Shown here: one piece after another, positions 1-62,779 of the stretch
Numbering within the stretch: position 1 is the stretch's first letter
Layout of the letters: each line of letters begins with the position of its first letter
Source: a virus
Virus record (IMG/VR): IMGVR_UViG_3300010413_002075
Location: 1 to 62,779 of that record
Direction: 5' to 3' (one strand)
Length of the DNA stretch: 62,779 bases
Translations under genes and position numbers: made by a program
Notes under the pieces: model-generated
Seen by the model: the letters and a program-made list of their open reading frames with translations, nothing else
Told to the model about the DNA's origin: nothing
The model's database searches: none

Positions 1-228
1 CTTCACACAAACGACAGGTTTGCCATCAGGTTCTAGTGCCTTGGTTGCAATATAGCGGTCAATGTCCGCTAAAAATTTCCATCCTGTCCCGCCACCAAGT
101 CGCAATGGTTTGCCGTCTATAGTAAGATAATTCTCAGCAAATGATACTGGGTCTATCTTAAGAACCTCTTTCTTCAGGTCTTCAAACCATTTTTCCATAG
201 TGGAATGGGACTTGCTGTTTGTCGCCAC
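1..228 (-). CDS. Probable terminase large subunit, N-terminus (partial)
   Basis: The 76 codons present run off the left edge of the window. The N-terminal region reads KIDPVSFAENYLTIDGKPL, then GWKFLADIDRYI, the kind of segment that precedes the ATPase domain in phage TerL proteins; the Walker motifs would lie outside the window, so the call is tentative. I chose the GTG at 228 because a GGAG lies 7 bases upstream and the GTG overlaps the ligase stop as TAGTG. The in-frame ATG at 198 has no ribosome binding site. Family role: ATP-driven DNA packaging motor and nuclease. Confidence 0.5.
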   Translation of the reverse strand, partial: MATNSKSHSTMEKWFEDLKKEVLKIDPVSFAENYLTIDGKPLRLGGGTGWKFLADIDRYIATKALEPDGKPVVCVK

Positions 229-1778
229 TATTTTGCTCCATCGTATCTCATATAATCGGCCTCATCGTCATCATAATGTTCATCTACATCTGTGCCTACA
301 CGACCGACATCTTCCGAACCTTTTCCTGGCACTACATTTTCTTTGTAATGCCCTTTACGTTCTTGTAAATATTTCTTGAGTTCCTCGTCGGAGAAACTCA
401 CATCTTTGCCTAATAAATTGCGCAAAAAGTATATGAGTGAGTGGATGTTTTTAGTTCCACCGCTGTGTTCACAATGACTGTCGATTGCTTTTTGTAATTC
501 AGGATCTTTTTTGATCCGCTCCACAATCGATTTAGCTTCTTCATTAGCATGACGTATTGATAGTGGCCTGAGAGATGCCTTCGACGTTTTGACTTCTTTG
601 ACAGGCTTATCTGGTCTAAATCTAGACCAACCAACATGTCTAAATTTGCCCGATGGCATACGCTCTTGAAATGTTATTTCTACGACAATTGATTTGCCAG
701 CATCTATATCTTTTTTGAGTTTTGCTTCATCTTCCTTACTCATTCCACTAAGCTTACCAACTTCAAACAATTCGCTTCCTTTGTATTGATACATTGGAAA
801 TACTAACTTGTCTTCTTTCTTGGTGTATTTATTTAATATAACCTCATCAACTTTGGCTTTAGCGCCAGGCTTGTATTTGGCCCATTCGCCATGCGGCTCA
901 TTTGATCCTTTTGCGCCATATTTGTATTCCGAATCTTTTGGTTTTAATACAATACCTTCGGCATTTACTTTCAGCGCATCATTAATGGCTTTATCTTTGT
1001 CAGAATAACTATAGTTGTCCACTATCTTAACGGTATCAGCTCCTTTGCCAATTAAGCTTTTAAGTTTATCATATCTTTCAATATACTTTTGTTTTGTTAT
1101 GTCACTTCCTCCCGACCATAACAAATCGTAAACATAAAATACCATTTTGCCGTCGCCGCTCTTGATTTTTTCCTGTGCCTTTTCAGGAGAACTGCTGACA
1201 ACAGTTTGGATATCCGATATAGATTGTTTGCCCTTAGAGTCTTCCCAGACCAACTCTCCAAGCACAAAACTGCCACTTTTCATCTTGCTCTCTAGATCTT
1301 TTACCAAACTTGGCACATTAGAAGTAAAATCTTCTCCACGTCTAGTATATAATTTTACAGCTCCAGCTTTATCTTTAATGGCCTGGGTCTTAAAACCATC
1401 TAATTTAATTTGTACTACAATTTCACTATCATCGTGGTCTTTTAGAATATCATCGGGATCTTTAAGTTTTTTTAATTTCATTGGTGCAATAGGGCCCAAC
1501 CCTGATGCATGCCGCAATGAAAGAGGTCTACAATTCACACTGGCTTGTTTAACAGTAATAGGATCTTCCTCTGCCGAATTTATTATATCGAGACCAACCT
1601 GTTCGCGGTAACTTTGTACGACACTTTCTACAGTCTCTGTTTTTTTGTTAAGAATGGCGTTTAAGATGTCTTGAACAGAAGCAGGCTTTTCTTTGGCAAA
1701 TGATTGCAAAAAATCATTAAACCAATCTGCTCCTTTTTCATCTCTAACATATATGTCGTTACGAGATACCTTTGTCAT
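228..1778 (-). CDS. ATP-dependent DNA ligase with C-terminal extension
   Basis: 516 aa. It has the nucleotidyltransferase motifs of ATP-dependent ligases: KLDG at 125-128 (Lys125 is the adenylated residue), GELVW at 174-178, EGIVLK at 274-279 and WAKYKP at 299-304, followed by an OB-fold-like region. It seals nicks during replication, repair and recombination. About 100 residues beyond the usual core form an acidic tail (DDDEADYMRYDGAK end). The peptide RPLS[L/I]RH occurs twice, at 84-90 and 404-410, bracketing the catalytic region. Its stop overlaps the start of the putative terminase gene, so the two are probably translationally coupled. Confidence 0.93.
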   Translation of the reverse strand: MTKVSRNDIYVRDEKGADWFNDFLQSFAKEKPASVQDILNAILNKKTETVESVVQSYREQVGLDIINSAEEDPITVKQASVNCRPLSLRHASGLGPIAPMKLKKLKDPDDILKDHDDSEIVVQIKLDGFKTQAIKDKAGAVKLYTRRGEDFTSNVPSLVKDLESKMKSGSFVLGELVWEDSKGKQSISDIQTVVSSSPEKAQEKIKSGDGKMVFYVYDLLWSGGSDITKQKYIERYDKLKSLIGKGADTVKIVDNYSYSDKDKAINDALKVNAEGIVLKPKDSEYKYGAKGSNEPHGEWAKYKPGAKAKVDEVILNKYTKKEDKLVFPMYQYKGSELFEVGKLSGMSKEDEAKLKKDIDAGKSIVVEITFQERMPSGKFRHVGWSRFRPDKPVKEVKTSKASLRPLSIRHANEEAKSIVERIKKDPELQKAIDSHCEHSGGTKNIHSLIYFLRNLLGKDVSFSDEELKKYLQERKGHYKENVVPGKGSEDVGRVGTDVDEHYDDDEADYMRYDGAK

Positions 1779-1787
1779 GGCCGCCTC

Positions 1788-1982
1788 TTAGATGTTGATT
1801 TCTATCTTCCAAGTTTCTTCTGCTTCTTCGATAATCTGTTCTTTCTGCTTGGGCGCACTAGGAGGTTCAATATACGCCCATTCTCTGGCCCATTCCTCTT
1901 CTTCTTCGTTAAATTCTTCATATGCTATTATTTCCTTAATCAATTCCTCTAATTCTTCTGGAATTTCGGTATGATTAACCAT
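1788..1982 (-). CDS. Small acidic hypothetical protein
   Basis: 64 aa, very acidic (EELEELIKEI, EEEEEWAREW) and predicted helical. I recognise no family. The ATG at 1982 is preferred over an in-frame start 12 codons upstream because AGGAG lies just upstream of it and the upstream gene only ends at 1994. It sits between a zinc-ribbon protein and the ligase in a tightly spaced operon. A DNA-mimic or scaffold role is possible but nothing proves it. Confidence 0.6.
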   Translation of the reverse strand: MVNHTEIPEELEELIKEIIAYEEFNEEEEEWAREWAYIEPPSAPKQKEQIIEEAEETWKIEINI

Positions 1983-1993
1983 ATTAGCTCCTA

Positions 1994-2908
1994 TTATGCT
2001 TGATAATTGGTTAGCCAATCAACCCCATCGCCTGAGGCCGGATCAGATGGCTCGTTTAATAGACCTCTATCCTTATATACTGGATATCCATAATCGGAAA
2101 TCAACTGTTGAATAGCAAGCTCTTCGCGAGGCGTAAAATTATATTTGTTCTTGAGTCTTTCATAAGTCTCTTCTATGTTACGTCCAGCCGACACCTTAGA
2201 GTTAATCATAGTCCCAACTATTGCACGCTCAAAAGCACTCACATAAACATTGATAACTGGCGTACTAGCTGTTTTTTCCAGAGCGTCATTCTTTCGCATT
2301 TCTTCGTTTTCACAGCTCATACATACCAATTTGTCATTCACAGTATCATGCCACATTGGTGCAGACGAATTACATTTTTCGCAATGTCCTTCGCTCACCA
2401 GACGGACATCTAAGGATGCTTTCTTTGTTCCAGTTAATTTTTTAATCTGCTTGTCAAGACGATCGATCATATCTTCTAATTGCTTTCTAACCTGATCTAC
2501 CTCACGTTCGTCAATAACCCCTTCTAGGTCTGTTCGCATAGCTTTGCTAATTTCGCCATCCAAGTTTTTCAAGAACGCTTTTGCTCGCTCGCATCCAGGA
2601 ACAGTTTCGCCGGAATGCCGAGGAATTTTAGTAAGCTTGTCTTTAAGATAGCTTGTAAAATCAGCATGATCTCCATGTTCTCTCCAAGTTCGCGGCCCTT
2701 TTTCTTCTTCCTTATGTTCTTCAAACCTACATCCAGGTGCTCCTGGAACTTCTAGGTGGCCCTCGCCAGAAGGTTCTTCTTCGACTATGATGACTTCAGG
2801 CATTTCAGCTTCATCTTCACCAACTAGAAGTTCTGATATATCTTCTAGATCGAAGTCTCGTGCCTCATCGACCATCATAATATCTGTCATGTCATAGAAA
2901 TTTGGCAT
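1994..2908 (-). CDS. Hypothetical protein with zinc ribbon
   Basis: 304 aa from the ATG at 2908, which has AGGAGG 8 bases upstream; a TTG two codons earlier is too close to that site. The N-terminal third is acidic. The middle holds a helical stretch and then a CxxC...CxxC ribbon (CEKCNSS ... CMSCENEE). The C-terminal part is globular and ends VDWLTNYQA. The function is unknown. It lies in the packaging/virion operon, so a structural or assembly role is a guess from context. Confidence 0.7.
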   Translation of the reverse strand: MPNFYDMTDIMMVDEARDFDLEDISELLVGEDEAEMPEVIIVEEEPSGEGHLEVPGAPGCRFEEHKEEEKGPRTWREHGDHADFTSYLKDKLTKIPRHSGETVPGCERAKAFLKNLDGEISKAMRTDLEGVIDEREVDQVRKQLEDMIDRLDKQIKKLTGTKKASLDVRLVSEGHCEKCNSSAPMWHDTVNDKLVCMSCENEEMRKNDALEKTASTPVINVYVSAFERAIVGTMINSKVSAGRNIEETYERLKNKYNFTPREELAIQQLISDYGYPVYKDRGLLNEPSDPASGDGVDWLTNYQA

Positions 2909-2925
2909 CTCCAAATCCTCCTAAT

Positions 2926-3594
2926 TTATCTGTTTACTTGTCTTGGGCCAAACCATGCGTCTGATAATTCCCATAACAAGCCAGTATCAGCTCTTTTGTC
3001 TTCATATTTTTGCCTGTATTCGGCCAGATATTTTTCTATTTTATCGAATGTATCTGCATATTCGGCTTTAACGCGACTGAGTTTTTCTAACAAGCTGTCC
3101 AGTATATCAGCTTTTTCTTCGTCGCCAGCTTTGTCATATTTGTCACCAAGTTTAATTAGTTCTTCGACTGTACTAAATCCAAGTAGACTGAACAGCCCAA
3201 AGAACAAATTACGACTTTCGTTGTTATCAGCATAAAATCCTAGCGGATATCCATATAATCCATCTAACCCAATTCCATGAAAGGTTTGGGGATAAAGAGG
3301 ACTCCCTTTAAATGCCGGAACTCTTTTGCCTGCCGCCGTATCGCCAAAATCACAATCAACTTTGCCATGTTCCTCTAATATCTTATCAGCATAAGGACAA
3401 TTGCGACATTCTTTATGATAAGCATAAACCAGCCTATTAGCTTTTCCAACTTCTTCAAGTTCCTTTTCATCTTCAATAGGAGCCATTCTTATTATTGATT
3501 TACCGGCATTTTCACATGCTTCTGGAATAGGTAAACCAAAAGGACAGGCGCGAACATTTTTACCACGTATTGTGGCTTTTTTGTTTTTAGGCAT
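2926..3594 (-). CDS. Hypothetical cysteine-cluster protein
   Basis: 222 aa. The N-terminal half has clustered cysteines (ACPFGLPIPEAC, ECRNCPYADK, KVDCDFGD), consistent with bound zinc or possibly an Fe-S cluster. The C-terminal half is mostly helical (LLEKLSRVKAEYADTFDKI). I recognise no family. It overlaps the upstream DUF5661 gene by 8 bases and is followed closely by the zinc-ribbon gene, so all three are probably made from one message. Confidence 0.65.
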   Translation of the reverse strand: MPKNKKATIRGKNVRACPFGLPIPEACENAGKSIIRMAPIEDEKELEEVGKANRLVYAYHKECRNCPYADKILEEHGKVDCDFGDTAAGKRVPAFKGSPLYPQTFHGIGLDGLYGYPLGFYADNNESRNLFFGLFSLLGFSTVEELIKLGDKYDKAGDEEKADILDSLLEKLSRVKAEYADTFDKIEKYLAEYRQKYEDKRADTGLLWELSDAWFGPRQVNR

Positions 3595-4543
3595 TTTTTT
3601 GAACCGGTGACCCAGGATATTTTCGTCTTAAATCATCAACATACTTCTTAGCTTCTGGTCTAACTTCATCTGCATTTCCCTTAAAACTTCGTTCATCAGA
3701 GGTTTGGTCGGTATCTAAGTTAACAACTTCGACATCTATTGTGGTGGTCCCTAACCATGCAGACTCATCCCATGTTATTTTGTATCGTCCAGAAGCAGCT
3801 TTAACTGGCATTCCATAATCTAAATTACGACGCCAAAATGCCGGAACAAAATCCCTACATTCGTCTTTATGAATTTGCTTCAATTTAGTATAGTACTTTT
3901 GGTCCTTCTTTTTCTTGCCATCTTTAAATTCTTCTGACAAATGATCTCGTGCAATTTCACGCGCTAAGTCGGGATTATTAGTATGTTCCATTTCTACTTC
4001 TTGGCCCATTTCTAATTCTTTTTTGTTAAGTTTGTCTTCTGTAATGCCATCGCCTTCTCCGCCATGCAATACATCTTCATACAGCATTTCCTCTTTGTTT
4101 ACTTTCTTTTTCTTTTCTTTTTTCTCTTTAGATACCTTTACAACGCCAGGAAGTGGAGCTTCGCCACGGACTCCAGCGACCGCATTAGGACCGCCGTCAT
4201 CTTTGTAATTGCCACCACCAAACAATTTAGAAATTGCTGCCCAACTTTTCCCTGTTATTTCTTTTACCAATCGTTCAAAATCACTGTCTCTAGCTTTGTC
4301 ATCAGCAGGTTGTGCTTGACCAGTAGGCTGAGCCTTTTGAACTTGGGCTCTCATTTGTTCCAAAGAAGCAACTTGGGTTTCTATATTTTTAACCAATTTA
4401 TTTACCTGATCTATCTGTGCAGGCAAATTCTGCAACATAGGACTAAGCTTATCTAATTCAGTCTTTAAAGTATTAACATTTTGCGTAGTAGTAGTTGCCG
4501 GTAGTCCTTGTTGTGGCTGCGCTCGCTTTGAAATCATTTTCAT
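3587..4543 (-). CDS. Coiled-coil protein with DUF5661-like segment
   Basis: 318 aa. Residues 20-75 form a coiled coil (LKTELDKLSPMLQNLPAQI). A Gly/Lys-rich linker follows, then a segment beginning ELEMGQEVEMEHTNNPDLA and running through IARDHLSEE to YYTKLKQIHKDEC. That segment has the EHT/DHL/YY pattern of the DUF5661 family, which is common in environmental phages and has no known function. The C-terminal 90 residues are a separate small domain. Its ATG overlaps the upstream stop as TAATG. Probably a virion-associated protein. Confidence 0.65.
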   Translation of the reverse strand: MKMISKRAQPQQGLPATTTTQNVNTLKTELDKLSPMLQNLPAQIDQVNKLVKNIETQVASLEQMRAQVQKAQPTGQAQPADDKARDSDFERLVKEITGKSWAAISKLFGGGNYKDDGGPNAVAGVRGEAPLPGVVKVSKEKKEKKKKVNKEEMLYEDVLHGGEGDGITEDKLNKKELEMGQEVEMEHTNNPDLAREIARDHLSEEFKDGKKKKDQKYYTKLKQIHKDECRDFVPAFWRRNLDYGMPVKAASGRYKITWDESAWLGTTTIDVEVVNLDTDQTSDERSFKGNADEVRPEAKKYVDDLRRKYPGSPVQKNA

Positions 4544-5310
4544 TAAAGGGCCCTCACTAATCTTCTTTGTTGTATTAACATATCAGAAATTGTTTTGGTT
4601 AGAGGAACTAGCGGGAGAAGTTTAAACTTTATTAACATCTCAATTCCATTGTCGTCATCTATCTTAACAATTTCATTCATTTTATCTTGTACAAATTTTA
4701 CAGGAAGATCTTGTATTTTCTTCCTATTGTTCATCATTGCTGTCTTCAATTTTTCTTCTATTTTAAATCCAAATCGAACGGCGAATTTAATAGCTCTTAA
4801 AATTCTTCTAGCATCAACGCCAATTGTGATTTCTGGATCAACCGGACAACGGATAATCCCAGCTTGAATATCCCCAATTCCTTCACCAGTTAAATCGTAT
4901 ACAGTCGTAAAATCCATACTTTCAAGCAAAGTATTCATTGTGAAATCTCTGCTATATAGTTCTAATTTCATGGAATCTATGTCTTTTACGCCTTCCTTTT
5001 TAAGCGCTTCCTCTACGCCAGGCGCCACAAAATTACTAGAAAAATCTATGTGTACACCCATGATATCGATTGATGCATGCCCATCATCATATGTTCGATA
5101 TGTGCTATTGGGCATAGACTTGCTTATTCGTTCAGCCAGCAATAATGAATTTTTAGAACCAGTTGTTAGGTCTATATCTTTAATATCCGACTTACCACTG
5201 CGTTTTCCCAATATGCGATCTCGTGGCACACCACCTACAATAAATGGTTTGCCAAACTTGGATGCACGAGCAATTTGCTCTATTTGAGACAGTAGTTCGT
5301 CAATTTTCAT
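4543..5310 (-). CDS. tRNA nucleotidyltransferase / poly(A) polymerase head-domain protein
   Basis: 255 aa from the ATG at 5310 (GGAA upstream). It shows class II CCA-adding enzyme motifs: GGVPRD at 26-31, catalytic DID at 45-47, RDFTMN at 121-126 and the neck-type DARRILRA at 166-173. Full bacterial CCA enzymes are usually near 400 aa; this protein keeps the head and neck but has little tail, so the exact specificity (CCA addition, repair or A-tailing) is uncertain. It may maintain the 3' ends of the phage's own tRNAs, several of which lack an encoded CCA. Confidence 0.85.
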   Translation of the reverse strand: MKIDELLSQIEQIARASKFGKPFIVGGVPRDRILGKRSGKSDIKDIDLTTGSKNSLLLAERISKSMPNSTYRTYDDGHASIDIMGVHIDFSSNFVAPGVEEALKKEGVKDIDSMKLELYSRDFTMNTLLESMDFTTVYDLTGEGIGDIQAGIIRCPVDPEITIGVDARRILRAIKFAVRFGFKIEEKLKTAMMNNRKKIQDLPVKFVQDKMNEIVKIDDDNGIEMLIKFKLLPLVPLTKTISDMLIQQRRLVRAL

Positions 5311-5314
5311 AGTT

Positions 5315-6760
5315 TTATTCCGTTGGCAATTCTTTCTTAACTTCTCCAACAGGCTTGCTCATTAACTCACCAGTGTCTATAGGTTTGGCTGCTGGAGGAG
5401 ATGGTGGTACAGCTAATGCTGGTACTGGCGCAGCTGGAGGAACAGGTTCTTTGGGTTTGCTTGTTCCACTCCCGCGCAGCTTAGCAACAATATTTTCTAC
5501 CTTATTACTTGCGTATCCAAATGATTCGATCAGTTTGGCCTGAGCATCAGTCAGCTCTGGAAAATAACTGGCCATGCCCATTTCATTCAATAGAATATCA
5601 ATACTGGCCAATTCGCGTATCATATCCCGTGATTTAAGTGCCTTACTTATAGCTTCAAGACGATTAATCACAGATTGTACATTTGTCATTTGGGCGCTTT
5701 GAGGCGGAAGATTTGGTTCTTTTGAAGCCCCTTCAGGCAATGACTGCATTACATCTTCGCCAACTTCTGGTTCAGCAGCGATCTTATGTAAAAACTCGGC
5801 GCCTTCATCAAAACCAAATTTACTCATTCTGTTTGCTGAACGGATTATACAATCTTGTATGGAAGCATAAACATCCAATTTGCTAACGCTTTTTTCCAAC
5901 TTATATAACTCATCATATATATGATCTAGATCTTGTTTTGGAAGAATATCATTATATTTTTCAACTAATCGTTTAAAAGAACGCAACCTGGCTTTCATTT
6001 GGTTTTTAAACCGATTAGCTTTATGCAATTCTTCCTCTCGTCTAGTTCGCTCTCTATTTTGTTGGCGTGTAGACATATACATTTTGTCATCAGCACGATC
6101 CTCTTTACTCACCCATGATTCTGGAAGAGAATAGGCAGGCTCAAATGCTTCTTTGATAAATTTGGCTGTTTTCACGTTATACTTCTCCGTAGTTCCATCT
6201 TCGTAGTATCGCATCCAATTTACAAACTTTTGTTTTTCATCTGAATCCCAATCTAATGTAAAGTGGTCTATAGCTTCCTGCCTATCCAGCTTTTTGGCAT
6301 GCAAAGAAGCATAAATATTTTTCAAAGCGCTTATCCATCTATCTACATCATATATAGGTTCACGATTTTCTTTTCCTGCAATATTTGGATAAGCTTTCTT
6401 AGATAGCCTATCACACAACCACTTGTGTATGAGCAATCTATGATCTGTTAAATCATCTAGCTTATATTCGCCACCACGTCTATGTTTCATCATAAAATGA
6501 TGTAAATCTTTCTTACGCATTGGATCAACTTTCATTCCAAATGTATCATCTAAAATATCATCGGCAAATCGTATAATGAAAAAATATGCATTATAATCCT
6601 CATCATTATCTACGCCTAAATCACTAGCATATTGTGCGTCTGCGACTAACTCGTCTATTAGGGCATCACTCATACCCTTTTGAGTAGCCTCATGGAGCCG
6701 TCTTCTCATATAATCATTAATGGTACCTTCTTGAAAAGCACGTACAATTTTATTTGTCAT
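5315..6760 (-). CDS. Hypothetical virion-region protein with helical-pair motif
   Basis: 481 aa from the ATG at 6760 (GAGGAG four bases upstream). Largely helical and charged, with basic coiled-coil segments near 230-300. A segment around 315-345 (IIRSANRMSKFGFDEGAEFL) matches the LADxLDxxGxxxEAxxID motif of the neighbouring virion-region genes. The C-terminus is Pro/Ala-rich (PVPPAAPVPALAVPPSPPAA). It overlaps the upstream gene by 11 bases. A portal, adaptor or other head protein is possible from its place near the terminase genes, but I do not recognise it. Confidence 0.65.
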   Translation of the reverse strand: MTNKIVRAFQEGTINDYMRRRLHEATQKGMSDALIDELVADAQYASDLGVDNDEDYNAYFFIIRFADDILDDTFGMKVDPMRKKDLHHFMMKHRRGGEYKLDDLTDHRLLIHKWLCDRLSKKAYPNIAGKENREPIYDVDRWISALKNIYASLHAKKLDRQEAIDHFTLDWDSDEKQKFVNWMRYYEDGTTEKYNVKTAKFIKEAFEPAYSLPESWVSKEDRADDKMYMSTRQQNRERTRREEELHKANRFKNQMKARLRSFKRLVEKYNDILPKQDLDHIYDELYKLEKSVSKLDVYASIQDCIIRSANRMSKFGFDEGAEFLHKIAAEPEVGEDVMQSLPEGASKEPNLPPQSAQMTNVQSVINRLEAISKALKSRDMIRELASIDILLNEMGMASYFPELTDAQAKLIESFGYASNKVENIVAKLRGSGTSKPKEPVPPAAPVPALAVPPSPPAAKPIDTGELMSKPVGEVKKELPTE

Positions 6761-7478
6761 TAGGCTCCTCTTCGAATTCAGCGTCCTGCAGGTCCTCAAG
6801 CTTTACTGGTTCAGGCAATGCTTGTGGCCTATACGTGGTATTAGCCATCTTTTCATTAAGCTTTTCTAAAAACAACATCGCTCTTTCGGGTTCGAAATCA
6901 GCGATGCACTCTCTTATAACATCTCGTATAACTGCTATTTGATCGTTGAAAACCGTAATATTTACATTATGATCTATTGTTTTATCCGCTAATCCTTCTA
7001 CAAATTTTTTGTATTGGGCTAACAAATTCATTTGTCGATCCATAAATTGTCTTAATTCCTTGTCTCCTTTAGATGCTGATTCTTCCCCACTCGCTACAGC
7101 ATTAAACCAGTATTCCATTCTGGTTTCTATTATTTTATCTAATTCTAAAATCTTTCTAGCGACATCTAGTTTGGAATCTACTATTTCATTTAGCTTGCGA
7201 TTATATGCATCCGATGCTTCAAGTTGTTTCTGGCGGTCTTGTTCTTCAACCATTTGTTTCTGCACGCGGCCAGCTTCTTGTATGTCTTTCAACACTCTGC
7301 CTTCTAATTGCAAATGATCTTTTCTAAATTTTTGAAGCGTTACAGACGAAAGCCATAAACCTTTATTATTAGGATATTTCTCTTTCAACTTGGCTTCAAC
7401 ACCACGAACAGATTCGCCGTTGTTGAGCATTTCAATAATTTCTTCTTTATCCGGATGCTTTAATATTTTCTTGCTCAT
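6750..7478 (-). CDS. Putative terminase small subunit-like HTH protein
   Basis: 242 aa. The N-terminal 50 residues look like a helix-turn-helix (EIIEMLNNGESVRGVEAKL ... LSSVTLQKFRKDH), similar in layout to DNA-binding domains of phage small terminases. A long helical core with repeated Gln/Glu/Lys (VQKQMVEEQDRQKQLEASDA) and an acidic tail follow. Small terminase subunits recognise packaging sites and recruit TerL. The ATG at 7478 overlaps the upstream stop (TAATG). The call rests on architecture and on the putative TerL about 6 kb downstream; another DNA-binding role is possible. Confidence 0.45.
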   Translation of the reverse strand: MSKKILKHPDKEEIIEMLNNGESVRGVEAKLKEKYPNNKGLWLSSVTLQKFRKDHLQLEGRVLKDIQEAGRVQKQMVEEQDRQKQLEASDAYNRKLNEIVDSKLDVARKILELDKIIETRMEYWFNAVASGEESASKGDKELRQFMDRQMNLLAQYKKFVEGLADKTIDHNVNITVFNDQIAVIRDVIRECIADFEPERAMLFLEKLNEKMANTTYRPQALPEPVKLEDLQDAEFEEEPNDK

Positions 7479-8068
7479 TACCAAATCTCTTTGCCTCGGC
7501 GCTCATTATAATAATTTCTCATAAGCTCATAAGTTCTCGGATCTTTTTCTCTGCCTTCTCCACTTTTAATACGACTGACTATTCCATATAGTTCCTTCAG
7601 CTTTTCAAAGTCTTTAGCATATTCTTTCTGATCAATCTCTTTTCCCTCATAAGCTCCCTGTCCCCAAATCTCATCTTCTAATTCAATAACACTATCCACC
7701 AATTTTATGATATCGTTTTGAACTTGATACCACATAGATGCCCCGGCTTGTCCGGTTCCTGGTGTCTGATATGAACGGACATTTTCTTTTAATAGATTTT
7801 GTACGATCTGCATTACTTCTTCAGTAATATCGTAATCTATTTTGCTCTCTGGATCTCTTTGTTTCTCTTGTAGGGTTCTTTCTAAATCCAAAACTAATTG
7901 CATCACTCTAGGCGATGGTTGATCTGGTGACGCTTCTTCTTCTACCCTTTTTTGAATTATGTCATGTATCTCGGCCGCCTCTTTAATAATAGAGTCCAGG
8001 GCCTCCGCCTCACCATGAAAGCCTCTAGCATCCAATATGTCAGCTAACATGATTAGGCTATCAATCAT
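7478..8068 (-). CDS. Hypothetical protein with N-terminal helical-pair motif
   Basis: 196 aa, predicted helical. Residues 3-33 (LIMLADILDARGFHGEAEAL, then DSIIKEAAE) carry the LADxLDxxGxxxEAxxLDxxIxKxAE motif also found in the neighbours. The rest is charged with regular leucines. It is coupled to the gene on each side by TAATG overlaps. No enzymatic motif is visible; I infer a virion or assembly protein. Confidence 0.65.
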   Translation of the reverse strand: MIDSLIMLADILDARGFHGEAEALDSIIKEAAEIHDIIQKRVEEEASPDQPSPRVMQLVLDLERTLQEKQRDPESKIDYDITEEVMQIVQNLLKENVRSYQTPGTGQAGASMWYQVQNDIIKLVDSVIELEDEIWGQGAYEGKEIDQKEYAKDFEKLKELYGIVSRIKSGEGREKDPRTYELMRNYYNERRGKEIW

Positions 8069-9207
8069 TAGTTTACCCTGTTTGTAATATTCTCTCGGCT
8101 ATCAAAAATTCTGTGCGGAATAGCATATCCTGACGAATCTGGCGTTTGTGCTGCCACTGACCCACCTGGATGTTCATTACCGTCATAATCGGTCCAACCA
8201 GTTTCCCAATTGTAGATCTGTCCATCAAGCGGGCATTGGAAAGTGCTTTCACCAACTCTTCCTACTTGAACACCAACATGATCCGGACAATATCTTGTGC
8301 TCAAGTGTCCTGCTTCTACATGTTGCATGGTGTGAACATGATGTTTTTCTCTACCTTCTCGGTCTACTCTTTCTTGTTTAGTTTTTGGTTCACGAACCTG
8401 CAAGGCGTGATGATGTTTAGCATCATATCGTTTACTTTGTTCTGTGTCTCCTTCACCCTTGTAATCAAGAAAATCTTCAGCCTGTTTGTTTATAAATCCG
8501 TCGATCAAGTTTGCTTCTTCAACTGCACCAACTTTATCAAGGCGATCTGCTAATTCAGCTAGCTTTTGTAATGTTTCTTGTTTGGTTCCAAGGCTAAGCT
8601 CTTGCTTTTCTGCCGGAGGAGGAAGTGTGGTTCCTTCTTCATCTTTCACACCAAACTTATCATAATGGTTATCCAAAAGCTTTTTCAGATTGTCCAAATT
8701 ATTTTTGTGCGGATGGCTGAAATAAATATCCAAGAAAGATAAAATATGATTTACCCAATCTGTTTTGCCAAATTCATCGTCTTCGATATATCTGTCTTCG
8801 TAGCCGGCTTGTTTCTTCATTTGCTGTTTGAGATTGGCAATAACCCCACCTTCTTCAGAATATTCTTTGGAGAATTTCATGTATTCTCCTAACATACTGA
8901 CCAACTGATCGTGAAGTTCTTTAGTAGGCTCTGCTAAAAACTTTTCTGTTATCTCTGGGATAGGTGACGATTTTTCTCTGGCACCCGGAATAAGTCCTTC
9001 TGCTGGTGGGCCAGCTTCTTCTTGTTTTTGTTCTTCAAAAAATCGTTCCGGTTGATGCTCTGGAAGGTCTAGCTCTTCCTCGGCCATACCTTCACCAAGT
9101 TTAGACAAACCTTCTAACAAAGCGTCAATTGCTGCCGCTTTTTCAAACTCTCCTTCTTTGTCCAAGCGATCTGCTAATGCTATTAGTTCTTTAATGTTGA
9201 AAGCCAT
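8068..9207 (-). CDS. Hypothetical virion-region protein with two helical-pair motifs
   Basis: 379 aa with a strong ribosome binding site (TAAGGAG). The motif LADRLDKEGEFEKAAAID is at the N-terminus and is repeated near residue 220 as LADRLDKVGAVEEANLID. The C-terminal 100 residues are rich in His and Cys (HHVHTMQHVEAGHLSTRYC ... CPLDGQIYNW), suggesting a metal-binding module. Acidic linkers separate the parts. It follows the large highly translated gene at 9218-10945. Function unknown. Confidence 0.65.
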   Translation of the reverse strand: MAFNIKELIALADRLDKEGEFEKAAAIDALLEGLSKLGEGMAEEELDLPEHQPERFFEEQKQEEAGPPAEGLIPGAREKSSPIPEITEKFLAEPTKELHDQLVSMLGEYMKFSKEYSEEGGVIANLKQQMKKQAGYEDRYIEDDEFGKTDWVNHILSFLDIYFSHPHKNNLDNLKKLLDNHYDKFGVKDEEGTTLPPPAEKQELSLGTKQETLQKLAELADRLDKVGAVEEANLIDGFINKQAEDFLDYKGEGDTEQSKRYDAKHHHALQVREPKTKQERVDREGREKHHVHTMQHVEAGHLSTRYCPDHVGVQVGRVGESTFQCPLDGQIYNWETGWTDYDGNEHPGGSVAAQTPDSSGYAIPHRIFDSRENITNRVN

Positions 9208-9217
9208 TTTTTACTCC

Positions 9218-10945
9218 TTATGCCATAAAAATTTTGGCTGAACTCATAGCTGCTCCACTTTCTTCGCTTGGATTCAGCTTCTCTCTTTCTACTGCTGTCT
9301 TGAGCCTGCAGTGTCCGTCCTCGCCCACTACTACTTTGTGCATTGGAACACCAAAATGTCCACAACGAGCATAGATAGATCCCTTACCTGCAGGAATCAT
9401 CTTGGAGCAAGTTTTTTGTTCGGTTTGTTCTAGATGTGCTTGTTGCATAAGGATATAATGATAATCTGCAACAGCATTTTTGAAATCTTCTTCGGGGAAT
9501 TTGCCTTCGATCTCTGCCAGTGCTGCTTCACAAGTTACATAGTCTTTATCGCTGGCAGCTTTTAGAATTTCATCTTTTAATTCTGGAAGGGTCATATAAG
9601 CGAATGCTGTAGAATAAGAAACATTTGAACTGGATGGTGCAGGAAGACTAATTGCAAAGCGCTGTAGTTTAGGCGCTGTAAAATCTTCAATTAGTCCGTC
9701 ATATGCAAAATATGCAGGCGCTAATGGTAGGTACTTGTCTTCTGCTACTGCCTGCATTTCGATTGGAACTTCAATTTCGGCTGGTCCTTTTGGTGTATTT
9801 AATGTTGCCAGGTACACTATAGAGTCGCCGCTTTCACTACCAAATCTAACCTGCGCATTCTTAAATCCGGCTGCGCTAAGTTCTCTGGCAATGACCTCTT
9901 TGCCTTTACGAATGGCCTCTAAGCCAAAAGTACTTGCTGCTTCTAGAATATCGTTCTCAAAATCTCTAGCCAAATGCGCGAGTTCTTGTGGCATTTCGAC
10001 TTCTTCTCTAGTATCAATATCTGGCCTGCCCTCTTCGTATTTGCGATCAACAAAAAGATTTGGCGCGCTCATTGCCATATCCTTATTAGTATTACCAAAT
10101 AGTTGATCAAGCTGAGCTTGCATTTCATCGTCCTCGGCTGCTTCCTTAACGTGCCCGGTTAAGATGCCGACTGCTGTCAGTACATCTGCAGCCTTTGGAA
10201 CACTGAAATCATTATTTTCAGCCTTTGCGTCTACAAAATACTCTAGATTGGTTGCAGTCAATTCTTTAAGATGAGTGTCTGCAACAAAAGTGCTCGGGAA
10301 TAATACGCGGCCATCTCTAATCTCAGTGGGAATGGCCACTGTTACTCTGCCCTTTCGGGTATCAAAATGAGCTGCATACACAATGAGCTTGTTGTTGCCT
10401 CCCATTACTTCTACTTCTGGTTCCGCCTGGCCAAGTGCTCTAAGTTCAGCCGTTACGAATTCGATTCCCTTTTGGGCGATTTTCTGGTTAAATGCCTTGA
10501 TCGAATCAAGGCTTCCACCAAATGCAGCTGTCAAAGCCCCAACAAGGTTGCTGTCAACCATGTCCTCCGTGCTTATACCAGAATCTTCGGCATCAACACG
10601 ATTCATTTTAATATAATCAGGACTCTGCGCAACCTCTGCCCGTTTGTCTAAAAGAAGATGCCCAAGCACATCTCTAAATTTAGATTCTGAACTCAATCGA
10701 GCAAAATGATTATGAATGTCAGACACCTGTGCCTGACTAATTGTCTCGCCTGGAGGAGCCTTCTCCGCCATCTTTTCGATAGTGAAAGCAACCTGTCTTA
10801 TAACAGGATCCTCGGGATAGCGTTCATATGCGGCACGAGTCACATTATAAACGTCCTCCAGCATGAACTCTTGTCCCGTTGTCGTAGCATCGAGCGCTGC
10901 TTTGGCGATCCGGGCAAGTTCACCAATATTAAAATTGCTAGTCAT
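9218..10945 (-). CDS. Large virion-type protein with internal duplication
   Basis: 575 aa, preceded by GGAGGACAAACA. Two segments of about 85 aa are similar: one near 150-240 (KGIEFVTAELRALGQ ... KGRVTVAIPTEI) and one near 335-425 (KGKEVIARELSAAGF ... KGPAEIEVPIEM), an alpha-beta repeat. The C-terminal 60 residues contain Cys/His (CSKMIPAGKGSIYARCGHFG). By eye it is less AT-rich than its neighbours, as expected for an abundant virion protein. I do not recognise the family. Confidence 0.65.
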   Translation of the reverse strand: MTSNFNIGELARIAKAALDATTTGQEFMLEDVYNVTRAAYERYPEDPVIRQVAFTIEKMAEKAPPGETISQAQVSDIHNHFARLSSESKFRDVLGHLLLDKRAEVAQSPDYIKMNRVDAEDSGISTEDMVDSNLVGALTAAFGGSLDSIKAFNQKIAQKGIEFVTAELRALGQAEPEVEVMGGNNKLIVYAAHFDTRKGRVTVAIPTEIRDGRVLFPSTFVADTHLKELTATNLEYFVDAKAENNDFSVPKAADVLTAVGILTGHVKEAAEDDEMQAQLDQLFGNTNKDMAMSAPNLFVDRKYEEGRPDIDTREEVEMPQELAHLARDFENDILEAASTFGLEAIRKGKEVIARELSAAGFKNAQVRFGSESGDSIVYLATLNTPKGPAEIEVPIEMQAVAEDKYLPLAPAYFAYDGLIEDFTAPKLQRFAISLPAPSSSNVSYSTAFAYMTLPELKDEILKAASDKDYVTCEAALAEIEGKFPEEDFKNAVADYHYILMQQAHLEQTEQKTCSKMIPAGKGSIYARCGHFGVPMHKVVVGEDGHCRLKTAVEREKLNPSEESGAAMSSAKIFMA

Positions 10946-10980
10946 TGTTTGTCCTCCATAGTGACAATTTGTACAGTTAA

Positions 10981-11454
10981 TTAGCCAACAATATTCAACT
11001 CTGGAAAATGTTGTGCTAAAATTCCTAATCTTTCTTTTGGTTGGTCTTTTAATACTTTGATAACAAAATCTGGATTTGAGTTTAATAATTCAACCAAACT
11101 TTGTTGGAAGATATGAACATCATCTTTCGTAAATCCATAATCAGATGATGCAAATCGTTGAATTGGAGTATCTTTATACATCAATGTAACGTTTTCGCCC
11201 TTGCTATCTGCGAGAGCTTCCCAGTGGCTTTTAGCTTCTAATGTGCTTATTTCCATGTCGTCAAATTGAGCAACCAAATATTGCTCTCCATTTTCATTCT
11301 CTTCTAAAATCCACAATGATTCTACAGGAGAAGAATTGAGTTGAAAGACATCAAAAGCGACTTTTTTGAATAAGTGTTTGTTGGGTGCATATGGAATCCT
11401 GCCACTATCAGGAACCACATCTCCGGCCAACTTAGTCCAATCTAGAGTTTCCAT
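10981..11454 (-). CDS. Hypothetical protein
   Basis: 157 aa with AGGAG 7 bases before the ATG. Mixed alpha/beta composition; the N-terminal part (FDVFQLNSSPVESLWILEEN) looks like a beta sheet and the C-terminus is helical. It is the first gene after the IF3 terminator, so it likely begins the transcription unit that runs through the virion/packaging genes to the left edge. Function unknown. Confidence 0.6.
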   Translation of the reverse strand: METLDWTKLAGDVVPDSGRIPYAPNKHLFKKVAFDVFQLNSSPVESLWILEENENGEQYLVAQFDDMEISTLEAKSHWEALADSKGENVTLMYKDTPIQRFASSDYGFTKDDVHIFQQSLVELLNSNPDFVIKVLKDQPKERLGILAQHFPELNIVG

Positions 11455-11660
11455 TAAACAACTCCTATTTAAGTTTTTGAAAAATGAGGGTAATCTGGGT
11501 AGACTACTCCTAACAATATAAAACTAAAATATTGATAGAAAGCAAGGATTTGTAGGCGGGCACGCCGTTTTTTATACAGCGTTGTTAAATGGGTGAGAAT
11601 TTTTGGATAAATTTGATAAAAAAGCTAAATACTTCAAGAATTTAGCCATTTTGGAAACAC
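11455..11660 (-). promoter_or_regulatory. Intergenic leader, possible promoter for the virion/packaging operon
   Basis: About 200 non-coding bases lie between the IF3 terminator and the gene at 10981-11454. On the minus strand a weak candidate pair, TTGCTT - 18 bases - TTATAT, can be read near 11515-11550. It is far from consensus. The location downstream of a terminator and upstream of a gene run argues for a start site here, but its exact position is uncertain. Confidence 0.3.
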
Positions 11661-11697
11661 AAAAAGCCAGACAGTGGCAAAAACCACCGTCTGGCTA
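11660..11697 (-). terminator. Intrinsic terminator after IF3
   Basis: Stem 11665-11677 pairs with 11684-11696 over 13 positions. The single mismatch on the plus strand becomes a G-U wobble in minus-strand RNA, and the stem is followed there by UUUUU. It sits 27 bases after the IF3 stop, separating the replication/translation block from the virion/packaging block. Confidence 0.85.
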
Positions 11698-11723
11698 TTA
11701 ATAACTGATGTTAGTGACTTGTT

Positions 11724-12200
11724 TTAATTCTTTTTGCTTTTTGTAGGAACTAGAAATGCAACTAGGTTTCGACCTTCAAATTTAGGCTCCTTGTCAATTG
11801 TAGCAAGTCCAGATTCGACCAGAGGCGCAATTAGTGACCGCATTTTGACCAAACCGGCCTCTTTAAAGGCGATTTGACGAGCTTTAAACTGCATCGTTAC
11901 CTTGGTTTTTAAGCCTTTCTTTAAGAATTCCTCTATATGTTTGGCTTTTATTTCAAGGTCATGTGTGTCGGTCAACGGCCCAAGTTTGATTTCTTTAATC
12001 TTGTGAATCCGTTTTTGTGCCCTTTGCTGCTTTTGACGTTGTTTTTGTTCATACTTTAATCTACCGGCATCAGCGATCCTATATACATTTTTGGCTACCA
12101 TCATAAGACTTTTGCCGGCCTCTTTGGCCTTTTCTTCTGCATATTCAATAGATACATCACCAATTTTCTTGCCGTCTTCCCCAATAAGTACGATACTCAT
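11724..12200 (-). CDS. infC: Translation initiation factor IF-3
   Basis: 158 aa. Both IF3 domains are recognisable: an N-domain (IGEDGKKIGDVSIEYAEEKA), a basic linker (RLKYEQKQRQKQQRAQKR), and a C-domain starting IHKIKEIKLGP with KVTMQFKARQIAF and a GRNLVAFLVP ending. IF3 binds the 30S subunit and checks start codon and initiator tRNA. The N-domain is shorter than usual: the PPVCRIMDYGK region is reduced to VYRIADAGRLK. Start is an ordinary ATG. Probably used to bias host ribosomes toward phage messages. Confidence 0.92.
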   Translation of the reverse strand: MSIVLIGEDGKKIGDVSIEYAEEKAKEAGKSLMMVAKNVYRIADAGRLKYEQKQRQKQQRAQKRIHKIKEIKLGPLTDTHDLEIKAKHIEEFLKKGLKTKVTMQFKARQIAFKEAGLVKMRSLIAPLVESGLATIDKEPKFEGRNLVAFLVPTKSKKN

Positions 12201-12224
12201 CTTGTTACATCTTTTAATAAAAAT

Positions 12225-12692
12225 CTAGTAACCTTCATATTCATAAACTCTATGCTCTTCTCGCATCTTTCTTAGAATTTCTTGAATTCTTTCATTATTG
12301 GCGCATAATTTTCTTATCTTTTTAAGGGCGCCACCATATCTTTTCTTTTGATTATTATAATCAATATTACCCTGAAGGATTTTGTGTATTGTAGTCTGAT
12401 GTTTGCCTAGCTCATTTGATATTTCATTTTGTGTCTTTCCTTCAAGATATGTCATTTTCATTACTTCTCTCTGCTTGTCGGTAAGGCAATGCTCTACAAT
12501 ATGCATCACCTCTCTGAGTAATTCGTTTCTCAATTTTTGAAATTCTTCGGAGCATGATTGCGTGGATAAAAACGCTCCCATACTTTCTTCGTTCGAAAAA
12601 TTATTTAGCAGATTAGGATCAATGCTTATCTCGACATAATTGTTAGAAATATCCGGATCGCCAGAACTACTACAGGTAAAATTCTTAGGCAT
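12225..12692 (-). CDS. Sigma-70 region 4-like HTH protein
   Basis: 155 aa with AGGAGGAG upstream. The segment LTDKQREVMKMTYLEGKTQN, continuing EISNELGKHQTTIHKILQGN, is a classical sigma region 4 / LuxR-type helix-turn-helix, near residues 70-110. No region 2 is present, so it is not a full sigma factor. It may bind -35 elements or act as an RNA polymerase adaptor. It lies between the primase TOPRIM gene and IF3. Confidence 0.7.
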   Translation of the reverse strand: MPKNFTCSSSGDPDISNNYVEISIDPNLLNNFSNEESMGAFLSTQSCSEEFQKLRNELLREVMHIVEHCLTDKQREVMKMTYLEGKTQNEISNELGKHQTTIHKILQGNIDYNNQKKRYGGALKKIRKLCANNERIQEILRKMREEHRVYEYEGY

Positions 12693-12707
12693 TTAACTCC
12701 TCCTAGT

Positions 12708-13475
12708 TTACCATAGCGTTTCTATTTCTATGTCATCGAAATCTATCCTTTCCTCCCGAAACAGGTTTATGTCGCCGCCTTTGCGCAGATACTCATCGAG
12801 ATCCTTGTACCCTTTTGGTGTGAAATCGTAGGTCAAGTTAATGCCCTCAATTTCACTTAATCTGTCCATAACTTTCTTAGCACTTACTCGTCCCGGCTCA
12901 TCATTGTCAAATAACAGGCAAATATTGTCTGTATATCTGGATAAAATAATCAATTGCCTTTCCGAAAATATTGTCCCACAAGTGGCTACAATATTGGAAA
13001 TGCCTTTCTGCTGAGCCGTAATGTCGTCAAAATATCCTTCTACGACAAATGCTTTGTTGGTTCTTCGGATCGCCTCCACGGCACGATCGAGACCAAACAA
13101 GTAAGATGTTTTTTTGTATGAACTATTTCTATATTTTGGAATCCCTAGTTTCTTACGTTTTTTATCACTTAACAATGTCCGTGCACCGATTGCGATCGGC
13201 ACACCATTAATATCACGTATTGGGATTACAATTGGATACATCTTGAATTGACTTTGATCCGCATTCCAGATAATATTTTGTTCTCTGAGTTCTTTTGGAT
13301 CAAGATCATAGCGCTTATAAAGCTGGCGCAAGTCATCGGGAAAAGCACCTAGTTTATAGGTGCTAATGGTTTCGTCAGTCATACCTCTGCGTACTTTTAA
13401 GTAATACATCAGAGACTCGTTATCGAGTAATAATTTATGACAAACGTCGGTTAGTTTCTCAAAGAACTCGCTCAT
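12708..13475 (-). CDS. DnaG-type primase, catalytic TOPRIM part (split primase)
   Basis: 255 aa. It contains the RNA polymerase core of DnaG primase: a KMYPIVIPIRD basic segment near 78-88, TOPRIM EGYFD at 146-150 and the metal-binding DNDEPG at 190-195. The N-terminal CHC2 zinc-binding domain of DnaG is absent; it is encoded separately at 33046-33690. No C-terminal helicase-interaction domain is evident. Start overlaps the upstream stop (ATGA). It would synthesise RNA primers for lagging strands. Confidence 0.88.
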   Translation of the reverse strand: MSEFFEKLTDVCHKLLLDNESLMYYLKVRRGMTDETISTYKLGAFPDDLRQLYKRYDLDPKELREQNIIWNADQSQFKMYPIVIPIRDINGVPIAIGARTLLSDKKRKKLGIPKYRNSSYKKTSYLFGLDRAVEAIRRTNKAFVVEGYFDDITAQQKGISNIVATCGTIFSERQLIILSRYTDNICLLFDNDEPGRVSAKKVMDRLSEIEGINLTYDFTPKGYKDLDEYLRKGGDINLFREERIDFDDIEIETLW

Positions 13476-13855
13476 TTTTTAGTTTTCTTTCTTGTGACCT
13501 TTTTCTTTGGTTTTTCAGTTGTACTGGTATCTATTTTTTCTAGACCACCAGCTTCTTCCATGGCCAATTTGAACGACGCATGAACCTGTATGGGACTGTG
13601 GCATATCTTACACACGGTCTCATTATTTTGATCCAAAACTACTTCGCGATTTGCTTTACATGCTCTACACGCTAACATAAATGCCTTGCGTTCAGTCCTG
13701 ACTATTTGTCCAAAACTTTTCAGAGCACGTTTCATCATATCAGTTACGTTCGTAATTGGTTGTCCACATTCTTGACAGATTACTTCTCCTGTCGCTTCGT
13801 TTAAAAGCGCGTTTGACGCCATTAAACATCCTTTGTTGTTACAAGTTACTAACAT
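13472..13855 (-). CDS. Double zinc-ribbon protein with basic tail
   Basis: 127 aa. Two ribbon-like CxxC pairs are visible: CNNKGC/CQEC and CRAC/CKIC, and the C-terminus is lysine-rich (KPKKKVTRKKTKK). GAGGAG sits 5 bases before the ATG, inside the end of the recA gene. It probably binds nucleic acid. Lying between recA and primase it may assist replication, but I know no named family for it. Confidence 0.6.
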   Translation of the reverse strand: MLVTCNNKGCLMASNALLNEATGEVICQECGQPITNVTDMMKRALKSFGQIVRTERKAFMLACRACKANREVVLDQNNETVCKICHSPIQVHASFKLAMEEAGGLEKIDTSTTEKPKKKVTRKKTKK

Positions 13856-13857
13856 CT

Positions 13858-14973
13858 TTACTCCTCGTCTTCGGTCTCTATTGGTATAGAGGTCGGTCTA
13901 ATACAGTTTAACTTAGCTTCTTTAGCACGTTCTAATACCGAACGCTGCAACTCTTCATCTAGCAGGGCTTCCGCCATTGCATCCTTCCCATTATATTTTA
14001 CACCGTCCAGCTCCCAAACTTTATTATTTGGTCGAGAAATTACACCATAACGCGCACCGATATCACGAACCTCTATGTGTTTATCGATTACACCTTCTGT
14101 ATATTTTATTCCGAATTCTGCTACTCTGAATGGTGGTGCCTTTTTATTCTTCTGAACTTTGCCTCTAATATGATGTCCTACTTGATCTCCGTCTTCTTCT
14201 ATTCTTGATTCCTTGCTATTAATCATACCAAAGTTAATCATCTGGGCGCACGCGTGCTTCAACGCCTGGCCGCCAGGAGAACTGGTCGGATCGCCGTACA
14301 TGACATCTGGTTGGAATCTAAGTTGATTAATTGCTATAAAAAGAACGCCAGTTTGGCTTAAAAGAGGGGTGAGTTTTCTTAACTCAGGGGGAAGGAATCT
14401 TGCCATTAATGCTATATTGGCCTTGCCTGGTTTACTTGCTTCTTCCATCGGAACACTCATAGATGCTACGCTATCTAACACTATAACTCCTAGTCCTGTT
14501 CCTCCGGTTTCTAATTCTATATCTAAAATGCCTGGCTTTACTTTCTTTATCTCTCCCGTATTTTTGTTTGGTTTACCGGGAACACCAACTAACCTTGCAA
14601 ATATTTCGGCTCCTTTATTTTCTCTATACACCATGAGCCTTGATGTATCTACGTCGAGTGATTCTGCCCAATCTTGTTGATACGTAAACTCGGCGTCAAT
14701 AAACATAGCCCAATTTCTTGGGTCTAACTTTTGCCATTCAGCGATTGTCGATAGGGACATAAGCGTTTTACCGGATTGTTCAAATCCGGCGAATTGCACT
14801 ATATGCCCTTTCGGCAACCCCCAAATGCCTAACGCATCATCGAGCGCATAGCTGCCCGTAGATATGACATCTGAATAGGTAGTCATATCGCTATCACCAG
14901 AATAGAGACCTTCATCTCCATGCTGTTTTTCCATTTCTTTCCAAATGTCAGCCATTGTTCTTTGCTTACTCAT
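13858..14973 (-). CDS. recA: RecA-family recombinase
   Basis: 371 aa. Walker A is GFEQSGKT at 63-70 (versus GPESSGKT in bacterial RecA). Other features are the Walker B-like LGVIVLDSVASM, an L2 area with AINQLRFQPDVMYGDP and a GGQALKHACA segment. It forms filaments on ssDNA and drives strand exchange. The C-terminus is acidic (ETEDEE). It forms a recombination set with the probable ssDNA-binding protein, the UvsY-like protein, RuvC and SbcCD of this window. Confidence 0.93.
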   Translation of the reverse strand: MSKQRTMADIWKEMEKQHGDEGLYSGDSDMTTYSDVISTGSYALDDALGIWGLPKGHIVQFAGFEQSGKTLMSLSTIAEWQKLDPRNWAMFIDAEFTYQQDWAESLDVDTSRLMVYRENKGAEIFARLVGVPGKPNKNTGEIKKVKPGILDIELETGGTGLGVIVLDSVASMSVPMEEASKPGKANIALMARFLPPELRKLTPLLSQTGVLFIAINQLRFQPDVMYGDPTSSPGGQALKHACAQMINFGMINSKESRIEEDGDQVGHHIRGKVQKNKKAPPFRVAEFGIKYTEGVIDKHIEVRDIGARYGVISRPNNKVWELDGVKYNGKDAMAEALLDEELQRSVLERAKEAKLNCIRPTSIPIETEDEE

Positions 14974-14985
14974 AATCGCTCCATG

Positions 14986-15774
14986 TTATTTTAAATAATC
15001 AAAACGTTCACCAAAAACGCCTTGTAATAAAAATGTTCTTACAACTGCTGGATGTGTAGCATATCCCATAAATGGTAGTGGTATTTCGACACATTCCATA
15101 TCCATCCAGTTGCCATCTACATCCCATACATCAAAACAATGTCCTGTATCCATCATTTTGACTGCTTTCACAACCGCTATAAATTCTCCATCCATATTGA
15201 ATATGCCGCCACCACTACTACCAAAAATGATGCCAGCATCTACTTGTATGTTAGGCGAACCCCATGTCGTTCTAAGTTTAGAACTTACTATTCCCTTAGT
15301 TATTGTCTTGTATTCTCGCTTTGGATTTGCAGCAACATATATATCTTCTCCAAGTTTGACAATACTATTAACCTTTGCCGCGTCTATTTTATGAGGTACT
15401 TCGATTTCAATAATTGCCAAATCGTGTATTCTATTTACTTCAATATATGTTACAGGATATTTAACAGAATTTTCTTCAAGTCTGCCCTTCTGCCATTTTG
15501 CTCTTTTGTCTACGACGTCTATACCATAATCGCATGCAGAACAAGCCGCTTTGTCATAGGCAGTATCAATTACATGAAATGCTGTCAAAACCAAAGCACG
15601 CTTGTCATCTGAATATATAACAACGCCGGTTGAACTCTCTACTGCTACTACTGTACTAACAATTTTTTCTGGCAACGAGCGTCTATCAATCCTAATTTCG
15701 TCTCTTAAATAATTCGCAGTAATTCCAGTAAAAACTAACATGACCGACATTAAGGCCAAAATTAGCTTTTTCAA
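14986..15774 (-). CDS. Secreted trypsin-like serine protease
   Basis: 262 aa. It starts with TTG at 15774, 5 bases after GGAGG. Residues 1-20 form a signal peptide (LILALMSVMLVFTG). The catalytic triad is visible: His67 in LTAFHVI, Asp118 in HDLAIIEI and Ser187 in GSSGGG, as in HtrA/DegP-type proteases, but no PDZ domain follows. It presumably works outside the cytoplasm. Roles could include envelope remodelling before lysis or degrading surface proteins; these are inferences. Confidence 0.85.
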   Translation of the reverse strand: MKKLILALMSVMLVFTGITANYLRDEIRIDRRSLPEKIVSTVVAVESSTGVVIYSDDKRALVLTAFHVIDTAYDKAACSACDYGIDVVDKRAKWQKGRLEENSVKYPVTYIEVNRIHDLAIIEIEVPHKIDAAKVNSIVKLGEDIYVAANPKREYKTITKGIVSSKLRTTWGSPNIQVDAGIIFGSSGGGIFNMDGEFIAVVKAVKMMDTGHCFDVWDVDGNWMDMECVEIPLPFMGYATHPAVVRTFLLQGVFGERFDYLK

Positions 15775-15789
15775 ATTTACCTCCAGTCA

Positions 15790-16809
15790 TTAAGACCCGA
15801 TGCCTTTAAGCTGTTCTAACAGTTTTTTCTCCTCCTCTGATATTTTTGTAGGCATACTGACCTTAATGGTAACCAAATGATCGCCTTTCCTAGCACCTTG
15901 AGCCACACCTTTGCCTGTTAATTTTAATACACTGCTTGGTTGAGTTCCCTGTGGAACTGTTAGCTTTACTGTTCCTTGTACTGTACCAACCGAAATTTTT
16001 GTGCCAAGAATAGCGTCTATGTAGCTAACAGTTTCTTCTGACATTACAGTTAACCCACTTCGCTTAAACTTGGGATGTGGCCTAATTTCAATTGATAAGT
16101 ACAAGTCTCCATTGGCTGCGCCATATGGACTAGGCATTCCTTTGCCAGAAACGCGCATAATGGTACCATTTTCTATTCCTGCTGGAATAGTGACTTTAAT
16201 AACTTCATTTCTAATTGTATTACCGCTTCCAGAACACACTGGGCATTTTTCTTTAATATGATTTCCGGTGCCTCGACATTCTGGACAAGTTCTTAATACT
16301 TGCATAAATCCTTGATTATATCCTACTTTGCCCATGCCATTACATTGTTTACATGGCTCTATATTTTTGCCATTTTTGGAACCATTACCTTGACACGCTG
16401 AGCATTCCTGAGGATAATCTATAGACAATTTTTTGACACAACCTTTAACGGCTTCCATAAAATCTATGTTAAGCCCATGGCGTAGGTCATCTCCACGGGT
16501 AGGTTGTCTGCGGCGACCACCAAAGATATCGTCGAATCCAAATCCAAAACCTGCATTTCGCATGTGTTCAAATGGATCCCTTCCAGGTGGTTGCTGTCTA
16601 ACATCACCATACATGTCATACTGTTGTCGTTTTTCTGAATCGCTTAAAAGCTCATAGGCTGAGGATATATCCTTGAATTTGCTTTCCGCATCAGGATTAT
16701 CTGGATTCTTGTCTGGATGGTATTGCAGGGCAAGTTTTCTATATGCCTTTTTGATTTCCTCGGCCGTAGCTTCTTTTTTAACACCGAGCACATCATAAGG
16801 ATTTTTCAT
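15790..16809 (-). CDS. dnaJ: DnaJ co-chaperone
   Basis: 339 aa, a complete type I DnaJ: J domain with HPD at 31-33, Gly/Phe region ([14 protein letters not shown]), four CxxCxGxG zinc repeats beginning CSACQGNG, and the C-terminal substrate-binding beta domains. It is slightly shorter than E. coli DnaJ (376 aa). It stimulates DnaK ATPase; no DnaK is in this window, so it may act with host DnaK on replication complexes or virion proteins. It overlaps ruvC by 4 bases. Confidence 0.95.
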
Positions 16810-17345
16810 TTCTTTCTTTTCCTTTTCTTGCGCTTTTTCTTTTTGCGCCCCAGACTTTTTTCATCAATACCTTGTTTTTCCATTTCATAGCCTGCAAGCC
16901 CCAAAACTATAGCGTCTGTTATATCATTATGTGTATTAAACTCATAATCTGAAAAGGCATATTTTCGTATAACAAAATCAAAACTGTCTTCTTTGGTAAT
17001 TCCAGCAACTCCTACGAGCTTTCTGGCCTCGGTGGGCATTACACATATAGGATCTTTGCCGATTTCATTAAATACTGTTAAAAAACAAACTCCACGAAAC
17101 ATAGCGAGGATTTTAAAAGTTTTTGCGTTGGGCCCCTTAAAAATATCTTCCATTACAACTTTATCTGGTTTGTGCGTTTTTAATAGGGCTAAAAGCTCAT
17201 CAGAAAAATATTTAAGGCGTTCTCCATAAGAGCTTTTACTATTAGGATTGATGGTTCCAAGCGTACTTTTGAGTAACCGACCATTATTAATGATGCAGTA
17301 ACCAGTGCTAGAAGATGATACGTCCAATCCTAAAATTTTCGCCAT
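16806..17345 (-). CDS. ruvC: RuvC-like Holliday junction resolvase
   Basis: 179 aa. It begins [13 protein letters not shown]. Catalytic acidic residues can be placed at Asp8, Glu66 (VVMEDIF) and Asp141/Asp144 (NDITDAIVL), the RuvC RNase H-fold pattern. It would resolve recombination or replication branches before packaging. The last 15 residues are almost only Lys/Arg ([12 protein letters not shown]), an unusual basic tail. No clear ribosome binding site precedes the ATG, which lies directly after the terminator hairpin of the upstream gene. Confidence 0.85.
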
Positions 17346-17355
17346 TCATAAATAG

Positions 17356-17383
17356 GTAAAAGGGGTGCTTGTGCACCCCTTTC
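17356..17383 (-). terminator. Intrinsic terminator after the ssDNA-binding protein gene
   Basis: AGGGGTGC at 17361-17368 pairs perfectly with GCACCCCT at 17373-17380 around a 4-base loop, with A/T extension and UUUU on the minus strand. It lies between the upstream stop (17402) and the ruvC start (17345), closing a single-gene transcription unit or attenuating read-through. Confidence 0.85.
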
Positions 17384-17401
17384 TCTCGTTAGATTTGTTG
17401 A

Positions 17402-18040
17402 TTATTCTCCGAAATCGAAGTCATCATCATCGTCTTCTGTTGCAGTTTCGACGGGCGTGTCTTCGAAATCATTGTCAACTTCACTGGCTGAAGAAGTGCT
17501 TTCCTCTGCTGACAAACCAACCTTTTCTCGCACTTCAGCTGCAGTTGGAGCCTCAACCATCTTGGCCAAATCTACGCGAGCGGTAAATTCCTTTACCATC
17601 CCAACTTCATCATCAGCCAACTTCTCTTTTGGTTCTGGAGACACGATATAAAGCGGTTGCGAACCCTTTGGTTGACGCTCGATATCAATGTCATACTTGC
17701 GTGGATCTCCCCACTTGTCCTTCTTGTTCAAGCCCAAGATTTGCTTAAAAATCTGCGGACCGATTTCAAGAATTGCACAGCGGCCAGTCTTGCGATTGAT
17801 TACTGGCACATACCAGCGAGCACTTGCGCGCTCTCCCGCCTGACAAAGCGGACATCCTTCAAGTGCGCAACGTACCTTACGATTTGCGCCTGTTGCGTCC
17901 TTGGTCCAGTGAATATAAAATTGGTAAGGCGACCCAAGCAAACGTACCGGGTTTGAACCTTCTTCCAAATTCATAAAATCATTACCACCAAGATCTGCAT
18001 CTCCCCAACTGTCTAATTTTCCTACTACTCTTGTACTCAT
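17402..18040 (-). CDS. Probable single-stranded DNA-binding protein (gp32-like)
   Basis: 212 aa. The core holds a zinc-type cluster (CALEGCPLCQAGERASARWY) inside an OB-like region with VPVINRKTGRCAILEIGP. The tail is strongly acidic and ends DDDDDFDFGE, as in SSB and gp32 proteins that recruit partners by the C-terminus. Its own consensus promoter, a good ribosome binding site and terminator point to high expression, as expected for SSB. By eye it is less AT-rich than its neighbours. Family assignment is by pattern, not by a strong sequence match. Confidence 0.75.
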   Translation of the reverse strand: MSTRVVGKLDSWGDADLGGNDFMNLEEGSNPVRLLGSPYQFYIHWTKDATGANRKVRCALEGCPLCQAGERASARWYVPVINRKTGRCAILEIGPQIFKQILGLNKKDKWGDPRKYDIDIERQPKGSQPLYIVSPEPKEKLADDEVGMVKEFTARVDLAKMVEAPTAAEVREKVGLSAEESTSSASEVDNDFEDTPVETATEDDDDDFDFGE

Positions 18041-18125
18041 TTCCTAATCTCCTTTGTTGTTATTGTCCTTTAGCTTAGCTATTTTGGCCTCCTGCGCCTT
18101 TTAGCAACGCCAGCGGACATTATTC

Positions 18126-18153
18126 ATTATACCTATTTTCTAATAAATGTCAA
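18126..18153 (-). promoter_or_regulatory. Consensus sigma-70 promoter of the ssDNA-binding protein gene
   Basis: Minus strand: TTGACA at 18148-18153, 16-base spacer, TATAAT at 18126-18131, both perfect consensus. The predicted leader is about 80 bases and contains a possible TAGCTAAGCTA hairpin. The same TTGACA-N16-TATAAT layout occurs at two other places in the window. Confidence 0.92.
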
Positions 18154-18160
18154 CTACTTT

Positions 18161-18670
18161 TTACCAGGCTGGACCATCATTATCATCTTCCTCAATATCC
18201 ATACCATTAAAACCTGACATTTTTTCGTGTGTATATGCACGATCTAAAATCTTTTTGCACATATAATGCATCTTATTAAAACTATCATATTTGCTATTAA
18301 TCCATTTAGCAAAAGCCAGCACTTCATCATATCTATTACAAGCTTCTATATAATCGTCATCTACTGAAGCCATAGCCTCTCGTAATTTATCTGTCTTAAT
18401 TTTTTTGTCGTCCTTGTATTTAACGAAAGCACGATTATATGCCAAAGTCTTTTTGGTTTTGGCCTTGGCTACATGGGCAGTTGCAATAGCTAACATTTCA
18501 CCGCAAATATCCGCACCACGCAAATATTTGGTAGCTAAAACTTCAGCGTTATTAAGATCAATATTGCCATCTCTAGGTAGTGCGTTTGACAATTCTCGAA
18601 TTTCAGATGTGTCAATATCCAATGGACTGAACTCAGTCCCTATTAAATCTCGTACGGTCAATTTATCCAT
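18161..18670 (-). CDS. Helical protein, possible UvsY-like recombination mediator
   Basis: 169 aa from the ATG at 18670 (GGAG 6 bases upstream). The C-terminal half is helical: KTDKLREAMASVDDDYIEAC, then FAKWINSKYDSFNKMHYMCK. Its order (basic helix, acidic turn, aromatic helix) resembles T4 UvsY, which loads RecA-type proteins onto SSB-coated DNA. Position beside the ssDNA-binding protein and near recA supports that. Similarity is weak and seen only by eye, so the function remains a proposal. Confidence 0.45.
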   Translation of the reverse strand: MDKLTVRDLIGTEFSPLDIDTSEIRELSNALPRDGNIDLNNAEVLATKYLRGADICGEMLAIATAHVAKAKTKKTLAYNRAFVKYKDDKKIKTDKLREAMASVDDDYIEACNRYDEVLAFAKWINSKYDSFNKMHYMCKKILDRAYTHEKMSGFNGMDIEEDDNDGPAW

Positions 18671-18950
18671 TTTTAACTCCAATAGCTTTTTCAATTGCAC
18701 TCAATCTTTTGTCATTCGATCTCATATTTTGGTTAATCATGAGATTTTGTATAAAAAATAATATTGCCCAAGGGATACTTTTAGTAGGATGAATCATAAT
18801 AATAATTCCATCATCATCAGTATCAAATAAGTCTCTAAAATATACTTCGCCCGATTGTTTGTCATCCGAATATTGTTCGACCAGTTTTTGATAATATTCG
18901 TATTCTAATTGGGTCAAATCAACTTTTTGATATCCTATCCCTTTAATCAT
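18663..18950 (-). CDS. Small hypothetical protein
   Basis: 95 aa with GGAG 6 bases before the ATG. The middle holds an acidic stretch (DLFDTDDDGIIIMIHPTKS) followed by a hydrophobic helix (PWAILFFIQNLMI), which may be membrane-associated or a buried interface. It overlaps the next gene by 8 bases. I do not recognise it. Confidence 0.55.
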   Translation of the reverse strand: MIKGIGYQKVDLTQLEYEYYQKLVEQYSDDKQSGEVYFRDLFDTDDDGIIIMIHPTKSIPWAILFFIQNLMINQNMRSNDKRLSAIEKAIGVKNG

Positions 18951-18953
18951 CTA

Positions 18954-19508
18954 TTACTCCGATCTTCGAAAAGAGCCGCCCGTTCCATTTTTAATCATGT
19001 CTTGTCTTTGATGTTGTAATTCTCTATTTACTAATTCATGTGTATTGACATTTTCATCATCTAGCAATATATTGTCTTCGTCACCAAATCCATATCTATC
19101 TTTGACGGCACCGGCCAATACTTCATCACGCATCTTTTTCAAGATCTCTTTTGCTTCAGCTTGCTGTTTTGCTTTATATTCAGCGTCCGGATCTTCCTCT
19201 TCTTGAACTTCCACAGTTTCTTCTTCACTTACCTCCATTATACCCTCTTCGCTTTCATTTTGTAAAGCTGGTTGTGGACCTTCTTGAAATAATTGTTTAA
19301 CTTCAAAATTAGCCACTATTAATGAAGCAAGCTTATCAATATCTACTCCTTTTACGACAATTTGACTATCTAATAATGTGCGCAAACTAAGGAAAGCTGC
19401 TAGTTTAGCTTTCTGCATAATATACTTTCCACAGGCAGGACATTGATTGTTATTTATGGCATGAGTAAATTCTGGTCTAATTACGACGCCACAACTCTCA
19501 CATTTCAT
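18954..19508 (-). CDS. Zinc-ribbon protein with acidic linker
   Basis: 184 aa. An N-terminal ribbon CESCGV ... CPACGKY (residues 3-26) is followed by a helical segment, a very acidic linker (EVSEEETVEVQEEEDPDAEY) and a helical basic C-terminus. It directly follows dnaE, 4 bases downstream of its stop, so it may be a replisome accessory. No named family recognised. Confidence 0.6.
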   Translation of the reverse strand: MKCESCGVVIRPEFTHAINNNQCPACGKYIMQKAKLAAFLSLRTLLDSQIVVKGVDIDKLASLIVANFEVKQLFQEGPQPALQNESEEGIMEVSEEETVEVQEEEDPDAEYKAKQQAEAKEILKKMRDEVLAGAVKDRYGFGDEDNILLDDENVNTHELVNRELQHQRQDMIKNGTGGSFRRSE

Positions 19509-19512
19509 TTTA

Positions 19513-22500
19513 TTACCCCACTTCTTCTAACGAATTTAATACTAGCATATGGTTCCCCTTATAAACATTGACTTTACAAAGGGCACGTATTGGCTTGCCA
19601 GTTACTATTTTGTCATTAACATACTTCCACATTTCTGGCCACACCTTCATAGTTGCACTATTTTGATTTTTATCTACCACAGTACAACTTCCATATACTT
19701 TTCCTTTATTCTTACCACTTTTGGTTTTAGGCTGTGTAACATTTTCTACTATAACCTCAACTCTTATTGGAGTGCCTTCAGCTAATTTCTTAAGCCTCTT
19801 TAATGGCGTACCTTTATTTGTGAAAAATCCTCCATATAAATCGTTGATATCTCCAGAAACATAATCGCCTAAAGTTTCTCCTTCTGCAATGAGTATGTCT
19901 CTTTTAGCCCACTCATTATCAAAATCATCTGTTGTGAATTCAAAATCATCCATAAGCTTCCAAGCATCCATGCCACTTTTAGCGTGTTTTTCGGCATGTT
20001 TGTTCGCCTTAGTACGAATATCTGCATAATATGTAAACGCAGCTTTTCTAGTGATACCGAAGCTATCAAAACATCCAGCTTTAGCCAATGGCTGTATAAC
20101 ATTCTTTCTTACCAAACTGGATTTAGTTCTATATAAGAAATCGGCAAATGATGTAAATGGATGTTCATTTCTGGTTTCTATAATATTCTGTACGGCCTTG
20201 ACGCCCACGCCTTTAACAGCTGCTAAGCCCATAATGATTGTTTTATCATTAGCTACTGTAAAATATTCGCCACTCTTATTAATGTCTGGAGCTACAATTT
20301 TTATTCCCATTCTAGCGGCTTCTTTTTTATACAATTTGATTTTTTCTTCACTAGAGGATTGTTTTTCAACTTCAGACTTCAGGGCAGCTGCCATGAAGGC
20401 TGCTGGATAATGATGCTTGTAATATGCCGTATGATAGCCATTCAAACTATAAAATATTCCATGTGGTTTATTGAACCCATAACCTTCAAATGGATCTACT
20501 ATTTCTTCCCAAATCTCTATGGCTTCTTTCTTATCCAATTTACTGTGCTCCATGGCACCTTTAATAAAGTTCACACGAAGCTTTTCGACCATTTCTGGAT
20601 GTTTGCCCTTATATTTGGTTAACTTTCGCAGCCCATCGGCCTCGTTTAAATCCCATCCAGCCACCACATTAGCGAACTTCATAAGTTGATCTTCATATAC
20701 ACATACACCTAATGTATCTTCAAACGCTTTCTGTACGCATGCATGCTTATGAGTTACTTTTTTGGTTCCATTCCTATAAGCTATATAGGCTTCTCTGGAT
20801 TTGACTGCCGAGGGTCTACCCAAGGCATTGACTAAACTTAGATCTTCTATATTTTGTGGTTGAATGCGCTTACATATATTACGCATGTGTGGAGAGCTAA
20901 CTTGAAACACACACATTGTGTGTCCTTTAGATATCATATTCCACACGCCCTTATCATCAAATGGAACTAATTCTGGGGTGTCAGGACAAGTACCGCCTAA
21001 TTTTTGTACATTATCAATAGTGCTATCAATAACCTTAAGATGTTCAAGCCCTAATAGGTCCATCTTAATTAAACCTTCTTCTTCACACCGTTCCTTTTCA
21101 TATTGTACCGAAACTGCTCCTTTCTTATCATAGCGTAATGGAACTAGTTCGCTTAAATCTCGGTCACTGACCACAATTCCCGCTGCATGAGTAGAAAATG
21201 TCTTTTCCAAACCAACAAGTTTTCGTCCATATTTTTCTAGATCTGGATAAGTAGAACAAAATTCTCTAAATTTCTCTGACTGGTGTAAGGCATCATCAAA
21301 GGTCTTGGCATCATCTGGTATTGAGTTAGTAATTTCATTAGCAATCTTAAATGCATCGCTTTTACTTCCACCCAATTGCAGAGATCTGGCCACATCCTTA
21401 ATTACTACCTTAGGTGTCATTGTAGATAAGTTCGAAACATGCGCAACACATCTTCTGCCATATCGATTTACAATATATTGCTCAACCCAATCTCTTCCAT
21501 CTGGAGAGAAATCGGTATCTATATCTGGGAAGGCTTTCTTATATATATTGATAAATCTTTCAAAAAGCAAGTCATATTGAAGTGGATCAACTTCATGGAT
21601 ATCCAACAAGTGTGCCACCAAACATCCGCCAACACTGCCTCGACCAGGACCAACTCTGATTCCTTGTTCTTTAGCTTTCATGATAAAGTCGGACGTAATC
21701 AAAAGATAAGAGCAAAAATTACGCAATTCAAGAACTTTGATTTCTTTAATCATGCGCTCTTTGTATATTTCTCTTTTTGCTTTTGGCAGGCGTGCAAACT
21801 TCTTTTTGAACGCTTTAATGCAGCGGTATCTTAAAAAGGCATGGTCTTCTTGTTCTGGAAGCTGCTTTTGCTTTTGTTTCCATTTTAGGAAATCCGAATA
21901 ATCTTTTTCTTGAGTAGCATCAAATTTAGGAAACTTGACTTCTTCGCTATCTAGATATACTGGCTCCTCACATTTATTCGCTATTTCAACAGAATTTTTA
22001 CATACTTCTAGGGCTAGCTTGCGATTGAATTTATCAGAAAAATATCCAATAACATCGCCAGCCGATTTCATATAAAATTCTTGAACTTCATATCTGTGTC
22101 TGTTAGTATCACTGAGCGGTTTCTTCTCATTGATTGCCATCAACATGTCGTGAATCTCGGCATCTTCTTTATCAAGATAATGCACGTCACAAGTAGCAAC
22201 CAATGGAATATCTAATTCTTTAGCAACATGTGTCAATTTTTTATTAATGTAAGATTGGTCTACTGTAATGATAGGCTCACCGTTAGCATCAAGTATGACC
22301 TTACTGGTTTTTCGATCCTTTTGGAAAACTTTCAAATCATGAGGTTGCACTTCTAGATACAAATCAGAGCCAAAAATTTCCTTTAATTGGCTTGCTATCT
22401 TTAATACTTGCACACAACAAGCTTCTTTGTCCCAAAGATTATCTTCATTAAGTTGAAACATTGCCTTGGACAATGGGCCTGTGCCACATGCCGTAAGACA

Positions 22501-22908
22501 TATTATGCCTTCTTTGTGTTCTTTTAAGATATTCCAATCTACTCTTGGGAATACTTTATCCAAAACTGGAACATACACATAATTAACATATCCCTTATAA
22601 TTTATTTGCAATAAATTACGGTATCCGATTTCGTTTTTAGCAAGCAATACAAGGTGACGCCGTTTTTCTTTAGGATCATCGAGGTCATTTACAAAATAAA
22701 CCTCACACCCTGGAATATATTTGACACCATGTTTCTTGGATGCTCGGCGTGCATCAAAAACTGCCGCCATAGTTCCATGATCAGTAATGGCTAAAGCTGG
22801 TTGCTTTAATTCTTTAGCGCGTGCAAACATGGCATCTACTGATGTCATCGCGTCTTGCATACTTCCTATGGATGTATGCGCATGCAAATGTACAAAACTG
22901 TCACTCAT
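19513..22908 (-). CDS. dnaE: DNA polymerase III alpha subunit
   Basis: 1131 aa, nearly the size of bacterial DnaE (about 1160). The N-terminal PHP domain has HLHAHTS at 7-13 and ITDHGTM. The C-family polymerase palm has PGRGSVGG at 421-428 and the catalytic PDIDTDF at 461-467. A helix-hairpin-helix area and an OB domain end the protein. It is the replicative polymerase of this phage. Proofreading might come from the PHP domain or from the DEDDh exonuclease at 40641-41177. No clamp or clamp loader is in this window. Confidence 0.97.
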   Translation of the reverse strand: MSDSFVHLHAHTSIGSMQDAMTSVDAMFARAKELKQPALAITDHGTMAAVFDARRASKKHGVKYIPGCEVYFVNDLDDPKEKRRHLVLLAKNEIGYRNLLQINYKGYVNYVYVPVLDKVFPRVDWNILKEHKEGIICLTACGTGPLSKAMFQLNEDNLWDKEACCVQVLKIASQLKEIFGSDLYLEVQPHDLKVFQKDRKTSKVILDANGEPIITVDQSYINKKLTHVAKELDIPLVATCDVHYLDKEDAEIHDMLMAINEKKPLSDTNRHRYEVQEFYMKSAGDVIGYFSDKFNRKLALEVCKNSVEIANKCEEPVYLDSEEVKFPKFDATQEKDYSDFLKWKQKQKQLPEQEDHAFLRYRCIKAFKKKFARLPKAKREIYKERMIKEIKVLELRNFCSYLLITSDFIMKAKEQGIRVGPGRGSVGGCLVAHLLDIHEVDPLQYDLLFERFINIYKKAFPDIDTDFSPDGRDWVEQYIVNRYGRRCVAHVSNLSTMTPKVVIKDVARSLQLGGSKSDAFKIANEITNSIPDDAKTFDDALHQSEKFREFCSTYPDLEKYGRKLVGLEKTFSTHAAGIVVSDRDLSELVPLRYDKKGAVSVQYEKERCEEEGLIKMDLLGLEHLKVIDSTIDNVQKLGGTCPDTPELVPFDDKGVWNMISKGHTMCVFQVSSPHMRNICKRIQPQNIEDLSLVNALGRPSAVKSREAYIAYRNGTKKVTHKHACVQKAFEDTLGVCVYEDQLMKFANVVAGWDLNEADGLRKLTKYKGKHPEMVEKLRVNFIKGAMEHSKLDKKEAIEIWEEIVDPFEGYGFNKPHGIFYSLNGYHTAYYKHHYPAAFMAAALKSEVEKQSSSEEKIKLYKKEAARMGIKIVAPDINKSGEYFTVANDKTIIMGLAAVKGVGVKAVQNIIETRNEHPFTSFADFLYRTKSSLVRKNVIQPLAKAGCFDSFGITRKAAFTYYADIRTKANKHAEKHAKSGMDAWKLMDDFEFTTDDFDNEWAKRDILIAEGETLGDYVSGDINDLYGGFFTNKGTPLKRLKKLAEGTPIRVEVIVENVTQPKTKSGKNKGKVYGSCTVVDKNQNSATMKVWPEMWKYVNDKIVTGKPIRALCKVNVYKGNHMLVLNSLEEVG

Positions 22909-22909
22909 A

Positions 22910-23263
22910 TTACTTTCCTTGCTCTTCGATTACAACAGGCATATTTAATTTATTAGATATCCATTGTGCTAAACAATTTTCAAACTCTATTTTGCGTACT
23001 GCTTTGCTCAAATCTGTGTTAGCAAATTTTTTGGGCATTACAAATTTAATTACTTTTGCATTGAGGCGTCCTTCTATATGGTATCCCCCATTAGCATCAA
23101 TTCGTAACAAGCTAACTGATTTCAGCGGATATACTGGTTTTCCAAAGCCCTTAAAATATCCAGCTATATCTCTGTCAATTTGACATGGTAATGAATAAAA
23201 AAGTGAAAGACATTTGGAACATCCAGATTGTTTTATTTTTACTATATCCGCGAATTTAAGCAT
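22910..23263 (-). CDS. Hypothetical protein with CxxC motif
   Basis: 117 aa from the ATG at 23263, preceded by AAGGGG; an upstream in-frame start would lie inside the terminator hairpin. A CSKCLSLFYSLPC cluster near residue 15 and a basic central region are visible. It ends one base before dnaE starts, so it shares that message. Function unknown. Confidence 0.6.
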   Translation of the reverse strand: MLKFADIVKIKQSGCSKCLSLFYSLPCQIDRDIAGYFKGFGKPVYPLKSVSLLRIDANGGYHIEGRLNAKVIKFVMPKKFANTDLSKAVRKIEFENCLAQWISNKLNMPVVIEEQGK

Positions 23264-23277
23264 ATCGTCCCCTTGTA

Positions 23278-23322
23278 ATAAAACGAGAGTGCAGATATAA
23301 AAAATATCATACACTCTCGTTA
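23278..23322 (-). terminator. Intrinsic terminator between 23330-23545 and the dnaE operon
   Basis: AACGAGAGTG at 23282-23291 pairs perfectly with CACTCTCGTT at 23312-23321. An inner GATAT/ATATC stem extends it, and the minus-strand RNA continues as UUUUAUU. It closes the trigger factor operon. Confidence 0.8.
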
Positions 23323-23329
23323 TGTTGTT

Positions 23330-23545
23330 TTACTTCACAAATACAGAAAGGCCAACATCCACGTCCCCAGTTTGATGGGATAATAGTGCCTTTAGCACAT
23401 CTCCCATATCATAATTGCCTGCGGTAATGGTATCAACGTCAGCCTCCAAAACCAACTTGACCCTTTCTGAATCTTTCGTCTTCTTTACCTGAAAGGTTGC
23501 TACCTTAAACCCTGTTACTGATTGCTTTGTTGCTTCTGTCGACAT
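23330..23545 (-). CDS. Small hypothetical protein after trigger factor
   Basis: 71 aa from the ATG at 23545, preceded by GAGGA. Sequence pattern suggests a compact beta fold (GFKVATFQVKKTKDSERVKL ... VDVGLSVFVK). It overlaps the end of the trigger factor gene by 41 bases in another frame and is followed directly by a terminator. Function unknown. Confidence 0.6.
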   Translation of the reverse strand: MSTEATKQSVTGFKVATFQVKKTKDSERVKLVLEADVDTITAGNYDMGDVLKALLSHQTGDVDVGLSVFVK

Positions 23546-24824
23546 CTTCTTCCTCACTTTCCTGATTAGCATGGTCGATTATAAAATCTATGGTACTTGA
23601 CGTTTTCAAGACTCCCATAAAATTATCCATTTGTCCTGAGTTATACAAATTACTAACTAATTCATCTTTTGACATGTTGTTCTTTGCAGCATGTTCATTA
23701 AGCAATTTATTTAATTCTTCAGGAGTTACTTCTATAGCTTCTTCTTTTTCATAAATGGCATCTAATATTATTGCTCTCTTAACATTTTTCTCAGCTGCTT
23801 CAAGCAATGCATCCCTGCCTTGTTGTGGTAAATTTTGCAATTTATTCTTACCTAACATTCTCAACATTTCTTTTTCAACCATAGACTTAGGAGCTTCGAA
23901 CGAATTAAGCTCTAATAGTTTAGCTGTAATTTGGCCATCTAAAAGGAATCTGTCATGCAATCTGCGCTCTTTAGATGTTTCGGCTCTAACATGATTTTCT
24001 AATTCTTCTACAGACTCATAACCAACCATCATTGCTAAATCTTCATTGACTTCCGCCAATTTAGTTTCTACTATACTGTGTACAGTAATAGCAAACTTAG
24101 CTTCTTTTCCGGCCAAATGACTCGCTCTATATTCTTTTGGAAATGTGACAACAATGTTTTTATTTTCTCCAGCTTTCATGCCAACGATTTGGTCTTCGAA
24201 TCCTGGTATAAAGTTGCCTTTGCCCAAATTGTCTACAGAAAATCCTTGAGCAGCTCCTCCGTCAAATGGTTTACCATCAACATATCCTATAAAATCCATA
24301 ACTAATGAGTCGCCAAATTTAGCTCCACGATCAGTTATCTGTCTTTTTTCAGCGAATTGTTCTTGATATTTAGACATCATGGCATTAAACAATTCTTCTT
24401 CATCATGCTGTGGGAAATCTAATTGTAGATTGTCATATCCAATAGGATCAAGTTTTGGTAAAACCTCAACCGTAAAATCAACTGAATATGAGTTATCGAA
24501 TCCAAATTTACCCGGATACTCGTCTCCAGTCTTCATGTCAGAAACAATCGGATTACCTACAGGGTTTATTTCACTATCTTTGAGAGCTTTAGCGTAATAT
24601 TCTCCGATAATCATTTGTGTGACTGACGGTCTAGCTTTTTGGCCAAAAAATTGTTTGATTCTTTGTACAGGCGCCTTGCCTTTTCTGAATCCTGGAACCT
24701 GCACTTGATTTTTGATGCTGTTAAAAAATTCATCGAATTTCTTATCAACTACTTCTGACGGGACATTAATTGAAACTTTATACTCGGTTTCACTTAATGC
24801 TTCAACTTTCACTGTATCTTCCAT
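23505..24824 (-). CDS. tig: Trigger factor chaperone
   Basis: 439 aa, about the length of bacterial trigger factor. The ribosome-binding signature GFRKGKAP is at 45-52. An FKBP-type prolyl isomerase domain follows (GDSLVMDFIGYVDGKPFDGG), then the helical substrate-cradling C-domain. It binds ribosomal protein L23 and shelters nascent chains. Its presence with IF3, EF-Ts, DnaJ and tmRNA suggests takeover of translation and early folding. Confidence 0.96.
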   Translation of the reverse strand: MEDTVKVEALSETEYKVSINVPSEVVDKKFDEFFNSIKNQVQVPGFRKGKAPVQRIKQFFGQKARPSVTQMIIGEYYAKALKDSEINPVGNPIVSDMKTGDEYPGKFGFDNSYSVDFTVEVLPKLDPIGYDNLQLDFPQHDEEELFNAMMSKYQEQFAEKRQITDRGAKFGDSLVMDFIGYVDGKPFDGGAAQGFSVDNLGKGNFIPGFEDQIVGMKAGENKNIVVTFPKEYRASHLAGKEAKFAITVHSIVETKLAEVNEDLAMMVGYESVEELENHVRAETSKERRLHDRFLLDGQITAKLLELNSFEAPKSMVEKEMLRMLGKNKLQNLPQQGRDALLEAAEKNVKRAIILDAIYEKEEAIEVTPEELNKLLNEHAAKNNMSKDELVSNLYNSGQMDNFMGVLKTSSTIDFIIDHANQESEEEDVDRSNKAISNRV

Positions 24825-24826
24825 GC

Positions 24827-25576
24827 TTACCTCTTAAGTTTTTGCATAAATTCTTCTCTATAACGATCGAGCTGTTTTTCAAATGCTGATCCTCTCATAC
24901 CATCTGCTAAATCTTCTTCTGCTTTTTTAATTTCATCATCATCTAAGGTGTATTTGTCATTTCTATAAAGTAGTTCTTTGAGTTTATCTGTCCATATTTT
25001 GGCAATAACATCAAAATCAGGTGCCAATTTGGATATCAATCTATCATCATAAAGTGTATCAACTACTACCATATTTTCTGGAATATTGAGTCCTTGATAA
25101 TATGCCAATACAGCATCTTTAAGCGCCCATCTAGTCAAATCATTTTGAGATGGGAAATGTTTGCTTTCTACTTTGGCTTTTTCGTCAGCAACTTCTTGCC
25201 CTAGCACAGCCATTAAATTGCCAAATCTAGGTTTTAGTTCTTCTTCTCTTTTTGGATCAATAATTGGCTCTGGTTTAATTTCTGGTAGTTGTATTGATAC
25301 TTCTTCTAATGCCTTTTTGCATTCCAAGCAATCATTATAAGTAGAATTTTTTGATAAGCCACGATGTCTTAGATCATGTATAATAGCTATAATTTGCCTT
25401 GTTGAATATAGGTACTTAAAATTATGTGCCAGAAATTTACGTTCAGCCGCTATTTGATCTAATAAATATTGGCGTTTAATTCCTTTTTTATGTAAATCAA
25501 ATTCGTGCCTTACAATTGCTTTACGAGCAGCAATTTTTTGATTTAAGATTAGAAGTTTTAGATGAAGTTTATACAT
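24827..25576 (-). CDS. Hypothetical helical protein
   Basis: 249 aa. The N-terminal 75 residues are very basic and helical (RHEFDLHKKGIKRQYLLDQI). A CLEC pair follows at about 84-87, and the C-terminal half is acidic and helical. It ends 3 bases before the trigger factor start codon. No recognisable family; the basic N-terminus could bind nucleic acid. Confidence 0.55.
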   Translation of the reverse strand: MYKLHLKLLILNQKIAARKAIVRHEFDLHKKGIKRQYLLDQIAAERKFLAHNFKYLYSTRQIIAIIHDLRHRGLSKNSTYNDCLECKKALEEVSIQLPEIKPEPIIDPKREEELKPRFGNLMAVLGQEVADEKAKVESKHFPSQNDLTRWALKDAVLAYYQGLNIPENMVVVDTLYDDRLISKLAPDFDVIAKIWTDKLKELLYRNDKYTLDDDEIKKAEEDLADGMRGSAFEKQLDRYREEFMQKLKR

Positions 25577-25581
25577 TTACA

Positions 25582-26412
25582 TTACCTATTGAATAATTCT
25601 CTAACCAATTTGTTGTTGGCCAATTCCTTCAATTTCATATTGGCGCCAGCTCCAGATAATCCTACTTCTTCGGCTGCTGCCTTTATAGAATAATCTTGAA
25701 AATAAATAAGCTCAAGAATTTTTACTACACGAGGATCTTCATTTTCTAACCATTTACGCATATCGTGCATAAAAATTACACTTTCATCTATGCATTCGGC
25801 TTCATCTCCTATAATAGGATCTTGATAATCTGGCATATTCTCATAAAGCCCGCCAGGACGAAGCATAGATTCACTTACTTCTGGAATAGTCATGGGCATT
25901 TTCTTAGTATTATCATCAATAACTCGGCCGCACTCATGACACTTTATTTCATAAAATTCACCTAATTTATGAATAAAGGAATGACCACAATCACATTGCA
26001 CATTAAATACTCCAACTTTAAGATATGTGGCATTTTTAGAAATTCTACTTCTGTTACGTATCTCATTAATCAATCTACGATTAACGCGCATTTCAATGAA
26101 TGTTGATAATTTAGTATCTTTATGTGGATCATACTTTGGTATGCCTTCTAATATATGTACTATTATATCTTGCCTGGTGTCCTCAAATAAATTACCATTA
26201 AAATGATATCTGTTTGCTAGTTTGTGGATTAGCGGCTTTAGCTTTTCGATAACTTCTTTATAGCCTATTCCGGTCCTAGTGTCAACATATATTTTTGAAT
26301 CATACAATGTTACCGTACCAGCAAATCCAGAACATTCTCCGGTTTCTTCATCAATGAAATACCTAAAATCTTCATGAGATTGAGTGTTCTTCTTACTGTT
26401 AATGGTTTTCAT
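25582..26412 (-). CDS. Sigma-70-like factor with zinc-ribbon insert
   Basis: 276 aa from the ATG at 26412 (TAGGAG upstream). Region 2-like sequence: LFEDTRQDIIVHILEGIPKY followed by LSTFIEMRVNRRLINEIRNR. A ribbon of CDCGHSF ... CHECG is inserted after it. Region 4-like HTH at the end: YSIKAAAEEVGLSGAGANMK. It probably directs host RNA polymerase to a class of phage promoters, as T4 gp55 does for late genes. The zinc ribbon between regions 2 and 4 is unusual. Confidence 0.75.
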   Translation of the reverse strand: MKTINSKKNTQSHEDFRYFIDEETGECSGFAGTVTLYDSKIYVDTRTGIGYKEVIEKLKPLIHKLANRYHFNGNLFEDTRQDIIVHILEGIPKYDPHKDTKLSTFIEMRVNRRLINEIRNRSRISKNATYLKVGVFNVQCDCGHSFIHKLGEFYEIKCHECGRVIDDNTKKMPMTIPEVSESMLRPGGLYENMPDYQDPIIGDEAECIDESVIFMHDMRKWLENEDPRVVKILELIYFQDYSIKAAAEEVGLSGAGANMKLKELANNKLVRELFNR

Positions 26413-26420
26413 TTTGGCTC

Positions 26421-27215
26421 CTACCAGGCTTTTTGGGCCGGACAAATTTCTTTAAAATCACACCAATTACAGAGTCTAGTTGGAATCGGAGTCCATACAT
26501 CTTCGGCTCTTATTTTGTCAGCATAAGCTATAAGTTCTTTCTCTATTTTATCTACATCCTCAATTGTAAAATCATAACTCTTGAATCTAGAATCATGCCT
26601 CAACAAAACATAAGACCCACGAAATGATTCTATGTCTGGATATTCACGTCGTAACCATAATCCATAAACTAACAATTGGAAATCATCCATATACTGAACA
26701 TTCTTAGTGGTTTTATAGTCAATGATATGGAACCGTCCATCTTTCATTATATCAACACGATCCAAAAATCCTCTGATTAAGACTCTATCGTTGATATTGA
26801 ATTTAAAAGATGTTTCGACGCCTTGTACTTCTGGAAGCCCTTCTTTTTTGAGCATTCCAAGATATCCCATTTTTTGATTACCGTCTTGATCGGTATATTT
26901 AATGCTCAATAAATCTTTAGCTTCCTGTATTAAATCATCTGACATTTTTGGAAATGCCTTGCGAGCCTTAGCAAAAGATTTTCCCATTAGCTTGGCGTAA
27001 TCTTTCTTTTCTACTTTTTGTTTCATGCATGTTTCATGAAAAAACTCTAAAGTTTTGTGACACAGATTTCCTAAGTCAAAATGTGCCCATTCCTTTTTAG
27101 GTGCTTTCTCAATATAATTGAAAAAGTATTTTCTGGGACATTGTTCGTAGGTTTTTACAGAGCTTGCTGAAAGTTTTATCAGTTGTGTCCCTCTGTCTTG
27201 TTTGTTAATTGTCAT
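26421..27215 (-). CDS. Cas4/RecB-like PD-(D/E)XK nuclease with Fe-S cysteines
   Basis: 264 aa. Motifs: LSASSVKTYEQCPRKYFFNY at the N-terminus, GFLDRVDIM and IIDYKTTK for the active site (Asp ... Asp-x-Lys), then FQLLVYGLW. Four cysteines, Cys26 and Cys249/252/258 (CNWCDFKEIC), fit the Fe-S cluster of AddB/Cas4 nucleases. It would act as a DNA exonuclease in recombination or end processing. No CRISPR array or other cas gene is here, so it is not a CRISPR component in this context. Confidence 0.88.
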   Translation of the reverse strand: MTINKQDRGTQLIKLSASSVKTYEQCPRKYFFNYIEKAPKKEWAHFDLGNLCHKTLEFFHETCMKQKVEKKDYAKLMGKSFAKARKAFPKMSDDLIQEAKDLLSIKYTDQDGNQKMGYLGMLKKEGLPEVQGVETSFKFNINDRVLIRGFLDRVDIMKDGRFHIIDYKTTKNVQYMDDFQLLVYGLWLRREYPDIESFRGSYVLLRHDSRFKSYDFTIEDVDKIEKELIAYADKIRAEDVWTPIPTRLCNWCDFKEICPAQKAW

Positions 27216-27225
27216 TAGCTATCCT

Positions 27226-28119
27226 TTATATACTTGACTGTCTGCCTCGATAAATCCATTCAAATACTAGAGGTTGGCCAACAGCCTGTACTCCAATATT
27301 GTTGGTATTTCGAATATTTGTTGGAAGTTCCTGTATATTTTTAACATACCTCCCTTCATTATGATCAAAATAATATGATACCATAACTCTATTTTTAGCG
27401 TCGTAGAATCTTCTGACAAATCCTCCACTAACATATGTGGCGTCATCAGCTGGTTCTCTAATTCGTTTTCCACCAAATTCTTTGTATGGATCATGTAATC
27501 CACCAAATGGTCTTAGTGTAATTTGAATATCGTTGTCTTTACGATTGTCAATTAAAATCATTCTAGCATTTGGATTGAAAAGTTCGCCTATTTCAGGTGT
27601 TGAAAATGGCGTAAATCCATCATCTACAAATGATGCTGTTGATCCTGGTTCTGGAATACCAACTTCTATTTGAGTTCCTTCAGCAATTCCCTCAAAGCCA
27701 CGATCTCTTCGTAAGATATCTAGTGTTTCAAGATCTACGTCTATGAATCTAGCTGGCGCACCATCTGCATCATACCAATCAGGAATATCATCTCCAGTAT
27801 CAGCCCTGTTTAATATAAACCCTTCTCCTCCGACATGTCTACTAACTGTAACCCTACTTACATCTGGCGCGAATACTTGGGTAAGCACAGGACCAGGAAC
27901 GTCATTTCCATCAACACCAAATGCGCTTAAAATAACCGAATTGACACCAGTAGGCATTTCAAACTCACCAGTATAGATGGGTGAATTTGTAGTTGGCGTA
28001 GTGCCATCGATAGTGAAGTATATTGTTGCTGGTATATTGGAAGTAATAGTCACAGTCTCAGGTATACCTGAAACAATTTCTATTTCGGATCCTGTGAAGG
28101 TAAGGGTTACAACCGCCAT
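27226..28119 (-). CDS. Virion-type protein with chitobiase C-terminal-like domain
   Basis: 297 aa. Residues 15-80 carry the pattern ATIYFTIDGTTPTTNSPIYT of the CHB_HEX_C-like Ig-fold domain, often found in phage surface proteins. The rest is beta-rich and may form a virion decoration or baseplate part. It sits alone among nucleotide and recombination genes, away from the main virion blocks. Carbohydrate contact is an inference from the domain. Confidence 0.6.
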   Translation of the reverse strand: MAVVTLTFTGSEIEIVSGIPETVTITSNIPATIYFTIDGTTPTTNSPIYTGEFEMPTGVNSVILSAFGVDGNDVPGPVLTQVFAPDVSRVTVSRHVGGEGFILNRADTGDDIPDWYDADGAPARFIDVDLETLDILRRDRGFEGIAEGTQIEVGIPEPGSTASFVDDGFTPFSTPEIGELFNPNARMILIDNRKDNDIQITLRPFGGLHDPYKEFGGKRIREPADDATYVSGGFVRRFYDAKNRVMVSYYFDHNEGRYVKNIQELPTNIRNTNNIGVQAVGQPLVFEWIYRGRQSSI

Positions 28120-28128
28120 TATTTGTCC

Positions 28129-28497
28129 TTAAGAGACAGAAGGAATATCTTTGTTATACGAAACCAGTCTTAAGAATCTTTCTCCTTGTTTGTTTTGTCC
28201 CTTTTTAATATATTCTCGTTGTATTTGATGAGCAAGTATTCTAAACATAGATGCTAATTGGTAATAAATAAGTCTTAATTCCTTGCTACTTTTATCTTCA
28301 TCTTTGGTACTTCGTGCTTTTTCTAACATGGTTTCGTACATGTCCATTAACATCTCATCCATGTCTTCAATATTTTGCATAGTAACCAAAGATTTATTTA
28401 GCATTCTGGCATATGTTTCTTCGTCGCCATATTCCATAATGCCCTTAATCAGCGTTTCTATTTCGTCATTTTTTAAGACGTAGGGTTTGCGTTCCAT
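28129..28497 (-). CDS. Hypothetical helical protein
   Basis: 122 aa, all-helical pattern with methionine-rich acidic segment (NIEDMDEMLMDMYETML) and a basic C-terminus. It overlaps the upstream nucleotidase by 25 bases. No family recognised. Confidence 0.55.
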   Translation of the reverse strand: MERKPYVLKNDEIETLIKGIMEYGDEETYARMLNKSLVTMQNIEDMDEMLMDMYETMLEKARSTKDEDKSSKELRLIYYQLASMFRILAHQIQREYIKKGQNKQGERFLRLVSYNKDIPSVS

Positions 28498-29102
28498 TGC
28501 TTAATCATCTTCCGTAATTGTTTTAATGCATCATTAAAATCAAATGCTCTATAAATTCTAAATCTATCTACTTGACTCCCATTATATCCTCTATTCATAA
28601 GAATAGTATGAATTCCTTCTTTGGATGCGTCGAGTGCCGTAGACATCTTATCTTCTATCATTACAGAAATTCCCTGCATCTTACAAAATGGCACTTTGTC
28701 ATGTGCGAAAAATAATCGATCAGCCGGGATTCCATGTTTAGCTAACCAATTATAAGTGTTGTTTTTTATCCTATCTCTTGTCTCTGGAGGAAATTTTTGA
28801 TTCCAATCGCCAATACGGGCAGTTACTATAAACACATTACATGTATTCATAAGTTCCTTGACGAATTCTTCTGCTCCATCAAAAATAGGTAATTGTTCGA
28901 AGCCATCTTGTTCTATCCATTCACGACTCGCCTTATCGAAATCTATTCGATCTACGCCGTGACCCCAATCATCAAATGGATAGCTAGCAGGCTCTACATT
29001 AGTATCTAATGTACAACCATAATTATCGTTCAGATAACTTGCAAACCCTTTGTAAAAGTTTGCTATAACGCCATCCATATCTAACAACACTCTAAGCTTC
29101 AT
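28473..29102 (-). CDS. HAD-family 5'(3')-deoxyribonucleotidase-like protein
   Basis: 209 aa. Motif I DMDGV gives the nucleophile Asp8 and Asp10. VFIVTARIGDW is motif II and a later acidic motif (VMIEDKMST) matches motif IV of the NT5C group. These enzymes dephosphorylate deoxynucleoside monophosphates and adjust dNTP pools. It neighbours a dNMP-kinase-like gene, which makes a nucleotide-metabolism role likely. Confidence 0.75.
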   Translation of the reverse strand: MKLRVLLDMDGVIANFYKGFASYLNDNYGCTLDTNVEPASYPFDDWGHGVDRIDFDKASREWIEQDGFEQLPIFDGAEEFVKELMNTCNVFIVTARIGDWNQKFPPETRDRIKNNTYNWLAKHGIPADRLFFAHDKVPFCKMQGISVMIEDKMSTALDASKEGIHTILMNRGYNGSQVDRFRIYRAFDFNDALKQLRKMIKQWNANPTS

Positions 29103-29103
29103 T

Positions 29104-29751
29104 TTAAATACCTTTCTGCCTTACTTCAAATTGGTCGATATACAGATGCACGTTACTTTTGAGCATTGGCTCATTCCATATATCAGTAATATCTTCCATA
29201 AAGAAGAATCTATCTAAGTATTGATAAAACTCATATAGACCTCTTCTATCGTTTTGAATGCAGCGCAAATCATACTTAGAAGAAGGACTCATACAATTTG
29301 CCACCATATCTTCGGGCAGTTTTGAGCCAGCAAGGCATTTGTCCTCATCGAACTCGGCTATTGAACTGCGCCTGACCCAATATACACGTTTAAGACGGGC
29401 CTCCATGTGTAGAAAGGCAGAAAATTCTTCAGGCGTTCTAATATCAGTAATAATTATAGAATCCTCGTCGTTTTCTGCTTTGTCTATCACTTTTTTTATG
29501 AAGTACTTAGGATCATTCTTCTTTTTTTCTGCACTAAATGTCCAGAGTCTTTTCCTAAGTTCTTCAATGTTTCCGGCTATTTTGGCTGCTTCAAAATCAG
29601 CCTTACTTATCCCGAATTCTTCTTTGATTTGGTCGGCAAATGCCATTTGTTTGAAACCCCGTGTTTCTATTAAGAAATTTGCCACGGAGTCTTTGCCGGT
29701 TCGCATGGCGCCAACCAAACCAAAAGCTCTTTTGAAAGGAAAACCTATCAT
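29104..29751 (-). CDS. Deoxynucleoside monophosphate kinase-like protein
   Basis: 215 aa. P-loop GAMRTGKDS at 14-22, followed by NFLIETRGFKQMAFADQIKE, the layout of T4 gp1-type dNMP kinases. IIITDIRTPEEF is probably the Walker B region. It would phosphorylate dNMPs from host DNA degradation. Preceded by AAAAAGGA. Substrate range cannot be judged from sequence. Confidence 0.7.
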   Translation of the reverse strand: MIGFPFKRAFGLVGAMRTGKDSVANFLIETRGFKQMAFADQIKEEFGISKADFEAAKIAGNIEELRKRLWTFSAEKKKNDPKYFIKKVIDKAENDEDSIIITDIRTPEEFSAFLHMEARLKRVYWVRRSSIAEFDEDKCLAGSKLPEDMVANCMSPSSKYDLRCIQNDRRGLYEFYQYLDRFFFMEDITDIWNEPMLKSNVHLYIDQFEVRQKGI

Positions 29752-29782
29752 TATAAGTCCTTTTTATTAATAGATAAAAGGG

Positions 29783-31864
29783 TTATTGAAAGCAAACCTG
29801 ACTACCATTTTGGGTCTTATTTACTACAATAATGTCTTCAAATCGCTCCTTTAATCGTTCGCTATGGGTAATAACCAATATCTTCATTTCACTGCTTAGT
29901 TGCTTTACGATATTAATGAACATTTCCAGGCCCTTATTGTCTAAATTAGAACTTACCTCGTCTAACAATAAGAACTTGATTACGCCTCCCATACGATTTG
30001 ACAAAATGTTACTTAATGCCAGCCTCAAGGCCAGCGATATTCTAAATTTTTCTCCACCGCTAAATGTATCAAAATCATCAGTTCTGGCGCCTGCCTTTAC
30101 TATTATGTCAAATGTTTCCGTCCAAGAACCACTGTCCGTTTGCTTTTGGGTTTGTATAGAAATAGATGTTGGTTCATTACAAATTTTGGCCAATGTTTCA
30201 TTTGAATAATTTTCCAATTCTTCAATAACATTTTCAATAATAACCGACTGTATTCCTTCTTTCCCAAAATATCCTCTAAGTTTAACATAAATAGAATGCG
30301 AACTTTTAAGCTTATCCACTTCAGTTTTTAGGATTTCTTGGTTCTTTTGCAAATTGATTATTTCATTATATCGACGTCTCTTGCTCCCATAATCAACATT
30401 AAGTCTGTCGATTTGTCTTTTGAGATTACTAACTTCTTTGTCTAACGCTTCAATGTCTTTTTCTAATTGTTCTTTCATATCTTTGTTAGAACGAATTTTC
30501 AAATCAGAAATTTGCTTTTCAAAAGTTGACAAATTTATAGCTGTTTTTTCCTTAGCCAGACGTTTATTATCTTCTATACAATCATTAATTTCATCTTGCC
30601 AGTTTGATATTTTAATCTCGGTTTTAGTCTTATCTAATTCAGCCTTATTACCATCATCTACTATTTTTTCTTTTTGTTTAAGTGTTCGCTCGGCACGTTC
30701 TAATTTTTTTCTAGTTTCGCTATACTTTTCCTGTGCCACACGAAGTTGTTCCCGACGTCTTTCGCGAATTTCGTCTATTTCTTTTTTTGTTAATGGCTTT
30801 TCACAAACGTCACACTTATCATTATCTAATTTAATATCTCCTTTTAGATCTGATATTTGTGTGGCTAATACCTGCTCTTTAGTTTGACCAACCAATATTT
30901 TAGATCTCAATTCTTCGATATTTACTTCCTTCTTAGCTTTTATTTTATCTTTTAAAAGATTGAGTCTCTGTTGTTGTTCGGCTATTTTACCCGTGTTATC
31001 CTTGATCATTTTTTCATTATCAAGTATGACATTATCTATTTCTTCTCTTCTCTTTTTAGCCGACAATAAGTCTCTTTGTAGTTTTTTTAACGTACCATAT
31101 ATATCTTCATTGCCATTATACAGGGCCTGAAATTGAGATTTTTTTGTTATTATGTCAGAGTACATTTTTGAATATTCTTGATTGCTGGCCCGAATTTGCT
31201 TTTTGATTTGTGCCATTATCTTTTCACATTCTGTCTTCCCCTTTTCAAGATTATCCATAGACATTAATTGTTGTTCTTTTTCATCGATTTTTACGGATAA
31301 TGTTTTCGCATGTTCTTTTGCTTTCTTTTGATATTCATCCCATTTGTCCATTTTCAGCAAGGATTTGAGAATGTCTTTGCGTCTACTCGGAGTAGCTGTA
31401 GCAAACATTGAAATATCATCTTGTTTGAAATATACAGAATTTACAAAAACTTCATAATTGAAATTGATAATATGAACAATTTTTTTATCGGTAGCGGAAT
31501 TGGTATCACAATCTACATTGTCCCATTCACTTCCACTCCATTGTTCTAATGTTACATCCGCATCACGTATTACTTTATCTCGCGTCCTAGTAACTCTGTA
31601 TAGCGTGCCGTCTACCTCGAAAGAAAATTCAACTCTACAGGCTCTTTTGTCCCATTTAACAACGCCATCAACTTTCTTGTGTCTAGATTTGCCAAATAAT
31701 GCCCAAGCAATAGCCTCAAAAATAGCACTTTTGCCAGCGCCATTAGATTGATCTACTTCATCATCATAACTGCCTAAAATTAATGCAGCTTGAAATTTGT
31801 CAAAATCTATTTCGGAAGTATCATGTGACAAAAAGTTTTGTATTTTAAGGCTCTTTGGAATCAT
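29783..31864 (-). CDS. sbcC: SbcC/Rad50-type recombination ATPase (T4 gp46-like)
   Basis: 693 aa. Walker A core NGAGKS at 41-46, long coiled coils, zinc hook CDVC at 351-354, ABC signature FSGGEKFRISLALRLALS and Walker B LLLDEVSSNLD. It pairs with the nuclease encoded just upstream to process DNA ends for recombination-dependent replication. It is shorter than E. coli SbcC (1048 aa) because the coiled coils are short, as in T4 gp46. Confidence 0.93.
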   Translation of the reverse strand: MIPKSLKIQNFLSHDTSEIDFDKFQAALILGSYDDEVDQSNGAGKSAIFEAIAWALFGKSRHKKVDGVVKWDKRACRVEFSFEVDGTLYRVTRTRDKVIRDADVTLEQWSGSEWDNVDCDTNSATDKKIVHIINFNYEVFVNSVYFKQDDISMFATATPSRRKDILKSLLKMDKWDEYQKKAKEHAKTLSVKIDEKEQQLMSMDNLEKGKTECEKIMAQIKKQIRASNQEYSKMYSDIITKKSQFQALYNGNEDIYGTLKKLQRDLLSAKKRREEIDNVILDNEKMIKDNTGKIAEQQQRLNLLKDKIKAKKEVNIEELRSKILVGQTKEQVLATQISDLKGDIKLDNDKCDVCEKPLTKKEIDEIRERRREQLRVAQEKYSETRKKLERAERTLKQKEKIVDDGNKAELDKTKTEIKISNWQDEINDCIEDNKRLAKEKTAINLSTFEKQISDLKIRSNKDMKEQLEKDIEALDKEVSNLKRQIDRLNVDYGSKRRRYNEIINLQKNQEILKTEVDKLKSSHSIYVKLRGYFGKEGIQSVIIENVIEELENYSNETLAKICNEPTSISIQTQKQTDSGSWTETFDIIVKAGARTDDFDTFSGGEKFRISLALRLALSNILSNRMGGVIKFLLLDEVSSNLDNKGLEMFINIVKQLSSEMKILVITHSERLKERFEDIIVVNKTQNGSQVCFQ

Positions 31865-31865
31865 A

Positions 31866-33068
31866 TTATTTACCCTCTACCTCTGTAATAATACTATTTG
31901 CAAACTTAATGAGCTTGGCTTTTACTTGTTCTGGTTCAATTAAAGAGCGTATAAAAGCCGACATAGCCTTCTTGCCGCTTACAGTTTCTGTAATTTTCTT
32001 GTTACGCAGTTGTCTAAAGTTTACTGAAGAAATTTCCATTGGAGACAAATGCTGTACACCTTTACTCAAAATATGTTTTCTTAACTTATCTTGATTCACG
32101 TAATAATGGTCGTTTTGTTTCACTTTAGCTACCAATTTCACTATAGCTCCTTCCAGCTTCCAGCGCATATTAAATTTATCTATGTCTAATATTATTTTAT
32201 CAGTAATTTGATTTTTATAATATTTCTCACCATCTGAATAGTCGAAATTCATTTCATACAAATTTCTAATATCACTTCTTATAATTTCGGGTCTCTTAAT
32301 ATCTTTGGTATCCAATATCACAGCAACTTTTGTATGATGTTTTTCACCAAACGAAATTTTCTCCATGGACCCAGAATACATTATAAGAGGATCTTTTGAT
32401 AACACGGCATGTTTATGAACATGCCCCATTATTACAGCGTCAAAATCTTTAAACATACTGAGAGGCAAAATAAGCTCATTAATACTGAATGAATCTGGAT
32501 TTTCTCCCGTAATAGCCCTATCTATCATAAAATGACCAATAGCTATTCTGGGTTTATCCATATTAGAACATAGTGCGGTTATTTTGTTATTTATCTCAGC
32601 AATAGCCTCTGAATTTGTTTTAGTGGCCATCATACGCCTATCTCTATATGGCATCAATATACAATTTATATTGTTACCATCTTCATCAGTTAAAGTATGA
32701 GCGCTGAAATCGGGATATATATGGATCCCTGGGGTTTCAAGAGAACTGAAAATATCCACTGTAGTAGTAGATATTGTTCGTTGTTGATCGTGATTTCCAA
32801 CGACTACAATTAACTCTAACCCCTTATTAATTGCTCGTTGAACACACTTTGAGAAAGCATTTAATTGTGCGGAAGTCGGATGTCTGGTTTCAAAAATATC
32901 CCCAGTTAATATTACCACTTTCACATCACGTTTAATGAATTCATCTATCGTGTTGTTGAATGTGTTTGAAAAATCTATTAACCTGGAATTAAATTGTGTT
33001 TTTGGATCCAATTTTCCTAAATTATATCCCGCGCCAAAATGCGTATCACCTATAATTCCTATTTTCAT
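31866..33068 (-). CDS. sbcD: SbcD/Mre11-type nuclease (T4 gp47-like)
   Basis: 400 aa. Metallophosphoesterase motifs in order: GDTHFGAG (Asp8, His10), LTGDIFE, VVGNHDQQ and MGHVHKH. It is the nuclease partner of the downstream SbcC protein; the two genes are separated by one base. It overlaps the primase zinc-domain gene by 23 bases. Function: end resection and hairpin opening. Confidence 0.92.
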   Translation of the reverse strand: MKIGIIGDTHFGAGYNLGKLDPKTQFNSRLIDFSNTFNNTIDEFIKRDVKVVILTGDIFETRHPTSAQLNAFSKCVQRAINKGLELIVVVGNHDQQRTISTTTVDIFSSLETPGIHIYPDFSAHTLTDEDGNNINCILMPYRDRRMMATKTNSEAIAEINNKITALCSNMDKPRIAIGHFMIDRAITGENPDSFSINELILPLSMFKDFDAVIMGHVHKHAVLSKDPLIMYSGSMEKISFGEKHHTKVAVILDTKDIKRPEIIRSDIRNLYEMNFDYSDGEKYYKNQITDKIILDIDKFNMRWKLEGAIVKLVAKVKQNDHYYVNQDKLRKHILSKGVQHLSPMEISSVNFRQLRNKKITETVSGKKAMSAFIRSLIEPEQVKAKLIKFANSIITEVEGK

Positions 33069-33690
33069 ATTGTTTTCTCTTTAGATACTGAACTATTTTA
33101 TCATAATAGTCCTTGGCAATTTTCCAATCGTCATCTTCAAGCTGATCTAAATATTTGTCTAATTTGGCAAATCTTTTATCTGCCCAATTTTTCCATTCAT
33201 TATACTCCTTTTTGCCTTTAATGGAATTGAGGAAATTTCTTATTTCCACTCCTGCTCTAAATACGTGAGTAGAAACTTTTTGTTCTGGATCACGTTTTTT
33301 AGATCTGCTTATACCACTTAAATCTTCTTCATCTATATTTCCATCAGTTACGCCAGCAATTTGAGCTAACCATTTGGCCGACTCATAAAATGGCTTGCCA
33401 GCATAAAGCCTGACCATATCTATAACATTACCTCCAGAATTACATCCAAAACAATAGAATTTATTCTGTTCTTCAGATACAAAAAAGGAAGCGGTGCGCT
33501 CATCACCAAATGCATGAAGGGGAAATGGGCATTTCATTCTATGCGTAAATTCGCCAGTTCTACATGCAGCATATTCAATCCCCCATTTATCTAATATGTC
33601 CAAAATGTTAACTTTGTCAAGCACAACATCTAAAAGACCTTCGATTTCAAGCAAAGGTTCTTCTATTTGGTCCCATCCCTTCACGCTCAT
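33046..33690 (-). CDS. DnaG-type primase, CHC2 zinc-binding part (split primase)
   Basis: 214 aa. The zinc site Cys54-x4-His59 and Cys80-x2-Cys83 (KCPFPLHAF ... KFYCFGCNSGGNVIDMV) is the CHC2 domain of DnaG, which reads the template at priming sites. The TOPRIM catalytic domain is missing and lies about 20 kb away at 12708-13475. The C-terminal 100 residues are charged and helical, perhaps for contact with the catalytic half. Confidence 0.88.
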   Translation of the reverse strand: MSVKGWDQIEEPLLEIEGLLDVVLDKVNILDILDKWGIEYAACRTGEFTHRMKCPFPLHAFGDERTASFFVSEEQNKFYCFGCNSGGNVIDMVRLYAGKPFYESAKWLAQIAGVTDGNIDEEDLSGISRSKKRDPEQKVSTHVFRAGVEIRNFLNSIKGKKEYNEWKNWADKRFAKLDKYLDQLEDDDWKIAKDYYDKIVQYLKRKQYENRNYR

Positions 33691-33691
33691 T

Positions 33692-34747
33692 TTAACCTCT
33701 CAGGAAATTAATTACTCTTGAAAATCTACTTCTTTTATTTATTTCACATATTTGTTGTATTTTATCAGATTGTATAAAAGCTCCTTGGAATCTTACCATG
33801 TCATGTCCAACTGAATGTATTAGTGCATCGCCACGACCTAGTAGTTTCTCGGCGCCACTACATCCTAAAACTACACGGCTATCTGGTAATGAAGATACTC
33901 TACAGCTTATTCTAGCAGGAAAATTAGCTTTGATGAGACCAGTGACAACATCTACCGAAGGTCGTTGTGTGGCCATAATTATATGAATACCACAAGCACG
34001 AGATTTCTGAGCTAATAGGCAAAGGTTTCTTTGGAATTCTTTTTTAGCTGTATGCATCAAATCCGAAAATTCATCAATTACCACAACTATATATGGCATT
34101 TGATGTTTACCACTTTTGTTATAATCTATAATTGTATTGACTGAAGCTTTTGACATTATTCTGAAACGACTTTCCATTTCAACAACTAGATCGACCAGAA
34201 CATCTAAAGCATTATCAGAATCAGTTATGACTGGATATAATAGCTGTTTAATGCCTGAATAATATGTAAGTTCTACTTTTTTTGGATCTATTAATGCAAA
34301 TTTAACATTGCGATTTGACATAATCAATCCATTCAAAATAGAATGAAGCAGAACAGATTTTCCTGATCCAGTAGTTCCGGCAATAAGCAAATGTGGCATT
34401 ATTGCCAAATCAGTTATTAGATTGTTTCCATCATGGGTACAGCCAAGAATTAATGGTAATTCATCATTGTTAAACTGCAAATCACATACTACGCTGTCAA
34501 AATCTACTTTTTCAATAGGCTTCGTGAGAAGCTCAATGCCAACCAATCCCTTATTAGTTATTACTCGCACGATTGGTTTACTGTACGCCCTTAAACCTAA
34601 TGCTATCTCTGTAGCACAATTTTCAATTTTAGAGACTTTGGCTCCTGGACGAAGACGCAAGTAGTATTTGGACATAGTTCCATTATCTTCACTATCCACC
34701 ACGTCCGCTTTGATTTTCAACTGATTCAATATGTCTTGCATCATCAT
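33692..34747 (-). CDS. FtsK/SpoIIIE-type DNA translocase motor domain
   Basis: 351 aa. Walker A GTTGSGKS at 124-131, Walker B YIVVVIDEFSDLM, and the downstream MATQRPSVDVVTGLIKANFP and RVSSLPDSRVVL segments are typical of FtsK. It has no membrane segment and no gamma DNA-reading domain. The upstream two-helix membrane gene overlaps its start. A phage could use it for DNA movement, segregation or packaging support. Three consecutive ATG codons at the start make the exact start uncertain by two codons. Confidence 0.85.
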   Translation of the reverse strand: MMMQDILNQLKIKADVVDSEDNGTMSKYYLRLRPGAKVSKIENCATEIALGLRAYSKPIVRVITNKGLVGIELLTKPIEKVDFDSVVCDLQFNNDELPLILGCTHDGNNLITDLAIMPHLLIAGTTGSGKSVLLHSILNGLIMSNRNVKFALIDPKKVELTYYSGIKQLLYPVITDSDNALDVLVDLVVEMESRFRIMSKASVNTIIDYNKSGKHQMPYIVVVIDEFSDLMHTAKKEFQRNLCLLAQKSRACGIHIIMATQRPSVDVVTGLIKANFPARISCRVSSLPDSRVVLGCSGAEKLLGRGDALIHSVGHDMVRFQGAFIQSDKIQQICEINKRSRFSRVINFLRG

Positions 34748-34934
34748 ATGTACTCGTTTCTGTGTCTAAATTCAAATTACCAGTGACAGCCAACACATAT
34801 GCTATCACTAACAATGGCACGACATAGGGTGCCATTTTCCATATAAACTTGCCTATTCCTATAGTGACTTGCAACACAAATGCAAGACAAAATAAAGCAA
34901 TAATTACAAGTATAATTGATTCAGCAATTCCCAT
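34692..34934 (-). CDS. Small two-helix membrane protein
   Basis: 80 aa with two membrane helices (SIILVIIALFCLAFVLQVTI and MAPYVVPLLVIAYVLAV) and a polar C-tail. Its last 56 bases overlap the FtsK-like gene. FtsK proteins normally carry N-terminal membrane helices, so this may be a detached membrane anchor; a holin-like role is an alternative. Confidence 0.6.
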   Translation of the reverse strand: MGIAESIILVIIALFCLAFVLQVTIGIGKFIWKMAPYVVPLLVIAYVLAVTGNLNLDTETSTYDDARHIESVENQSGRGG

Positions 34935-35158
34935 TATACACCTTGTATCTTGTCATAAACTTTATTTAACATTTCTATTTTAGCATCGTAAATCTGCGAC
35001 AAAACTTTTGCCGTGTCTTCGAATTCTTTAGTCTTTCCCATTACGGTTTTAAGCTGAGCAAGCAATTTGGCATGTTCGTTTTGTACTTCGTTAAGAAGAC
35101 TAGCAACAAACAATTTTACTTGTTCTAGTTGATAATTTTTACTTACCACTTCCTTCAC
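34934..35158 (-). CDS. Small coiled-coil protein
   Basis: 74 aa, fully helical heptad pattern (LLNEVQNEHAKLLAQLKTVM). The start is a GTG at 35158 with only a weak binding site, overlapping the upstream gene by 20 bases; the stop overlaps the next ATG (TAATG). Function unknown. Confidence 0.5.
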   Translation of the reverse strand: MKEVVSKNYQLEQVKLFVASLLNEVQNEHAKLLAQLKTVMGKTKEFEDTAKVLSQIYDAKIEMLNKVYDKIQGV

Positions 35159-35498
35159 CAGACTTTTTCATTTTTTCTACTTCACGTTTAAGAAGTAGTA
35201 ATTCATATTCTAATTCGTTGACACGATCACGAACAACTAATTGTTCTCTAATTGCTATCGATGCTAATGAAAGAATTCCTTCCCCAATATTTACATTCTC
35301 TAGCGCAACAGCAGCCTTAACTAACCGATCAACCACCTGCTTCTCTGTATTTTTTAAAGCTGGCGATTTATTTTGTTCGAGCACTTTGTTAGAAACTAAT
35401 TCATGAAATGCTTTGAAAGCTTCTGCTAATTCTTGTTTTCTACGCATTAAATTTTGTTGATCTGGGAAAGACATAGGTGGTAATTGATTCTGATCCAT
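35139..35498 (-). CDS. Hypothetical helical protein after tmRNA
   Basis: 119 aa, helical throughout with a heptad stretch (VRDRVNELEYELLLLKREVE). AAGGAG precedes the ATG. It begins 17 bases after the mature tmRNA 3' end, so it may be transcribed with the tmRNA precursor. Function unknown. Confidence 0.6.
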   Translation of the reverse strand: MDQNQLPPMSFPDQQNLMRRKQELAEAFKAFHELVSNKVLEQNKSPALKNTEKQVVDRLVKAAVALENVNIGEGILSLASIAIREQLVVRDRVNELEYELLLLKREVEKMKKSGEGSGK

Positions 35499-35515
35499 CT
35501 TATTCTCCTTGTGTT

Positions 35516-35915
35516 TGGTGGAGCCGGAGGGAATCGAACCCTCGTCCGCAAAACTTCTTACAATATCTCATATGACTATCTGCACTGAACGGTTTATTTT
35601 ATAGTCTGTCCAACTCAGCACCAAGTATTCAGACTAGGGACGTAGGCTAGCTACGCCTCCACCAGGTTGCTTTTTAAGTCATCCCAGGACCGAAGGATTA
35701 CCACCGTCATCGTCTACCTTCTGTTGCCAGGTAAGTAGAAACCCCGCTCTGTTCGCTTTTTAGGCTGCTAGAGCAACGGGCGCACTGTCCGAAAACAGAT
35801 TGCCACTGAAAAATGCTTCTTCGGCATTTAAAAAGTTGAGCCTTTTTAACGTGGCCTGCTCAACCACGAGTCATCAACATTGCCGCCCATTCCACGTCGA
35901 AACCAGTACGGCCCC
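35516..35915 (-). ncRNA. ssrA: tmRNA (trans-translation RNA)
   Basis: 400 bases. The 5' end GGGGCCG pairs with CGGCTCC before ACCA at the 3' end, leaving encoded CCA. The 5' part continues TACTGGTTTCGACGTGG and the 3' part has a T arm GAGGG-TTCGATT-CCCTC. The tag frame can be read on the minus strand from 35828 to a TAA at 35760-35762. It gives up to 22 residues beginning NAEEAFFSG and ending SAPVALAA, a typical ClpXP-type degron end; the exact resume codon is uncertain. It rescues stalled ribosomes. A phage ClpP is encoded about 3 kb away. Confidence 0.96.
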
Positions 35916-35926
35916 ACATTATTCTG

Positions 35927-36250
35927 CTAATTATTAGCAGTTTTTGGTTTAACATACAATATCATTCCACATCTCTTATGCATTTCGTAGAAATAGTTGA
36001 TATGTTTATACATTTCTTCACTTATGTATTCTAATTCGTATAGCTTATAAATAGCGTTGCTTATGATATGAGGCTTATTACATATTTGCTCAAATACTTT
36101 GGGCACACTGTCCAAATATTGTATAATGTCAAAATAAGACTGTGTGTTTTCAATCTTTTCTAAATCTAGGATTACATTCTCCACGCCTTTGCAAAAACAA
36201 AGGTCGAACTGATAATGTCCTTCGCATCCCAAAACAAGTAGAGCTTTCAT
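35927..36250 (-). CDS. Hypothetical protein
   Basis: 107 aa. Begins MKALLVLGCEGHYQFDLCFC and is then helical, with several His, Cys and aromatic residues. It ends 12 bases before tmRNA. No known family. Its stop codon lies inside a 7-bp inverted repeat. Confidence 0.55.
   Translation of the reverse strand: MKALLVLGCEGHYQFDLCFCKGVENVILDLEKIENTQSYFDIIQYLDSVPKVFEQICNKPHIISNAIYKLYELEYISEEMYKHINYFYEMHKRCGMILYVKPKTANN
35931..35959 (-). promoter_or_regulatory. Possible tmRNA promoter
   Basis: Minus strand TTGTAT (35954-35959), 17 bases, TAATAA (35931-35936), ending 16 bases before the mature tmRNA 5' end. It lies within the 3' end of the upstream gene and overlaps a perfect inverted repeat (CTGCTAA-TTA-TTAGCAG, 35924-35940). 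Weak match; the tmRNA could instead be cotranscribed. Confidence 0.25.
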
Positions 36251-36259
36251 AAATAAATC

Positions 36260-36778
36260 TCATTGCGTACTTTTTAAGTCTATTATAATCCGCTTTCGCT
36301 TACTTTCAAGCTGTCTGACTTTAATACCAGCCAAAGCAAATAGACGTCTAGCCGCTATACATTCTGAAGAATCATGATATTTATCATTCAAATATATGAC
36401 TTCACTAATTCTATTTTGTATAATATGTATGGCACATTTGTTACATGGATGTAGCGTCACATAAAGCCGACTGCCATGAATTCTGCTTTTATCACAGTTT
36501 GCTATGGCATTTTCTTCAGCATGAACTACATATGCATATTTAGTATCTTCGTAATTTCCTTCTCTATCCCATGGCAAAACGTTGCTTGGAATATCTCTAG
36601 GAAATCCGTTATAACCTACTCCTATTACTCTATTATCCTTGTCTACTAAACATGCTCCAACTTGAGTATTAGGATCTTTACTATCATCCGCAAATAATAC
36701 CGCCACCGCCATAAATGTGTCATCTTTACACAAATAATTTTTTCTAGGCCCAAGCATCATATCCTCAATAAAATACAT
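36260..36778 (-). CDS. dCMP deaminase-type zinc enzyme
   Basis: 172 aa. Zinc and catalytic motif HAEEN (His86, Glu88) and PCNKC (Cys112, Cys115), plus GVGYNGFPR, as in dCMP deaminases. It converts dCMP to dUMP for dTTP synthesis. The ATG at 36778 has AAGAG 8 bases upstream; an internal ATG at residue 8 has GAGG and could be the true start. The neighbouring uracil-DNA glycosylase may limit uracil in DNA. Confidence 0.85.
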   Translation of the reverse strand: MYFIEDMMLGPRKNYLCKDDTFMAVAVLFADDSKDPNTQVGACLVDKDNRVIGVGYNGFPRDIPSNVLPWDREGNYEDTKYAYVVHAEENAIANCDKSRIHGSRLYVTLHPCNKCAIHIIQNRISEVIYLNDKYHDSSECIAARRLFALAGIKVRQLESKRKRIIIDLKSTQ

Positions 36779-37313
36779 CCTGATTGGCTCTTAAAAATCC
36801 ATCAACATACTCATGTTCTTCGTTTATATTTTCAAACGTAATTCCACATTCATCAAACAAATAATGGGTAAGTTCATGTGCCAAATTTTGTCGCCAATAA
36901 TATTTTTGTAAGTTGACTGGAACAATATATAAGTTGTTAGTTATAGTAAAATACCTGCCAAATACAATTTTGGTTCCTTCTCCGGGCTTGTCTGAATAAA
37001 CTCTTTCTCCTGGAAAATTATTTTTGTCATCTAATTCTTCATTATCACCGACAATAATTATATTTACAGGATCCAGTCTACAAGTGTCCTGTTCTACATC
37101 AAAATGAACAAAAAATCTTCTTTTCGTATTTCTGAAGGCTTGCTTAATTACCTTTGTCTGCATAGAAGTTAGTGGATTAACAGACTTGACTTTGGCCTCT
37201 TTTCCAATTGTAAAAGTTGTTTTCCACGATCTTGTTGGAGTATAAGTATCTCTAGAATATACATTACTAGACATAAATAATCCCAGCAATATCGTAATCC
37301 ATAAATATTTCAC
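36765..37313 (-). CDS. Secreted HExxH-type putative metallopeptidase
   Basis: 182 aa starting with GTG at 37313, coupled to the upstream stop as GTGA. An N-terminal signal peptide (LWITILLGLFMSSNVYS) is followed by a short domain with AHELTHYLF at 145-153 (His146, Glu147, His150), a zincin signature; a downstream Glu or His (NINEEHEY) may be the third ligand. It is probably an exported zinc protease, but substrate and role are unknown. It sits next to a membrane-anchored transglycosylase cluster. Confidence 0.6.
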   Translation of the reverse strand: MKYLWITILLGLFMSSNVYSRDTYTPTRSWKTTFTIGKEAKVKSVNPLTSMQTKVIKQAFRNTKRRFFVHFDVEQDTCRLDPVNIIIVGDNEELDDKNNFPGERVYSDKPGEGTKIVFGRYFTITNNLYIVPVNLQKYYWRQNLAHELTHYLFDECGITFENINEEHEYVDGFLRANQDVFY

Positions 37314-37945
37314 TTCTCTTTAAACTCCTTCAAAATTTCTTTAAGTATTTTTACATCCGCTTTAAATTCTTCTTTCTTTTCTTTTGGGGCATAAGCAGCC
37401 ACATAAGCTGGATGATATAATGGAAATACATCTACATTAAATTGTTCGGATTTTCGCAAAACGCCATGTTCTTTTGTGATTTTAAAATTACCCAATAAAA
37501 CTTGAGCTGCAAATCTTCCAAAAGTAACTACCAACTTTGGCTGAACAATTTCTAGTTGTTTTTCTAAATGTACTTTGCATTTATGTACTTCCCATAATTC
37601 TGGGTCTCTATTTTTTGGTGGCCTGCAGAGAACTGTGTTTGTTGTATACACTTCTTCTCTAGTTAAACCTAACGCCTTAAGCATTTTTTCATACAATTTG
37701 CCTGAAGTTCCTGGCGGTGTTAGCGGGCGCCCAAATTTTGTTTCTTGTAAACCTGGGGCTTCTGCCATGAAAATAATATCAGAATCTATATTGCCTTGCC
37801 CAACGACATGTGGATCAAAACCATCTAATGATTTTTCACACCCTAAATCGCATTTGGTACACTTTTTGGCTTCAGCTGCCCATTGCCCCCAATATCTTTC
37901 TGTACTGCACTCGGTATCAACATCTTCTCTGTATGAGTCGTCCAC
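37310..37945 (-). CDS. Uracil-DNA glycosylase, family 4-like
   Basis: 211 aa. GTG start with GGAG 6 bases upstream. Cysteines of an Fe-S site (CTKCDLGC at 29-36 and CRPPKNRDPELWEVHKC), the active-site stretch EAPGLQETKFGRP and the leucine-loop region HPAYVA match family 4 UDGs. It removes uracil from DNA. The Fe-S cluster ties it to the cysteine desulfurase in this window. Confidence 0.85.
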   Translation of the reverse strand: MDDSYREDVDTECSTERYWGQWAAEAKKCTKCDLGCEKSLDGFDPHVVGQGNIDSDIIFMAEAPGLQETKFGRPLTPPGTSGKLYEKMLKALGLTREEVYTTNTVLCRPPKNRDPELWEVHKCKVHLEKQLEIVQPKLVVTFGRFAAQVLLGNFKITKEHGVLRKSEQFNVDVFPLYHPAYVAAYAPKEKKEEFKADVKILKEILKEFKEK

Positions 37946-37948
37946 TTT

Positions 37949-38785
37949 TTACTCCAGTCCGTATTTTTCAAATACTGCTGTGTATTCATTTATATTTTTG
38001 ACATATCCTTTTGTTTCTTTTGGTATGTCATTTTCAGTAAGATCGCCGGCCAACAGCTCTCTTACACGATGAGGCCCCCAATTATAAGCCATAAGCGCTT
38101 GGTCGTAAGTATCAAATTTTAATACCTGCTCAGACATATAAAAACATCCAGCACGAATATTGTGATAGATATTATCCGGGTCAGCCCTTTTGCCTTCAAA
38201 TTCTTTAAGAACTACATATTCCCATGTTTCAGGAATAAGTTGCATTAATCCCATGGCTCTAGCATGTGAGCGTGCTCTGGTCTTAAATTCACTTTCTTGT
38301 TTCATTTGTGCTAGGACACGAGCTATAGATAAATTATATTGATAACTATAATCTATCACTGCTACAGCTATGTTGTTGAGATCTCTAATTGTTAATTTAG
38401 TGTCAGTATTTTCAGTAATGGCGTTTCTAACTTTAACAATTAATTGCCTTCTTTTCTTTTCAGGTTTAATTGTGCTGTCCACTATATCTATTCTAGAGTT
38501 CAACTCCATTTTAGCCTCATCAAGATAGCCCGTGAACTCTACACCTTTTGCTTCTATAGCATCATAGAGCTCACGCCTATCTGATTCTCTATTTTCGTTG
38601 TAAGCTTCAATATGCTCTGAGAGGTCATTGTTTGTTATTTTATTGAGTCCAAATACGGACCCAATCATGGCATATTGCGATACATCAATTGCGCCTAAGA
38701 CTAAGATAGCAACCAAAATTACCATATGGAATATATGGCGCTTAGCATAACCTTTAACCCAATCAAACAATTTTCTCACAGTCAT
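37949..38785 (-). CDS. Membrane-anchored lytic transglycosylase (SLT domain)
   Basis: 278 aa. A membrane helix at 19-33 (FHMVILVAILVLGAI), a helical stalk, then an SLT domain from about 145. Catalytic Glu164 is in MKQESEF, followed by AMGLMQLIPETWEY and ALMAYNWGPHRVREL. It cleaves peptidoglycan glycan strands. The N-terminal anchor suggests it acts from the inner membrane, perhaps in lysis or in local wall opening, rather than as a virion tail lysozyme. Confidence 0.88.
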   Translation of the reverse strand: MTVRKLFDWVKGYAKRHIFHMVILVAILVLGAIDVSQYAMIGSVFGLNKITNNDLSEHIEAYNENRESDRRELYDAIEAKGVEFTGYLDEAKMELNSRIDIVDSTIKPEKKRRQLIVKVRNAITENTDTKLTIRDLNNIAVAVIDYSYQYNLSIARVLAQMKQESEFKTRARSHARAMGLMQLIPETWEYVVLKEFEGKRADPDNIYHNIRAGCFYMSEQVLKFDTYDQALMAYNWGPHRVRELLAGDLTENDIPKETKGYVKNINEYTAVFEKYGLE

Positions 38786-38794
38786 GAATCACCT

Positions 38795-39400
38795 TTACTT
38801 TGTTTTTTCTTTTTTGGTAGCTGGCTTCTTCTTATTAGTTGCCTTTTTCTTAGTGGTAACCTTCCTGGTTACTTTTCTAGTAGGTACCATCTTATCAGCT
38901 ATACCATATTTAACGGCTTCTTCTGCCGACATGTACATTTCAGCTGCCATATCTTTCAAGATTTTGGCTTTGGACGTGCCGGTATCATTTGCCAATAAAT
39001 CTACATAAACATCCTGCATTCTTCTAGTTTCTAGAACAGTATTTTCCATTTCGCTAATTGGACCAAAAGTTCCGCCAGAAACCTCATGAATCATAACACG
39101 AGTATTTTGGGTAATAAATCTATTGCCTTTATCTCCAGCTGCCAGTAGCAAAACTCCTGCCGACATAACCTTTCCTATTCCAACCGTAACTATAGGGCAA
39201 CAGCATGCCTTCATAGCATCATACATACACAATGCTCCATCTACACTACCACCATAAGTATCGATATAAACACTAACCGGTTTGGCCATATCAATACACT
39301 CTAATGCTGTAAGTTGTTCTAGAAAATGGGCCGCTGTATCCTCTTTAATGGTTCCAGAAATAACAATTCGTCTCAATTGTTCATTCATTTGACTAATCAC
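38795..39400 (-). CDS. clpP: ClpP-type protease with basic tail
   Basis: 201 aa from the GTG at 39400, which has AAGGAGG 5 bases upstream. Catalytic Ser80 (KVMSAGV), His105 (VMIHEVS) and probable Asp150 are present, and the fold pattern is that of ClpP (YIDTYGGSVDGALCMYDAM). The C-terminal 30 residues are Lys-rich (TTKKKATNKKKPATKKEK), not normal for ClpP. It may degrade host or tagged proteins with a Clp ATPase, or serve as a prohead protease; ClpP-like proteins do both in phages. No Clp ATPase is in this window. Confidence 0.88.
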   Translation of the reverse strand: MISQMNEQLRRIVISGTIKEDTAAHFLEQLTALECIDMAKPVSVYIDTYGGSVDGALCMYDAMKACCCPIVTVGIGKVMSAGVLLLAAGDKGNRFITQNTRVMIHEVSGGTFGPISEMENTVLETRRMQDVYVDLLANDTGTSKAKILKDMAAEMYMSAEEAVKYGIADKMVPTRKVTRKVTTKKKATNKKKPATKKEKTK

Positions 39401-39410
39401 GGGCGCCTCC

Positions 39411-40055
39411 TTATATTTTATGGACACTAATGTCTTTTAGAGTAATCTCTCTGTTCATCTTGTTATTGGTGGTTACGAATTGAATTACAACCTCTGCCAA
39501 TATAGAAGAAGTAAGATGAACTAAATTTGCTGCAAGAGGATAATCGCATATATCATCTTGCTTAACTTCAACCTTTGGAATTGAATAATTTTCATTCCAC
39601 TTGATTTCAGCAAACCCATCGTCGCTCATTCCAGCGTGTACACATGGTATTTTCAAATTGTTGCAAGTCTTTTTAACCATGCCTCTGCTTTCCCAATTAT
39701 CAAAGGCGTCTACGACTAAATCGTGACCTTTGAGCAGCTTTGAGACATTATTCTGCCGTAATTCTTTATCTACCGAATTGATTACTTTCCGGGTTGCCTG
39801 GTGCATTAAAGATTTTAATGCGCTAGTCTTCTTCTGTCCCACATCTCTTAATGTATAAATTTGAGTTGCTACATTTTTTGCCTCAACTCTATCCATATCA
39901 ATTACCGTTATATGTTCTACTCCTTGTCGCAAAAGATTATTTACCAAATTAGAGCCAATCGCACCGGCTCCACAAATACATATTTTTATAGATTGCATTT
40001 TCTTAAAATCTTCGGAGCTACGGTATTCGATTTCATGTTCATGTTCTTTGCTCAT
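39411..40055 (-). CDS. E1-like ThiF/MoeB-family adenylyltransferase
   Basis: 214 aa. Nucleotide-binding GAGAIGSNL at 29-37, VIDMDRVEAKNVATQIY and LRDVGQKKTSA match ThiF/MoeB/E1 enzymes, which adenylate the C-terminus of ubiquitin-like proteins. It follows a JAB-domain gene with a 2-base gap. No ubiquitin-like or E2-like partner is recognisable nearby. The pairing resembles E1-JAB modules known in prokaryotes and phages, but the target is unknown. Confidence 0.85.
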   Translation of the reverse strand: MSKEHEHEIEYRSSEDFKKMQSIKICICGAGAIGSNLVNNLLRQGVEHITVIDMDRVEAKNVATQIYTLRDVGQKKTSALKSLMHQATRKVINSVDKELRQNNVSKLLKGHDLVVDAFDNWESRGMVKKTCNNLKIPCVHAGMSDDGFAEIKWNENYSIPKVEVKQDDICDYPLAANLVHLTSSILAEVVIQFVTTNNKMNREITLKDISVHKI

Positions 40056-40057
40056 AA

Positions 40058-40639
40058 TTATTCTTCTTTCGTCATGGTTCCTATAAGAGATTGTATTGTG
40101 TCTACCAATGTATTAAATCCATTTACCATATCATTTTGAACTCTTTGAATTTCCTCTATCGCAATCATTATTTCACTAATATCGTTTTCACGGTCATCAT
40201 CAGGAACTCCTTCATTTATACCAAAATCGGCCCGCTCCCAAATTTTTACCCCCTCCAACGATACTGCATAATTAACATCATTGGTAGTGCCTACCAAAGT
40301 AGTGGACACAATAACATTATTGCCATCTTTAGAAAATATCCATGCTTTGAGTGAATCATTTGTTTCTATCAAACATACTAGGCTTTTTCCCAAACACCTC
40401 ACCCATTGTTTCATAGTTTCTATATCAATAGAACTCATCTCGGTTACACCTGGAGGATGTGTGTGATAGAATCCAGCTACATCATGGTAGGTATCTTCTC
40501 TATTATAAACTTTTTGATAATCGAATCTAACTTCGCTGGACATATGCTGTGTACAATATTCTGTACCAGTAAGTATTACACTATGTCTAGTTTTGTCGGT
40601 TTCGATTAGCAATTTATATTCTTCATAAAATCTTTCCAT
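40058..40639 (-). CDS. JAB/MPN-domain (JAMM) isopeptidase-like protein
   Basis: 193 aa. The JAMM motif is complete: His59-x-His61-Pro, seven residues, Ser69-x2-Asp72 (GFYHTHPPGVTEMSSID), with Glu27 as the probable acidic partner. Such zinc enzymes cut ubiquitin-like proteins from targets or mature their tails. The C-terminal 60 residues are acidic and helical. Adjacent to the E1-like gene, suggesting one conjugation/deconjugation module. Confidence 0.82.
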   Translation of the reverse strand: MERFYEEYKLLIETDKTRHSVILTGTEYCTQHMSSEVRFDYQKVYNREDTYHDVAGFYHTHPPGVTEMSSIDIETMKQWVRCLGKSLVCLIETNDSLKAWIFSKDGNNVIVSTTLVGTTNDVNYAVSLEGVKIWERADFGINEGVPDDDRENDISEIMIAIEEIQRVQNDMVNGFNTLVDTIQSLIGTMTKEE

Positions 40640-40640
40640 A

Positions 40641-41177
40641 TTAATACAATCTCCTCAACACTTGGATTACATCCCATGCATCATCTACAGCATCGTGTGT
40701 AACTTCTCCATCTATACCAAGATTCTTTTTGATTTCATCCAAAGATTGTGGTTTGTCTAAATCCCAATTCATAAATGCGCTGCCAGGATCTATTGTGCGA
40801 TGAATAAATCTATTTTTTATTTCGTCAGGAAGAAATTGTATGTCAAATCCAGCAACATTTTTTCCTGCTGCTACAGCTCTTTCATCTCCAAAATGCTGAC
40901 CTAGAAACTCCAAAGCCTTGGCGGGCCATTGATGCGCACTATATATGGGATATTTGCTTTCATCTTTTTTAGCCAATGCTTCAAAAATCCATCCATTAAG
41001 CCAAAGAGCAAACGGGGAGCCCTCATACCTACCATGCTGCACAAAGCATGCAAAAGTGGGCAATTTTTCTCTTGGCAGTTTATTCTTCGTATCTTCAACT
41101 ATCATAGCTACCATAAGGATTTGGTCTCTTTTACGATCTAATCCTGTGGTCTCTAAATCAATACTCACATATTTCAT
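40641..41177 (-). CDS. DEDDh 3'-5' exonuclease (DnaQ/RNase T fold)
   Basis: 178 aa. ExoI SIDLETTGLD, ExoII AAGKNVAGFDIQFLP and ExoIII THDAVDDAWDVIQ give a DEDDh set. It could proofread for DnaE (whose gene here has no fused exonuclease) or trim RNA; with tRNA-like RNAs and Ro60 in the window, an RNase T-like role is also possible. A strong AAAGGAAGC precedes the ATG. Confidence 0.85.
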   Translation of the reverse strand: MKYVSIDLETTGLDRKRDQILMVAMIVEDTKNKLPREKLPTFACFVQHGRYEGSPFALWLNGWIFEALAKKDESKYPIYSAHQWPAKALEFLGQHFGDERAVAAGKNVAGFDIQFLPDEIKNRFIHRTIDPGSAFMNWDLDKPQSLDEIKKNLGIDGEVTHDAVDDAWDVIQVLRRLY

Positions 41178-41194
41178 ACTGCTTCCTTTCCCTG

Positions 41195-42139
41195 TTAATA
41201 ATCGTCATCATAGTAATCGTCGTCGTATGTATCCCTATCTCGATTACCATACATGTCCCAATAGCTACGTTCACTCATACCGCCTCTGCCAACATGAACA
41301 GTTCGGCCGTGCTGTTGTCCTTGTCTGCAAACAGTAACTAAAGATTGTAAATCAAATGTCTGATCTCCACCGGCCAAGCATATGCCAGCAGTTACTACCG
41401 AAAGATCATTCTTTTTTAATACTGAAGTGTATTTGGATTTAGTGTGTTTGTCCTGCCATTGTACTTCTACATTTTCGCCACGTTCTATAAACTTATCCAA
41501 AATTGCACCAGTTTTGTTAAATTCATCCTCAAGCCGTTTTTCTAGATGAGATTTATTGGCTTCTTTATGAAATTCAACAGCATATGTAAATGCAATATTT
41601 TCTTCTGGAGTAAGCCCTGATTTTATTTCATCTGTAATTGAATAATTGCGCCGTTCGAGTCTATCTCTTAATTTTTCTTTGCGCTCAATATCATCTCCGA
41701 ATTTAGCTGAGTCAAACCAAAAATTGGCTCCATCAAATCTAGCTTCTACAACATCCATTACTTCGATATTATCAGCTACTAAAATAGGAACCAATTGTGG
41801 CTTAACCTGAAATCGATGTTCAAAGGCATTAGCTTGTGCTGGAAATCCCAGCCATCTGCCGGCTTTAGCAACCAAGATAAACTCTACCTTTGGCAACAGA
41901 TGTAAATAATCATCTATTTCGTATCTTTCAGCCTCTCTGATTAATTCAGCCGTATTGGCGTCAGCGGCCATAAACACACCAAAGCCATCGCCCTTAAATT
42001 TCTGAGTTTTAAGTTTATAGATGACCTTGTTGATACGCAGCATTATCTGCGCACCGCCTTTAATATAAGGAGCAAATATTTCTTTGTCTAAGAATTCTCG
42101 CTCCTGAGATGCTAATTTATTTAGTAGATCTTTTATCAT
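41195..42139 (-). CDS. Hypothetical protein with Asp/Tyr-rich tail
   Basis: 314 aa. The N-terminal half looks alpha/beta (VEFILVAKAGRWLGFPAQAN), the middle is charged and helical, and residues near 250-270 have AGICLAGGDQTFDL. The tail is DTYDDDYYDDDY. I recognise no family. Position between the E1/JAB/exonuclease genes and the Ro60-like gene is the only clue. Confidence 0.6.
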   Translation of the reverse strand: MIKDLLNKLASQEREFLDKEIFAPYIKGGAQIMLRINKVIYKLKTQKFKGDGFGVFMAADANTAELIREAERYEIDDYLHLLPKVEFILVAKAGRWLGFPAQANAFEHRFQVKPQLVPILVADNIEVMDVVEARFDGANFWFDSAKFGDDIERKEKLRDRLERRNYSITDEIKSGLTPEENIAFTYAVEFHKEANKSHLEKRLEDEFNKTGAILDKFIERGENVEVQWQDKHTKSKYTSVLKKNDLSVVTAGICLAGGDQTFDLQSLVTVCRQGQQHGRTVHVGRGGMSERSYWDMYGNRDRDTYDDDYYDDDY

Positions 42140-42443
42140 TTTCTAATCCAGCTAACTTGACTGTCAAAGAATCGGTCTTTTGTGTTCTTAAGAGTTTAAG
42201 CTTTTTTGCTCGTTCTAATATTTCTTCTTTGACAGCTGCTATTTGTATATTGGCCGATTCTATTTCGGCATCACAAGATGATAAGTACAGATGTTCTGCA
42301 GAATGTTCATTTCCACGAATAATACAACACAGTTTGTCTCTTTTAATTCTTATTTCGTCTATAGCCCCGCTTCTAACTTCGCTGTTTGATCCACTTACCC
42401 AATAAACATTTTGTCCAATTTTTATTTCTTCAAAAATAATCAT
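42117..42443 (-). CDS. Small SH3/KOW-like barrel plus coiled-coil protein
   Basis: 108 aa. The N-terminal 50 residues read like a small beta barrel (IKIGQNVYWVSGSNSEVRSG); the rest is coiled coil (IAAVKEEILERAKKLKLLR). The same layout is seen in the genes at 49657-50025 and 50022-50432. Overlaps the downstream gene by 23 bases. Confidence 0.55.
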   Translation of the reverse strand: MIIFEEIKIGQNVYWVSGSNSEVRSGAIDEIRIKRDKLCCIIRGNEHSAEHLYLSSCDAEIESANIQIAAVKEEILERAKKLKLLRTQKTDSLTVKLAGLENDKRSTK

Positions 42444-42688
42444 TATACCGCATCCATAAAAGTTTCGGCTATACCTTCTCCTACTGAGAATTTATGTTGA
42501 CCAAAATCTAAATCTAATACACGAATATTAAAAAGACCCATATCAGGCAAATCTACATATGATTCACCTACTATTTTTCCGCAATCCCCAATATCTAAAT
42601 TGATATTTCCAGATTGATATTTGAGTTTGATCATAACCATTCGCCCAACGGCAAATTTTTTGGCTTTAAAATTTAATACTCGCATCAT
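42443..42688 (-). CDS. Small beta-barrel-like hypothetical protein
   Basis: 81 aa, with FAVGRMVMIKLKYQSGN and DIGDCGKIVGE suggesting an SH3/KOW-type barrel without the coiled coil. It starts 8 bases after the terminator hairpin at 42696-42719 and has no good ribosome binding site; two consecutive ATGs are possible starts. Confidence 0.5.
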   Translation of the reverse strand: MMRVLNFKAKKFAVGRMVMIKLKYQSGNINLDIGDCGKIVGESYVDLPDMGLFNIRVLDLDFGQHKFSVGEGIAETFMDAV

Positions 42689-42695
42689 TAGACTG

Positions 42696-42719
42696 AAAGG
42701 GCCCCATTTGGGGCCCTTT
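42696..42719 (-). terminator. Terminator-like hairpin after the Ro60-like gene
   Basis: AAAGGGCCCC at 42696-42705 pairs perfectly with GGGGCCCTTT at 42710-42719 around a 4-base loop, 4 bases after the stop of the Ro60-like gene. The U run on the minus strand is short (UUUC), so it may also act as an mRNA 3' stabiliser. Confidence 0.7.
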
Positions 42720-42722
42720 ACC

Positions 42723-44252
42723 TCATTTGATTACCCGTACCATCTTCTTATCGAATTCTTCTCTAGTTGGTAGCGGAGTTTGTAAAATTTCCTCTAGCAA
42801 GTCTACTCTGCTTGGTTTAGTAAGCAAAGGTATCAGATTTGGAATAGAATAGTAATCTGCACCAGATGGTACATGAATAGCATCATATTCGATTCCTTCT
42901 GCAGCACACTCTCGCTCAAGTTTGTCACAACTCCACTTGCCGCAATTGACAAAAACAACCTTTGGCATAAAACCAAACTTCTTTTTGTAGGCACGCATTT
43001 CTTCTATAAATAATGGATTTCTATTTTCTCCTTGATCGGTTACCATTATGATTTGTTCAACCATTTGGTTGCGGCCACGCAAATGATGTATGCCGGCACC
43101 GCATGATGTGGCATTACGAGCTTTAATCATCTTCATGGCTTTTTGCCAGTCGTCAAGTGAATTGCTCACGCAAGTAATTGGTACAGCTACAACATCAGCG
43201 GCATAGCAGTAGAAATCGCCTTCAACTATTGTTGAAATCATCGCACCTATGCCTTTACCAATTTCAATTGCTTCGGTCATTGATTGCGATTTATCAATTA
43301 TTAGTGCAGTGCTACGCTTAATAGTTCCTTTGCGCTTTAATTGTTCGCTAGATATATCAACCAATTGTTTTGCAGTTTCACTGTCTACACCAGCAGTTTC
43401 AGCTGCCTTAGCGGCTTTCAACGCATCGACCTTCTTAGATTTCTTAACTTTCTTCAGCTTAATATCTACAAGAGACTTTATGTCCTTATTATCTAAAGCT
43501 CCACGCTTTTTCAAGGCGCCAAGATTTACTAGAAGCTCTTGATCTGTCATGTTATTGATCAATGCTGCTATTACTGTAGGAGTCATATTTTTTATAGCAC
43601 CCACTGCAGTAGTGTATGGTATCTTGTGTTCCACTATAAGCTTAGCTTGTTCTACTGGGTCATTTTCGCCAGCCAAAAGCTTTATTTGATACAGCTTAGA
43701 ATCTTTTGGTGGTTGATCTTCAAACAGAATGGCCTGAGCGCGTGTCACTTGACATTCTTCACCATCTACTACTACCGTAGTATCTTCGTCTTGATGAGCG
43801 CCAGGCTTTAATCTAAATGAAGAATAAAGACCTGTAAGCGCATTTCTCTGACGTGCAGCAACGGCTCCATCGAATCTAGAATCATTAAGCTCAAAATCTT
43901 TTAAATAGGTTTTGACCGCCGATTTCATTACACGAGGCGGATTCTTTTTGAATACCTTCTTAACATGATTCTTGATCTTTTCTACTTGATATGGAGGGAA
44001 ATTCTGCAAAAGAACATATCCTACTTCTCTATGTTCTGGGAATTCGCTCAATAGCAAAGTAGCAACAAACACTTCCTTGTGATCTCGAATGTCGGTATTC
44101 TCCATTGCCCATACGGCCAAATGTCCGTAGAATAATGGATCCTGATCAATCATACTCTTATGAGTTTCTACTACGCGACCAATGTCACGGTGAGTAGAAT
44201 CTAGTAACGAGTTTAAAATTTGTAATCTTACATCTTGCTCTTTGCTTGCCAT
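42723..44252 (-). CDS. Ro60/Rsr-like TROVE-vWA ring protein
   Basis: 509 aa. The N-terminal 300 residues are helical-repeat (HEAT-like) with LLVNLGALKKRGAL, as in the TROVE domain. The C-terminal vWA domain has a MIDAS: DKSQS at 320-324, NATSCGAG, and VTDQGEN. Cellular Ro60 and bacterial Rsr form rings that bind misfolded RNA 3' ends and Y RNAs and can steer exonucleases. A phage copy is unusual. AAGGAG precedes the ATG. An RNA locus with tRNA-like inserts lies about 8 kb upstream on the same strand. Confidence 0.83.
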   Translation of the reverse strand: MASKEQDVRLQILNSLLDSTHRDIGRVVETHKSMIDQDPLFYGHLAVWAMENTDIRDHKEVFVATLLLSEFPEHREVGYVLLQNFPPYQVEKIKNHVKKVFKKNPPRVMKSAVKTYLKDFELNDSRFDGAVAARQRNALTGLYSSFRLKPGAHQDEDTTVVVDGEECQVTRAQAILFEDQPPKDSKLYQIKLLAGENDPVEQAKLIVEHKIPYTTAVGAIKNMTPTVIAALINNMTDQELLVNLGALKKRGALDNKDIKSLVDIKLKKVKKSKKVDALKAAKAAETAGVDSETAKQLVDISSEQLKRKGTIKRSTALIIDKSQSMTEAIEIGKGIGAMISTIVEGDFYCYAADVVAVPITCVSNSLDDWQKAMKMIKARNATSCGAGIHHLRGRNQMVEQIIMVTDQGENRNPLFIEEMRAYKKKFGFMPKVVFVNCGKWSCDKLERECAAEGIEYDAIHVPSGADYYSIPNLIPLLTKPSRVDLLEEILQTPLPTREEFDKKMVRVIK

Positions 44253-44254
44253 CT

Positions 44255-44446
44255 TTATTCTCCTTTAGGCCAAATTGGGAATACCTTTTCGCCACCTTTT
44301 TCATGGTATGCATAAACTACATAGCCATTGCCAATCTGTTGCTTTTCAACTTTTGTAACTGTAGCGCCCCATAGCAATATATACATATACAGCCCTTTAA
44401 GATATTCCTGTCGCCATCCTTCTCTTTGTAAATCTAATTCTTTCAT
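44255..44446 (-). CDS. Small hypothetical protein
   Basis: 63 aa; begins MKELDLQREGWRQEYLKGLY and ends in a short beta-rich part. Its ATG overlaps the upstream stop (ATGA) and it ends 2 bases before the Ro60-like start. Function unknown. Confidence 0.5.
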   Translation of the reverse strand: MKELDLQREGWRQEYLKGLYMYILLWGATVTKVEKQQIGNGYVVYAYHEKGGEKVFPIWPKGE

Positions 44447-44688
44447 TGGAATGAAACCGATATATTCTCTCCAGGTTCTTTCTTGCGATAACTACTCACA
44501 GTAATAGAATTTTGTGATTGGTCGCTCGCGGTACGAATGAATACATACCTAGAGTTATTAAAATAGGCGTCATGAAAACAAACACGCATTTGTCTGTCTA
44601 AATAACTAACTATTTCAGATTCACACTTCCCCGTATCAACGTCCCACATATCTACCATACGATTTTTCATATCAATCTTCTTCTGCAT
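44443..44688 (-). CDS. Small hypothetical protein
   Basis: 81 aa with GGAG 8 bases before the ATG at 44688, overlapping the cysteine desulfurase end by 17 bases. Mixed alpha/beta, no motif recognised. Confidence 0.5.
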   Translation of the reverse strand: MQKKIDMKNRMVDMWDVDTGKCESEIVSYLDRQMRVCFHDAYFNNSRYVFIRTASDQSQNSITVSSYRKKEPGENISVSFQ

Positions 44689-45823
44689 TTTGACTGCTCC
44701 TTATGGCATTAACGGTGCCAATTATTCGATCTGCTGCATAGTTTATATCTTCGTCGGTTGTCCACCTGCCAAGACCAAACCTAATAGCACAATCTGGATA
44801 TGGGGTTCCTAATGCCTCAATAACGTGTGATGGCTCTAGATCCCCCGATGTACAGGCTGAACCCCCAGATATAATAACATCGTCCAGCCCTTTTACTAAA
44901 ATCTCCGCCTTTATACCTTTTATAGTGATATTTAGATTGTTTGGCAAGCGATTTTTCATTGTTCCGTTAATAAATGCATCAGGCAATTCTTTGTGAATAA
45001 TATTCCATAGTTTATTTCGCAGTTTCTTAATACGCTTATTTTCTTCTTTTCCTTCTTTTTCAAGAATTTCACATGCCTTGCCAATCCCTACTATAGCCGG
45101 GACATTTTGAGTTCCAGATGTTACTATATTCTGATAACCCCCATGAATTATGGGTTTTATTTTACTTATATCCCTAACATATAAAGCCCCAACTCCTTTT
45201 GGGCCATATATTTTATGACCACTCATTGTCAAAGCAAATATGTTCATTTCATCAACATCTATGTCAATTTTTCCAATTGCTTGAGTTGCATCAGTATGGA
45301 ATAAAGCTCCATATTTTTTACACAAAGCTCCTATTTTTTTAAGATCATGAATAGTGCCTATTTCATTATTGGCAGCAATTATAGAAACTAAAACTGATTC
45401 ACATGATGCATACGATTTAAGTCTAGATTCCAATTCTTTTAGAGATATGTTTCCTTCTTTATTTATTTTAAAATAAACTATATAAGCATTATCTGGAGCA
45501 TTGTCAATAGACTTAACAACAGAAGAATGTTCGGTGTTAGTAGTAAACAAGCTTCTCCATTCATTTAAATCATCGCCCCACCAACTATTTAGAATTATGT
45601 TATTGGCCTCAGTGGCAGAGTTGGTAAAATAGATATTGTCCGACTTTGCCTTAATTATAGAGGCTACTTGTTTTTTAGCATGTTCGATGGCTCTAGCGGC
45701 ATCTTCGCCAAATCGATGGGCCGACGCTGGGTTGCCGAAGCGCTCAGAAAAAAATGGCAGCATGGCTTCGGCAACCCTTTTATCAACAGGAGAAGTAGAA
45801 TGATAATCGAGATAAATTTCCAT
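44672..45823 (-). CDS. Cysteine desulfurase (IscS/NifS family)
   Basis: 383 aa. Residues: HSTSP and RFGNPASAHRFG near the start, PLP-binding Lys204 in SGHKIYGPKG, and catalytic Cys324 in GGSACTSGDLEPSHV. It takes sulfur from cysteine for Fe-S clusters or tRNA thiolation. No scaffold (IscU) is in the window. It could support the phage Fe-S enzymes (Cas4-like nuclease, family-4 UDG) or modify phage tRNAs. Confidence 0.93.
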   Translation of the reverse strand: MEIYLDYHSTSPVDKRVAEAMLPFFSERFGNPASAHRFGEDAARAIEHAKKQVASIIKAKSDNIYFTNSATEANNIILNSWWGDDLNEWRSLFTTNTEHSSVVKSIDNAPDNAYIVYFKINKEGNISLKELESRLKSYASCESVLVSIIAANNEIGTIHDLKKIGALCKKYGALFHTDATQAIGKIDIDVDEMNIFALTMSGHKIYGPKGVGALYVRDISKIKPIIHGGYQNIVTSGTQNVPAIVGIGKACEILEKEGKEENKRIKKLRNKLWNIIHKELPDAFINGTMKNRLPNNLNITIKGIKAEILVKGLDDVIISGGSACTSGDLEPSHVIEALGTPYPDCAIRFGLGRWTTDEDINYAADRIIGTVNAIRSSQNAEED

Positions 45824-45831
45824 ATCTAACC

Positions 45832-46689
45832 TTATAGAGAAATATTAAATTTTCCGCGTTGTCTGGTTTTTGTATCTCGGTTATTTGGTATATCAAATGG
45901 ATCTCCTAGCCAAACAACTTTTTCTTGATTGACGTCACCAGACAGCCTGTAACAATAAAATGAACTTACTGTTCCATCAGCTCGTACGCGTTCTATAATA
46001 TTAGTCATTTTTAATCCAAATCCCAGCTCTTCTAATTCAGGATTTGGATGGACCAATGTAGCCGCACCATCAAATCCTGAAATACTCAATGGGTTTGGAA
46101 ATGTTAACATAGGACGAGTTCTATCAAGCCCATCTCCAAAAGATCCTAATCCTATCTTTTTCTTACGTTCGCCTGTAATGTTTAGATAGAACTTAAAATC
46201 TTCATTCAAAAGATTACCATCTACCAATGCTAAGGCGGTCAATGTAGTGCGTGCAGTATCACCATATGGATTTTCTGAACACATAAATAGATAGAAACTG
46301 CGAATATCTAATGGTTTATTGTCTGCATAAACACGCACTTTGCCGCAAGGAGGAGTGCTATTATAGTCTATGCTAGATGCTCTAGATATAGCGCCATTCT
46401 TGGCACGGCTAACGCGTTTCAGCTCTATAGCCACGATATGTTCAATATTGTCCAATTTGTTCATATCTAATTTGTCAGCATCATAAAGAACTATATCAGG
46501 AGAAACCAATGGCCCAGATCGTTCACATTCAACATCAAGATTGGATAGAACATTATTAGCCATATATTCATCTAATGGATCATCCTGCGTATTTTTCTTT
46601 TGTCTTAAGAAAAAATCCGTTGGTTTCATGTCATCATCAAAGAAATGTTTTCTCAACATGATGAATGCATTAATTGGAATATCATTCAT
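45832..46689 (-). CDS. PD-(D/E)XK nuclease-like protein (restriction endonuclease-like)
   Basis: 285 aa. SPDIVLYD (Asp65) followed 24 residues later by AIELKRV (Glu89, Lys91) is the PD-(D/E)XK pattern. The rest has beta-rich segments resembling a type II restriction enzyme-like fold. No DNA methyltransferase is next to it, so it is more likely a phage nuclease for host DNA or DNA processing than half of a restriction-modification pair. Coupled to the glutamine synthetase stop (ATGA). Confidence 0.55.
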   Translation of the reverse strand: MNDIPINAFIMLRKHFFDDDMKPTDFFLRQKKNTQDDPLDEYMANNVLSNLDVECERSGPLVSPDIVLYDADKLDMNKLDNIEHIVAIELKRVSRAKNGAISRASSIDYNSTPPCGKVRVYADNKPLDIRSFYLFMCSENPYGDTARTTLTALALVDGNLLNEDFKFYLNITGERKKKIGLGSFGDGLDRTRPMLTFPNPLSISGFDGAATLVHPNPELEELGFGLKMTNIIERVRADGTVSSFYCYRLSGDVNQEKVVWLGDPFDIPNNRDTKTRQRGKFNISL

Positions 46690-47771
46690 TTTTGGGCAAT
46701 TACCTTTCTGACTTGATCATATCCAAATTTTAACATAAGCGGCAGGGCAACATATGGGTTCATTTCTGGATCTGGCAATCTAAATTCTAATCTTTTTCCG
46801 TCTCCAGGAATACGCACTGTTTTAGTTCTATCGTGCCATCCCCATCCATTATTTTCTTTCGTTGGTGCCTCAAATCCAGGAACTAATCGTTTAGAACTAG
46901 TATCGCCTACACAACATACTTCTAACAGTTCATCATAATGATCAACTAAACCTTGTGCATAGGCTTCAACGAATTTAGAGTTAGATACCACCTTATAGGC
47001 GTAGGGTTGTTCTTGATAAAAAACTGGTTCTACTTTTCTCATTAATGGAATGCTTTGATGAACATGACACCCGCTGCCATTTAAATTATCAAATGGTTTC
47101 GCTCGAAAATCTGCTATGTATCCAAACTCTTTACAGGTATTAGACACTATATATTTGAAAAGCATCATTTGGTCACATATGTTTAATAACTTGCCACATT
47201 CCCAAGAAAACTCGCATTGGCCTGGTGCAACTTCGTGATGTATTGCTTCCACTCTGAAGCCTGCTTTTTCTAATCGCTCAGCTATGGTGTTTCTAACATT
47301 TTGAAATTTATCTAATGGTGGCAAACATCCATACCATTTATATTGTTCTTCATTAGCTAAATCTGTAAAAGTATTAATATCGATTGGAATATAACGATCA
47401 GCACTATCAAATGTGCAAACAAAAAATTCTGGTTCAACGCCGAACAACGCTCCATTAGTTTGATCATCCTGTATCATTGCTTTGTAAGCTTCTTTGCGAA
47501 AACATTTACTAAGATTGATACGATTTTCAAATCCTTCTGGATTATCCACAAAACAAAAAACGCTGTCCATTTGTCTTATTGGATCAAAATGTTTAGATTC
47601 TGTATCAGGTACTAATAACATATCACTAGCATCAGTTGGACAAAATCCAAAGGAACTCCCATCAAAATACGTATTGGGTAATTTTTTACCAGCTCTAATT
47701 ATTTTGTCTCTCAAGTTTCCTTGTGAGTCAATAAATTTATAGCTGATAAAGTTTGTACTTTTTATTGTCAT
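46686..47771 (-). CDS. glnA: Glutamine synthetase
   Basis: 361 aa, shorter than bacterial GlnA (about 470). Motifs: FDGSSFGF, GVEPEFFV, HHEVAPGQCEFSW, NGSGCHVHQS and VPGFEAPTKENNGWGWHDR, covering both metal sites, the ammonium site and the ATP region. It would form glutamine or gamma-glutamyl amides. In a phage this could feed nucleotide synthesis or decorate DNA bases or surface sugars with an amino-acid group. It is coupled to the neighbouring rfbC and nuclease genes. Confidence 0.88.
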   Translation of the reverse strand: MTIKSTNFISYKFIDSQGNLRDKIIRAGKKLPNTYFDGSSFGFCPTDASDMLLVPDTESKHFDPIRQMDSVFCFVDNPEGFENRINLSKCFRKEAYKAMIQDDQTNGALFGVEPEFFVCTFDSADRYIPIDINTFTDLANEEQYKWYGCLPPLDKFQNVRNTIAERLEKAGFRVEAIHHEVAPGQCEFSWECGKLLNICDQMMLFKYIVSNTCKEFGYIADFRAKPFDNLNGSGCHVHQSIPLMRKVEPVFYQEQPYAYKVVSNSKFVEAYAQGLVDHYDELLEVCCVGDTSSKRLVPGFEAPTKENNGWGWHDRTKTVRIPGDGKRLEFRLPDPEMNPYVALPLMLKFGYDQVRKVIAQK

Positions 47772-48376
47772 AACTCACCTCGTGCCATACGATCAATGAT
47801 TGGGAACATAAAATTATTGTCCGCATCTTTCAATAATGGTGCTTGGGCATCTTTATCTGATATTTTGAATGCTTTATTATCATACCAGTGTTGTGGTCCC
47901 CATTCTATTCCAATTTCTGGATCATTCCATCTGATACATCTGTCATGCTCAGCTGAATAATACTCAGTGACTTTATACACTACATGGGCTATATGTAATC
48001 CATATGCCAAGAATCCGTGCGCAAATCCTGGCGGAATATATAACATACGTCCATTATTTTCGTCTAATTCTACCTTGACCCATTTGCCATAAGTTTTAGA
48101 CCATTTTCTAATATCAACTGCTACATCTACAATATGTCCAGCCACACAGTATACCAATTTTCCTTGTGCTTTTGGGTTTAATTGATAATGTAAGCCACGC
48201 AGGCAGGGCGGCGCAGAGCGTGAATGATTCTCTTGAACGAAGGGAGGAATTCCGTTCATCCGAAACTCATTGTCTCGGAAAGACTCTGAGAAAAATCCAC
48301 GGCCATCTTTAAAGCGCCGCCCCTCTATGATAACAACTTCTGGTAATTCAGAAGTTGGAATAAATGTGAATGACAT
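47768..48376 (-). CDS. rfbC: dTDP-4-dehydrorhamnose 3,5-epimerase-like protein
   Basis: 202 aa. RmlC/RfbC motifs: RGLHYQ, DVAVDIRKWSKTYG, PPGFAHGF and the IEWGP region are present in a cupin fold. It makes dTDP-4-keto-L-rhamnose. RfbA, RfbB and RfbD are not in this window, so it may complete a host pathway or modify a phage or host glycan. It overlaps glnA by 4 bases. Confidence 0.88.
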   Translation of the reverse strand: MSFTFIPTSELPEVVIIEGRRFKDGRGFFSESFRDNEFRMNGIPPFVQENHSRSAPPCLRGLHYQLNPKAQGKLVYCVAGHIVDVAVDIRKWSKTYGKWVKVELDENNGRMLYIPPGFAHGFLAYGLHIAHVVYKVTEYYSAEHDRCIRWNDPEIGIEWGPQHWYDNKAFKISDKDAQAPLLKDADNNFMFPIIDRMARGEL

Positions 48377-48377
48377 G

Positions 48378-48866
48378 TTATTTGCCTTTAATTGCCTGCG
48401 TCATTTCTTCGTAATCTGTAAATCTAGTGCGCATTTCGTCTTCTATGTCTTCTCTTGATGTGCCCTTTTCAAACAATAAAAATTCAAGAACCTGGCTATC
48501 GGTTGGCTTGGCCAACGAACAACATGGACAGCGAGAAGCCGGCATATTATATCGTTCCTCACTACACAATTCATCAGAGTATAGATCATCTAATTGTTCT
48601 TCGTGCTCCATCTCGTTGATTTCATCTCTCGTGCTTTCCCATTCAGCCAACTGCAAGCAGTATTCTTTCTTTTCTTCAAAAGTCATTTCTTCATATATTA
48701 CATCAGATTCTGATAAATGTTCATCACACAAAACGTGCCCATTTACACACTCACTCATTTCAGCTTCAGATAATCCCAAATCCCAACCGGAGACGTTCTC
48801 TCCACACACATCACAAGTAAATGAGCTAGAGCTAGAATTACTTACAAATCCATTTCTTATCTTCAT
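48378..48866 (-). CDS. MKIRxGFVSNSSSSSF-family protein with zinc clusters
   Basis: 162 aa. Begins MKIRNGFVSNSSSSSF, then FTCDVCGENVSGWDLGL and a CNGHVLCDEH cluster; a second cluster RCPCCSLAK lies near residue 112. The shared N-terminus occurs in the next two genes. The zinc clusters and acidic rest suggest a protein- or RNA-binding adaptor, unproven. TAATG overlap with the upstream gene. Confidence 0.6.
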   Translation of the reverse strand: MKIRNGFVSNSSSSSFTCDVCGENVSGWDLGLSEAEMSECVNGHVLCDEHLSESDVIYEEMTFEEKKEYCLQLAEWESTRDEINEMEHEEQLDDLYSDELCSEERYNMPASRCPCCSLAKPTDSQVLEFLLFEKGTSREDIEDEMRTRFTDYEEMTQAIKGK

Positions 48867-49261
48867 TAGTAGCCGCCTTCCGAATGAATAATTTCTATTT
48901 TATTTTCATCAACTTTTCCATGTAACCCAGAGTAGCATAACATGGTTTCTTCACCTTCAGTTCCCTCATCAGAAAACATACCAAAAATAACTGTTTTGCC
49001 ACTCCTAATTGCCTCTAAGCATTGCTGATATTTTCTGGCCTGCCAAGGTTCGGAATTATCGTTTTCATCTGGATTATAACAATAACAATAGCTAAACCAC
49101 TCTTTTAATTCTTTAATAGAAGATACAACCTTGTTGGCATAATCTTTCAAGTCTACTTCAAATGTTAAAGTTATTTTAGTTTTGCCTTTGCCTTTGCCGT
49201 CAACTGCAACTATAAAACTGCTAGAACTTGAATTAGACACAAATCCTGATCTTACTTTCAT
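48866..49261 (-). CDS. MKVRxGFVSNSSSSSF-family protein
   Basis: 131 aa. Begins MKVRSGFVSNSSSSSF; the remainder is unlike its two siblings and is alpha/beta with TKITLTFEVDLKDYANKVVS. AAGGAGCAATA lies before the ATG. Function unknown. Confidence 0.6.
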   Translation of the reverse strand: MKVRSGFVSNSSSSSFIVAVDGKGKGKTKITLTFEVDLKDYANKVVSSIKELKEWFSYCYCYNPDENDNSEPWQARKYQQCLEAIRSGKTVIFGMFSDEGTEGEETMLCYSGLHGKVDENKIEIIHSEGGY

Positions 49262-49270
49262 TATTGCTCC

Positions 49271-49660
49271 TTAAAAATCCATAGAATGAGTGTAACCTAA
49301 TCCTTGATGAGCCATGTCTGTCAATTTGCGACTAACCTCGTGTTCGGCGTCATATAAGTTTTGCCACTCATCGCTGCCTAAATCTGCAAGAGACTTGCCT
49401 TGTTCCGCAGCTATTCTGGTAGCTTCAATACCAATTCGATTTCGATCTACCCATTCGGTCCAAGAATAATTTCCATGCATCACTTCATAAACTATGCAAT
49501 CTTTTCCAAAAGCTTGTGTATTATTCACACCTATCTCATTAAGAACAGCTAGTGCCATAGGACTTAATGTTTTTTTCATTTGTTCAAAAGCATCCTTTTC
49601 AACTACAGCCATAAAGCTGCTACTGGAACTATTACTTACAAATCCGGATCGTATTTTCAT
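49271..49660 (-). CDS. MKIRxGFVSNSSSSSF-family protein
   Basis: 129 aa. Begins MKIRSGFVSNSSSSSF followed by MAVVEKDAFEQMKKTLSPMA; otherwise distinct from its siblings. AAAGGA precedes the ATG. The common 16 residues with different bodies suggest the N-terminus is a shared tag. Function unknown. Confidence 0.6.
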   Translation of the reverse strand: MKIRSGFVSNSSSSSFMAVVEKDAFEQMKKTLSPMALAVLNEIGVNNTQAFGKDCIVYEVMHGNYSWTEWVDRNRIGIEATRIAAEQGKSLADLGSDEWQNLYDAEHEVSRKLTDMAHQGLGYTHSMDF

Positions 49661-50025
49661 TTTTTAATTCCTTTCAATTGCTTTTGAAGTTCTACAAGCT
49701 TTCCTTCATTTTTAGCTAAAGCTTTTTCAGCACGAGTTAGTGCCCGTTTGGCTTTTGATTTTTCTGCTTTTCGTTTCTTTAAGTAAAGTGCACTTTTAGT
49801 ACGAGACAGCTCTTTTTCTTCAAAAGAATATCCCATGCCATTATCGCTTTTAATCGTATATACTATTTTAGTAGACGATACAGCTCCACTTTTACTTTCG
49901 TTAATTTGTTGATTAAGCTTAATTGCTGTAATTGTACCAGATACTGATTTAAAATCATAATATGTGTTACGTTCGGCGTATACGTGTTGTCCAATTTCGA
50001 ACTTTGGTTTCCTTATTTTGGTCAT
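49657..50025 (-). CDS. SH3/KOW-like barrel plus coiled-coil protein
   Basis: 122 aa. Barrel-like N-terminus (FEIGQHVYAERNTYYDFKSV) and basic coiled-coil C-terminus (LTRAEKALAKNEGKLVELQK). Same layout as 50022-50432 and 42117-42443. Coupled to both neighbours by 4-base overlaps. Probably nucleic-acid or ribosome-binding by composition only. Confidence 0.55.
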   Translation of the reverse strand: MTKIRKPKFEIGQHVYAERNTYYDFKSVSGTITAIKLNQQINESKSGAVSSTKIVYTIKSDNGMGYSFEEKELSRTKSALYLKKRKAEKSKAKRALTRAEKALAKNEGKLVELQKQLKGIKK

Positions 50026-50432
50026 TTGATCCCTGCCAATTCTTCTATAAGCTCTTCTTTTCTAATTTCTTCCAACTTTTTCTTTGCCTTTTGAATGGTT
50101 TTCTTATTAAGATCTATCGATCTTTTGAGTTGCTTTATATCTCTCATCAGCTTAGATTTATGTTCTGCAGGCGTAAGCTTATCTGCTTCTTCCTTAGTGT
50201 CAAATAAATCTTTTTCAGTAAGTTTGGTATCAACTCTATACCAAGCGTAAGATCCTCTTTTAGCTGGAGCTATATAATAAACCACAGTCTCTGGTTTCTT
50301 AGTATTTTTTGTTATTTCGGTTTCTACTATCACCTTTTTGATAGTAGTTTGATATCCCTTTTTATTATATTTATAATATACCTTCTGTCCTACTGAATAT
50401 TTTACTTTAGCCTTGTGGTTTATTGTCTTCAT
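50022..50432 (-). CDS. SH3/KOW-like barrel plus coiled-coil protein
   Basis: 136 aa from the ATG at 50432, preceded by GAGAGG. Barrel-like VKYSVGQKVYYKYNKKGYQT and a long Lys-rich coiled coil. It overlaps the EF-Ts stop region by 26 bases, so it is likely translated together with EF-Ts; a role at the ribosome is a guess from that coupling. Confidence 0.55.
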   Translation of the reverse strand: MKTINHKAKVKYSVGQKVYYKYNKKGYQTTIKKVIVETEITKNTKKPETVVYYIAPAKRGSYAWYRVDTKLTEKDLFDTKEEADKLTPAEHKSKLMRDIKQLKRSIDLNKKTIQKAKKKLEEIRKEELIEELAGIK

Positions 50433-51021
50433 CACCCTCTCCCACAACAAATCTCACGAATCTTTTAATAACTATTTTCTCGCTAACTTGAGCCGCCAAA
50501 TCACCTAACAAATCAGTAATAGTGATATTTGAATCTCTGACAAATAATTGATCCATCAAACAAGTTTCTTTGAAAAATTTATTTAGCTTGCCTGCCACTA
50601 TTTTATCTATTACTTGTGGAGGCTTACCTTCCAAAGATGCAGCCATAATTTCTTTTTCTTGATCGATTATTTTTTGCGGAACCTCGTCTCTGGTTATCCA
50701 TCTAGGATTAGTAGCCGCAATATGCATAGCTACTTCTTTAGCAAACTTTTGGAATGCCTCGCCCTTAGCTACAAAATCGGTTTCACAATTGATCTCTACC
50801 ATAACACCTATTTTGCCTCCAGCATGAATATAATATCCAACTGTGCCTTCGGAAGCAGTCTTACTGGCTCGATTGCTAATGTCGGACAGACCTTTCTTGC
50901 GCAAATGGATAATTGCTTGTTCTACATTTCCATTACTAGCAGTTAGTGCCTCTTTGCAGTCCATCATTCCTGCGCCAGTTTTTTCCCTGAGTTCTTTAAT
51001 CTGTTGCAGCGTCACGCTCAT
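50407..51021 (-). CDS. tsf: Elongation factor Ts
   Basis: 204 aa, the short EF-Ts type (Thermus 196 aa). UBA-like N-terminus LREKTGAGMMDCKEAL, then VEINCETDFVAKGEAF, the EF-Tu contact motif TDFV. It exchanges GDP on EF-Tu, and would act on host or phage EF-Tu (none in this window). AAGGAG precedes the ATG. It also forms part of some RNA phage replicases, but here a translation role is the simple reading. Confidence 0.95.
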   Translation of the reverse strand: MSVTLQQIKELREKTGAGMMDCKEALTASNGNVEQAIIHLRKKGLSDISNRASKTASEGTVGYYIHAGGKIGVMVEINCETDFVAKGEAFQKFAKEVAMHIAATNPRWITRDEVPQKIIDQEKEIMAASLEGKPPQVIDKIVAGKLNKFFKETCLMDQLFVRDSNITITDLLGDLAAQVSEKIVIKRFVRFVVGEGDEDNKPQG

Positions 51022-51809
51022 TCATCTTCTCCTTGATTTGCTTTTAATCTTTCTTTCACTTCTTCCCATGTATATGTTTTAGCTTCTCCAGATTGTATTC
51101 TGGCTACTCGCTCAGACAATTCTTCTCTTAGTTTGTCCCGATCTTCTGGGCCACCATGGAATGACAATTCCCAGAATAACCCATGAAGTATTTCAAATAA
51201 TGTAAACTTTTTATATGCTTTAGTAATTATAGGATAATATGATTCTTGATTTCTCTCTTCTTCTGAAAGAGACTTTAGATACAAAGCTCTATTTTCATTA
51301 GAAGCTCTGCGTTCATCTTCAATTGCTATTTTTTCATTTAGGACTAGTTTACAATCTTGAAGTTCATAGAGTGGTGTAAATCCTATTCCATATCTGTCGC
51401 TATCATTGTCACACTTACCATATATATCTACATAGCTCTCCAATAATGTGCGATCATCATAGAAATCATCTTGTAACGAACAGCGCCAACCAATATTTAT
51501 TTGATCTACGGATTTTTTATTAAATAGGTTTGGGCTAAGCCCTTCATCTACCAATTCTTCGAGCCACGGTCCGCGTGTTAACAAAGGAGATAAAAAATCG
51601 TACTGATCTAGTGATTCCACCAATAACAAAATATCTTTGAACGTAACATTGTCCATCAAACTGCAATCATCCATTAAAAAATATTTGGCTTTGTCTGATA
51701 CATCTACATCCTTTTCTGTTTTGCCACGCTTGGTTTCTTCATTATAAATCCATTTATCGGCAAGCAGCTTGCCGCCTTTTGATATTCTAATGTTACTAAA
51801 TTTTGACAT
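51018..51809 (-). CDS. Hypothetical protein
   Basis: 263 aa from the ATG at 51809 (GGAGG 6 bases upstream). Mostly helical and acidic, with Trp-rich GWRCSLQDDFYDDRTLLESY and a C-terminal TYTWEEVKERLKANQ helix reminiscent of toxin-antitoxin antitoxin tails. I do not recognise a family. Stop overlaps the EF-Ts start by 4 bases. Confidence 0.55.
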   Translation of the reverse strand: MSKFSNIRISKGGKLLADKWIYNEETKRGKTEKDVDVSDKAKYFLMDDCSLMDNVTFKDILLLVESLDQYDFLSPLLTRGPWLEELVDEGLSPNLFNKKSVDQINIGWRCSLQDDFYDDRTLLESYVDIYGKCDNDSDRYGIGFTPLYELQDCKLVLNEKIAIEDERRASNENRALYLKSLSEEERNQESYYPIITKAYKKFTLFEILHGLFWELSFHGGPEDRDKLREELSERVARIQSGEAKTYTWEEVKERLKANQGEDE

Positions 51810-51827
51810 CGGAGACCTCCGCATAAA

Positions 51828-51866
51828 AGAAAAGCCGGGAAGTATTTAAAATACGTCCCGGCTTAT
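51828..51866 (-). terminator. Intrinsic terminator of the RNA locus
   Basis: AAGCCGGGA at 51832-51840 pairs perfectly with TCCCGGCTT at 51856-51864, extended by an inner GTATTT/AAATAC stem, with UUUUCUUUU on the minus strand. It ends the RNA transcript just before the ribosome binding site of the gene at 51018-51809. Confidence 0.88.
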
Positions 51867-51874
51867 AATAATCA

Positions 51875-51952
51875 TGGCTCCAAGGGGCGTCTGGAATTCA
51901 CCGACCTCCCAGCCGAAACTGGGCGCTCTTAATCCGTCTGAGCTACCTCGGA
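51875..51952 (-). tRNA. tRNA-like gene 1, identity not assigned
   Basis: 78 bases with encoded CCA. Acceptor TCCGAGG pairs with CCTTGGA, then TA, D arm GCTC/GAGC with GG in the loop, and an AGGTC variable region. The anticodon arm does not close normally: CCCAGT-TTCG-GCTGGG forms a 6-bp hairpin with a UUCG tetraloop, or a 5-bp stem with a 6-base loop. The T arm lacks the TTCRA loop. It may be a pseudo-tRNA or decoy. Reads such as TCG or TTC for the anticodon are possible but unproven. Confidence 0.5.
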
Positions 51953-51955
51953 ATA

Positions 51956-52038
51956 TGGTGCCAAGAAGTGTCTGGTGAACACTGACCTCCAAGTCCTCAA
52001 TAGGACTGGCGTTCCTAAACCATCTGAACTATCTCGGC
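51956..52038 (-). tRNA. tRNA-like gene 2, identity not assigned
   Basis: 83 bases, encoded CCA. Acceptor GCCGAGA/TCTTGGC is fully paired and the D arm GTTC/GAAC has GG. The central arm AGTCCT-ATTG-AGGACT is a 6-bp hairpin with a 4-base loop, not a 7-base anticodon loop. T-like arm AGTGT/ACACT has loop TCACCAG. Spaced 3 bases from its neighbours. Confidence 0.5.
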
Positions 52039-52041
52039 GTA

Positions 52042-52134
52042 TGGTGCAGGGGCAGACTTACGAGGACTGCATCTCCGACTAGGCTCAGGCTGATGAACCT
52101 AGAAGGTATTCTTTAGCGTACTGAACTACCCTGC
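52042..52134 (-). tRNA. tRNA-like gene 3, identity not assigned
   Basis: 93 bases, encoded CCA. Acceptor GCAGGG/CCCTGC (6 bp), D stem GTTC/GAAT. The central arm can form a 9-bp stem CTAGGTTCA/TGAGCCTAG with a 6-base loop. A CAT triplet lies in an alternative fold, so tRNA-Met/Ile(CAT) is not excluded. T arm GCAGTC-CTCGTAA-GTCTGC has an unusual loop. Length would suit a class II tRNA but the fold does not match one. Confidence 0.45.
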
Positions 52135-52137
52135 TTA

Positions 52138-52211
52138 TGGTGCAAAGGAATGGTTACGACCCACTATCTCCCCAGTTTAACTGAGGCGCTCTCGACTTAA
52201 GCTACCTTCGC
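52138..52211 (-). tRNA. tRNA, possibly Leu (anticodon TAA)
   Basis: 74 bases, encoded CCA. Acceptor GCGAAGG/CCTTTGC, D stem GCTT/GAGC, anticodon arm CCTCA-GTTAAAC-TGGGG giving TAA (codon UUA), T arm AGTGG/CCATT with loop GTCGTAA. Variable loop is short, unlike normal tRNA-Leu, and the T loop lacks TTC. An alternative 6-bp/5-base fold of the anticodon arm is also possible. Confidence 0.55.
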
Positions 52212-52215
52212 AAAA

Positions 52216-52353
52216 TTTGCCATCCGATTTTTATAAGCTGTTTTGTTGTCACATCATGCAGGAATCGAACCTGCTACCCTTAGAATCCAAATCTAATGCT
52301 CTACCTAATGAGCTAAAAATGTATGTACGCTTACAACGTCAGAAGACGGCAAA
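52216..52353 (-). ncRNA. RNA cassette D: paired flanks enclosing tRNA-Pro-like module
   Basis: The flanks TTTGCCGTC (52345-52353) and GATGGCAAA (52216-52224) pair (9 bp, one wobble), and inside them TTGTAAGC (52329-52336) pairs with GCTTATAA (52231-52238). Next come TACATAC before the insert and ACA after it, as in the other three cassettes. The insert is a tRNA-like module in normal order. Confidence 0.75.
52250..52322 (-). tRNA. tRNA-Pro (TGG)-like module, no encoded CCA
   Basis: 73 bases inside cassette D. D arm GCTC/GAGC; anticodon arm TTAGA-TTTGGAT-TCTAA with anticodon TGG (codon CCA); T arm GCAGG-TTCGATT-CCTGC. The acceptor ACATTTT/ATGATGT is weak with one mismatch and uses part of the conserved TACATAC. 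CCA is not encoded; the 3' flank continues GACAACAAAACAGC. It may be a processed tRNA, or a tRNA mimic in a longer RNA. Confidence 0.7.
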
Positions 52354-52368
52354 ACTTATATGTGTGTA

Positions 52369-52492
52369 GTCTGTCCGATTATTAAAAGCTGTCTAATAAC
52401 TCTGCTGGAGTCGAACCAGCTCCTCAAATGTGGAAAATTTGCGTCAAACCAATTGACAAAAGTATGTAAGCTTCCAAGGTCTGAGGACAGAC
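52369..52492 (-). ncRNA. RNA cassette C: paired flanks enclosing tRNA-Gly-like module
   Basis: Outer stem GTCTGTCC (52485-52492) with GGACAGAC (52369-52376), 8 perfect pairs; inner stem TTGGAAGC (52470-52477) with GCTTTTAA (52382-52389) including two wobbles. The conserved TACATAC and ACA border the insert. The outer stem sequence differs from the other cassettes but pairing is kept. Confidence 0.77.
52397..52465 (-). tRNA. tRNA-Gly (TCC)-like module, no encoded CCA
   Basis: Inside cassette C. D arm GTCA/TGAC, anticodon arm CAAAT-TTTCCAC-ATTTG (anticodon TCC, codon GGA), T arm GCTGG-TTCGACT-CCAGC. The acceptor is short: ACTTT/AGAGT gives 5 pairs, and outer positions mismatch. No CCA. The good arms but poor acceptor fit a tRNA-like domain at least as well as a working tRNA. 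Confidence 0.65.
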
Positions 52493-52507
52493 AATTCTAA
52501 TCATTTT

Positions 52508-52590
52508 TGTGGGGTCACCCGCATATCTCAGGGAAAGGAGGCGTGAGCTATGAACAATAAGAGACATGTTCAAGTTGCGCGACTGACCCC
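52508..52590 (-). ncRNA. Structured RNA with tRNA-like closing stem
   Basis: GGGGTCA at 52584-52590 pairs perfectly with TGACCCC at 52511-52517, followed by ACA. Inside, CGCA/TGCG lengthens the stem, and two hairpins (TGAACA/TGTTCA; CTCA/TGAG) branch off. Spacing suits an acceptor stem, but no D, anticodon or T arm is recognisable. Candidate small RNA or decayed tRNA between cassettes B and C. Confidence 0.45.
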
Positions 52591-52593
52591 AAA

Positions 52594-52753
52594 TTTTACC
52601 ACTCGATTCATCAAAGCTGTTTTCTCTCTTTGAGACTGTTTATAACACAGTTGCCTTTTCCAGTTTGGCTACTCGCCCATAAAAATTGGTGGGCGAGGAT
52701 GGATTCGAACCACCATTAAAGTATGTAAGCTTCCAAAATAAGAGAGCGGTAAA
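52594..52753 (-). ncRNA. RNA cassette B: paired flanks enclosing permuted tRNA
   Basis: Outer stem TTTTACCGCTC (52743-52753) with GAGTGGTAAAA (52594-52604), 11 pairs with one wobble; inner GAAGC (52729-52733) with GCTTT (52613-52617), 5 pairs including one wobble. TACATAC and ACA border the insert as in cassettes A, C and D. Here the flanks meet at the variable loop of the tRNA rather than at the acceptor. Confidence 0.77.
52635..52714 (-). tRNA. Circularly permuted tRNA, probably Ile (TAT)
   Basis: In transcript order the 3' half comes first: T arm GGTGG-TTCGAAT-CCATC (52698-52714), acceptor CTCGCCC (52691-52697), then ACCA ending at 52687. An 8-base linker (52679-52686) follows, then the 5' half: acceptor GGGCGAG (52672-52678), TA, D arm GCC/GGC with GG in the loop, and anticodon arm ACTGT-GTTATAA-ACAGT (52635-52651, anticodon TAT). 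The acceptor halves pair perfectly. The joining point is the variable loop. A CTC-AAA-GAG mini-stem follows the anticodon arm. Confidence 0.8.
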
Positions 52754-52778
52754 AACTTTTATTCCTTTCAAAATATTT

Positions 52779-52850
52779 GCGTCTAATTTATTAAAGCTGT
52801 TTATGCCTATTCAACTCATGGGTATGTAAGCTTTAAAAGTCAGATGACGC
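52779..52850 (-). ncRNA. RNA cassette A: paired flanks with short non-tRNA insert
   Basis: Outer stem GCGTC (52846-52850) with GACGC (52779-52783), inner TTAAAGC (52830-52836) with GCTTTAA (52791-52797), and the same TACATAC and ACA borders. The insert is only 21 bases (CCATGAGTTGAATAGGCATAA) and holds no tRNA. It is the first element after the promoter. Confidence 0.65.
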
Positions 52851-52865
52851 CTTTTTCTATGTTCT

Positions 52866-52893
52866 ATTATACGCTTTCTGCGACAAATGTCAA
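52866..52893 (-). promoter_or_regulatory. Consensus sigma-70 promoter of the RNA locus
   Basis: Minus strand TTGACA (52888-52893), 16-base spacer, TATAAT (52866-52871), perfect consensus. It lies between the small membrane protein gene and cassette A and should drive the whole RNA locus to the terminator at 51828-51866. Confidence 0.92.
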
Positions 52894-52911
52894 AACTTTT
52901 TTTCAAAAAAA

Positions 52912-53277
52912 TTAACCTGGACCGTCTGTTTCTGGCTCTTTTTTAGTTACGAATCCGTCCACCACTTTTTTGCCAAAATTATATCCGGCTAATAGAAGCA
53001 AGACTGTAAGATGATGTTCGGCAATATCCTGCTTGCCCATAGTACTAATCCAGATATACAAAGCCGGACTAAACGCGAGCCACCAGGAAACACGGCCTAC
53101 AGAAATTACCCACTTACCCTTACCATTCTTTTTCTTTTTATATTCAAAGAATAATGCAAGGAAATAACGTATTAATTTTTCTTTGCGAGTTTCGGAATTG
53201 TCTTCTTTTTCTTTAACGAGTTCTTCCGCAGCTGTAGCCATAGCGTCGGCTACTTCGACTTTTGTTTCGTCTTCCAT
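52912..53277 (-). CDS. Small membrane protein, possibly holin-like
   Basis: 121 aa. Acidic/basic N-terminus, then hydrophobic segments WVISVGRVSWWLAFSPALYI and LTVLLLLAGYNFG that could be two membrane helices, and a polar tail. GGAGG precedes the ATG. The size and layout suit a holin or small inner-membrane protein; no lysis gene is adjacent, so the role is open. Confidence 0.5.
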   Translation of the reverse strand: MEDETKVEVADAMATAAEELVKEKEDNSETRKEKLIRYFLALFFEYKKKKNGKGKWVISVGRVSWWLAFSPALYIWISTMGKQDIAEHHLTVLLLLAGYNFGKKVVDGFVTKKEPETDGPG

Positions 53278-53318
53278 GAGAAACCTCCATTTAATTGGGA
53301 TTTCTCATATTGGGCTGC

Positions 53319-53621
53319 TTATCTCAATGCCAATAGTGAGTCTACATATCCCTGACTCTGACCTTGCAAATGAACCAGTTGCTGTACTAATTGGTTGCCC
53401 TTTTCCTGTCTCTCGCGAATTTCGCCATTAAGCTCTTCAATCTGCTTGGCCACGTCGCCTATATTCCTCTGTACGGTCTGAATTCTGCTTAACAGTACAC
53501 GCTCGGCATCTCCAAGCGTAGGGTCTTCCGGATTAGCATTAAACTTTTGTAAAATCTCTTCCAAATATGCTTGCTCTGGAGTCAATTGTCTTTGCTCCTG
53601 AACTTCTTTAACTTCTGTCAT
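53319..53621 (-). CDS. Small coiled-coil protein
   Basis: 100 aa from the ATG at 53621 (GGAGG 8 bases upstream). Strong heptads (VQRNIGDVAKQIEELNGEIR) with a Gln-rich end. It has its own consensus promoter, so it is probably abundant. Virion scaffold or fibre chaperone are possibilities from context only. Confidence 0.6.
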   Translation of the reverse strand: MTEVKEVQEQRQLTPEQAYLEEILQKFNANPEDPTLGDAERVLLSRIQTVQRNIGDVAKQIEELNGEIRERQEKGNQLVQQLVHLQGQSQGYVDSLLALR

Positions 53622-53662
53622 AACTTTAACCTCCATGGAAAAAAGTCTTGCTCATGCTGTAT

Positions 53663-53690
53663 ATTATACCAGCTTTCCAAAAATTGTCAA
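53663..53690 (-). promoter_or_regulatory. Consensus sigma-70 promoter
   Basis: Minus strand TTGACA (53685-53690), 16-base spacer, TATAAT (53663-53668). It sits between the fibre gene end and the coiled-coil gene at 53319-53621. Identical spacing to the promoters at 18126 and 52866. Confidence 0.92.
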
Positions 53691-53694
53691 GATA

Positions 53695-56600
53695 TTATTT
53701 AATCTTGTTTTCAAGCGTCTCTAAACGAGCACGCAAGTCGTCATTTTCTTTCTTCAAATCTTTAATTGCTTCAACTAAAATACCTGTTAATTGGTCATAT
53801 TTAATATTCTTATATCCAATTCCATCTTCCCAAACAACTTCGGGGACAGCTTTTTCGGTTTCTTGGGCAATAAGACCCATTTGTCTATCTTGGCTTCTAT
53901 TTTCATCTATCCAATTGAATGTTACACCGCGCATAGAAATTACTTTTTCTAGAGCGTTCTCTATTGTAACTATATCTTTCTTGAGCCGTTCGTCAGATGA
54001 AGTTGCTATTTCAGTTTCAGATCCGCCATATGGACGATAATATAATTTATTGTCAGATTTTGCGTAAAGCCCCGTATACCCAGAACTCATTACAGTTGGG
54101 GTATCTATATGCTTCATCAGAAAGGCTCCATTGTGACCGAAAATCCAATTTGCGCTTCCTGACGTACCTCCGTTTGGAACGGTATATAAGACAACATTGG
54201 CACCATGATTTGAATCCGACCATTCGCCAGCTGCAGTTACTTTTAAGAAACTTCCATAATTGTAACTATTACCATCGTACCCAGTGAACACAATCATACT
54301 AATTCCATAGGTATCTGGTGTTGCCGTTGGGCTATCTTTTGTTCCACCACTGCCTCTTAGATTTAATTTTCCTAGCCCATCAGCGCCATGCCCAGTAATA
54401 GTTATTGTCGGCTGTGTTTCACCAGTATCCATATCAATAGCAGTTGATGGCTGTACACCAAGACCCAATCTATGATGCTCATTATCCCAAATAAGATTGT
54501 TGTCTCCGGCCAAATTATTATTACCATCGTAAAATGCCAGATAGCCATCTCTAGCAGATGCTGATGCTAATGCTGCAAGAAGTGCTGGAGATGAGTTATA
54601 GTATTGATAGTACAATTTATTGTCTGATGAATCAACATAAATTGTACCGTAACCATCTACATCATGTGCAGCACCAGGGGCTGGGCCTGCTTGTAGAGCC
54701 ATACGCCCATTGATAGTTAGACGTTCATGTGGATAATCGGTTCCGATACCAAAATTTTGATCAGTGCTTAAAGTTGCAGCATGCGTGTTACCAGTCATAA
54801 AATGAACTGGCGCAGCGTCGAATGATCCAAATATAAATCTAGTAGAATAATTGGACATACATACGGCTGCTCCAGCCGTTGGTTGTCCGCCATAAGTTCC
54901 ACCGGCAGCACTACTGAATCCTAACATATAAGCCCAACCGCCAGAAGAACCAGCAGCCAATGCGCTATAGGCTGATGCCCCAGCATTTGGATTATAAACT
55001 ACTCCATACAAGGCACCATTAGTGTCGTCTCTTACATCAAGTTTGTAAGATGGATTATTAATTCCGACACCAAGTTTTCCTTCTACAATAAGTCCATTAG
55101 TTGGTGCTGTATCAGTTCCTGCATAAGTTGCACCAATAGCAACTCCGCCTTCGACATCCAATTTATTAACAGGAGAAGTCAATCCAATACCTACACGTTG
55201 ACTGGTATCAATAGTCATTGCGTGTGTATTATTAGTCATTAAATGGAATGGAGCAGAGCTATATGTACCAACAATCATCTTGGTAGATGGATTAGCATGT
55301 ATAACACTAGCGCCAGCCGCTGCTTGTCCGCCTATTGTTGCGCTATTAGTAGCACCATAGGCTCCAATATAAGTTCCAGTACCACTAACCACCGAAGCTG
55401 TCCATGCACTAACTGATGTTCCACTCCCCCAGTTGGCTATCTGCATATATCGAGCGCCATCAACATCTTTGTTTACATACAAAGCAGCAGAGGCTGCTGG
55501 GTCAACTCCAATTCCAACGTGTCCATTTGTTGGATCAATTGTTATTGCTGCTGTACCGGAACTTGGTGAACCACCATAACTAATCTTAAAATAATCACTT
55601 GCACTATTATCTATACCGGCAGTCCATCGTGTAGTAATACTGCCGCCAAATCCTGCAGCATAAATACGACAATCAAGATATGGATCATCAGCTTGTGTTT
55701 TGGCAATAATTTTAGAATCTTTTGGAGATTGAACGGTCACATCGGCATCATAACTTCCGCTAGCACTTTCAATAACTACACTTGGATTACTTCCATTTCT
55801 ATATACATGTAATGGATAAGATGGAGAACTCAAGCCAAGACCAACTCTATCATTTATGTCATCATAATATAATTGAGCTGCTCCGCCAAAAGAACCACCA
55901 TTATTATATTGGACTTGTCCATCAGAACCCGCAGGTGTTCCGCCCCCACCGCTATAGCCATCAAGTGCCTGAAGAATTACTTGAAATGTTTCAGATAGAT
56001 CTTTATTTATTAAAGCTCCGCCTATTGACAAATTACTCGTTACTGAAACAGTACCATCACCATGAATAATCAGGTCAGAATGATTGTCGGTAATATTAAT
56101 AAATCTTAAAGAATCTTCTTGATAGTAAGATGCAATTTCCCAAGTTTTTGCGCCAGCAGAATTATTGTCCAATCTTATCTGTGGAGAAGATGTGTAAATA
56201 TGAATTTCTACCTGTGGACTACTGGTATTTATTCCAAGACGATTGTTACTAATATCCCAATACAGATCATTTGCATCATATGTTAATGTATTAGTATCAG
56301 ACCATATGGCTATATGATTTGTAGAACCACTTCCGCGATTAGATAGATAAGAGATAACTCCTGAATCATTTTTAAAGCAAAGCACACCATTATTATCTAC
56401 ATAAATAGCTCCAAATCCGGATGCAGGAGTATTGGTATATGCTGTTTCAGCTAACCATAAATGGCCAGTATAATTCATTTGGAAAGCGTACTGATTAACT
56501 CCACTAGTATCTGTAAGATAGAATCTAAGTTCTCCTGGAACTATACCAGTGCTTATACTTCCATCAGTTTGGCCAATAATTCTAGCGCCTAAACTATAGC

Positions 56601-58326
56601 CACTCCCATCATATGCAAAAAACTGAATTTGACCCATTTGATCATTGCTATCTAAAGCAGATGGAGATTCTTCAGTACCTCTTGCATGTATCAATTGTAT
56701 AGATGATCCATCATTGCCATTAAAATAAGTGGTAGTTGTTATTGCTCCATATGGCTCTGCGGCCTCAGTTCTACGTCCAACAACATTTAATGAATTATAT
56801 ATTAAAGCACTAGCATTTCCGCCTAAAACTAATTGATTATTTTCACGATTCCAGAACAAATCATTATCGCCAGCTATGGCATCAGGTCCAGTAAAGAAAG
56901 CTATATAGCCATCTGCGCCTTGGGCAGAAGTAACTCCGCCTCCGCCACCAGCAGTTAGATCAACTGGTGAGGTATTATAATATTGATAATAAAGTTTATT
57001 GTCGGATTGATTTACATAAATAGTTCCATACCCATCAACGTCATGCTCGGCTCCTGGTGCGGAACCAGATTGTAATGCCAAACGACCATTAACAGTTAAT
57101 TTTTCGTGCGGAAGAGTAGTGCCAATACCTATATTTCCAGTTTCACTTAAAGCGAGTGTCATTATTCCACCGCTGACAAAGCGTATTTTGTCTGTACTAG
57201 ATATTAGAATATTACTACCATTAGATAAATAACCTAAGCCTCCATATGGCAAGCCGCTTGCAGTATGCTCTCCTGAACGTCCATTAGCATATTTTGCCAA
57301 ATTAAGCGCGGTCCCATTGGCCATAGCTTGGAAGAAAACTCTTCCATTGGATGGAGTAGATTCTACTTTAAGAATCATATTATCAGGATCTGAACCAGAT
57401 ATATGAAGCGGATAGTCTGGACCACTAGTCCCTATTCCAACTCTGTTATTAACATCATCATAATAAAATTGGGCTGCTCCACCAAACGAACCACCATTAT
57501 TATATTGAATTTGGCTATCAGAGCCAGCTGGTGTTCCGCCGCCAGTTGTCAAGTCATATTCAACTGAACTATCATTTTTAAAATATATCTTGCCATCGGT
57601 CTTAACATATAATGAGCCCCAGCCGCCACTTGGAGTTCTCTGGCCAATCTGTTCATAGAACCACAGAGACCCATCACTTTGAAATATCCAATTATCACTT
57701 ATCGATGTTGAGCCTCTATTCGTTGTCCCAATCCATATTCTACTACCACGTTGAGAATCTGACCAAGTCTCGTCTGCATCTATAACTATGCGTGCTGCAT
57801 TTTCCCAGCTATTGCCATCGTATCCATAAAACAGTAGATGGCCCATTCGATAATCTTGAGTTAATCCAGTTGGGGCATCCTTTGTGCCTTTAGCTCCTCT
57901 AAGATGCAAAGTACCACCAAAACCATTGTAGCTGGTAATTTGTATTCCTCTATAATAATCTTTATCGTCATCTATTTCTATGACATTTGATGGGCTAGTT
58001 GTACCGAGACCAAGTTGATTATTTTTTCTGTCCCAAAATAAATCATTATCTCCGGCTATTGATTCAGCGCCGGTAAAGAAAGCTAAATAACCATCCGCAC
58101 CTTCGGTTGCAGTGACGGTGCCACTGCCGCCACCTCCACCAATTTGTAACCAAGTTGGAGTCGTACTGGTTAATATCCAATAAGAATTTTCATCCAGTTG
58201 TCTTGCTAATTTTCCAATGTCGCCTGGCACAAATTCAGACGCACCGGTCCTAGCAGCTTCATCAGCATATTCCCAGTTATAAATCCTATGTATGTCGCCA
58301 AGGCCCAAATACCTATGTTGTGGCAT
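53695..58326 (-). CDS. Giant modular tail fibre/spike with S74 chaperone domain
   Basis: 1543 aa, preceded by AAGGAG. The N-terminus (HRIYNWEYADEAARTGASEF) is followed by repeats of two modules, one like YLAFFTGAESIAGDNDLFWD and one like VQYNNGGSFGGAAQLYYDD with RVGIG. The C-terminal 100 residues start near SSDERLKKDI and include MGLIAQETEKAVPEVVWEDG, the intramolecular chaperone of endosialidase (peptidase S74), which trimerises the fibre and then cleaves itself off, likely at the Ser before DERLKK. Host recognition or glycan cleavage is the expected role. Confidence 0.85.
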   Translation of the reverse strand: MPQHRYLGLGDIHRIYNWEYADEAARTGASEFVPGDIGKLARQLDENSYWILTSTTPTWLQIGGGGGSGTVTATEGADGYLAFFTGAESIAGDNDLFWDRKNNQLGLGTTSPSNVIEIDDDKDYYRGIQITSYNGFGGTLHLRGAKGTKDAPTGLTQDYRMGHLLFYGYDGNSWENAARIVIDADETWSDSQRGSRIWIGTTNRGSTSISDNWIFQSDGSLWFYEQIGQRTPSGGWGSLYVKTDGKIYFKNDSSVEYDLTTGGGTPAGSDSQIQYNNGGSFGGAAQFYYDDVNNRVGIGTSGPDYPLHISGSDPDNMILKVESTPSNGRVFFQAMANGTALNLAKYANGRSGEHTASGLPYGGLGYLSNGSNILISSTDKIRFVSGGIMTLALSETGNIGIGTTLPHEKLTVNGRLALQSGSAPGAEHDVDGYGTIYVNQSDNKLYYQYYNTSPVDLTAGGGGGVTSAQGADGYIAFFTGPDAIAGDNDLFWNRENNQLVLGGNASALIYNSLNVVGRRTEAAEPYGAITTTTYFNGNDGSSIQLIHARGTEESPSALDSNDQMGQIQFFAYDGSGYSLGARIIGQTDGSISTGIVPGELRFYLTDTSGVNQYAFQMNYTGHLWLAETAYTNTPASGFGAIYVDNNGVLCFKNDSGVISYLSNRGSGSTNHIAIWSDTNTLTYDANDLYWDISNNRLGINTSSPQVEIHIYTSSPQIRLDNNSAGAKTWEIASYYQEDSLRFINITDNHSDLIIHGDGTVSVTSNLSIGGALINKDLSETFQVILQALDGYSGGGGTPAGSDGQVQYNNGGSFGGAAQLYYDDINDRVGLGLSSPSYPLHVYRNGSNPSVVIESASGSYDADVTVQSPKDSKIIAKTQADDPYLDCRIYAAGFGGSITTRWTAGIDNSASDYFKISYGGSPSSGTAAITIDPTNGHVGIGVDPAASAALYVNKDVDGARYMQIANWGSGTSVSAWTASVVSGTGTYIGAYGATNSATIGGQAAAGASVIHANPSTKMIVGTYSSAPFHLMTNNTHAMTIDTSQRVGIGLTSPVNKLDVEGGVAIGATYAGTDTAPTNGLIVEGKLGVGINNPSYKLDVRDDTNGALYGVVYNPNAGASAYSALAAGSSGGWAYMLGFSSAAGGTYGGQPTAGAAVCMSNYSTRFIFGSFDAAPVHFMTGNTHAATLSTDQNFGIGTDYPHERLTINGRMALQAGPAPGAAHDVDGYGTIYVDSSDNKLYYQYYNSSPALLAALASASARDGYLAFYDGNNNLAGDNNLIWDNEHHRLGLGVQPSTAIDMDTGETQPTITITGHGADGLGKLNLRGSGGTKDSPTATPDTYGISMIVFTGYDGNSYNYGSFLKVTAAGEWSDSNHGANVVLYTVPNGGTSGSANWIFGHNGAFLMKHIDTPTVMSSGYTGLYAKSDNKLYYRPYGGSETEIATSSDERLKKDIVTIENALEKVISMRGVTFNWIDENRSQDRQMGLIAQETEKAVPEVVWEDGIGYKNIKYDQLTGILVEAIKDLKKENDDLRARLETLENKIK

Positions 58327-58351
58327 AATTATGGCTCCTTAAATTATATTC

Positions 58352-61300
58352 TTACTCCTTTCCTTGGTTCAGTAGATTTTTAATTTCATTTAACTCAGCT
58401 CTCAAGCTGTCGTTTTCTTTCTTTAAATCTTTCACTGCCTCAACTAATACAGCTGTTAACTGATGGTATTTAATTGTTTTAGTTTTGCCATCTTGTACTA
58501 GTTCTGGCAGTACTTTCTCAGTTTCTTGAGCAATCAATCCTATCTGTGGAGATTGTTCTCTGTCTGGATCTTTCCAATAGAATTGGACTCCATTTAATTG
58601 TAATACATTATCTAAAGCATTATTTAGTGGTGTTATATCTCTCTTAAGCCTTATATCAGAAGCACCTGCTGTTAAATCATATTCTGTTCCGCCATCATTT
58701 TTGAGGTAAATTAATCCGTCTGTCTTAACGACAAGCGAGCCATAACTTGAATCTGGAGTAACATGTGTGCCAGAAAATTCTTTAAACCAGAGCGATCCAT
58801 CAGGACGCATCCTCCAATTATAATCTCCACTAGTGCTGTTAACCGCTGTAGTGTAAAAATCTATAGCTCCTCCATGACCTGATCCATCCCAGTCTTCAGC
58901 AGCTGTTCCAAATATATAGGCTCCAGCTCCCCAATTAGATCCGTCATATCCTTTAAATTCAATATATCCAAGAGAGTTGCTATTTACTACAGCGGCTGGA
59001 GATGTCTGTGTACCTTTTGCTCCACGCAACGATAATACTCCGGCACTTTCGTCATATCCAGATATGTATACTGTAGGATATCTTTGGTATCCAGAAAATT
59101 CTGCTATACCGGCTGGAGAAGAAGTTCCAACCCCTAACCAATTCTTTTCACGATCCCAATAGAGATCATTGTCACCAGCTATTGCTCCAGCGCCAGTAAA
59201 GAATGCTACGTAACCATCTGCACCCTGTGCTGAAGTTGCTAAAGCCTGACCACCATATCTTAATGTTCCGTCTGACTTAGCCCATAATGAGCCATAACCA
59301 TCAAACGATCTATTATAATTATCTTGTTCTTGTAAACTAATAATTCCGTTAACTGTCAATGCTTCATGTGATAATTCCGTGCCAATACCAACTTTACCTT
59401 CGGTATTAATTGCCATTCCAATTAGATTTGCAGAACATAAATATAATGGAGCTTGGCCTGCTACAAGAAATAATCCATTAGATGATATTCTAGTAGAGTC
59501 AGCTAATGACACACCGTCAAAAGTAAACGAACTATTCGAGCTAAATGTCATTATATTGCAAGCCGCTACATCGGCTACTACTTGTACCGCTGATCTTGCT
59601 GATGTTCCGGTGCTCGCATTTTTAACTCTGACCAACGATAATCCATCTGTTGTTTCTAATGTATCTATAATAAAACTTGGACTTACCCCAATACCAAGTT
59701 TGCTGTTCATTGTAATATTGCCATCTCCATCAACCGCAATATCTGATCGTGCATCTGTTACATTGTATATTTTAAATACTCCGCTATCGTTAATTACGTC
59801 ATAATCGTCGTAAGTCGTATCTTCTAATCTAATGCTTGGATCAATACCATTAATATGTATATGACGTTGTGGAGATGATGTGTTGATGCCAAGCCGAACA
59901 TTAGTAGAATCCCAATATAAATCTGATGGATCGTATGTTAAAGTGTTTGAGTTGGTCCAAATTGCTATATGATTTGCTGATCCTGAACCACCAACTCTTC
60001 CACTTAAAGTATATATGGTACCACTTGCATTTTTGTAGTATAAAGAATGATCTGTGCTTGCATAAATTTTACCATATCCTGTTGTAGTTCCAGGCGTAGA
60101 AGATAATTCGTCTAAGGCAATAGCGCCTTCAACCGTGAGTTTTTCTGAAGGATTTGTATTTCCTATTCCCACATAAGCTCCAGAAGCAGCATCAACAAAT
60201 ATACCAATATCATCATTGTTACCAGTTATAGCAAAACCATCACCACCATCAGTACGTAACCTGAAGAAATTAAGCATATTATTGTCGGTGCCAATTCGAA
60301 GTTGATTGCCATTAACTGAATCAACAATATTGAACATGCCTTCGCTAGAAAAACCACTAATCCAAACATTGTTTTGGCACAGTAATCCGCCTATATCAAG
60401 CCATCCTGGTATTCTAATTGTTCCACCAGGTTCTATTTTAAATGCAGTCCTATCAGATTGTGTAATCTGGAAATTTCCCTTGCCAGAATCAGTTCCAATA
60501 CCAAGACTCCAAGCATATCCTTGCCCCGTCTCAGCGTCAGTAGATATTATATGCAAACTATCTGGACCGAGCGACAAACTCTCCCAACGTTTAGTTGGAG
60601 ATCCTAATCCGTGAGTATTATCAGTGATTGGAAGAATATATCCATCAACCTCTAATTCGCTATTTGCATAATCCCAAATTAATTTGGTATCTCCTCCAAA
60701 CGAACCAGAATTATTAAATTGTATTTGAGTATCAGCTCCAGCAGGTGTTCCGCCTCCGCCGGCAGTCAAATCTATTTCAGCCTGTCCGTATGGTTTAAAA
60801 TATAGTTTATCATCAGACTTAACATATAATCTACCATATCCATCATAATCTAAATCTGAATTAAGTCCTGATAGTTCTCCAAAGGCAATCGCCCCCATTA
60901 CAGTTAATTTTTCATGAGGCAAATATGTGCCGAGGCCAAGATTTTGATCGGCATTAAAAGTTGCTGTGTATTGTCCTCCAGAAACTATATAGATACCAAA
61001 ATTACTTGGGGTTTTAAGCAATAATTTGCCACCATTAACAAAATGAGCAACGGAGCTTGCCATATCTATGCCCCATAAAGGAGTTGCTGTGGAATGGGGG
61101 CCACGAGTCACTATATAATAAGTTGTATCTCTTACTTCTTGAAGCAAGACAGAGGCATGAGATCCTCCGGTATCTCTATTTCTAATTCTTAAATTGACCC
61201 AACCATCTTTATATTTTTGAAATTCAAAGTCTTGATCTGTAGCAGCATTCCCTACTGAGAAGCGATCGTTAACTTCATCCCAATATACTTGTGAAGATGT

Positions 61301-62482
61301 AAATCTGCCAGATCCATCACTTAATTGTACTACCCCAGCACTACCAGAACTTATATTACAAAGATTATAAGTATTACTGCTTTCATCTATATAATTTAAT
61401 TCACCATTTGCACTGTTAACATAAAGAGTTCCAAAACCAGTTGTTGCTCCAGGAATGCCTGATTCTCTTATTAATATACCAGTATCTTCTACCCTAAAAT
61501 AATCAGTAGCATTATCACTTCTGCAGTAAAAATGTATTCTGCTATTATTATGGTCATACATTATAAAACGATTGTTAGTGCCTATGCCGCTAGCAAAAAG
61601 GGTTGCATAGTTGGTATAACAGCCAAAATATGCACTACCAGATTGTGATGTTACGCCTATGCCAGCGGAAGTACCTGATGCAGCATAAAATCTTGCAACA
61701 ACAGTATTAGCTACACTGGTTGACACATGCAACGGATATGATGGAGAACTTTCTCCAATACCAACTCTATCATTTACGTCATCATAATAAAATTGCGCTG
61801 CTCCACCAAATACTCCGCCATTATTATATTGTACTTGACCATCCGATCCAACAGCGCTGGCTCCGCCCAAAGTCAAATCGGACTCTGTTCCATCATGAGC
61901 TTTATAATATAATTTTCCATCTGTCTTGGCATATAAGGCTCCGAAACCAGATGTAATAGAGGTTGCTTCCGAAGCAAGTTCTTGTAATTCTACAAATCCA
62001 TCGCCTCGAATAACCATTCTGGTAATTGGACTTGATGATGTGGAGCCATCACAAGTTCCAAATTCCATTTTGGCTTTGTGAACAGTGCTTCCACTGGTTT
62101 TAATGACAGTAATATCGGCAACACCTGTCCAACCATTTGTGTCTCTGGAATTAAATCTTATCTCTCCTACTATATCGTTATCGGATAATCCGGCTAATGA
62201 TTCTGGCGTTCCTCTTGATGTCCAAAATTTCAAATAACCAAAAGCATTGCTTCCACCACCTGCTCCAGTATTGTCATATACATTTAAATGATAGTTGGCT
62301 TCGCCGTCTTGTTTACGAGAGGCGAAATTTCCTCCATAAGCAGTAACCCCACCATTAGTTGACAAATTTCCATTAGCACGATCATAAAATAAATCGTTGT
62401 CACCAGCGATACTATTAATACCAGTGAAAAAAGCTAAGTATCCATCACCGGTCTGTGCTATGGTAAGTGGTTGATATGACAT
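58352..62482 (-). CDS. Giant modular tail fibre/spike with S74 chaperone domain (paralogue)
   Basis: 1376 aa from the ATG at 62482 (GGGGA 8 bases upstream). It has the same modules (GYLAFFTGINSIAGDNDLFY; VQYNNGGVFGGAAQFYYDDV) and a C-terminal S74 domain (ASDIRLKRDITPLNNALDNV ... IGLIAQETEKVLPELV) ending in a coiled coil. It is a tandem paralogue of the gene downstream. Start overlaps the stop of the upstream partial gene (TAATG). Confidence 0.85.
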   Translation of the reverse strand: MSYQPLTIAQTGDGYLAFFTGINSIAGDNDLFYDRANGNLSTNGGVTAYGGNFASRKQDGEANYHLNVYDNTGAGGGSNAFGYLKFWTSRGTPESLAGLSDNDIVGEIRFNSRDTNGWTGVADITVIKTSGSTVHKAKMEFGTCDGSTSSSPITRMVIRGDGFVELQELASEATSITSGFGALYAKTDGKLYYKAHDGTESDLTLGGASAVGSDGQVQYNNGGVFGGAAQFYYDDVNDRVGIGESSPSYPLHVSTSVANTVVARFYAASGTSAGIGVTSQSGSAYFGCYTNYATLFASGIGTNNRFIMYDHNNSRIHFYCRSDNATDYFRVEDTGILIRESGIPGATTGFGTLYVNSANGELNYIDESSNTYNLCNISSGSAGVVQLSDGSGRFTSSQVYWDEVNDRFSVGNAATDQDFEFQKYKDGWVNLRIRNRDTGGSHASVLLQEVRDTTYYIVTRGPHSTATPLWGIDMASSVAHFVNGGKLLLKTPSNFGIYIVSGGQYTATFNADQNLGLGTYLPHEKLTVMGAIAFGELSGLNSDLDYDGYGRLYVKSDDKLYFKPYGQAEIDLTAGGGGTPAGADTQIQFNNSGSFGGDTKLIWDYANSELEVDGYILPITDNTHGLGSPTKRWESLSLGPDSLHIISTDAETGQGYAWSLGIGTDSGKGNFQITQSDRTAFKIEPGGTIRIPGWLDIGGLLCQNNVWISGFSSEGMFNIVDSVNGNQLRIGTDNNMLNFFRLRTDGGDGFAITGNNDDIGIFVDAASGAYVGIGNTNPSEKLTVEGAIALDELSSTPGTTTGYGKIYASTDHSLYYKNASGTIYTLSGRVGGSGSANHIAIWTNSNTLTYDPSDLYWDSTNVRLGINTSSPQRHIHINGIDPSIRLEDTTYDDYDVINDSGVFKIYNVTDARSDIAVDGDGNITMNSKLGIGVSPSFIIDTLETTDGLSLVRVKNASTGTSARSAVQVVADVAACNIMTFSSNSSFTFDGVSLADSTRISSNGLFLVAGQAPLYLCSANLIGMAINTEGKVGIGTELSHEALTVNGIISLQEQDNYNRSFDGYGSLWAKSDGTLRYGGQALATSAQGADGYVAFFTGAGAIAGDNDLYWDREKNWLGVGTSSPAGIAEFSGYQRYPTVYISGYDESAGVLSLRGAKGTQTSPAAVVNSNSLGYIEFKGYDGSNWGAGAYIFGTAAEDWDGSGHGGAIDFYTTAVNSTSGDYNWRMRPDGSLWFKEFSGTHVTPDSSYGSLVVKTDGLIYLKNDGGTEYDLTAGASDIRLKRDITPLNNALDNVLQLNGVQFYWKDPDREQSPQIGLIAQETEKVLPELVQDGKTKTIKYHQLTAVLVEAVKDLKKENDSLRAELNEIKNLLNQGKE

Positions 62483-62779
62483 TATATGATTCCCCATTCA
62501 GAACCATACGATACGAATGTCAGTGATTTATATCCTTCAGCTATCTCAACAAAAGCCTGACTATCAATCGTCTCGGCTCCATTTCCGTCAATTGTTATTA
62601 TATTAGTGCTTGATGTTGTATTCTTAACTATTACGGTTTGTCCAGTTCCTCCTGATGCAGCTGGTAGTGTAATTGTAAATCCTCCGCCAGATGGATCACA
62701 GCGAACTATTTCATCAAATGCTGCTGTATAATTTCCAGTCTTAGAGGCAGTTATTGTATATTGAGGGGCTCCGCCTCCG
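62482..62779 (-). CDS. Tail-fibre-like protein, C-terminal end (partial)
   Basis: 98 codons of a gene that enters from the right edge. Beta-rich, low-complexity Gly/Thr/Ile sequence (PSGGGFTITLPAASGGTGQT, GNGAETIDSQAFVEIAEGYK) ending SYGSEWGII, like the C-terminal domains of phage tail fibres. Coupled to the next fibre gene by TAATG. Confidence 0.65.
   Translation of the reverse strand, partial: GGGAPQYTITASKTGNYTAAFDEIVRCDPSGGGFTITLPAASGGTGQTVIVKNTTSSTNIITIDGNGAETIDSQAFVEIAEGYKSLTFVSYGSEWGII

Follow-up and report, generated by a model that had tools for sequence, protein, structure and literature searches.

What can a phage use tRNA-like genes for when these genes have the ends and side arms of a tRNA and no anticodon loop? 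This question is raised by three genes in a phage genome fragment of 62,779 bases, a single IMG/VR virus record that was analyzed over its whole length and is referred to here as the window. The gene content of the window includes a DNA polymerase, RecA-like, DnaJ, trigger factor, FtsK-like, sigma factor, EF-Ts and tail-fibre genes, and the minus strand carries every RNA gene discussed below. The three genes, g1 (51875..51952, 78 nt), g2 (51956..52038, 83 nt) and g3 (52042..52134, 93 nt), encode CCA and are preceded, in the direction of transcription, by a tRNA-Leu(UAA)-like gene (52138..52211), which also encodes CCA and which has a normal 7-nt anticodon loop and atypical T and D loops. All spacers are 3 nt long, i.e., TAA between the Leu-like gene and g3, TAC between g3 and g2 and TAT between g2 and g1.

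An acceptor stem, a D arm, a T arm and a 3’ CCA are present in each of g1, g2 and g3. The acceptor stems of g1 and g2 are fully paired (7/7 in both), while in g3 a 6-bp acceptor leads into a T stem of 6 bp that includes one mismatch, for 12 positions in total; the D stem is complete (4/4) in all three genes, CCA is encoded in 3/3 and the T stem of g1 includes one A.A pair. The first-pass annotation, which had described three CCA-encoding tRNA-like genes with good acceptor and D stems, was therefore correct, with the 6-bp acceptor of g3 as a detail to be added. It had also described the central arm as a hairpin with a 4- or 6-base loop, with UUCG in one gene, and this is what was found: g1 forms CCCAG-UUUCGG-CUGGG, with a 6-nt loop or, alternatively, UUCG closed by U.G; g2 forms 8 bp with one bulge and an AUUG loop; and g3 forms CC/GG, a 2x2 internal loop and 9 bp with a UCAGCC loop. 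Relative to 17 nt, the central arms of g1, g2 and g3 differ in length by -1, +4 and +15, respectively. The central segments are more stable than most mononucleotide shuffles (P of 0.042 for g1, 0.024 for g2 and 0.002 for g3), and a forced cloverleaf costs 1.3, 0.1 and 0.4 kcal/mol over the MFE in g1, g2 and g3, respectively, and 0 in the Leu-like gene. An alternative fold with a 7-base anticodon loop was looked for in g1-g3 and none is possible; specifically, a 5-bp arm with a 7-nt loop and U33 cannot be formed between the D and T arms of these genes and can be formed in the Leu-like gene. The absence of any standard anticodon loop from g1-g3 is evident from their sequences.

All three T loops lack TTCRA, as had been noted earlier, with the refinement that g3 (CUCGUAA) retains U55-C56-G57, as does the Leu-like gene (GUCGUAA); g1 (AUUCCAG) and g2 (UCACCAG) do not. 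The pair at position 3-70 is C3-G70 in g1 and g2 and A3-U70 in g3, and G3:U70 is found in none of them. By comparison, the Leu-like gene, with anticodon UAA and a short variable loop, carries G3:U70 and A73, an alanine signature, and the tRNA that it encodes might be charged with alanine.

In a search of 351 bases with the Rfam tRNA model RF00005, g1-g3 were unreported even at E≤10, and the Leu-like gene scored 42.1; this covariance-model check, which had been proposed as a way to reveal normal tRNAs, thus reports none among g1-g3, and ARAGORN did not report them either. Among matches to a descriptor consisting of a 7-bp acceptor, U8, a D arm, a 5-bp T stem with a 7-nt loop and CCA (16 pairs at most), only the Leu-like gene (16/16), g2 (16/16) and g1 (15/16) reached a score of at least 15 in the whole window, with 0.075 matches expected at this score per shuffled window. 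The tRNA-like pattern with CCA is by far in excess of chance expectation. The g3 gene was missed by the descriptor because its acceptor has 6 bp, the 12-position acceptor/T helix being split 6+6. Homologues of g1-g3 were not found in any collection searched; a g1/g2 motif scan of viral contigs gave zero matches and the four CCA genes, when compared with phages by blastn, gave matches at chance level only. The pattern AAGCNTACATAC..ACAGCTT had 27 matches in viral contigs, none at a tRNA and in a number close to chance expectation, and was discarded.

Within the array, g1 and g2 are paralogues. Comparison of their 16 stem pairs showed that 10 are identical, 2 changed on one side and 4 changed on both sides and are still paired. 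These four compensated pairs indicate that structure was preserved and, along with the stability of the central arms, argue for maintenance of these genes.

The array belongs to a predicted transcription unit (52893-51822) in which a predicted promoter comes first and g1-g3 come last. The first-pass annotation of g1-g3 makes no mention of the tRNA- and Y-like elements in the 5’ part of this unit. This promoter, TTGACA-16-TATAAT (52866..52893), was predicted from its match to the sigma-70 consensus (12/12) and is followed, 5’ to 3’, by the elements E1 and E2, the structured RNA H, the elements E3 and E4, the Leu-like gene, g3, g2, g1 and a terminator-like hairpin. The hairpin, GCCGGGA..UCCCGGC (51862-51834; 51822..51862 with its U-rich tail), was found by eye and is absent from the output of a simple terminator scan. 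The first-pass annotation had taken the even spacing of g1-g3 to suggest that they are processed and not the result of random decay. Intact stems, the g1/g2 compensation, encoded CCA, the 3-nt spacing and the 12/12 promoter all agree with this view, while stopping short of proof.

E1-E4 share an architecture that consists of P1, an internal loop, P2 ending in AAGC, (U/G)UACAUAC, an insert, P2’ and P1’. E1 (52775..52851) is a Y-RNA-like element without a tRNA module; tRNA modules, one of them permuted, are found in the other three of the four. In E2 (52598..52750), a circularly permuted tRNA sits inside the Y-RNA-like stem in the order T arm, acceptor-ACCA, acceptor 5’ strand, D arm and anticodon arm GUUAUAA. 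E3 (52369..52492) combines the stem with a tRNA-Gly(UCC) module and E4 (52219..52350) has a tRNA-Pro(UGG) module in place of the apical loop; in both, the Y-like stem replaces or extends a weak acceptor. H (52506..52593), located between E2 and E3, is a stable (z -3.1) structured RNA of 88 nt with GGGGUCA/UGACCCC as its closing stem and ACAAA after it; possibly, this is one more tRNA-like gene that has degenerated. In the window, Leu, Pro and Gly are encoded most often by UUA, CCA and GGA, respectively, and AUA ranks second among the three Ile codons, so that the anticodon-bearing members of the array fit codon supply, which g1-g3 cannot.

The same element, P1-GUCCCC..P2-UUACAAAC..P2’..ACUUGGAC-P1’, was found in LR756511.1 (L055, a 595-kb phage) and in L087, L088 and L090. 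In six short elements from huge phages, each varying pair except the outermost one changes on both sides. A covariance model, R1, built solely from these six elements, matched E1 in the window at E=1.6e-6 (next match, 0.29), and a larger search with it gave E3 a score of 24.9 bits; its search of the window found no Y-like stem in g1-g3. On the whole records LR756511.1, G004, G005 and G007, all significant R1 matches are located no more than about 4 kb upstream of a Ro60-like gene. The stem elements, alone or fused to tRNAs, are likewise upstream of the Ro60-like gene in the window (52851-52219, minus strand), and stem elements are clustered upstream of such a gene in L055 (15795-19281), L087 (8730-9907), L088 (7601-8994) and L090 (6584-8939). 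E1-E4 are termed Y-RNA-like because of the R1 matches and the Ro60-like protein of the phage; the Rfam YrlA threshold is reached by no element in the window (E2, 27.8 bits vs a cut-off of 69). In at least 11 huge-phage cases, the stem interrupts the D-arm region or directly precedes the anticodon arm, with tRNA bodies that are otherwise intact and have 7-bp acceptors; replacement of the acceptor by the stem also occurs in huge phages. As chimeras generally retain their anticodon arms, g1-g3 stand out. A chimera in L087 (9130-9242) was considered as a further anticodon-less case and rejected, since it has a short stem with the loop UUCCAAA (anticodon CCA). Hairpins of ~21-40 nt were also observed as insertions in huge-phage tRNA genes, at or close to the anticodon loop, in L055 (18930-19031), L102 (5431-5336, minus strand), L097 (6398-6492 and 11121-11231) and L090 (8772-8864).

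A Ro60 gene, which would be expected in the same genome as Y RNAs, is present in the window ~7.6 kb downstream of the array (42723..44252, minus strand). The encoded protein has HEAT-like repeats and a vWA domain with a DKSQSM MIDAS. Evidence for Ro60 from its sequence only is weak (PHROG 850, E=2.6e-4; PDB profile, E=0.064; no TROVE match in a Pfam search). While a single-sequence structure model was poor (pLDDT of 44), the six-sequence model (pLDDT of 73.7) was decisive for its identity; the top 12 Foldseek matches were all Ro60 structures, including that of Thermus phage phiLo, and VIA Z was 14.5-16.7 for Ro60 entries. The phage Ro60 is the probable partner of E1-E4. The occurrence, near a phage Ro60, of tRNAs joined to Y-RNA-like stems is a stronger discovery than g1-g3.

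Two relatives, G001 and L047, were found with the neighbour genes and the DNA polymerase as bait. The array is absent from both, though the flanking genes are present. In G001, the DNA polymerase of which is 75% identical, ~100 bases separate the neighbour genes, and no match to the Ro60-like gene, no tRNA and no tmRNA were found. L047 retains the terminator-like stretch (81% identity over 59 b) and the next gene. Therefore, the array was either gained in this lineage or lost in both relatives.

Taken together, these results tentatively suggest that g1-g3 are anticodon-less tRNA mimics with preserved structure and most likely serve to decoy enzymes gripping the acceptor, the CCA end or the elbow, although this reading may well prove wrong. 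The ancestors of g1-g3 would have been tRNA genes, from which the acceptor-T helix, the D arm and the CCA end were retained, with a closed hairpin standing in for the anticodon arm. Together with the Y-RNA-like/tRNA chimeras, g1-g3 would be made as one transcript from the strong predicted promoter and would probably be excised by tRNA-processing enzymes. As they cannot decode, they would most likely compete in trans as substrates for enzymes that hold the tRNA acceptor, CCA end or elbow, of which host tRNA-inactivating defences may be the likeliest targets. We infer transcription, processing and decoy action from the structures and the layout of the locus. The T loops of g1 and g2 lack U55-C56; elbow contacts may therefore be weak and binding by elbow readers weakened. 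PrrC and VapC, the nucleases named in the first-pass annotation, cleave the anticodon loop (PMC12851939), which is missing from g1-g3, and are thus less obvious enzymes for these RNAs to bait than those gripping the acceptor, CCA end or elbow. As precedents, there are defences directed at the CCA tail, e.g., Cas12a3 (PMC12851939). In addition, the tRNA-like domain of YrlA is not cut by an anticodon nuclease and has been suggested to be an inhibitor of this nuclease (PMC7790460).

The main rival explanation, which is itself rather doubtful, is decay, i.e., g1-g3 could be former phage tRNA genes with anticodon arms that were hit by indels after the array had been acquired; such genes would still be excised by virtue of the acceptor and T stems left to them. 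The array is missing from both relatives, which makes it labile, all four CCA genes have non-consensus T loops, and the compensated changes between g1 and g2 may be older than the changes in the loops, which leaves room for decay. On the other hand, the central arms are clean hairpins in 3/3 genes despite their changes in length, and acceptor and D stems are intact in 3/3, where broken stems would be expected. It is even less likely that g1-g3 are strongly diverged tRNAs that still decode, or tRNAs with a normal loop in the mature RNA, the additional bases of the central arm being either removed or due to assembly errors. The hairpin insertions of 21 to 30 nt in the anticodon loop of related huge-phage tRNAs fit this explanation, as does the g1 arm, which is one base short of the normal length. 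A one-base assembly error could affect g1 and would leave g2 and g3 unexplained, as an error in a single gene cannot account for three. A tRNA intron was likewise rejected: g1 is too short for an insertion and no excision considered yields a U33 loop in g2 or g3.

Roles outside translation that do not involve bait appear improbable. If g1-g3 were amino-acid carriers or sinks, they would be charged by anticodon-independent synthetases and would supply aminoacyl groups or keep them back. The encoded CCA and the intact acceptor stems would suit such RNAs, and the phage has an EF-Ts gene downstream of the array (50407..51021, minus strand; PF00889, TIGR00116), a gene for a short (268 aa) CCA-adding-enzyme-like protein (5349-4543, minus strand) and the Leu-like neighbour with its alanine signature; however, g1-g3 have neither G3:U70 nor a serine-type long variable arm, and the CCA-adding-like gene is also found in the tRNA-less relative G001. 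It is just as improbable that g1-g3, being small structured RNAs, serve the phage Ro60 as cargo or as a scaffold. While g1-g3 share a transcription unit with E1-E4 in a phage that encodes Ro60, and misfolded small RNAs are, according to entry titles, among the solved Ro60 complexes, g1-g3 lack the Y-like stem and have no clear CCA-encoding analogue in huge phages with Ro60 and Y-like elements. Least probable of all is that the tRNA-shaped ends serve as processing punctuation through which tRNA-maturation enzymes free the 3’ part of the array transcript and shield it; the tandem arrangement of CCA and 3-nt spacers, which closes the transcript ahead of the terminator-like hairpin, would suit this purpose, but a single unit would suffice and three with individual central hairpins exceed the need.

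Several known systems resemble g1-g3 in part. YrlA (RF02553) shares with g1-g3 a tRNA fold without a normal anticodon arm in a Ro60 setting, and with E2 the permuted order of T arm, acceptor and D arm; unlike YrlA, g1-g3 are linear, end in CCA and have no Y stem, and E2 retains an anticodon arm. The tRNA-like domain of tmRNA also has an acceptor, a T arm and CCA without an anticodon loop, whereas g1-g3, at 78-93 nt, have no mRNA-like part, no room for a coding part and no G3:U70; the tmRNA gene of the phage (35516..35915, minus strand) is separate from the array. The tRNA insertions of huge phages that also have Ro60-like genes, as in L055, L102 and L097 (6398-6492), produce a cloverleaf with an enlarged central arm as in g1-g3, and at least some of these tRNAs differ in having a TTC-type T loop, a recognisable anticodon stem around the insertion and no encoded CCA. 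Phage tRNAs that counter tRNA-targeting defences (PMC10264068, PMC11555353) are, like g1-g3, phage-encoded and tRNA-shaped; those that resist anticodon nucleases or evade PARIS or retron effectors are functional tRNAs, the anticodon loops of which are altered or insensitive. Without an anticodon loop, g1-g3 could act as bait only, unlike these working anti-defence tRNAs.

Phage tRNAs have so far mostly been seen as codon supply or as nuclease-resistant replacements. Non-decoding tRNA-shaped RNAs would, if confirmed, suggest that phages use the tRNA fold as bait or scaffold. It is conceivable, if somewhat unlikely, that g1-g3 represent a dedicated class of CCA-tailed phage tRNA mimics with a closed hairpin for the anticodon arm, co-transcribed with Y-RNA-like/tRNA chimeras and acting with the phage Ro60 to shield or divert tRNA-handling enzymes in infection. 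Among the open-access papers that were searched, which include work on phage anti-nuclease tRNAs, YrlA, Cas12a3 and huge phages, no description was found of anticodon-less phage tRNAs or of huge-phage Y-like/tRNA chimeras; Y RNA papers from 2014 and 2018 may cover part of this. The array ties tRNA genes to a phage Ro60/Y-like RNA system and provides a testable system for two questions, namely the reason for Ro60 in phages and that for tRNA mimicry by Y RNAs.

Two further observations concern the surroundings of the array and of the Ro60 gene. Immediately past the array, 51824-51018 (minus strand) encodes a protein with an antitoxin-like (RelB/addiction module) C-terminal end, which has a 46% identical homologue in L047 and no clear match in G001. 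Moreover, ThiF/E1-like and JAB-like genes (39411-40639, minus strand) form a possible ubiquitin-like conjugation set, relatives of which are located near the Ro60 gene in LR756511.1.

Follow-up and report, generated by a model that had tools for sequence, protein, structure and literature searches.

Four tandem phage RNA cassettes with covarying stems and differing tRNA-like inserts resemble Y RNAs

Y RNAs work together with proteins of the Ro60 type. The Ro proteins known so far dock on the stem of their Y RNA, and the Y RNA of Deinococcus links Ro to PNPase as a tether. The YrlA-type Y RNAs (RF02553), which are found in Salmonella and mycobacteriophages, have paired ends that form an outer stem, followed by an asymmetric loop, an inner stem, and a distal tRNA-like module. 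The tRNA-like module of Salmonella YrlA has been proposed to be a competitor of an anticodon nuclease (PMC7790460). Mycobacteriophages are described as carriers of Y RNAs in a passage of PMC12282133 that cites Chen et al. 2014, and a few jumbo phages are known to have a TROVE protein (PMC7824862). Here we describe an array of four RNA cassettes, A to D, in a phage fragment of 62,779 nt (the window) that encodes DnaE, RecA, trigger factor, DnaJ, and EF-Ts, plus a tmRNA.

The four cassettes are read on the minus strand from 52850 to 52216, in the order proposed in an earlier note on this DNA. They follow a single plan, which consists of an outer stem, an asymmetric internal loop, an inner stem ending in AAGC, (U/G)UACAUAC, the insert, ACA, the GCUU side of the inner stem, the loop, and the outer stem. 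The features used below, in window coordinates, are as follows.

52866 to 52893, minus strand: sigma-70 type promoter, with TTGACA at 52893-52888, a 16-nt spacer, and TATAAT at 52871-52866
52779 to 52850, minus strand: cassette A, with outer stem 52850-52846/52783-52779, inner stem, UACAUAC, and a 21-nt loop without a tRNA
52594 to 52754, minus strand: cassette B, with outer stem 52754-52744/52604-52594 and a circularly permuted tRNA
52714 to 52698, minus strand: T-arm of B
52697 to 52672, minus strand: acceptor hairpin of B, with CCA
52669 to 52653, minus strand: D-arm of B
52651 to 52635, minus strand: anticodon arm of B, loop GUUAUAA
52502 to 52592, minus strand: structured RNA between B and C, with an 8-bp GGGGUCA/UGACCCC closing stem and inner hairpins
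52369 to 52492, minus strand: cassette C, with outer stem 52492-52485/52376-52369 and an unpermuted tRNA-Gly(UCC)-like insert whose acceptor stem is degenerate
52216 to 52353, minus strand: cassette D, with outer stem 52353-52344/52225-52216 and an unpermuted tRNA-Pro(UGG)-like insert
52211 to 52138, minus strand: Leu-like tRNA-like RNA with a CCA end, no flanking scaffold
52134 to 52042, minus strand: t2, tRNA-like with a CCA end, no scaffold, a 9-bp stem and 6-nt loop as anticodon arm
52038 to 51956, minus strand: t3, tRNA-like with a CCA end, no scaffold, a closed anticodon hairpin with an AUUG loop
51952 to 51875, minus strand: t4, tRNA-like with a CCA end, no scaffold, an anticodon hairpin with a UUCG tetraloop
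51832 to 51864, minus strand: terminator hairpin closing the RNA array
42723 to 44252, minus strand: candidate Ro-like protein, 509 aa, PHROG 850, E=2.6e-4

The outer stems are GCGUC/GACGC in A (5 bp), UUUUACCGCUC/GAGUGGUAAAA in B (11 bp), GUCUGUCC/GGACAGAC in C (8 bp), and UUUGCCGUCU/GGAUGGCAAA in D (10 bp including the last U-G pair, 9 bp without it); stems of 5, 11, 8, and 9 bp had been claimed, and each of them pairs. As an unbiased test of covariation in the window, the own flanks of A to D were compared with foreign flanks and with shuffles. At a fixed register, the own flanks of A, B, C, and D pair over 5, 11, 8, and 10 bp, respectively, whereas foreign flank combinations pair over 2-6 bp. 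The shuffle p values for flank pairing are 0.0004 for B, 0.002 for C, 0.001 for D, and 0.021 for A, whose stem is short and, taken alone, weakly significant, and the summed pairing of the four cassettes was reached in 0 of 20,000 shuffles. These results bear out the compensatory change that the earlier note had proposed, while its description of the outer stems as unrelated does not hold for B and D, which are an A-U to G-C double change apart (UUUUACC/GGUAAAA vs UUUGCC/GGCAAA). The inner stem also covaries, with pair 5 being A-U, G-U, G-U, and U-A and pair 6 being U-A, a mismatch, G-U, and G-U across the four cassettes. The internal loop is conserved among A to D and reads UCWKAY in its 5' strand and NAAUY in its 3' strand. 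As an outside control, 78 tRNAs called by ARAGORN in 14 phage sequence stretches were scored for leader-trailer duplex energy relative to shuffles; D ranks first and C second in complementarity (z -5.1 and -4.3), and the tRNA-Leu of the window, which has no cassette, ranks 70 of 78.

The inserts, of 21 to 100 nt, cannot be aligned with one another, and those of A to D differ as had been described, from no tRNA in A to a permuted, a tRNA-Gly-like, and a tRNA-Pro-like insert. The insert of B is a complete permuted tRNA in the order T-arm, acceptor with an encoded CCA, short loop, 5' acceptor strand, D-arm, and anticodon arm. The tRNA-Gly(UCC)-like insert of C has an acceptor of 5 bp and a short 8-9 linker. 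The tRNA-Pro(UGG)-like insert of D scores 62 bits, with a U-U mismatch in the acceptor and with A37 and G73, which differ from tRNA-Pro; its nearest sequence is a phage tRNA-Lys (Aeromonas phage). Judged by a 7-bp acceptor stem, U8, and a proper discriminator and position 37, neither C nor D qualifies as a functional tRNA, and their degenerate acceptor ends fit RNAs that keep the tRNA body and for which charging is no longer needed.

Both the -35 and the -10 box of the promoter are exact consensus, and the promoter lies about 15 nt upstream of cassette A. The structured RNA at 52502-52592 contains no recognisable tRNA and belongs to no known class. Downstream of D, t2, t3, and t4 have no 7-nt anticodon loop and their T-loops are not canonical; no relatives of this stretch (51875-52134) were found among GenBank phages, where the array DNA shows ordinary tRNA similarity only. 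The gene for EF-Ts (50407-51021, minus strand) adjoins the array, and those for trigger factor and DnaJ lie at 23505-24824 and 15790-16809. The window also has a one-piece tmRNA (35516-35915, minus strand; tag AEEAFFSGNLFSDSAPVALAA), which is missing from a close relative, G002.

In G002, whose RecA is 87% identical, neither the array nor the tmRNA nor the 41-44 kb block is present. In a second relative, G007 (L053 7153-7265), the same neighbours are present and the array site is 70 nt with a small GGCG..CGCC hairpin, followed by the same terminator. No tRNA was found in the 105 kb of G010. From these comparisons, the array is most simply read as an insertion in the lineage of the window.

The same design is present in other phages, in two cases together with Ro-like genes. 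Phage G005 has four cassettes, of which two are small, one holds an unpermuted tRNA-His(AUG)-like insert, and one has an anticodon-arm/T-arm/acceptor arrangement; their outer stems are GACAC/GUGUC (twice), GGCAC/GUGCC, and GACGC/GCGUC, and they have a common ACAGCA loop. Between these cassettes lies the gene of a Ro-like protein with DUF2828, DUF7788, and vWA domains (PHROG 850, E=2e-148), which came to light through DNA similarity to gene 54 of Mycobacterium phage Lolly9, a gene annotated as Ro-like. In the complete genome of Lolly9, three cassettes with the ACAGCA loop and the outer stems GGACAC/GUGUCC, GGACCCC/GGGGUCC, and GGACGG/CCGUCC lie directly 3' of the Ro-like gene, and one of them holds a permuted tRNA. 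The permuted-tRNA form is also present in phage G006. Cassettes without a tRNA (A in the window, two in G005, and two in Lolly9) thus recur in three phages, which speaks for a role of the stem itself, and the recurrence in unrelated phages supports the proposal of a reusable RNA module under structural selection. When the window, G005, G006, and Lolly9 are taken together (12 scaffolds), the innermost outer-stem positions are paired in 60 of 60 cases (permutation mean 37.5; 0 of 200,000 permutations), a figure that describes the variety of pairing sequences and is not an unbiased test, because the scaffolds were chosen for paired outer stems. In the actinophages Trina and Cashline, which have a classical TROVE Ro protein, the RNAs adjoining the Ro gene consist of an outer stem, an asymmetric loop, an inner stem, and a permuted tRNA, and the 3' loop of the actinophage Y RNA is CAACAUG.

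G005 and G006 surfaced by luck from a loose tRNA-pattern scan that otherwise gave mostly chance matches. Exact-pattern scans of viral contigs for the window motif gave coding-sequence or chance matches only, and a genome scan for the motif gave two matches, neither with paired flanks. Several other RNAs were observed in these sequences. In G008, a 340-kb huge phage with EF-Ts, a tRNA-His(AUG)-like RNA at 58.1 kb (L082 18145-18219, and L083) sits in a 9-bp outer stem plus an inner stem. A tRNA-Asn(GUU) at L042 4560-4682 has an insertion of about 48 nt between the D-arm and the anticodon arm, and this insertion contains GGAUACWUACAGCAA, which is also present in a permuted RNA just downstream. 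In Rhodococcus phage Trina (L108 1643-1851), an annotated tRNA-OTHER pseudogene falls in a stretch that can be read as further Y RNA-like elements, one of which has an encoded CCA and the CAACAUG motif.

The stems could be processing stalks: leader and trailer would form an interrupted duplex of about 22 bp around each tRNA, this duplex would be cut by RNase III or an enzyme like it, and RNase P plus trimming would free working tRNAs for A-ending codons. The total stem length and the internal loop resemble those of RNase III substrates, the anticodons UCC, UGG, UAU, and UAA fit the phage codons GGA (0.38), CCA (0.60), AUA (0.41), and UUA (0.34), and leader-trailer pairing is present in some other phage tRNAs. 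However, A and two cassettes each of G005 and Lolly9 have no tRNA, cutting alone cannot turn B into a tRNA, C has a 5-bp acceptor and is missing the normal 8-9 linker, A37 and G73 of D are unlike tRNA-Pro, and the loop sequences are conserved, which stalks have no need of. We regard this explanation as unlikely. The earlier note had spoken of a reusable RNA module or processing element; the module stands, and the processing element is the weaker reading because some cassettes are empty and because the inserts, although shaped like tRNAs, are poor ones.

The array had also been said to match no named class. Its architecture matches that of the Y RNAs, since the paired ends form an outer helix, an internal loop, and an inner helix, and so does its company, with a Ro-like gene in G005 and Lolly9 and a candidate in the window. 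We consider it probable that the cassettes are Y-RNA-like RNAs with a Ro-like partner. They are named Y-RNA-like and not YrlA because the known Ro-site sequences and a TROVE partner are absent from the window and the Rfam score is below the cut-off and unspecific. Cassette B scores 27.8 bits against the Rfam YrlA model RF02553, with a gathering cut-off of 69, and phage RNAs beside Ro genes score 29-42 bits; the boundary of two ordinary tandem tRNAs reaches 25 bits, nearly as high, and the covariance score was therefore dropped as proof. The known Ro-site sequences (AUGCU/ACUUG of YrlA and CAACAUG of the actinophages) are absent from the window loops. The permuted module of YrlA (T-arm, acceptor hairpin, D-arm) is found in B and not in A, C, or D, with C and D being unpermuted. 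The Rfam scan gave no match to small self-cleaving ribozymes or to any other named class except tRNA.

Sequence features of the 509-aa product of 42723-44252 suggest that it may be the Ro-like protein of the window. Its N-terminal part is helical and its C-terminal part is vWA-like, with the motifs DKSQS and TDQGE, and in a direct hmmscan the protein matches PHROG 850 over the collinear vWA region, a region common in other proteins. The protein was not picked up in a whole-record PHROG 850 search, pairwise profile tests against the G005 and Lolly9 proteins gave no match, structure searches gave no support, and no TROVE (PF05731), DUF2828, or DUF7788 domain was detected in the 62.8-kb window. 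Its single-sequence structure model is poor (pLDDT 44); modelling of this kind gave nothing usable for either Ro-like protein. G002, which is without the array, is also without this gene. A 631-aa vWA protein is encoded at 59.6-61.5 kb in G008, about 1.4 kb after the stem-borne tRNA-His. Its alignment to the window protein spans 318 columns at 24% and scores 27.7 bits, hardly more than shuffles (26.6 bits), and its possible relationship to the window protein is only a lead.

In the mechanism that we propose, the four cassettes would be Y-RNA-type non-coding RNAs, and the single strong promoter would give a transcript of about 1 kb that carries A to D and ends at the terminator. By analogy, a Ro-like ring protein, most likely the one that the phage itself encodes at 42723-44252, would dock on the two-helix stem with its conserved internal loop. 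The insert would be the working part, an exchangeable effector module that is absent in A, a permuted tRNA in B, and a whole tRNA held by its acceptor end in C and D. The Ro-like protein would bind and protect the stems and present the tRNA-like modules to nucleases or to enzymes that handle tRNA, and the displayed modules might serve as a tether or decoy, steering RNA decay or tRNA repair in infection. Any specific job of the modules is suggested with much less confidence than the Y-RNA-like assignment itself.

The modules might also be decoys for tRNA-cutting or tRNA-sensing host defences, with the stems only capping and stabilising them and with no Ro-like partner. The inserts of C and D, as well as t2-t4, are tRNA-shaped but translation-poor, the closing stems are stable and the promoter is strong, and competition between YrlA and an anticodon nuclease has been suggested in Salmonella (PMC7790460). 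The conserved loop and the Ro-like genes beside the G005 and Lolly9 cassettes, however, call for a protein partner, and the empty cassettes carry no bait, and we consider decoys of this kind improbable; a decoy role as the job of the module is compatible with the Y-RNA-like reading.

Cassette B, which has all tRNA arms, an encoded CCA, and a short spacer before the 5' acceptor strand, could be a permuted tRNA gene as in red algae and some archaea, with its ends ligated at the stem and a cut beside the CCA, but non-permuted and empty inserts sit in the same stem, a long variable region would remain after excision, and the searches made turned up no splicing endonuclease; such a gene is very improbable here. 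The array could hardly be a graveyard in which tandem tRNA duplication and decay mimic permutation and the stems arose as a by-product. The junction of two neighbouring tRNA genes can indeed resemble a permuted tRNA (about 25 bits with YrlA), but both stems covary, the loops are conserved, and the same plan is found in unrelated phages, so that the covariation already disfavours this reading.

Returning to the Y-RNA-like reading, a broader proposal, which we see as evenly balanced, is that phages pair a Ro-like protein with modular Y RNAs whose module may be nothing, a permuted tRNA, or a complete normal-order tRNA, and that several Ro-site types evolved with different Ro-like lineages, including an unnamed one in huge phages (the window and perhaps G008). 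The three kinds of module on one stem and their recurrence beside Ro-like genes provide natural module-swap experiments, through which it becomes testable whether the stem binds the Ro-like protein and whether the module chooses the target, as bears on the role of bacterial Y RNAs and of the tRNA-like module in them. If true, the proposal would widen the Y RNAs to include complete unpermuted tRNAs as modules and Ro-like proteins of the DUF2828 type as partners, and it would suggest that translation is not the purpose of some phage 'tRNAs' with odd anticodons.

Compared with known systems, tRNA leader-trailer stalks and RNase III sites share with the cassettes the paired ends around a tRNA and about two helical turns, but the window has a conserved internal loop and empty and permuted inserts. 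The Y RNAs of Trina and Cashline share the succession of outer stem, loop, and inner stem, as well as a UUA-type linker, a permuted tRNA, and an A-rich 3' linker; they differ in the CAACAUG 3' loop, in inserts that are seen permuted only, and in having no anticodon arm. The cassettes of Lolly9 and G005 are alike in their variable, pairing outer stems, in the conserved loop, in being several per phage, and in inserts from none to permuted, with an unpermuted tRNA in G005. Their 5' loop is ACAGCA and not UCWKAY, and their Ro-like protein belongs clearly to DUF2828/PHROG 850, whereas that of the window does so only marginally. The YrlA-type Y RNAs share the paired-end outer stem, the asymmetric loop, the inner stem, and the distal tRNA-like module, and the permuted order of T-arm, acceptor, and D-arm is common to YrlA and cassette B. 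In contrast to YrlA, the window has another loop sequence and no TROVE protein, B retains an anticodon arm, and the tRNA in C and in D is whole, normally ordered, and joined at its acceptor end. According to the accessible literature, a whole unpermuted tRNA in the module position (C, D, and cassette G005-3) looks new and goes beyond the described type.

What the first reader, a model, noticed from the sequence alone, without database searches (positions are those of the whole stretch)
52621..52720. Circularly permuted tRNA gene in a phage genome
Seen directly: T arm, acceptor 3' strand and CCA (52687-52714) are transcribed before the 5' acceptor strand, D arm and anticodon arm (52635-52678), with an 8-base linker between CCA and nucleotide 1. 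The 7-bp acceptor is perfect and every arm is canonical. Permuted tRNAs are known in red and green algae and some archaea, where leader and trailer are spliced and the linker is removed by RNase P and 3' processing. I know of no described phage example with this layout. Maturation would need ligation at the variable loop.
Basis: partly seen in the sequence, partly recalled or inferred. Interest (0 to 1): 0.93.

Follow-up and report, generated by a model that had tools for sequence, protein, structure and literature searches.

The report
Phage Y RNA mimicking a tRNA
The "back-to-front tRNA gene" in this phage is real as a sequence layout, but it is the head of a Y RNA, a small RNA built to be held by the phage's own Ro60 ring protein; it belongs to a little-known family of phage RNAs that graft a Ro60 handle onto tRNA look-alikes in several ways and, unusually, keep a complete anticodon.

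Summary
The layout is confirmed. On the minus strand, T arm, acceptor 3' strand and ACCA precede the acceptor 5' strand, D arm and a complete anticodon arm (UAU). Rejoined, it scores as tRNA-Ile, and chance does not give it. The meaning changes. The module is the head of one of four tandem units, each closed by its own stem around a shared motif (AAGC-UUACAUAC ... ACA-GCUU). The T arm-acceptor-D arm order is that of YrlA, the Ro60-bound bacterial Y RNA known to be a circularly permuted tRNA mimic. The same scan also flags the Y RNAs beside Ro60 genes in other phages. The window encodes a divergent Ro60 (ORF 42723-44252) that Pfam misses; its modelled fold matches only Ro60/TROVE proteins at the top of PDB. 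Five other phages with this Ro60, four of them with strict covarying units, carry arrays of tRNA-Y RNA chimeras in three topologies: in-order tRNA inside the stem, permuted tRNA, and the stem grafted into the D loop. The relative lacking Ro60 lacks the array. No ligation is needed. New here: intact anticodon arms, mixed topologies, arrays. Function is inferred: Ro60-tethered tRNA decoys or tethers.

The parts
52866..52893 (-). sigma-70 promoter-like site TTGACA-16-TATAAT (12 of 12) just upstream of unit 1
   Evidence: similar promoter-like sequences precede the arrays in LR756511, L075 and L076 (read by eye)
52779..52850 (-). Unit 1: Y-like stem GCGUC/GACGC, inner AAAGC-UUACAUAC .. ACA-GCUUU, short hairpin head without tRNA
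52594..52754 (-).
   Evidence: weak YrlA match at 52739-52624, 27.8 bits
52635..52714 (-). permuted tRNA module: T arm, acceptor 3' strand, ACCA, linker, acceptor 5' strand, D arm, anticodon arm
52369..52492 (-). Unit 3: Y-like stem GUCUGUCC/GGACAGAC enclosing an in-order tRNA-Gly(UCC)-like module without CCA
   Evidence: (35.1 bits)
52216..52353 (-). Unit 4: Y-like stem UUUGCCGUC/GAUGGCAAA enclosing an in-order tRNA-Pro(UGG)-like module without CCA
   Evidence: (62.4 bits)
42723..44252 (-). Divergent Ro60 (Rsr) homologue, 509 aa: HEAT-like N-terminal half and vWA C-terminal half with DKSQS MIDAS-like motif
   Evidence: phrog_850 E=2.6e-4; hhalign against 7 phage Ro60 proteins E=2.5e-12; Foldseek top 12 PDB hits all Ro60/TROVE
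51875..52211 (-). downstream tRNA-Leu(UAA) and three further tRNA-like genes with encoded CCA or GCCA, probably the same transcript
51830..51864 (-). conserved hairpin AAGCCGGGA...UCCCGGCUU plus T run closing the cluster; retained at the empty site in the relative L001
   Evidence: read from the sequences; not listed by the terminator scan

Best explanation
The locus is a Y RNA of a phage Ro60-Y RNA system. A strong promoter drives an array of four small RNAs followed by tRNAs (inferred from sequence). In each RNA the two ends pair into a long stem with an internal loop that the phage's own Ro60 ring would grip. The part beyond the stem is a tRNA look-alike. In unit 2 the look-alike is a complete cloverleaf whose opening lies at the variable loop, so on the gene it reads as a circularly permuted tRNA; in units 3 and 4 the ends lie at the acceptor, so it reads in ordinary order. 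The molecule is functional as transcribed and needs no ligation. Shown: layout, shared stems, a Ro60-fold gene in the same genome, homologous covarying arrays beside the same Ro60 in other phages, joint absence of both from a collinear relative. Inferred: Ro60 holds the stem and presents the tRNA-like head to enzymes that recognise tRNA. As in known YrlA the head could tether PNPase. Because these heads, unlike YrlA, keep complete anticodon arms, I think the likelier job is to engage or soak up host anticodon nucleases and similar tRNA-directed enzymes during infection (about 0.35 for this function; about 0.85 for the identity).
For: Four tandem copies of the stem motif, 0.38 expected and none of 100 shuffles reaching four; unit stems of 5, 9, 8 and 9 outer pairs and 7-8 of 9 inner pairs. 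YrlA model hits unit 2 at E=1.9e-5 for the record. Positive controls: in Vibrio phage BONAISHI two YrlA RNAs lie directly upstream of the Ro60 gene, and in Gordonia, Mycobacterium and Streptomyces phages the permuted-tRNA scan flags the YrlA RNAs near Ro60. Ro60 homologue in the window. The relatives' Ro60 genes (LR756511, L073, L074, L076) have arrays just upstream with the same TTACAAAC motif; covariation over 24 units 0.586 against 0.230 shuffled, 0/500, outer helix 100% paired; a strict rule finds units only near Ro60 and 0 in 200 random loci. Permuted units with anticodon arms recur in LR756511 (Lys UUU) and L075 (Ser, Lys, Cys). G002, collinear with the window, lacks the array, tmRNA and Ro60.
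Against: The unit-2 YrlA score (27.8) is far below the Rfam gathering score (69), although phage Y RNAs next to Ro60 genes also fall below it (59.3, 52.1, 39.3, 35.8). The Ro core of the relatives (CCNAC / ACUU) is not conserved in the window units (UCUGAC / AAUAAAUC); what is shared is the inner stem, TTACAWAC, ACA-GCUU and the architecture. Ro60 lies 8 kb from the array, not adjacent. Unit 2 encodes ACCA and has a 7/7 acceptor, more than a mimic needs. AUA, GGA and CCA are much-used codons here, as real tRNAs would suit. No expression or binding data.
Confidence: 0.85

Rival explanations
1. Two-piece tRNA: RNase P and 3' trimming remove the linker at G1 and after ACCA, leaving a nicked but complete tRNA-Ile(UAU) held together by the long stem as a giant variable arm, as two-piece tmRNAs are in some bacteria. 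It is charged and reads AUA codons.
For: 7/7 acceptor, A73, encoded CCA at exactly the right place (chance 1/64), canonical T loop and U33; AUA is 27.7 per 1000 codons, 41% of Ile; its 3' half is 93-97% identical to phage tRNA-Tyr ends.
Against: Neighbouring units 3 and 4 lack CCA although ordinary tRNAs of the cluster encode it; permuted units in LR756511 and L075 have no CCA and L075 has very long acceptor hairpins; G at position 32; in-order units need no such scheme.
Confidence: 0.1
2. One reading: a circularly permuted tRNA gene whose transcript is circularised or spliced at the variable loop and then opened at the acceptor.
For: The permuted order and a complete cloverleaf; an ORF of the DNA/RNA ligase superfamily lies in the window.
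Against: The tRNA body is separated from any splice-like bulge by a 6-bp helix and unpaired stretches on both sides; the same stem encloses a plain hairpin and in-order tRNAs; permuted tRNAs are described only in unicellular algae and one archaeon and appear to depend on the BHB-splicing endonuclease (PMC3978253).
Confidence: 0.03
3. The stems are tRNA leader-trailer processing elements unrelated to Ro60; units 3 and 4 are ordinary tRNAs with paired flanks and unit 2 is a rearranged copy.
For: Units 3 and 4 score as tRNAs (62.4 and 35.1 bits); some relatives' in-order units encode CCA.
Against: Units with no tRNA head keep the stem (unit 1; LR756511, L076); in relatives the stem is also grafted into D loops closed by GAAA, where it cannot be a leader-trailer; arrays sit beside Ro60.
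Confidence: 0.08
4. Decaying tRNA remnants without function.
For: Downstream tRNA-like genes have aberrant T loops.
Against: All arms of unit 2 are intact, the promoter is perfect, and the same family is under covariation in distant phages.
Confidence: 0.03

Closest known systems
YrlA bacterial Y RNA (Rfam RF02553; Salmonella structure PDB 6CU1)
   Same: Order T arm, acceptor-like stem, D arm; ends paired in a Ro-binding stem; encoded with Ro60, in phages too (PMC7790460, PMC8394870, PMC11472068; controls).
   Different: YrlA has its basal stem where the anticodon arm would be and a short cap on the acceptor; unit 2 has its own anticodon arm with UAU, a 7-bp acceptor and encoded ACCA; it scores below the Rfam cut-off.
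Ro60/Rsr proteins of bacteria and phages (D. radiodurans Rsr 2NVO; Thermus phage phiLo Ro60 9L5Y)
   Same: Fold: HEAT-like ring half plus vWA; profile match E=2.5e-12.
   Different: About 14% identical; no Pfam TROVE hit.
Circularly permuted tRNA genes of algae and an archaeon (PMC3978253)
   Same: 3' half of the tRNA precedes the 5' half.
   Different: No BHB junction next to the tRNA body; array of stem-bound units; bacterial virus.
Two-piece tmRNA from permuted tmRNA genes (own knowledge)
   Same: Acceptor 3' part first, linker between CCA and nucleotide 1.
   Different: No reading frame; one continuous RNA expected here.
Putative Y RNAs and Rsr of Listeria phage CKA15 (PMC12282133)
   Same: Abundant phage small RNAs suggested to be Y RNAs near a Ro-like gene.
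   Different: No tRNA chimeras described there.

Membership tests
Y RNA (Ro60-bound) | 5' and 3' ends pair in a stem with an internal loop below a variable head | tested here: met
   Folds and pair counts of four units; covariation in 24 homologous units
Y RNA (Ro60-bound) | Ro60 orthologue in the same genome | tested here: met
   ORF 42723-44252
Y RNA (Ro60-bound) | Ro core sequence of known phage Y RNAs (3' ACUUG) | tested here: inconclusive
   Met in LR756511, L073, L074, L075, L076; diverged in the window units
Y RNA (Ro60-bound) | Physical binding to Ro60 | not testable with these tools
   Needs pull-down or gel shift
YrlA, Rfam RF02553 | Order T arm - acceptor - D arm | tested here: met
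YrlA, Rfam RF02553 | Gathering score 69 bits | tested here: not met
   27.8 bits; phage controls next to Ro60 also fail
YrlA, Rfam RF02553 | Basal stem takes the place of the anticodon arm | tested here: not met
   Unit 2 has a separate 5-bp, 7-nt anticodon arm
Circularly permuted tRNA gene | 3' half precedes 5' half of a full cloverleaf | tested here: met
Circularly permuted tRNA gene | BHB-like splice motif at the ends of the tRNA body | tested here: not met
   By inspection of the fold: the bulges lie outside a 6-bp helix plus a 13-nt stretch; no dedicated BHB scan was run
Circularly permuted tRNA gene | Circular intermediate and mature tRNA | not testable with these tools
   Needs RNA-seq
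Ro60/TROVE protein | Pfam TROVE (PF05731) above cut-off | tested here: not met
Ro60/TROVE protein | HEAT-like ring plus vWA fold | tested here: met
   AlphaFold model pLDDT 73.8; the 12 PDB hits with E below 0.001 are all Ro60/TROVE, E 2e-9 to 6e-8

The most novel reading that the evidence does not exclude
Ro60-tethered, translation-competent tRNAs: unit 2 is cut only at the linker and works as a two-piece tRNA-Ile(UAU) whose halves are held by the Ro60-bound stem, and the whole array (window, LR756511, L073-L076) is a set of Ro60-handled tRNAs with the handle at the ends, the variable loop or the D loop.
Probability: 0.1. Interest if true: 0.93.

Novelty: new variant of a known kind. Interest (0 to 1): 0.74.

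Why it matters
Y RNAs with a permuted tRNA head were known, but their tRNA mimicry is thought to stop short of the anticodon. Here is a phage family in which one Ro60-binding stem has been combined with complete anticodon-bearing tRNA look-alikes in three different topologies, in arrays beside a Ro60 that standard annotation misses. That makes the open question of what the tRNA head of Y RNAs is for directly testable, gives a natural set of engineered-looking tRNA permutations, and points to a possible counter-defence against tRNA-cleaving nucleases. It also warns that 'permuted tRNA' hits in phages, and some annotated phage tRNAs near Ro60 genes, may be Y RNAs.

Tried and rejected
Exact DNA patterns of the unit stem in IMG/VR gave only chance matches (L002, L003, L013-L039). 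Pfam TROVE on the window record gave nothing, which at first argued against a Ro60 link; the 509-aa ORF was recognised only through PHROGs and profile and fold comparison. Single-sequence AlphaFold of that ORF was uninformative (pLDDT 44) and was not used. EF-Ts and packaging-ATPase queries gave one or no relatives. Listeria phage P100 gave no TROVE hit and only noise with YrlA. A genome-contig scan with the Ro60 alignment found no bacterial relative. L072, the closest Ro60 (66-68% identical), ends before its array position, so it cannot be checked there; its two plus-strand CTTACATAC matches lie on the strand opposite its Ro60 gene and I took them for chance without reading them. Self-cleaving ribozymes and other Rfam families around the units: none. 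The idea that unit 2 arose by chance was rejected by the circularised-slice scan.

Full report
What was checked. Reading 5' to 3': T arm 52714-52698, acceptor 3' strand 52697-52691, ACCA 52690-52687, linker AUUUUUAU 52686-52679, acceptor 5' strand 52678-52672, D arm 52669-52653, anticodon arm 52651-52635 with anticodon UAU. ARAGORN does not see it as written but calls tRNA-Ile(tat) when the halves are rejoined. I scanned the whole window for permuted tRNAs by doubling short slices. This locus was hit by 44 slices. Among 150 first-order-Markov resampled windows the best locus had 5. Unconstrained folding returns the same four arms.

What surrounds it. The module lies inside a long stem, UUUUACCGCUC (52754-52744) with GAGUGGUAAAA (52604-52594). 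The same architecture is repeated four times: an outer stem with unit-specific sequence, an internal loop, an inner stem AAGC/GCUU, then UUACAUAC (GUACAUAC in unit 4) on the 5' side and ACA on the 3' side. The 12-mer AAGCTTACATAC, one mismatch allowed, occurs four times in the window, all in this array; 0.38 are expected and no shuffle reached four. Unit 1 (52850-52779) has only a small hairpin as head. Units 3 and 4 (52492-52369, 52353-52216) enclose tRNA-Gly(UCC)-like and tRNA-Pro(UGG)-like modules in ordinary order and without CCA. A perfect sigma-70-like promoter, TTGACA-16-TATAAT, lies just upstream of unit 1. Ordinary tRNA genes and a hairpin with a T run close the cluster.

What it resembles. 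The only Rfam family covering unit 2 as a whole is YrlA, the bacterial Y RNA: 27.8 bits, E=1.9e-5 for this record, below the gathering score of 69. YrlA is known to be a tRNA mimic whose crystal structure superposes on tRNA as a circular permutation (PMC11472068). It is encoded with the Ro60 orthologue Rsr, which its basal stem binds (PMC8394870, PMC7790460). As a control I took phages with Ro60 genes (339 records). Vibrio phage BONAISHI has two YrlA RNAs directly upstream of its Ro60 gene (59.3 and 35.8 bits). Gordonia phage Boopy, Mycobacterium phages DirtMonster and prophiGD43A-5 and Streptomyces phage Comrade have YrlA hits near Ro60. My permuted-tRNA scan flags these same RNAs. So the permuted layout is the normal look of a YrlA gene, and a low Rfam score is normal for phage copies.

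Is there a Ro60 here? Pfam TROVE finds none in the window. But ORF 42723-44252 (509 aa) matches phrog_850, the family that also takes the BONAISHI and prophiGD43A-5 Ro60 proteins, with a vWA-type DKSQS motif. Its homologues are a protein of the 595-kb uncultured phage LR756511 and five IMG/VR proteins. The profile of the family aligns with seven phage Ro60 proteins at hhalign probability 97.7, E=2.5e-12. The only PDB hits by sequence profile are two TROVE proteins, weakly. The AlphaFold model made from six sequences (pLDDT 73.8) matches Ro60/TROVE structures in all of its top twelve PDB hits, including D. radiodurans Rsr and the Thermus phage phiLo Ro60, E from 2e-9. This is a divergent Ro60.

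Presence and absence. A 162-kb relative (G002) is collinear with the window but has no Ro60, no array, no tRNA and no tmRNA. The Ro60 site is empty between the aminotransferase and the next gene, and the array site is empty next to the EF-Ts gene. L001 and G003 also lack array, tRNA and tmRNA, but do not cover all sites. The closest Ro60 relative (L072) has Ro60 beside the same aminotransferase and a tmRNA, but its contig ends before the array position.

Homologous arrays. Immediately upstream of Ro60 in LR756511, L073, L074 and L076 lie about 5 to 10 units with 5' GUCCCCNAC-inner stem-UUACAAAC and 3' inner stem-ACUUGGAC. Over 24 units the outer helix is 100% paired. The covariation score is 0.586 against 0.230 in shuffles (0/500) and against at most 0.177 when the partner is slid. 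A strict rule finds such units only in these stretches and in none of 200 resampled loci. The 3' ACUUG core is that of YrlA. Three topologies occur. Type I: an in-order tRNA inside the stem (Ser CGA, Thr UGU, Arg ACG, Leu UAG and others; window units 3 and 4). Type II: a permuted tRNA with its own anticodon arm (Lys UUU in LR756511; Cys, Lys and Ser in L075; window unit 2). Type III: the stem closed by a GAAA-type loop and grafted into the D loop of an in-order tRNA; the clear cases have a 7/7 acceptor, 5/5 anticodon arm with loops such as CUAUUAA, 5/5 T arm and no CCA. Some units have only small heads, like window unit 1.

Interpretation. Its ends are the ends of the Ro-binding stem, so ligation is not required. 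The step from structure to function is inference. Known Y RNA tethers PNPase to Rsr, and a competitive-inhibitor role against an anticodon nuclease has been suggested for YrlA (PMC7790460). The retained anticodon arms make such a role more plausible here than for YrlA. The encoded ACCA of unit 2, its perfect acceptor, and the heavy use of AUA codons leave open a two-piece functional tRNA. The absence of CCA in the other permuted units and in units 3 and 4 speaks against it. The CCA may be a relic: the 3' half is 93-97% identical to phage tRNA-Tyr ends.

Weak points. The Ro core is not conserved in sequence between the window units and the relatives' units, Ro60 lies 8 kb away, and nothing here shows expression or binding. 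The random controls for the tRNA scan are first-order resamplings. Topology assignments in relatives rest on base pairing read from single sequences plus the covariation of the stem. My literature search covers open-licence papers only, so a published description of these arrays could have been missed.

Noticed in passing
window 52590-52511 (-): An 80-nt structured stretch between units 2 and 3 closed by a perfect 7-bp GGGGUCA/UGACCCC followed by ACAA, without a T loop; identity unknown.
   Followed up: partly
window 52134-52042, 52038-51956, 51952-51875 (-): Three tRNA-like genes with good acceptors and encoded CACCA or GCCA but non-canonical T loops and odd anticodon loops, missed by ARAGORN and Rfam; the tRNA-Leu at 52211-52138 also has an aberrant T loop.
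   Followed up: partly
L070 (LR756511 255000-298000), L073, L074, L076: tRNA-like RNAs whose D arm is fused to a Ro-binding hairpin (type III), with intact acceptor, anticodon and T arms and no CCA; I found no description of them.
   Followed up: yes
window 35516-35915 (-): A tmRNA gene that is absent from the collinear relative G002; tmRNA, tRNAs, Y array and Ro60 are all missing there together.
   Followed up: partly
window 50407-51021, 46686-47771, 47768-48376, 44672-45823 (-): Phage-encoded EF-Ts, glutamine synthetase, dTDP-sugar epimerase and class V aminotransferase.
   Followed up: no
L061 1681-1759, L058 5154-5242: Annotated phage tRNA genes (tRNA-Thr, tRNA-Leu) overlap YrlA matches near Ro60 and may be misannotated Y RNAs.
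   Followed up: no
L075 9107-8600 (-): Permuted tRNA heads whose acceptor stem is extended into a very long hairpin, in a 469-kb phage contig.
   Followed up: partly
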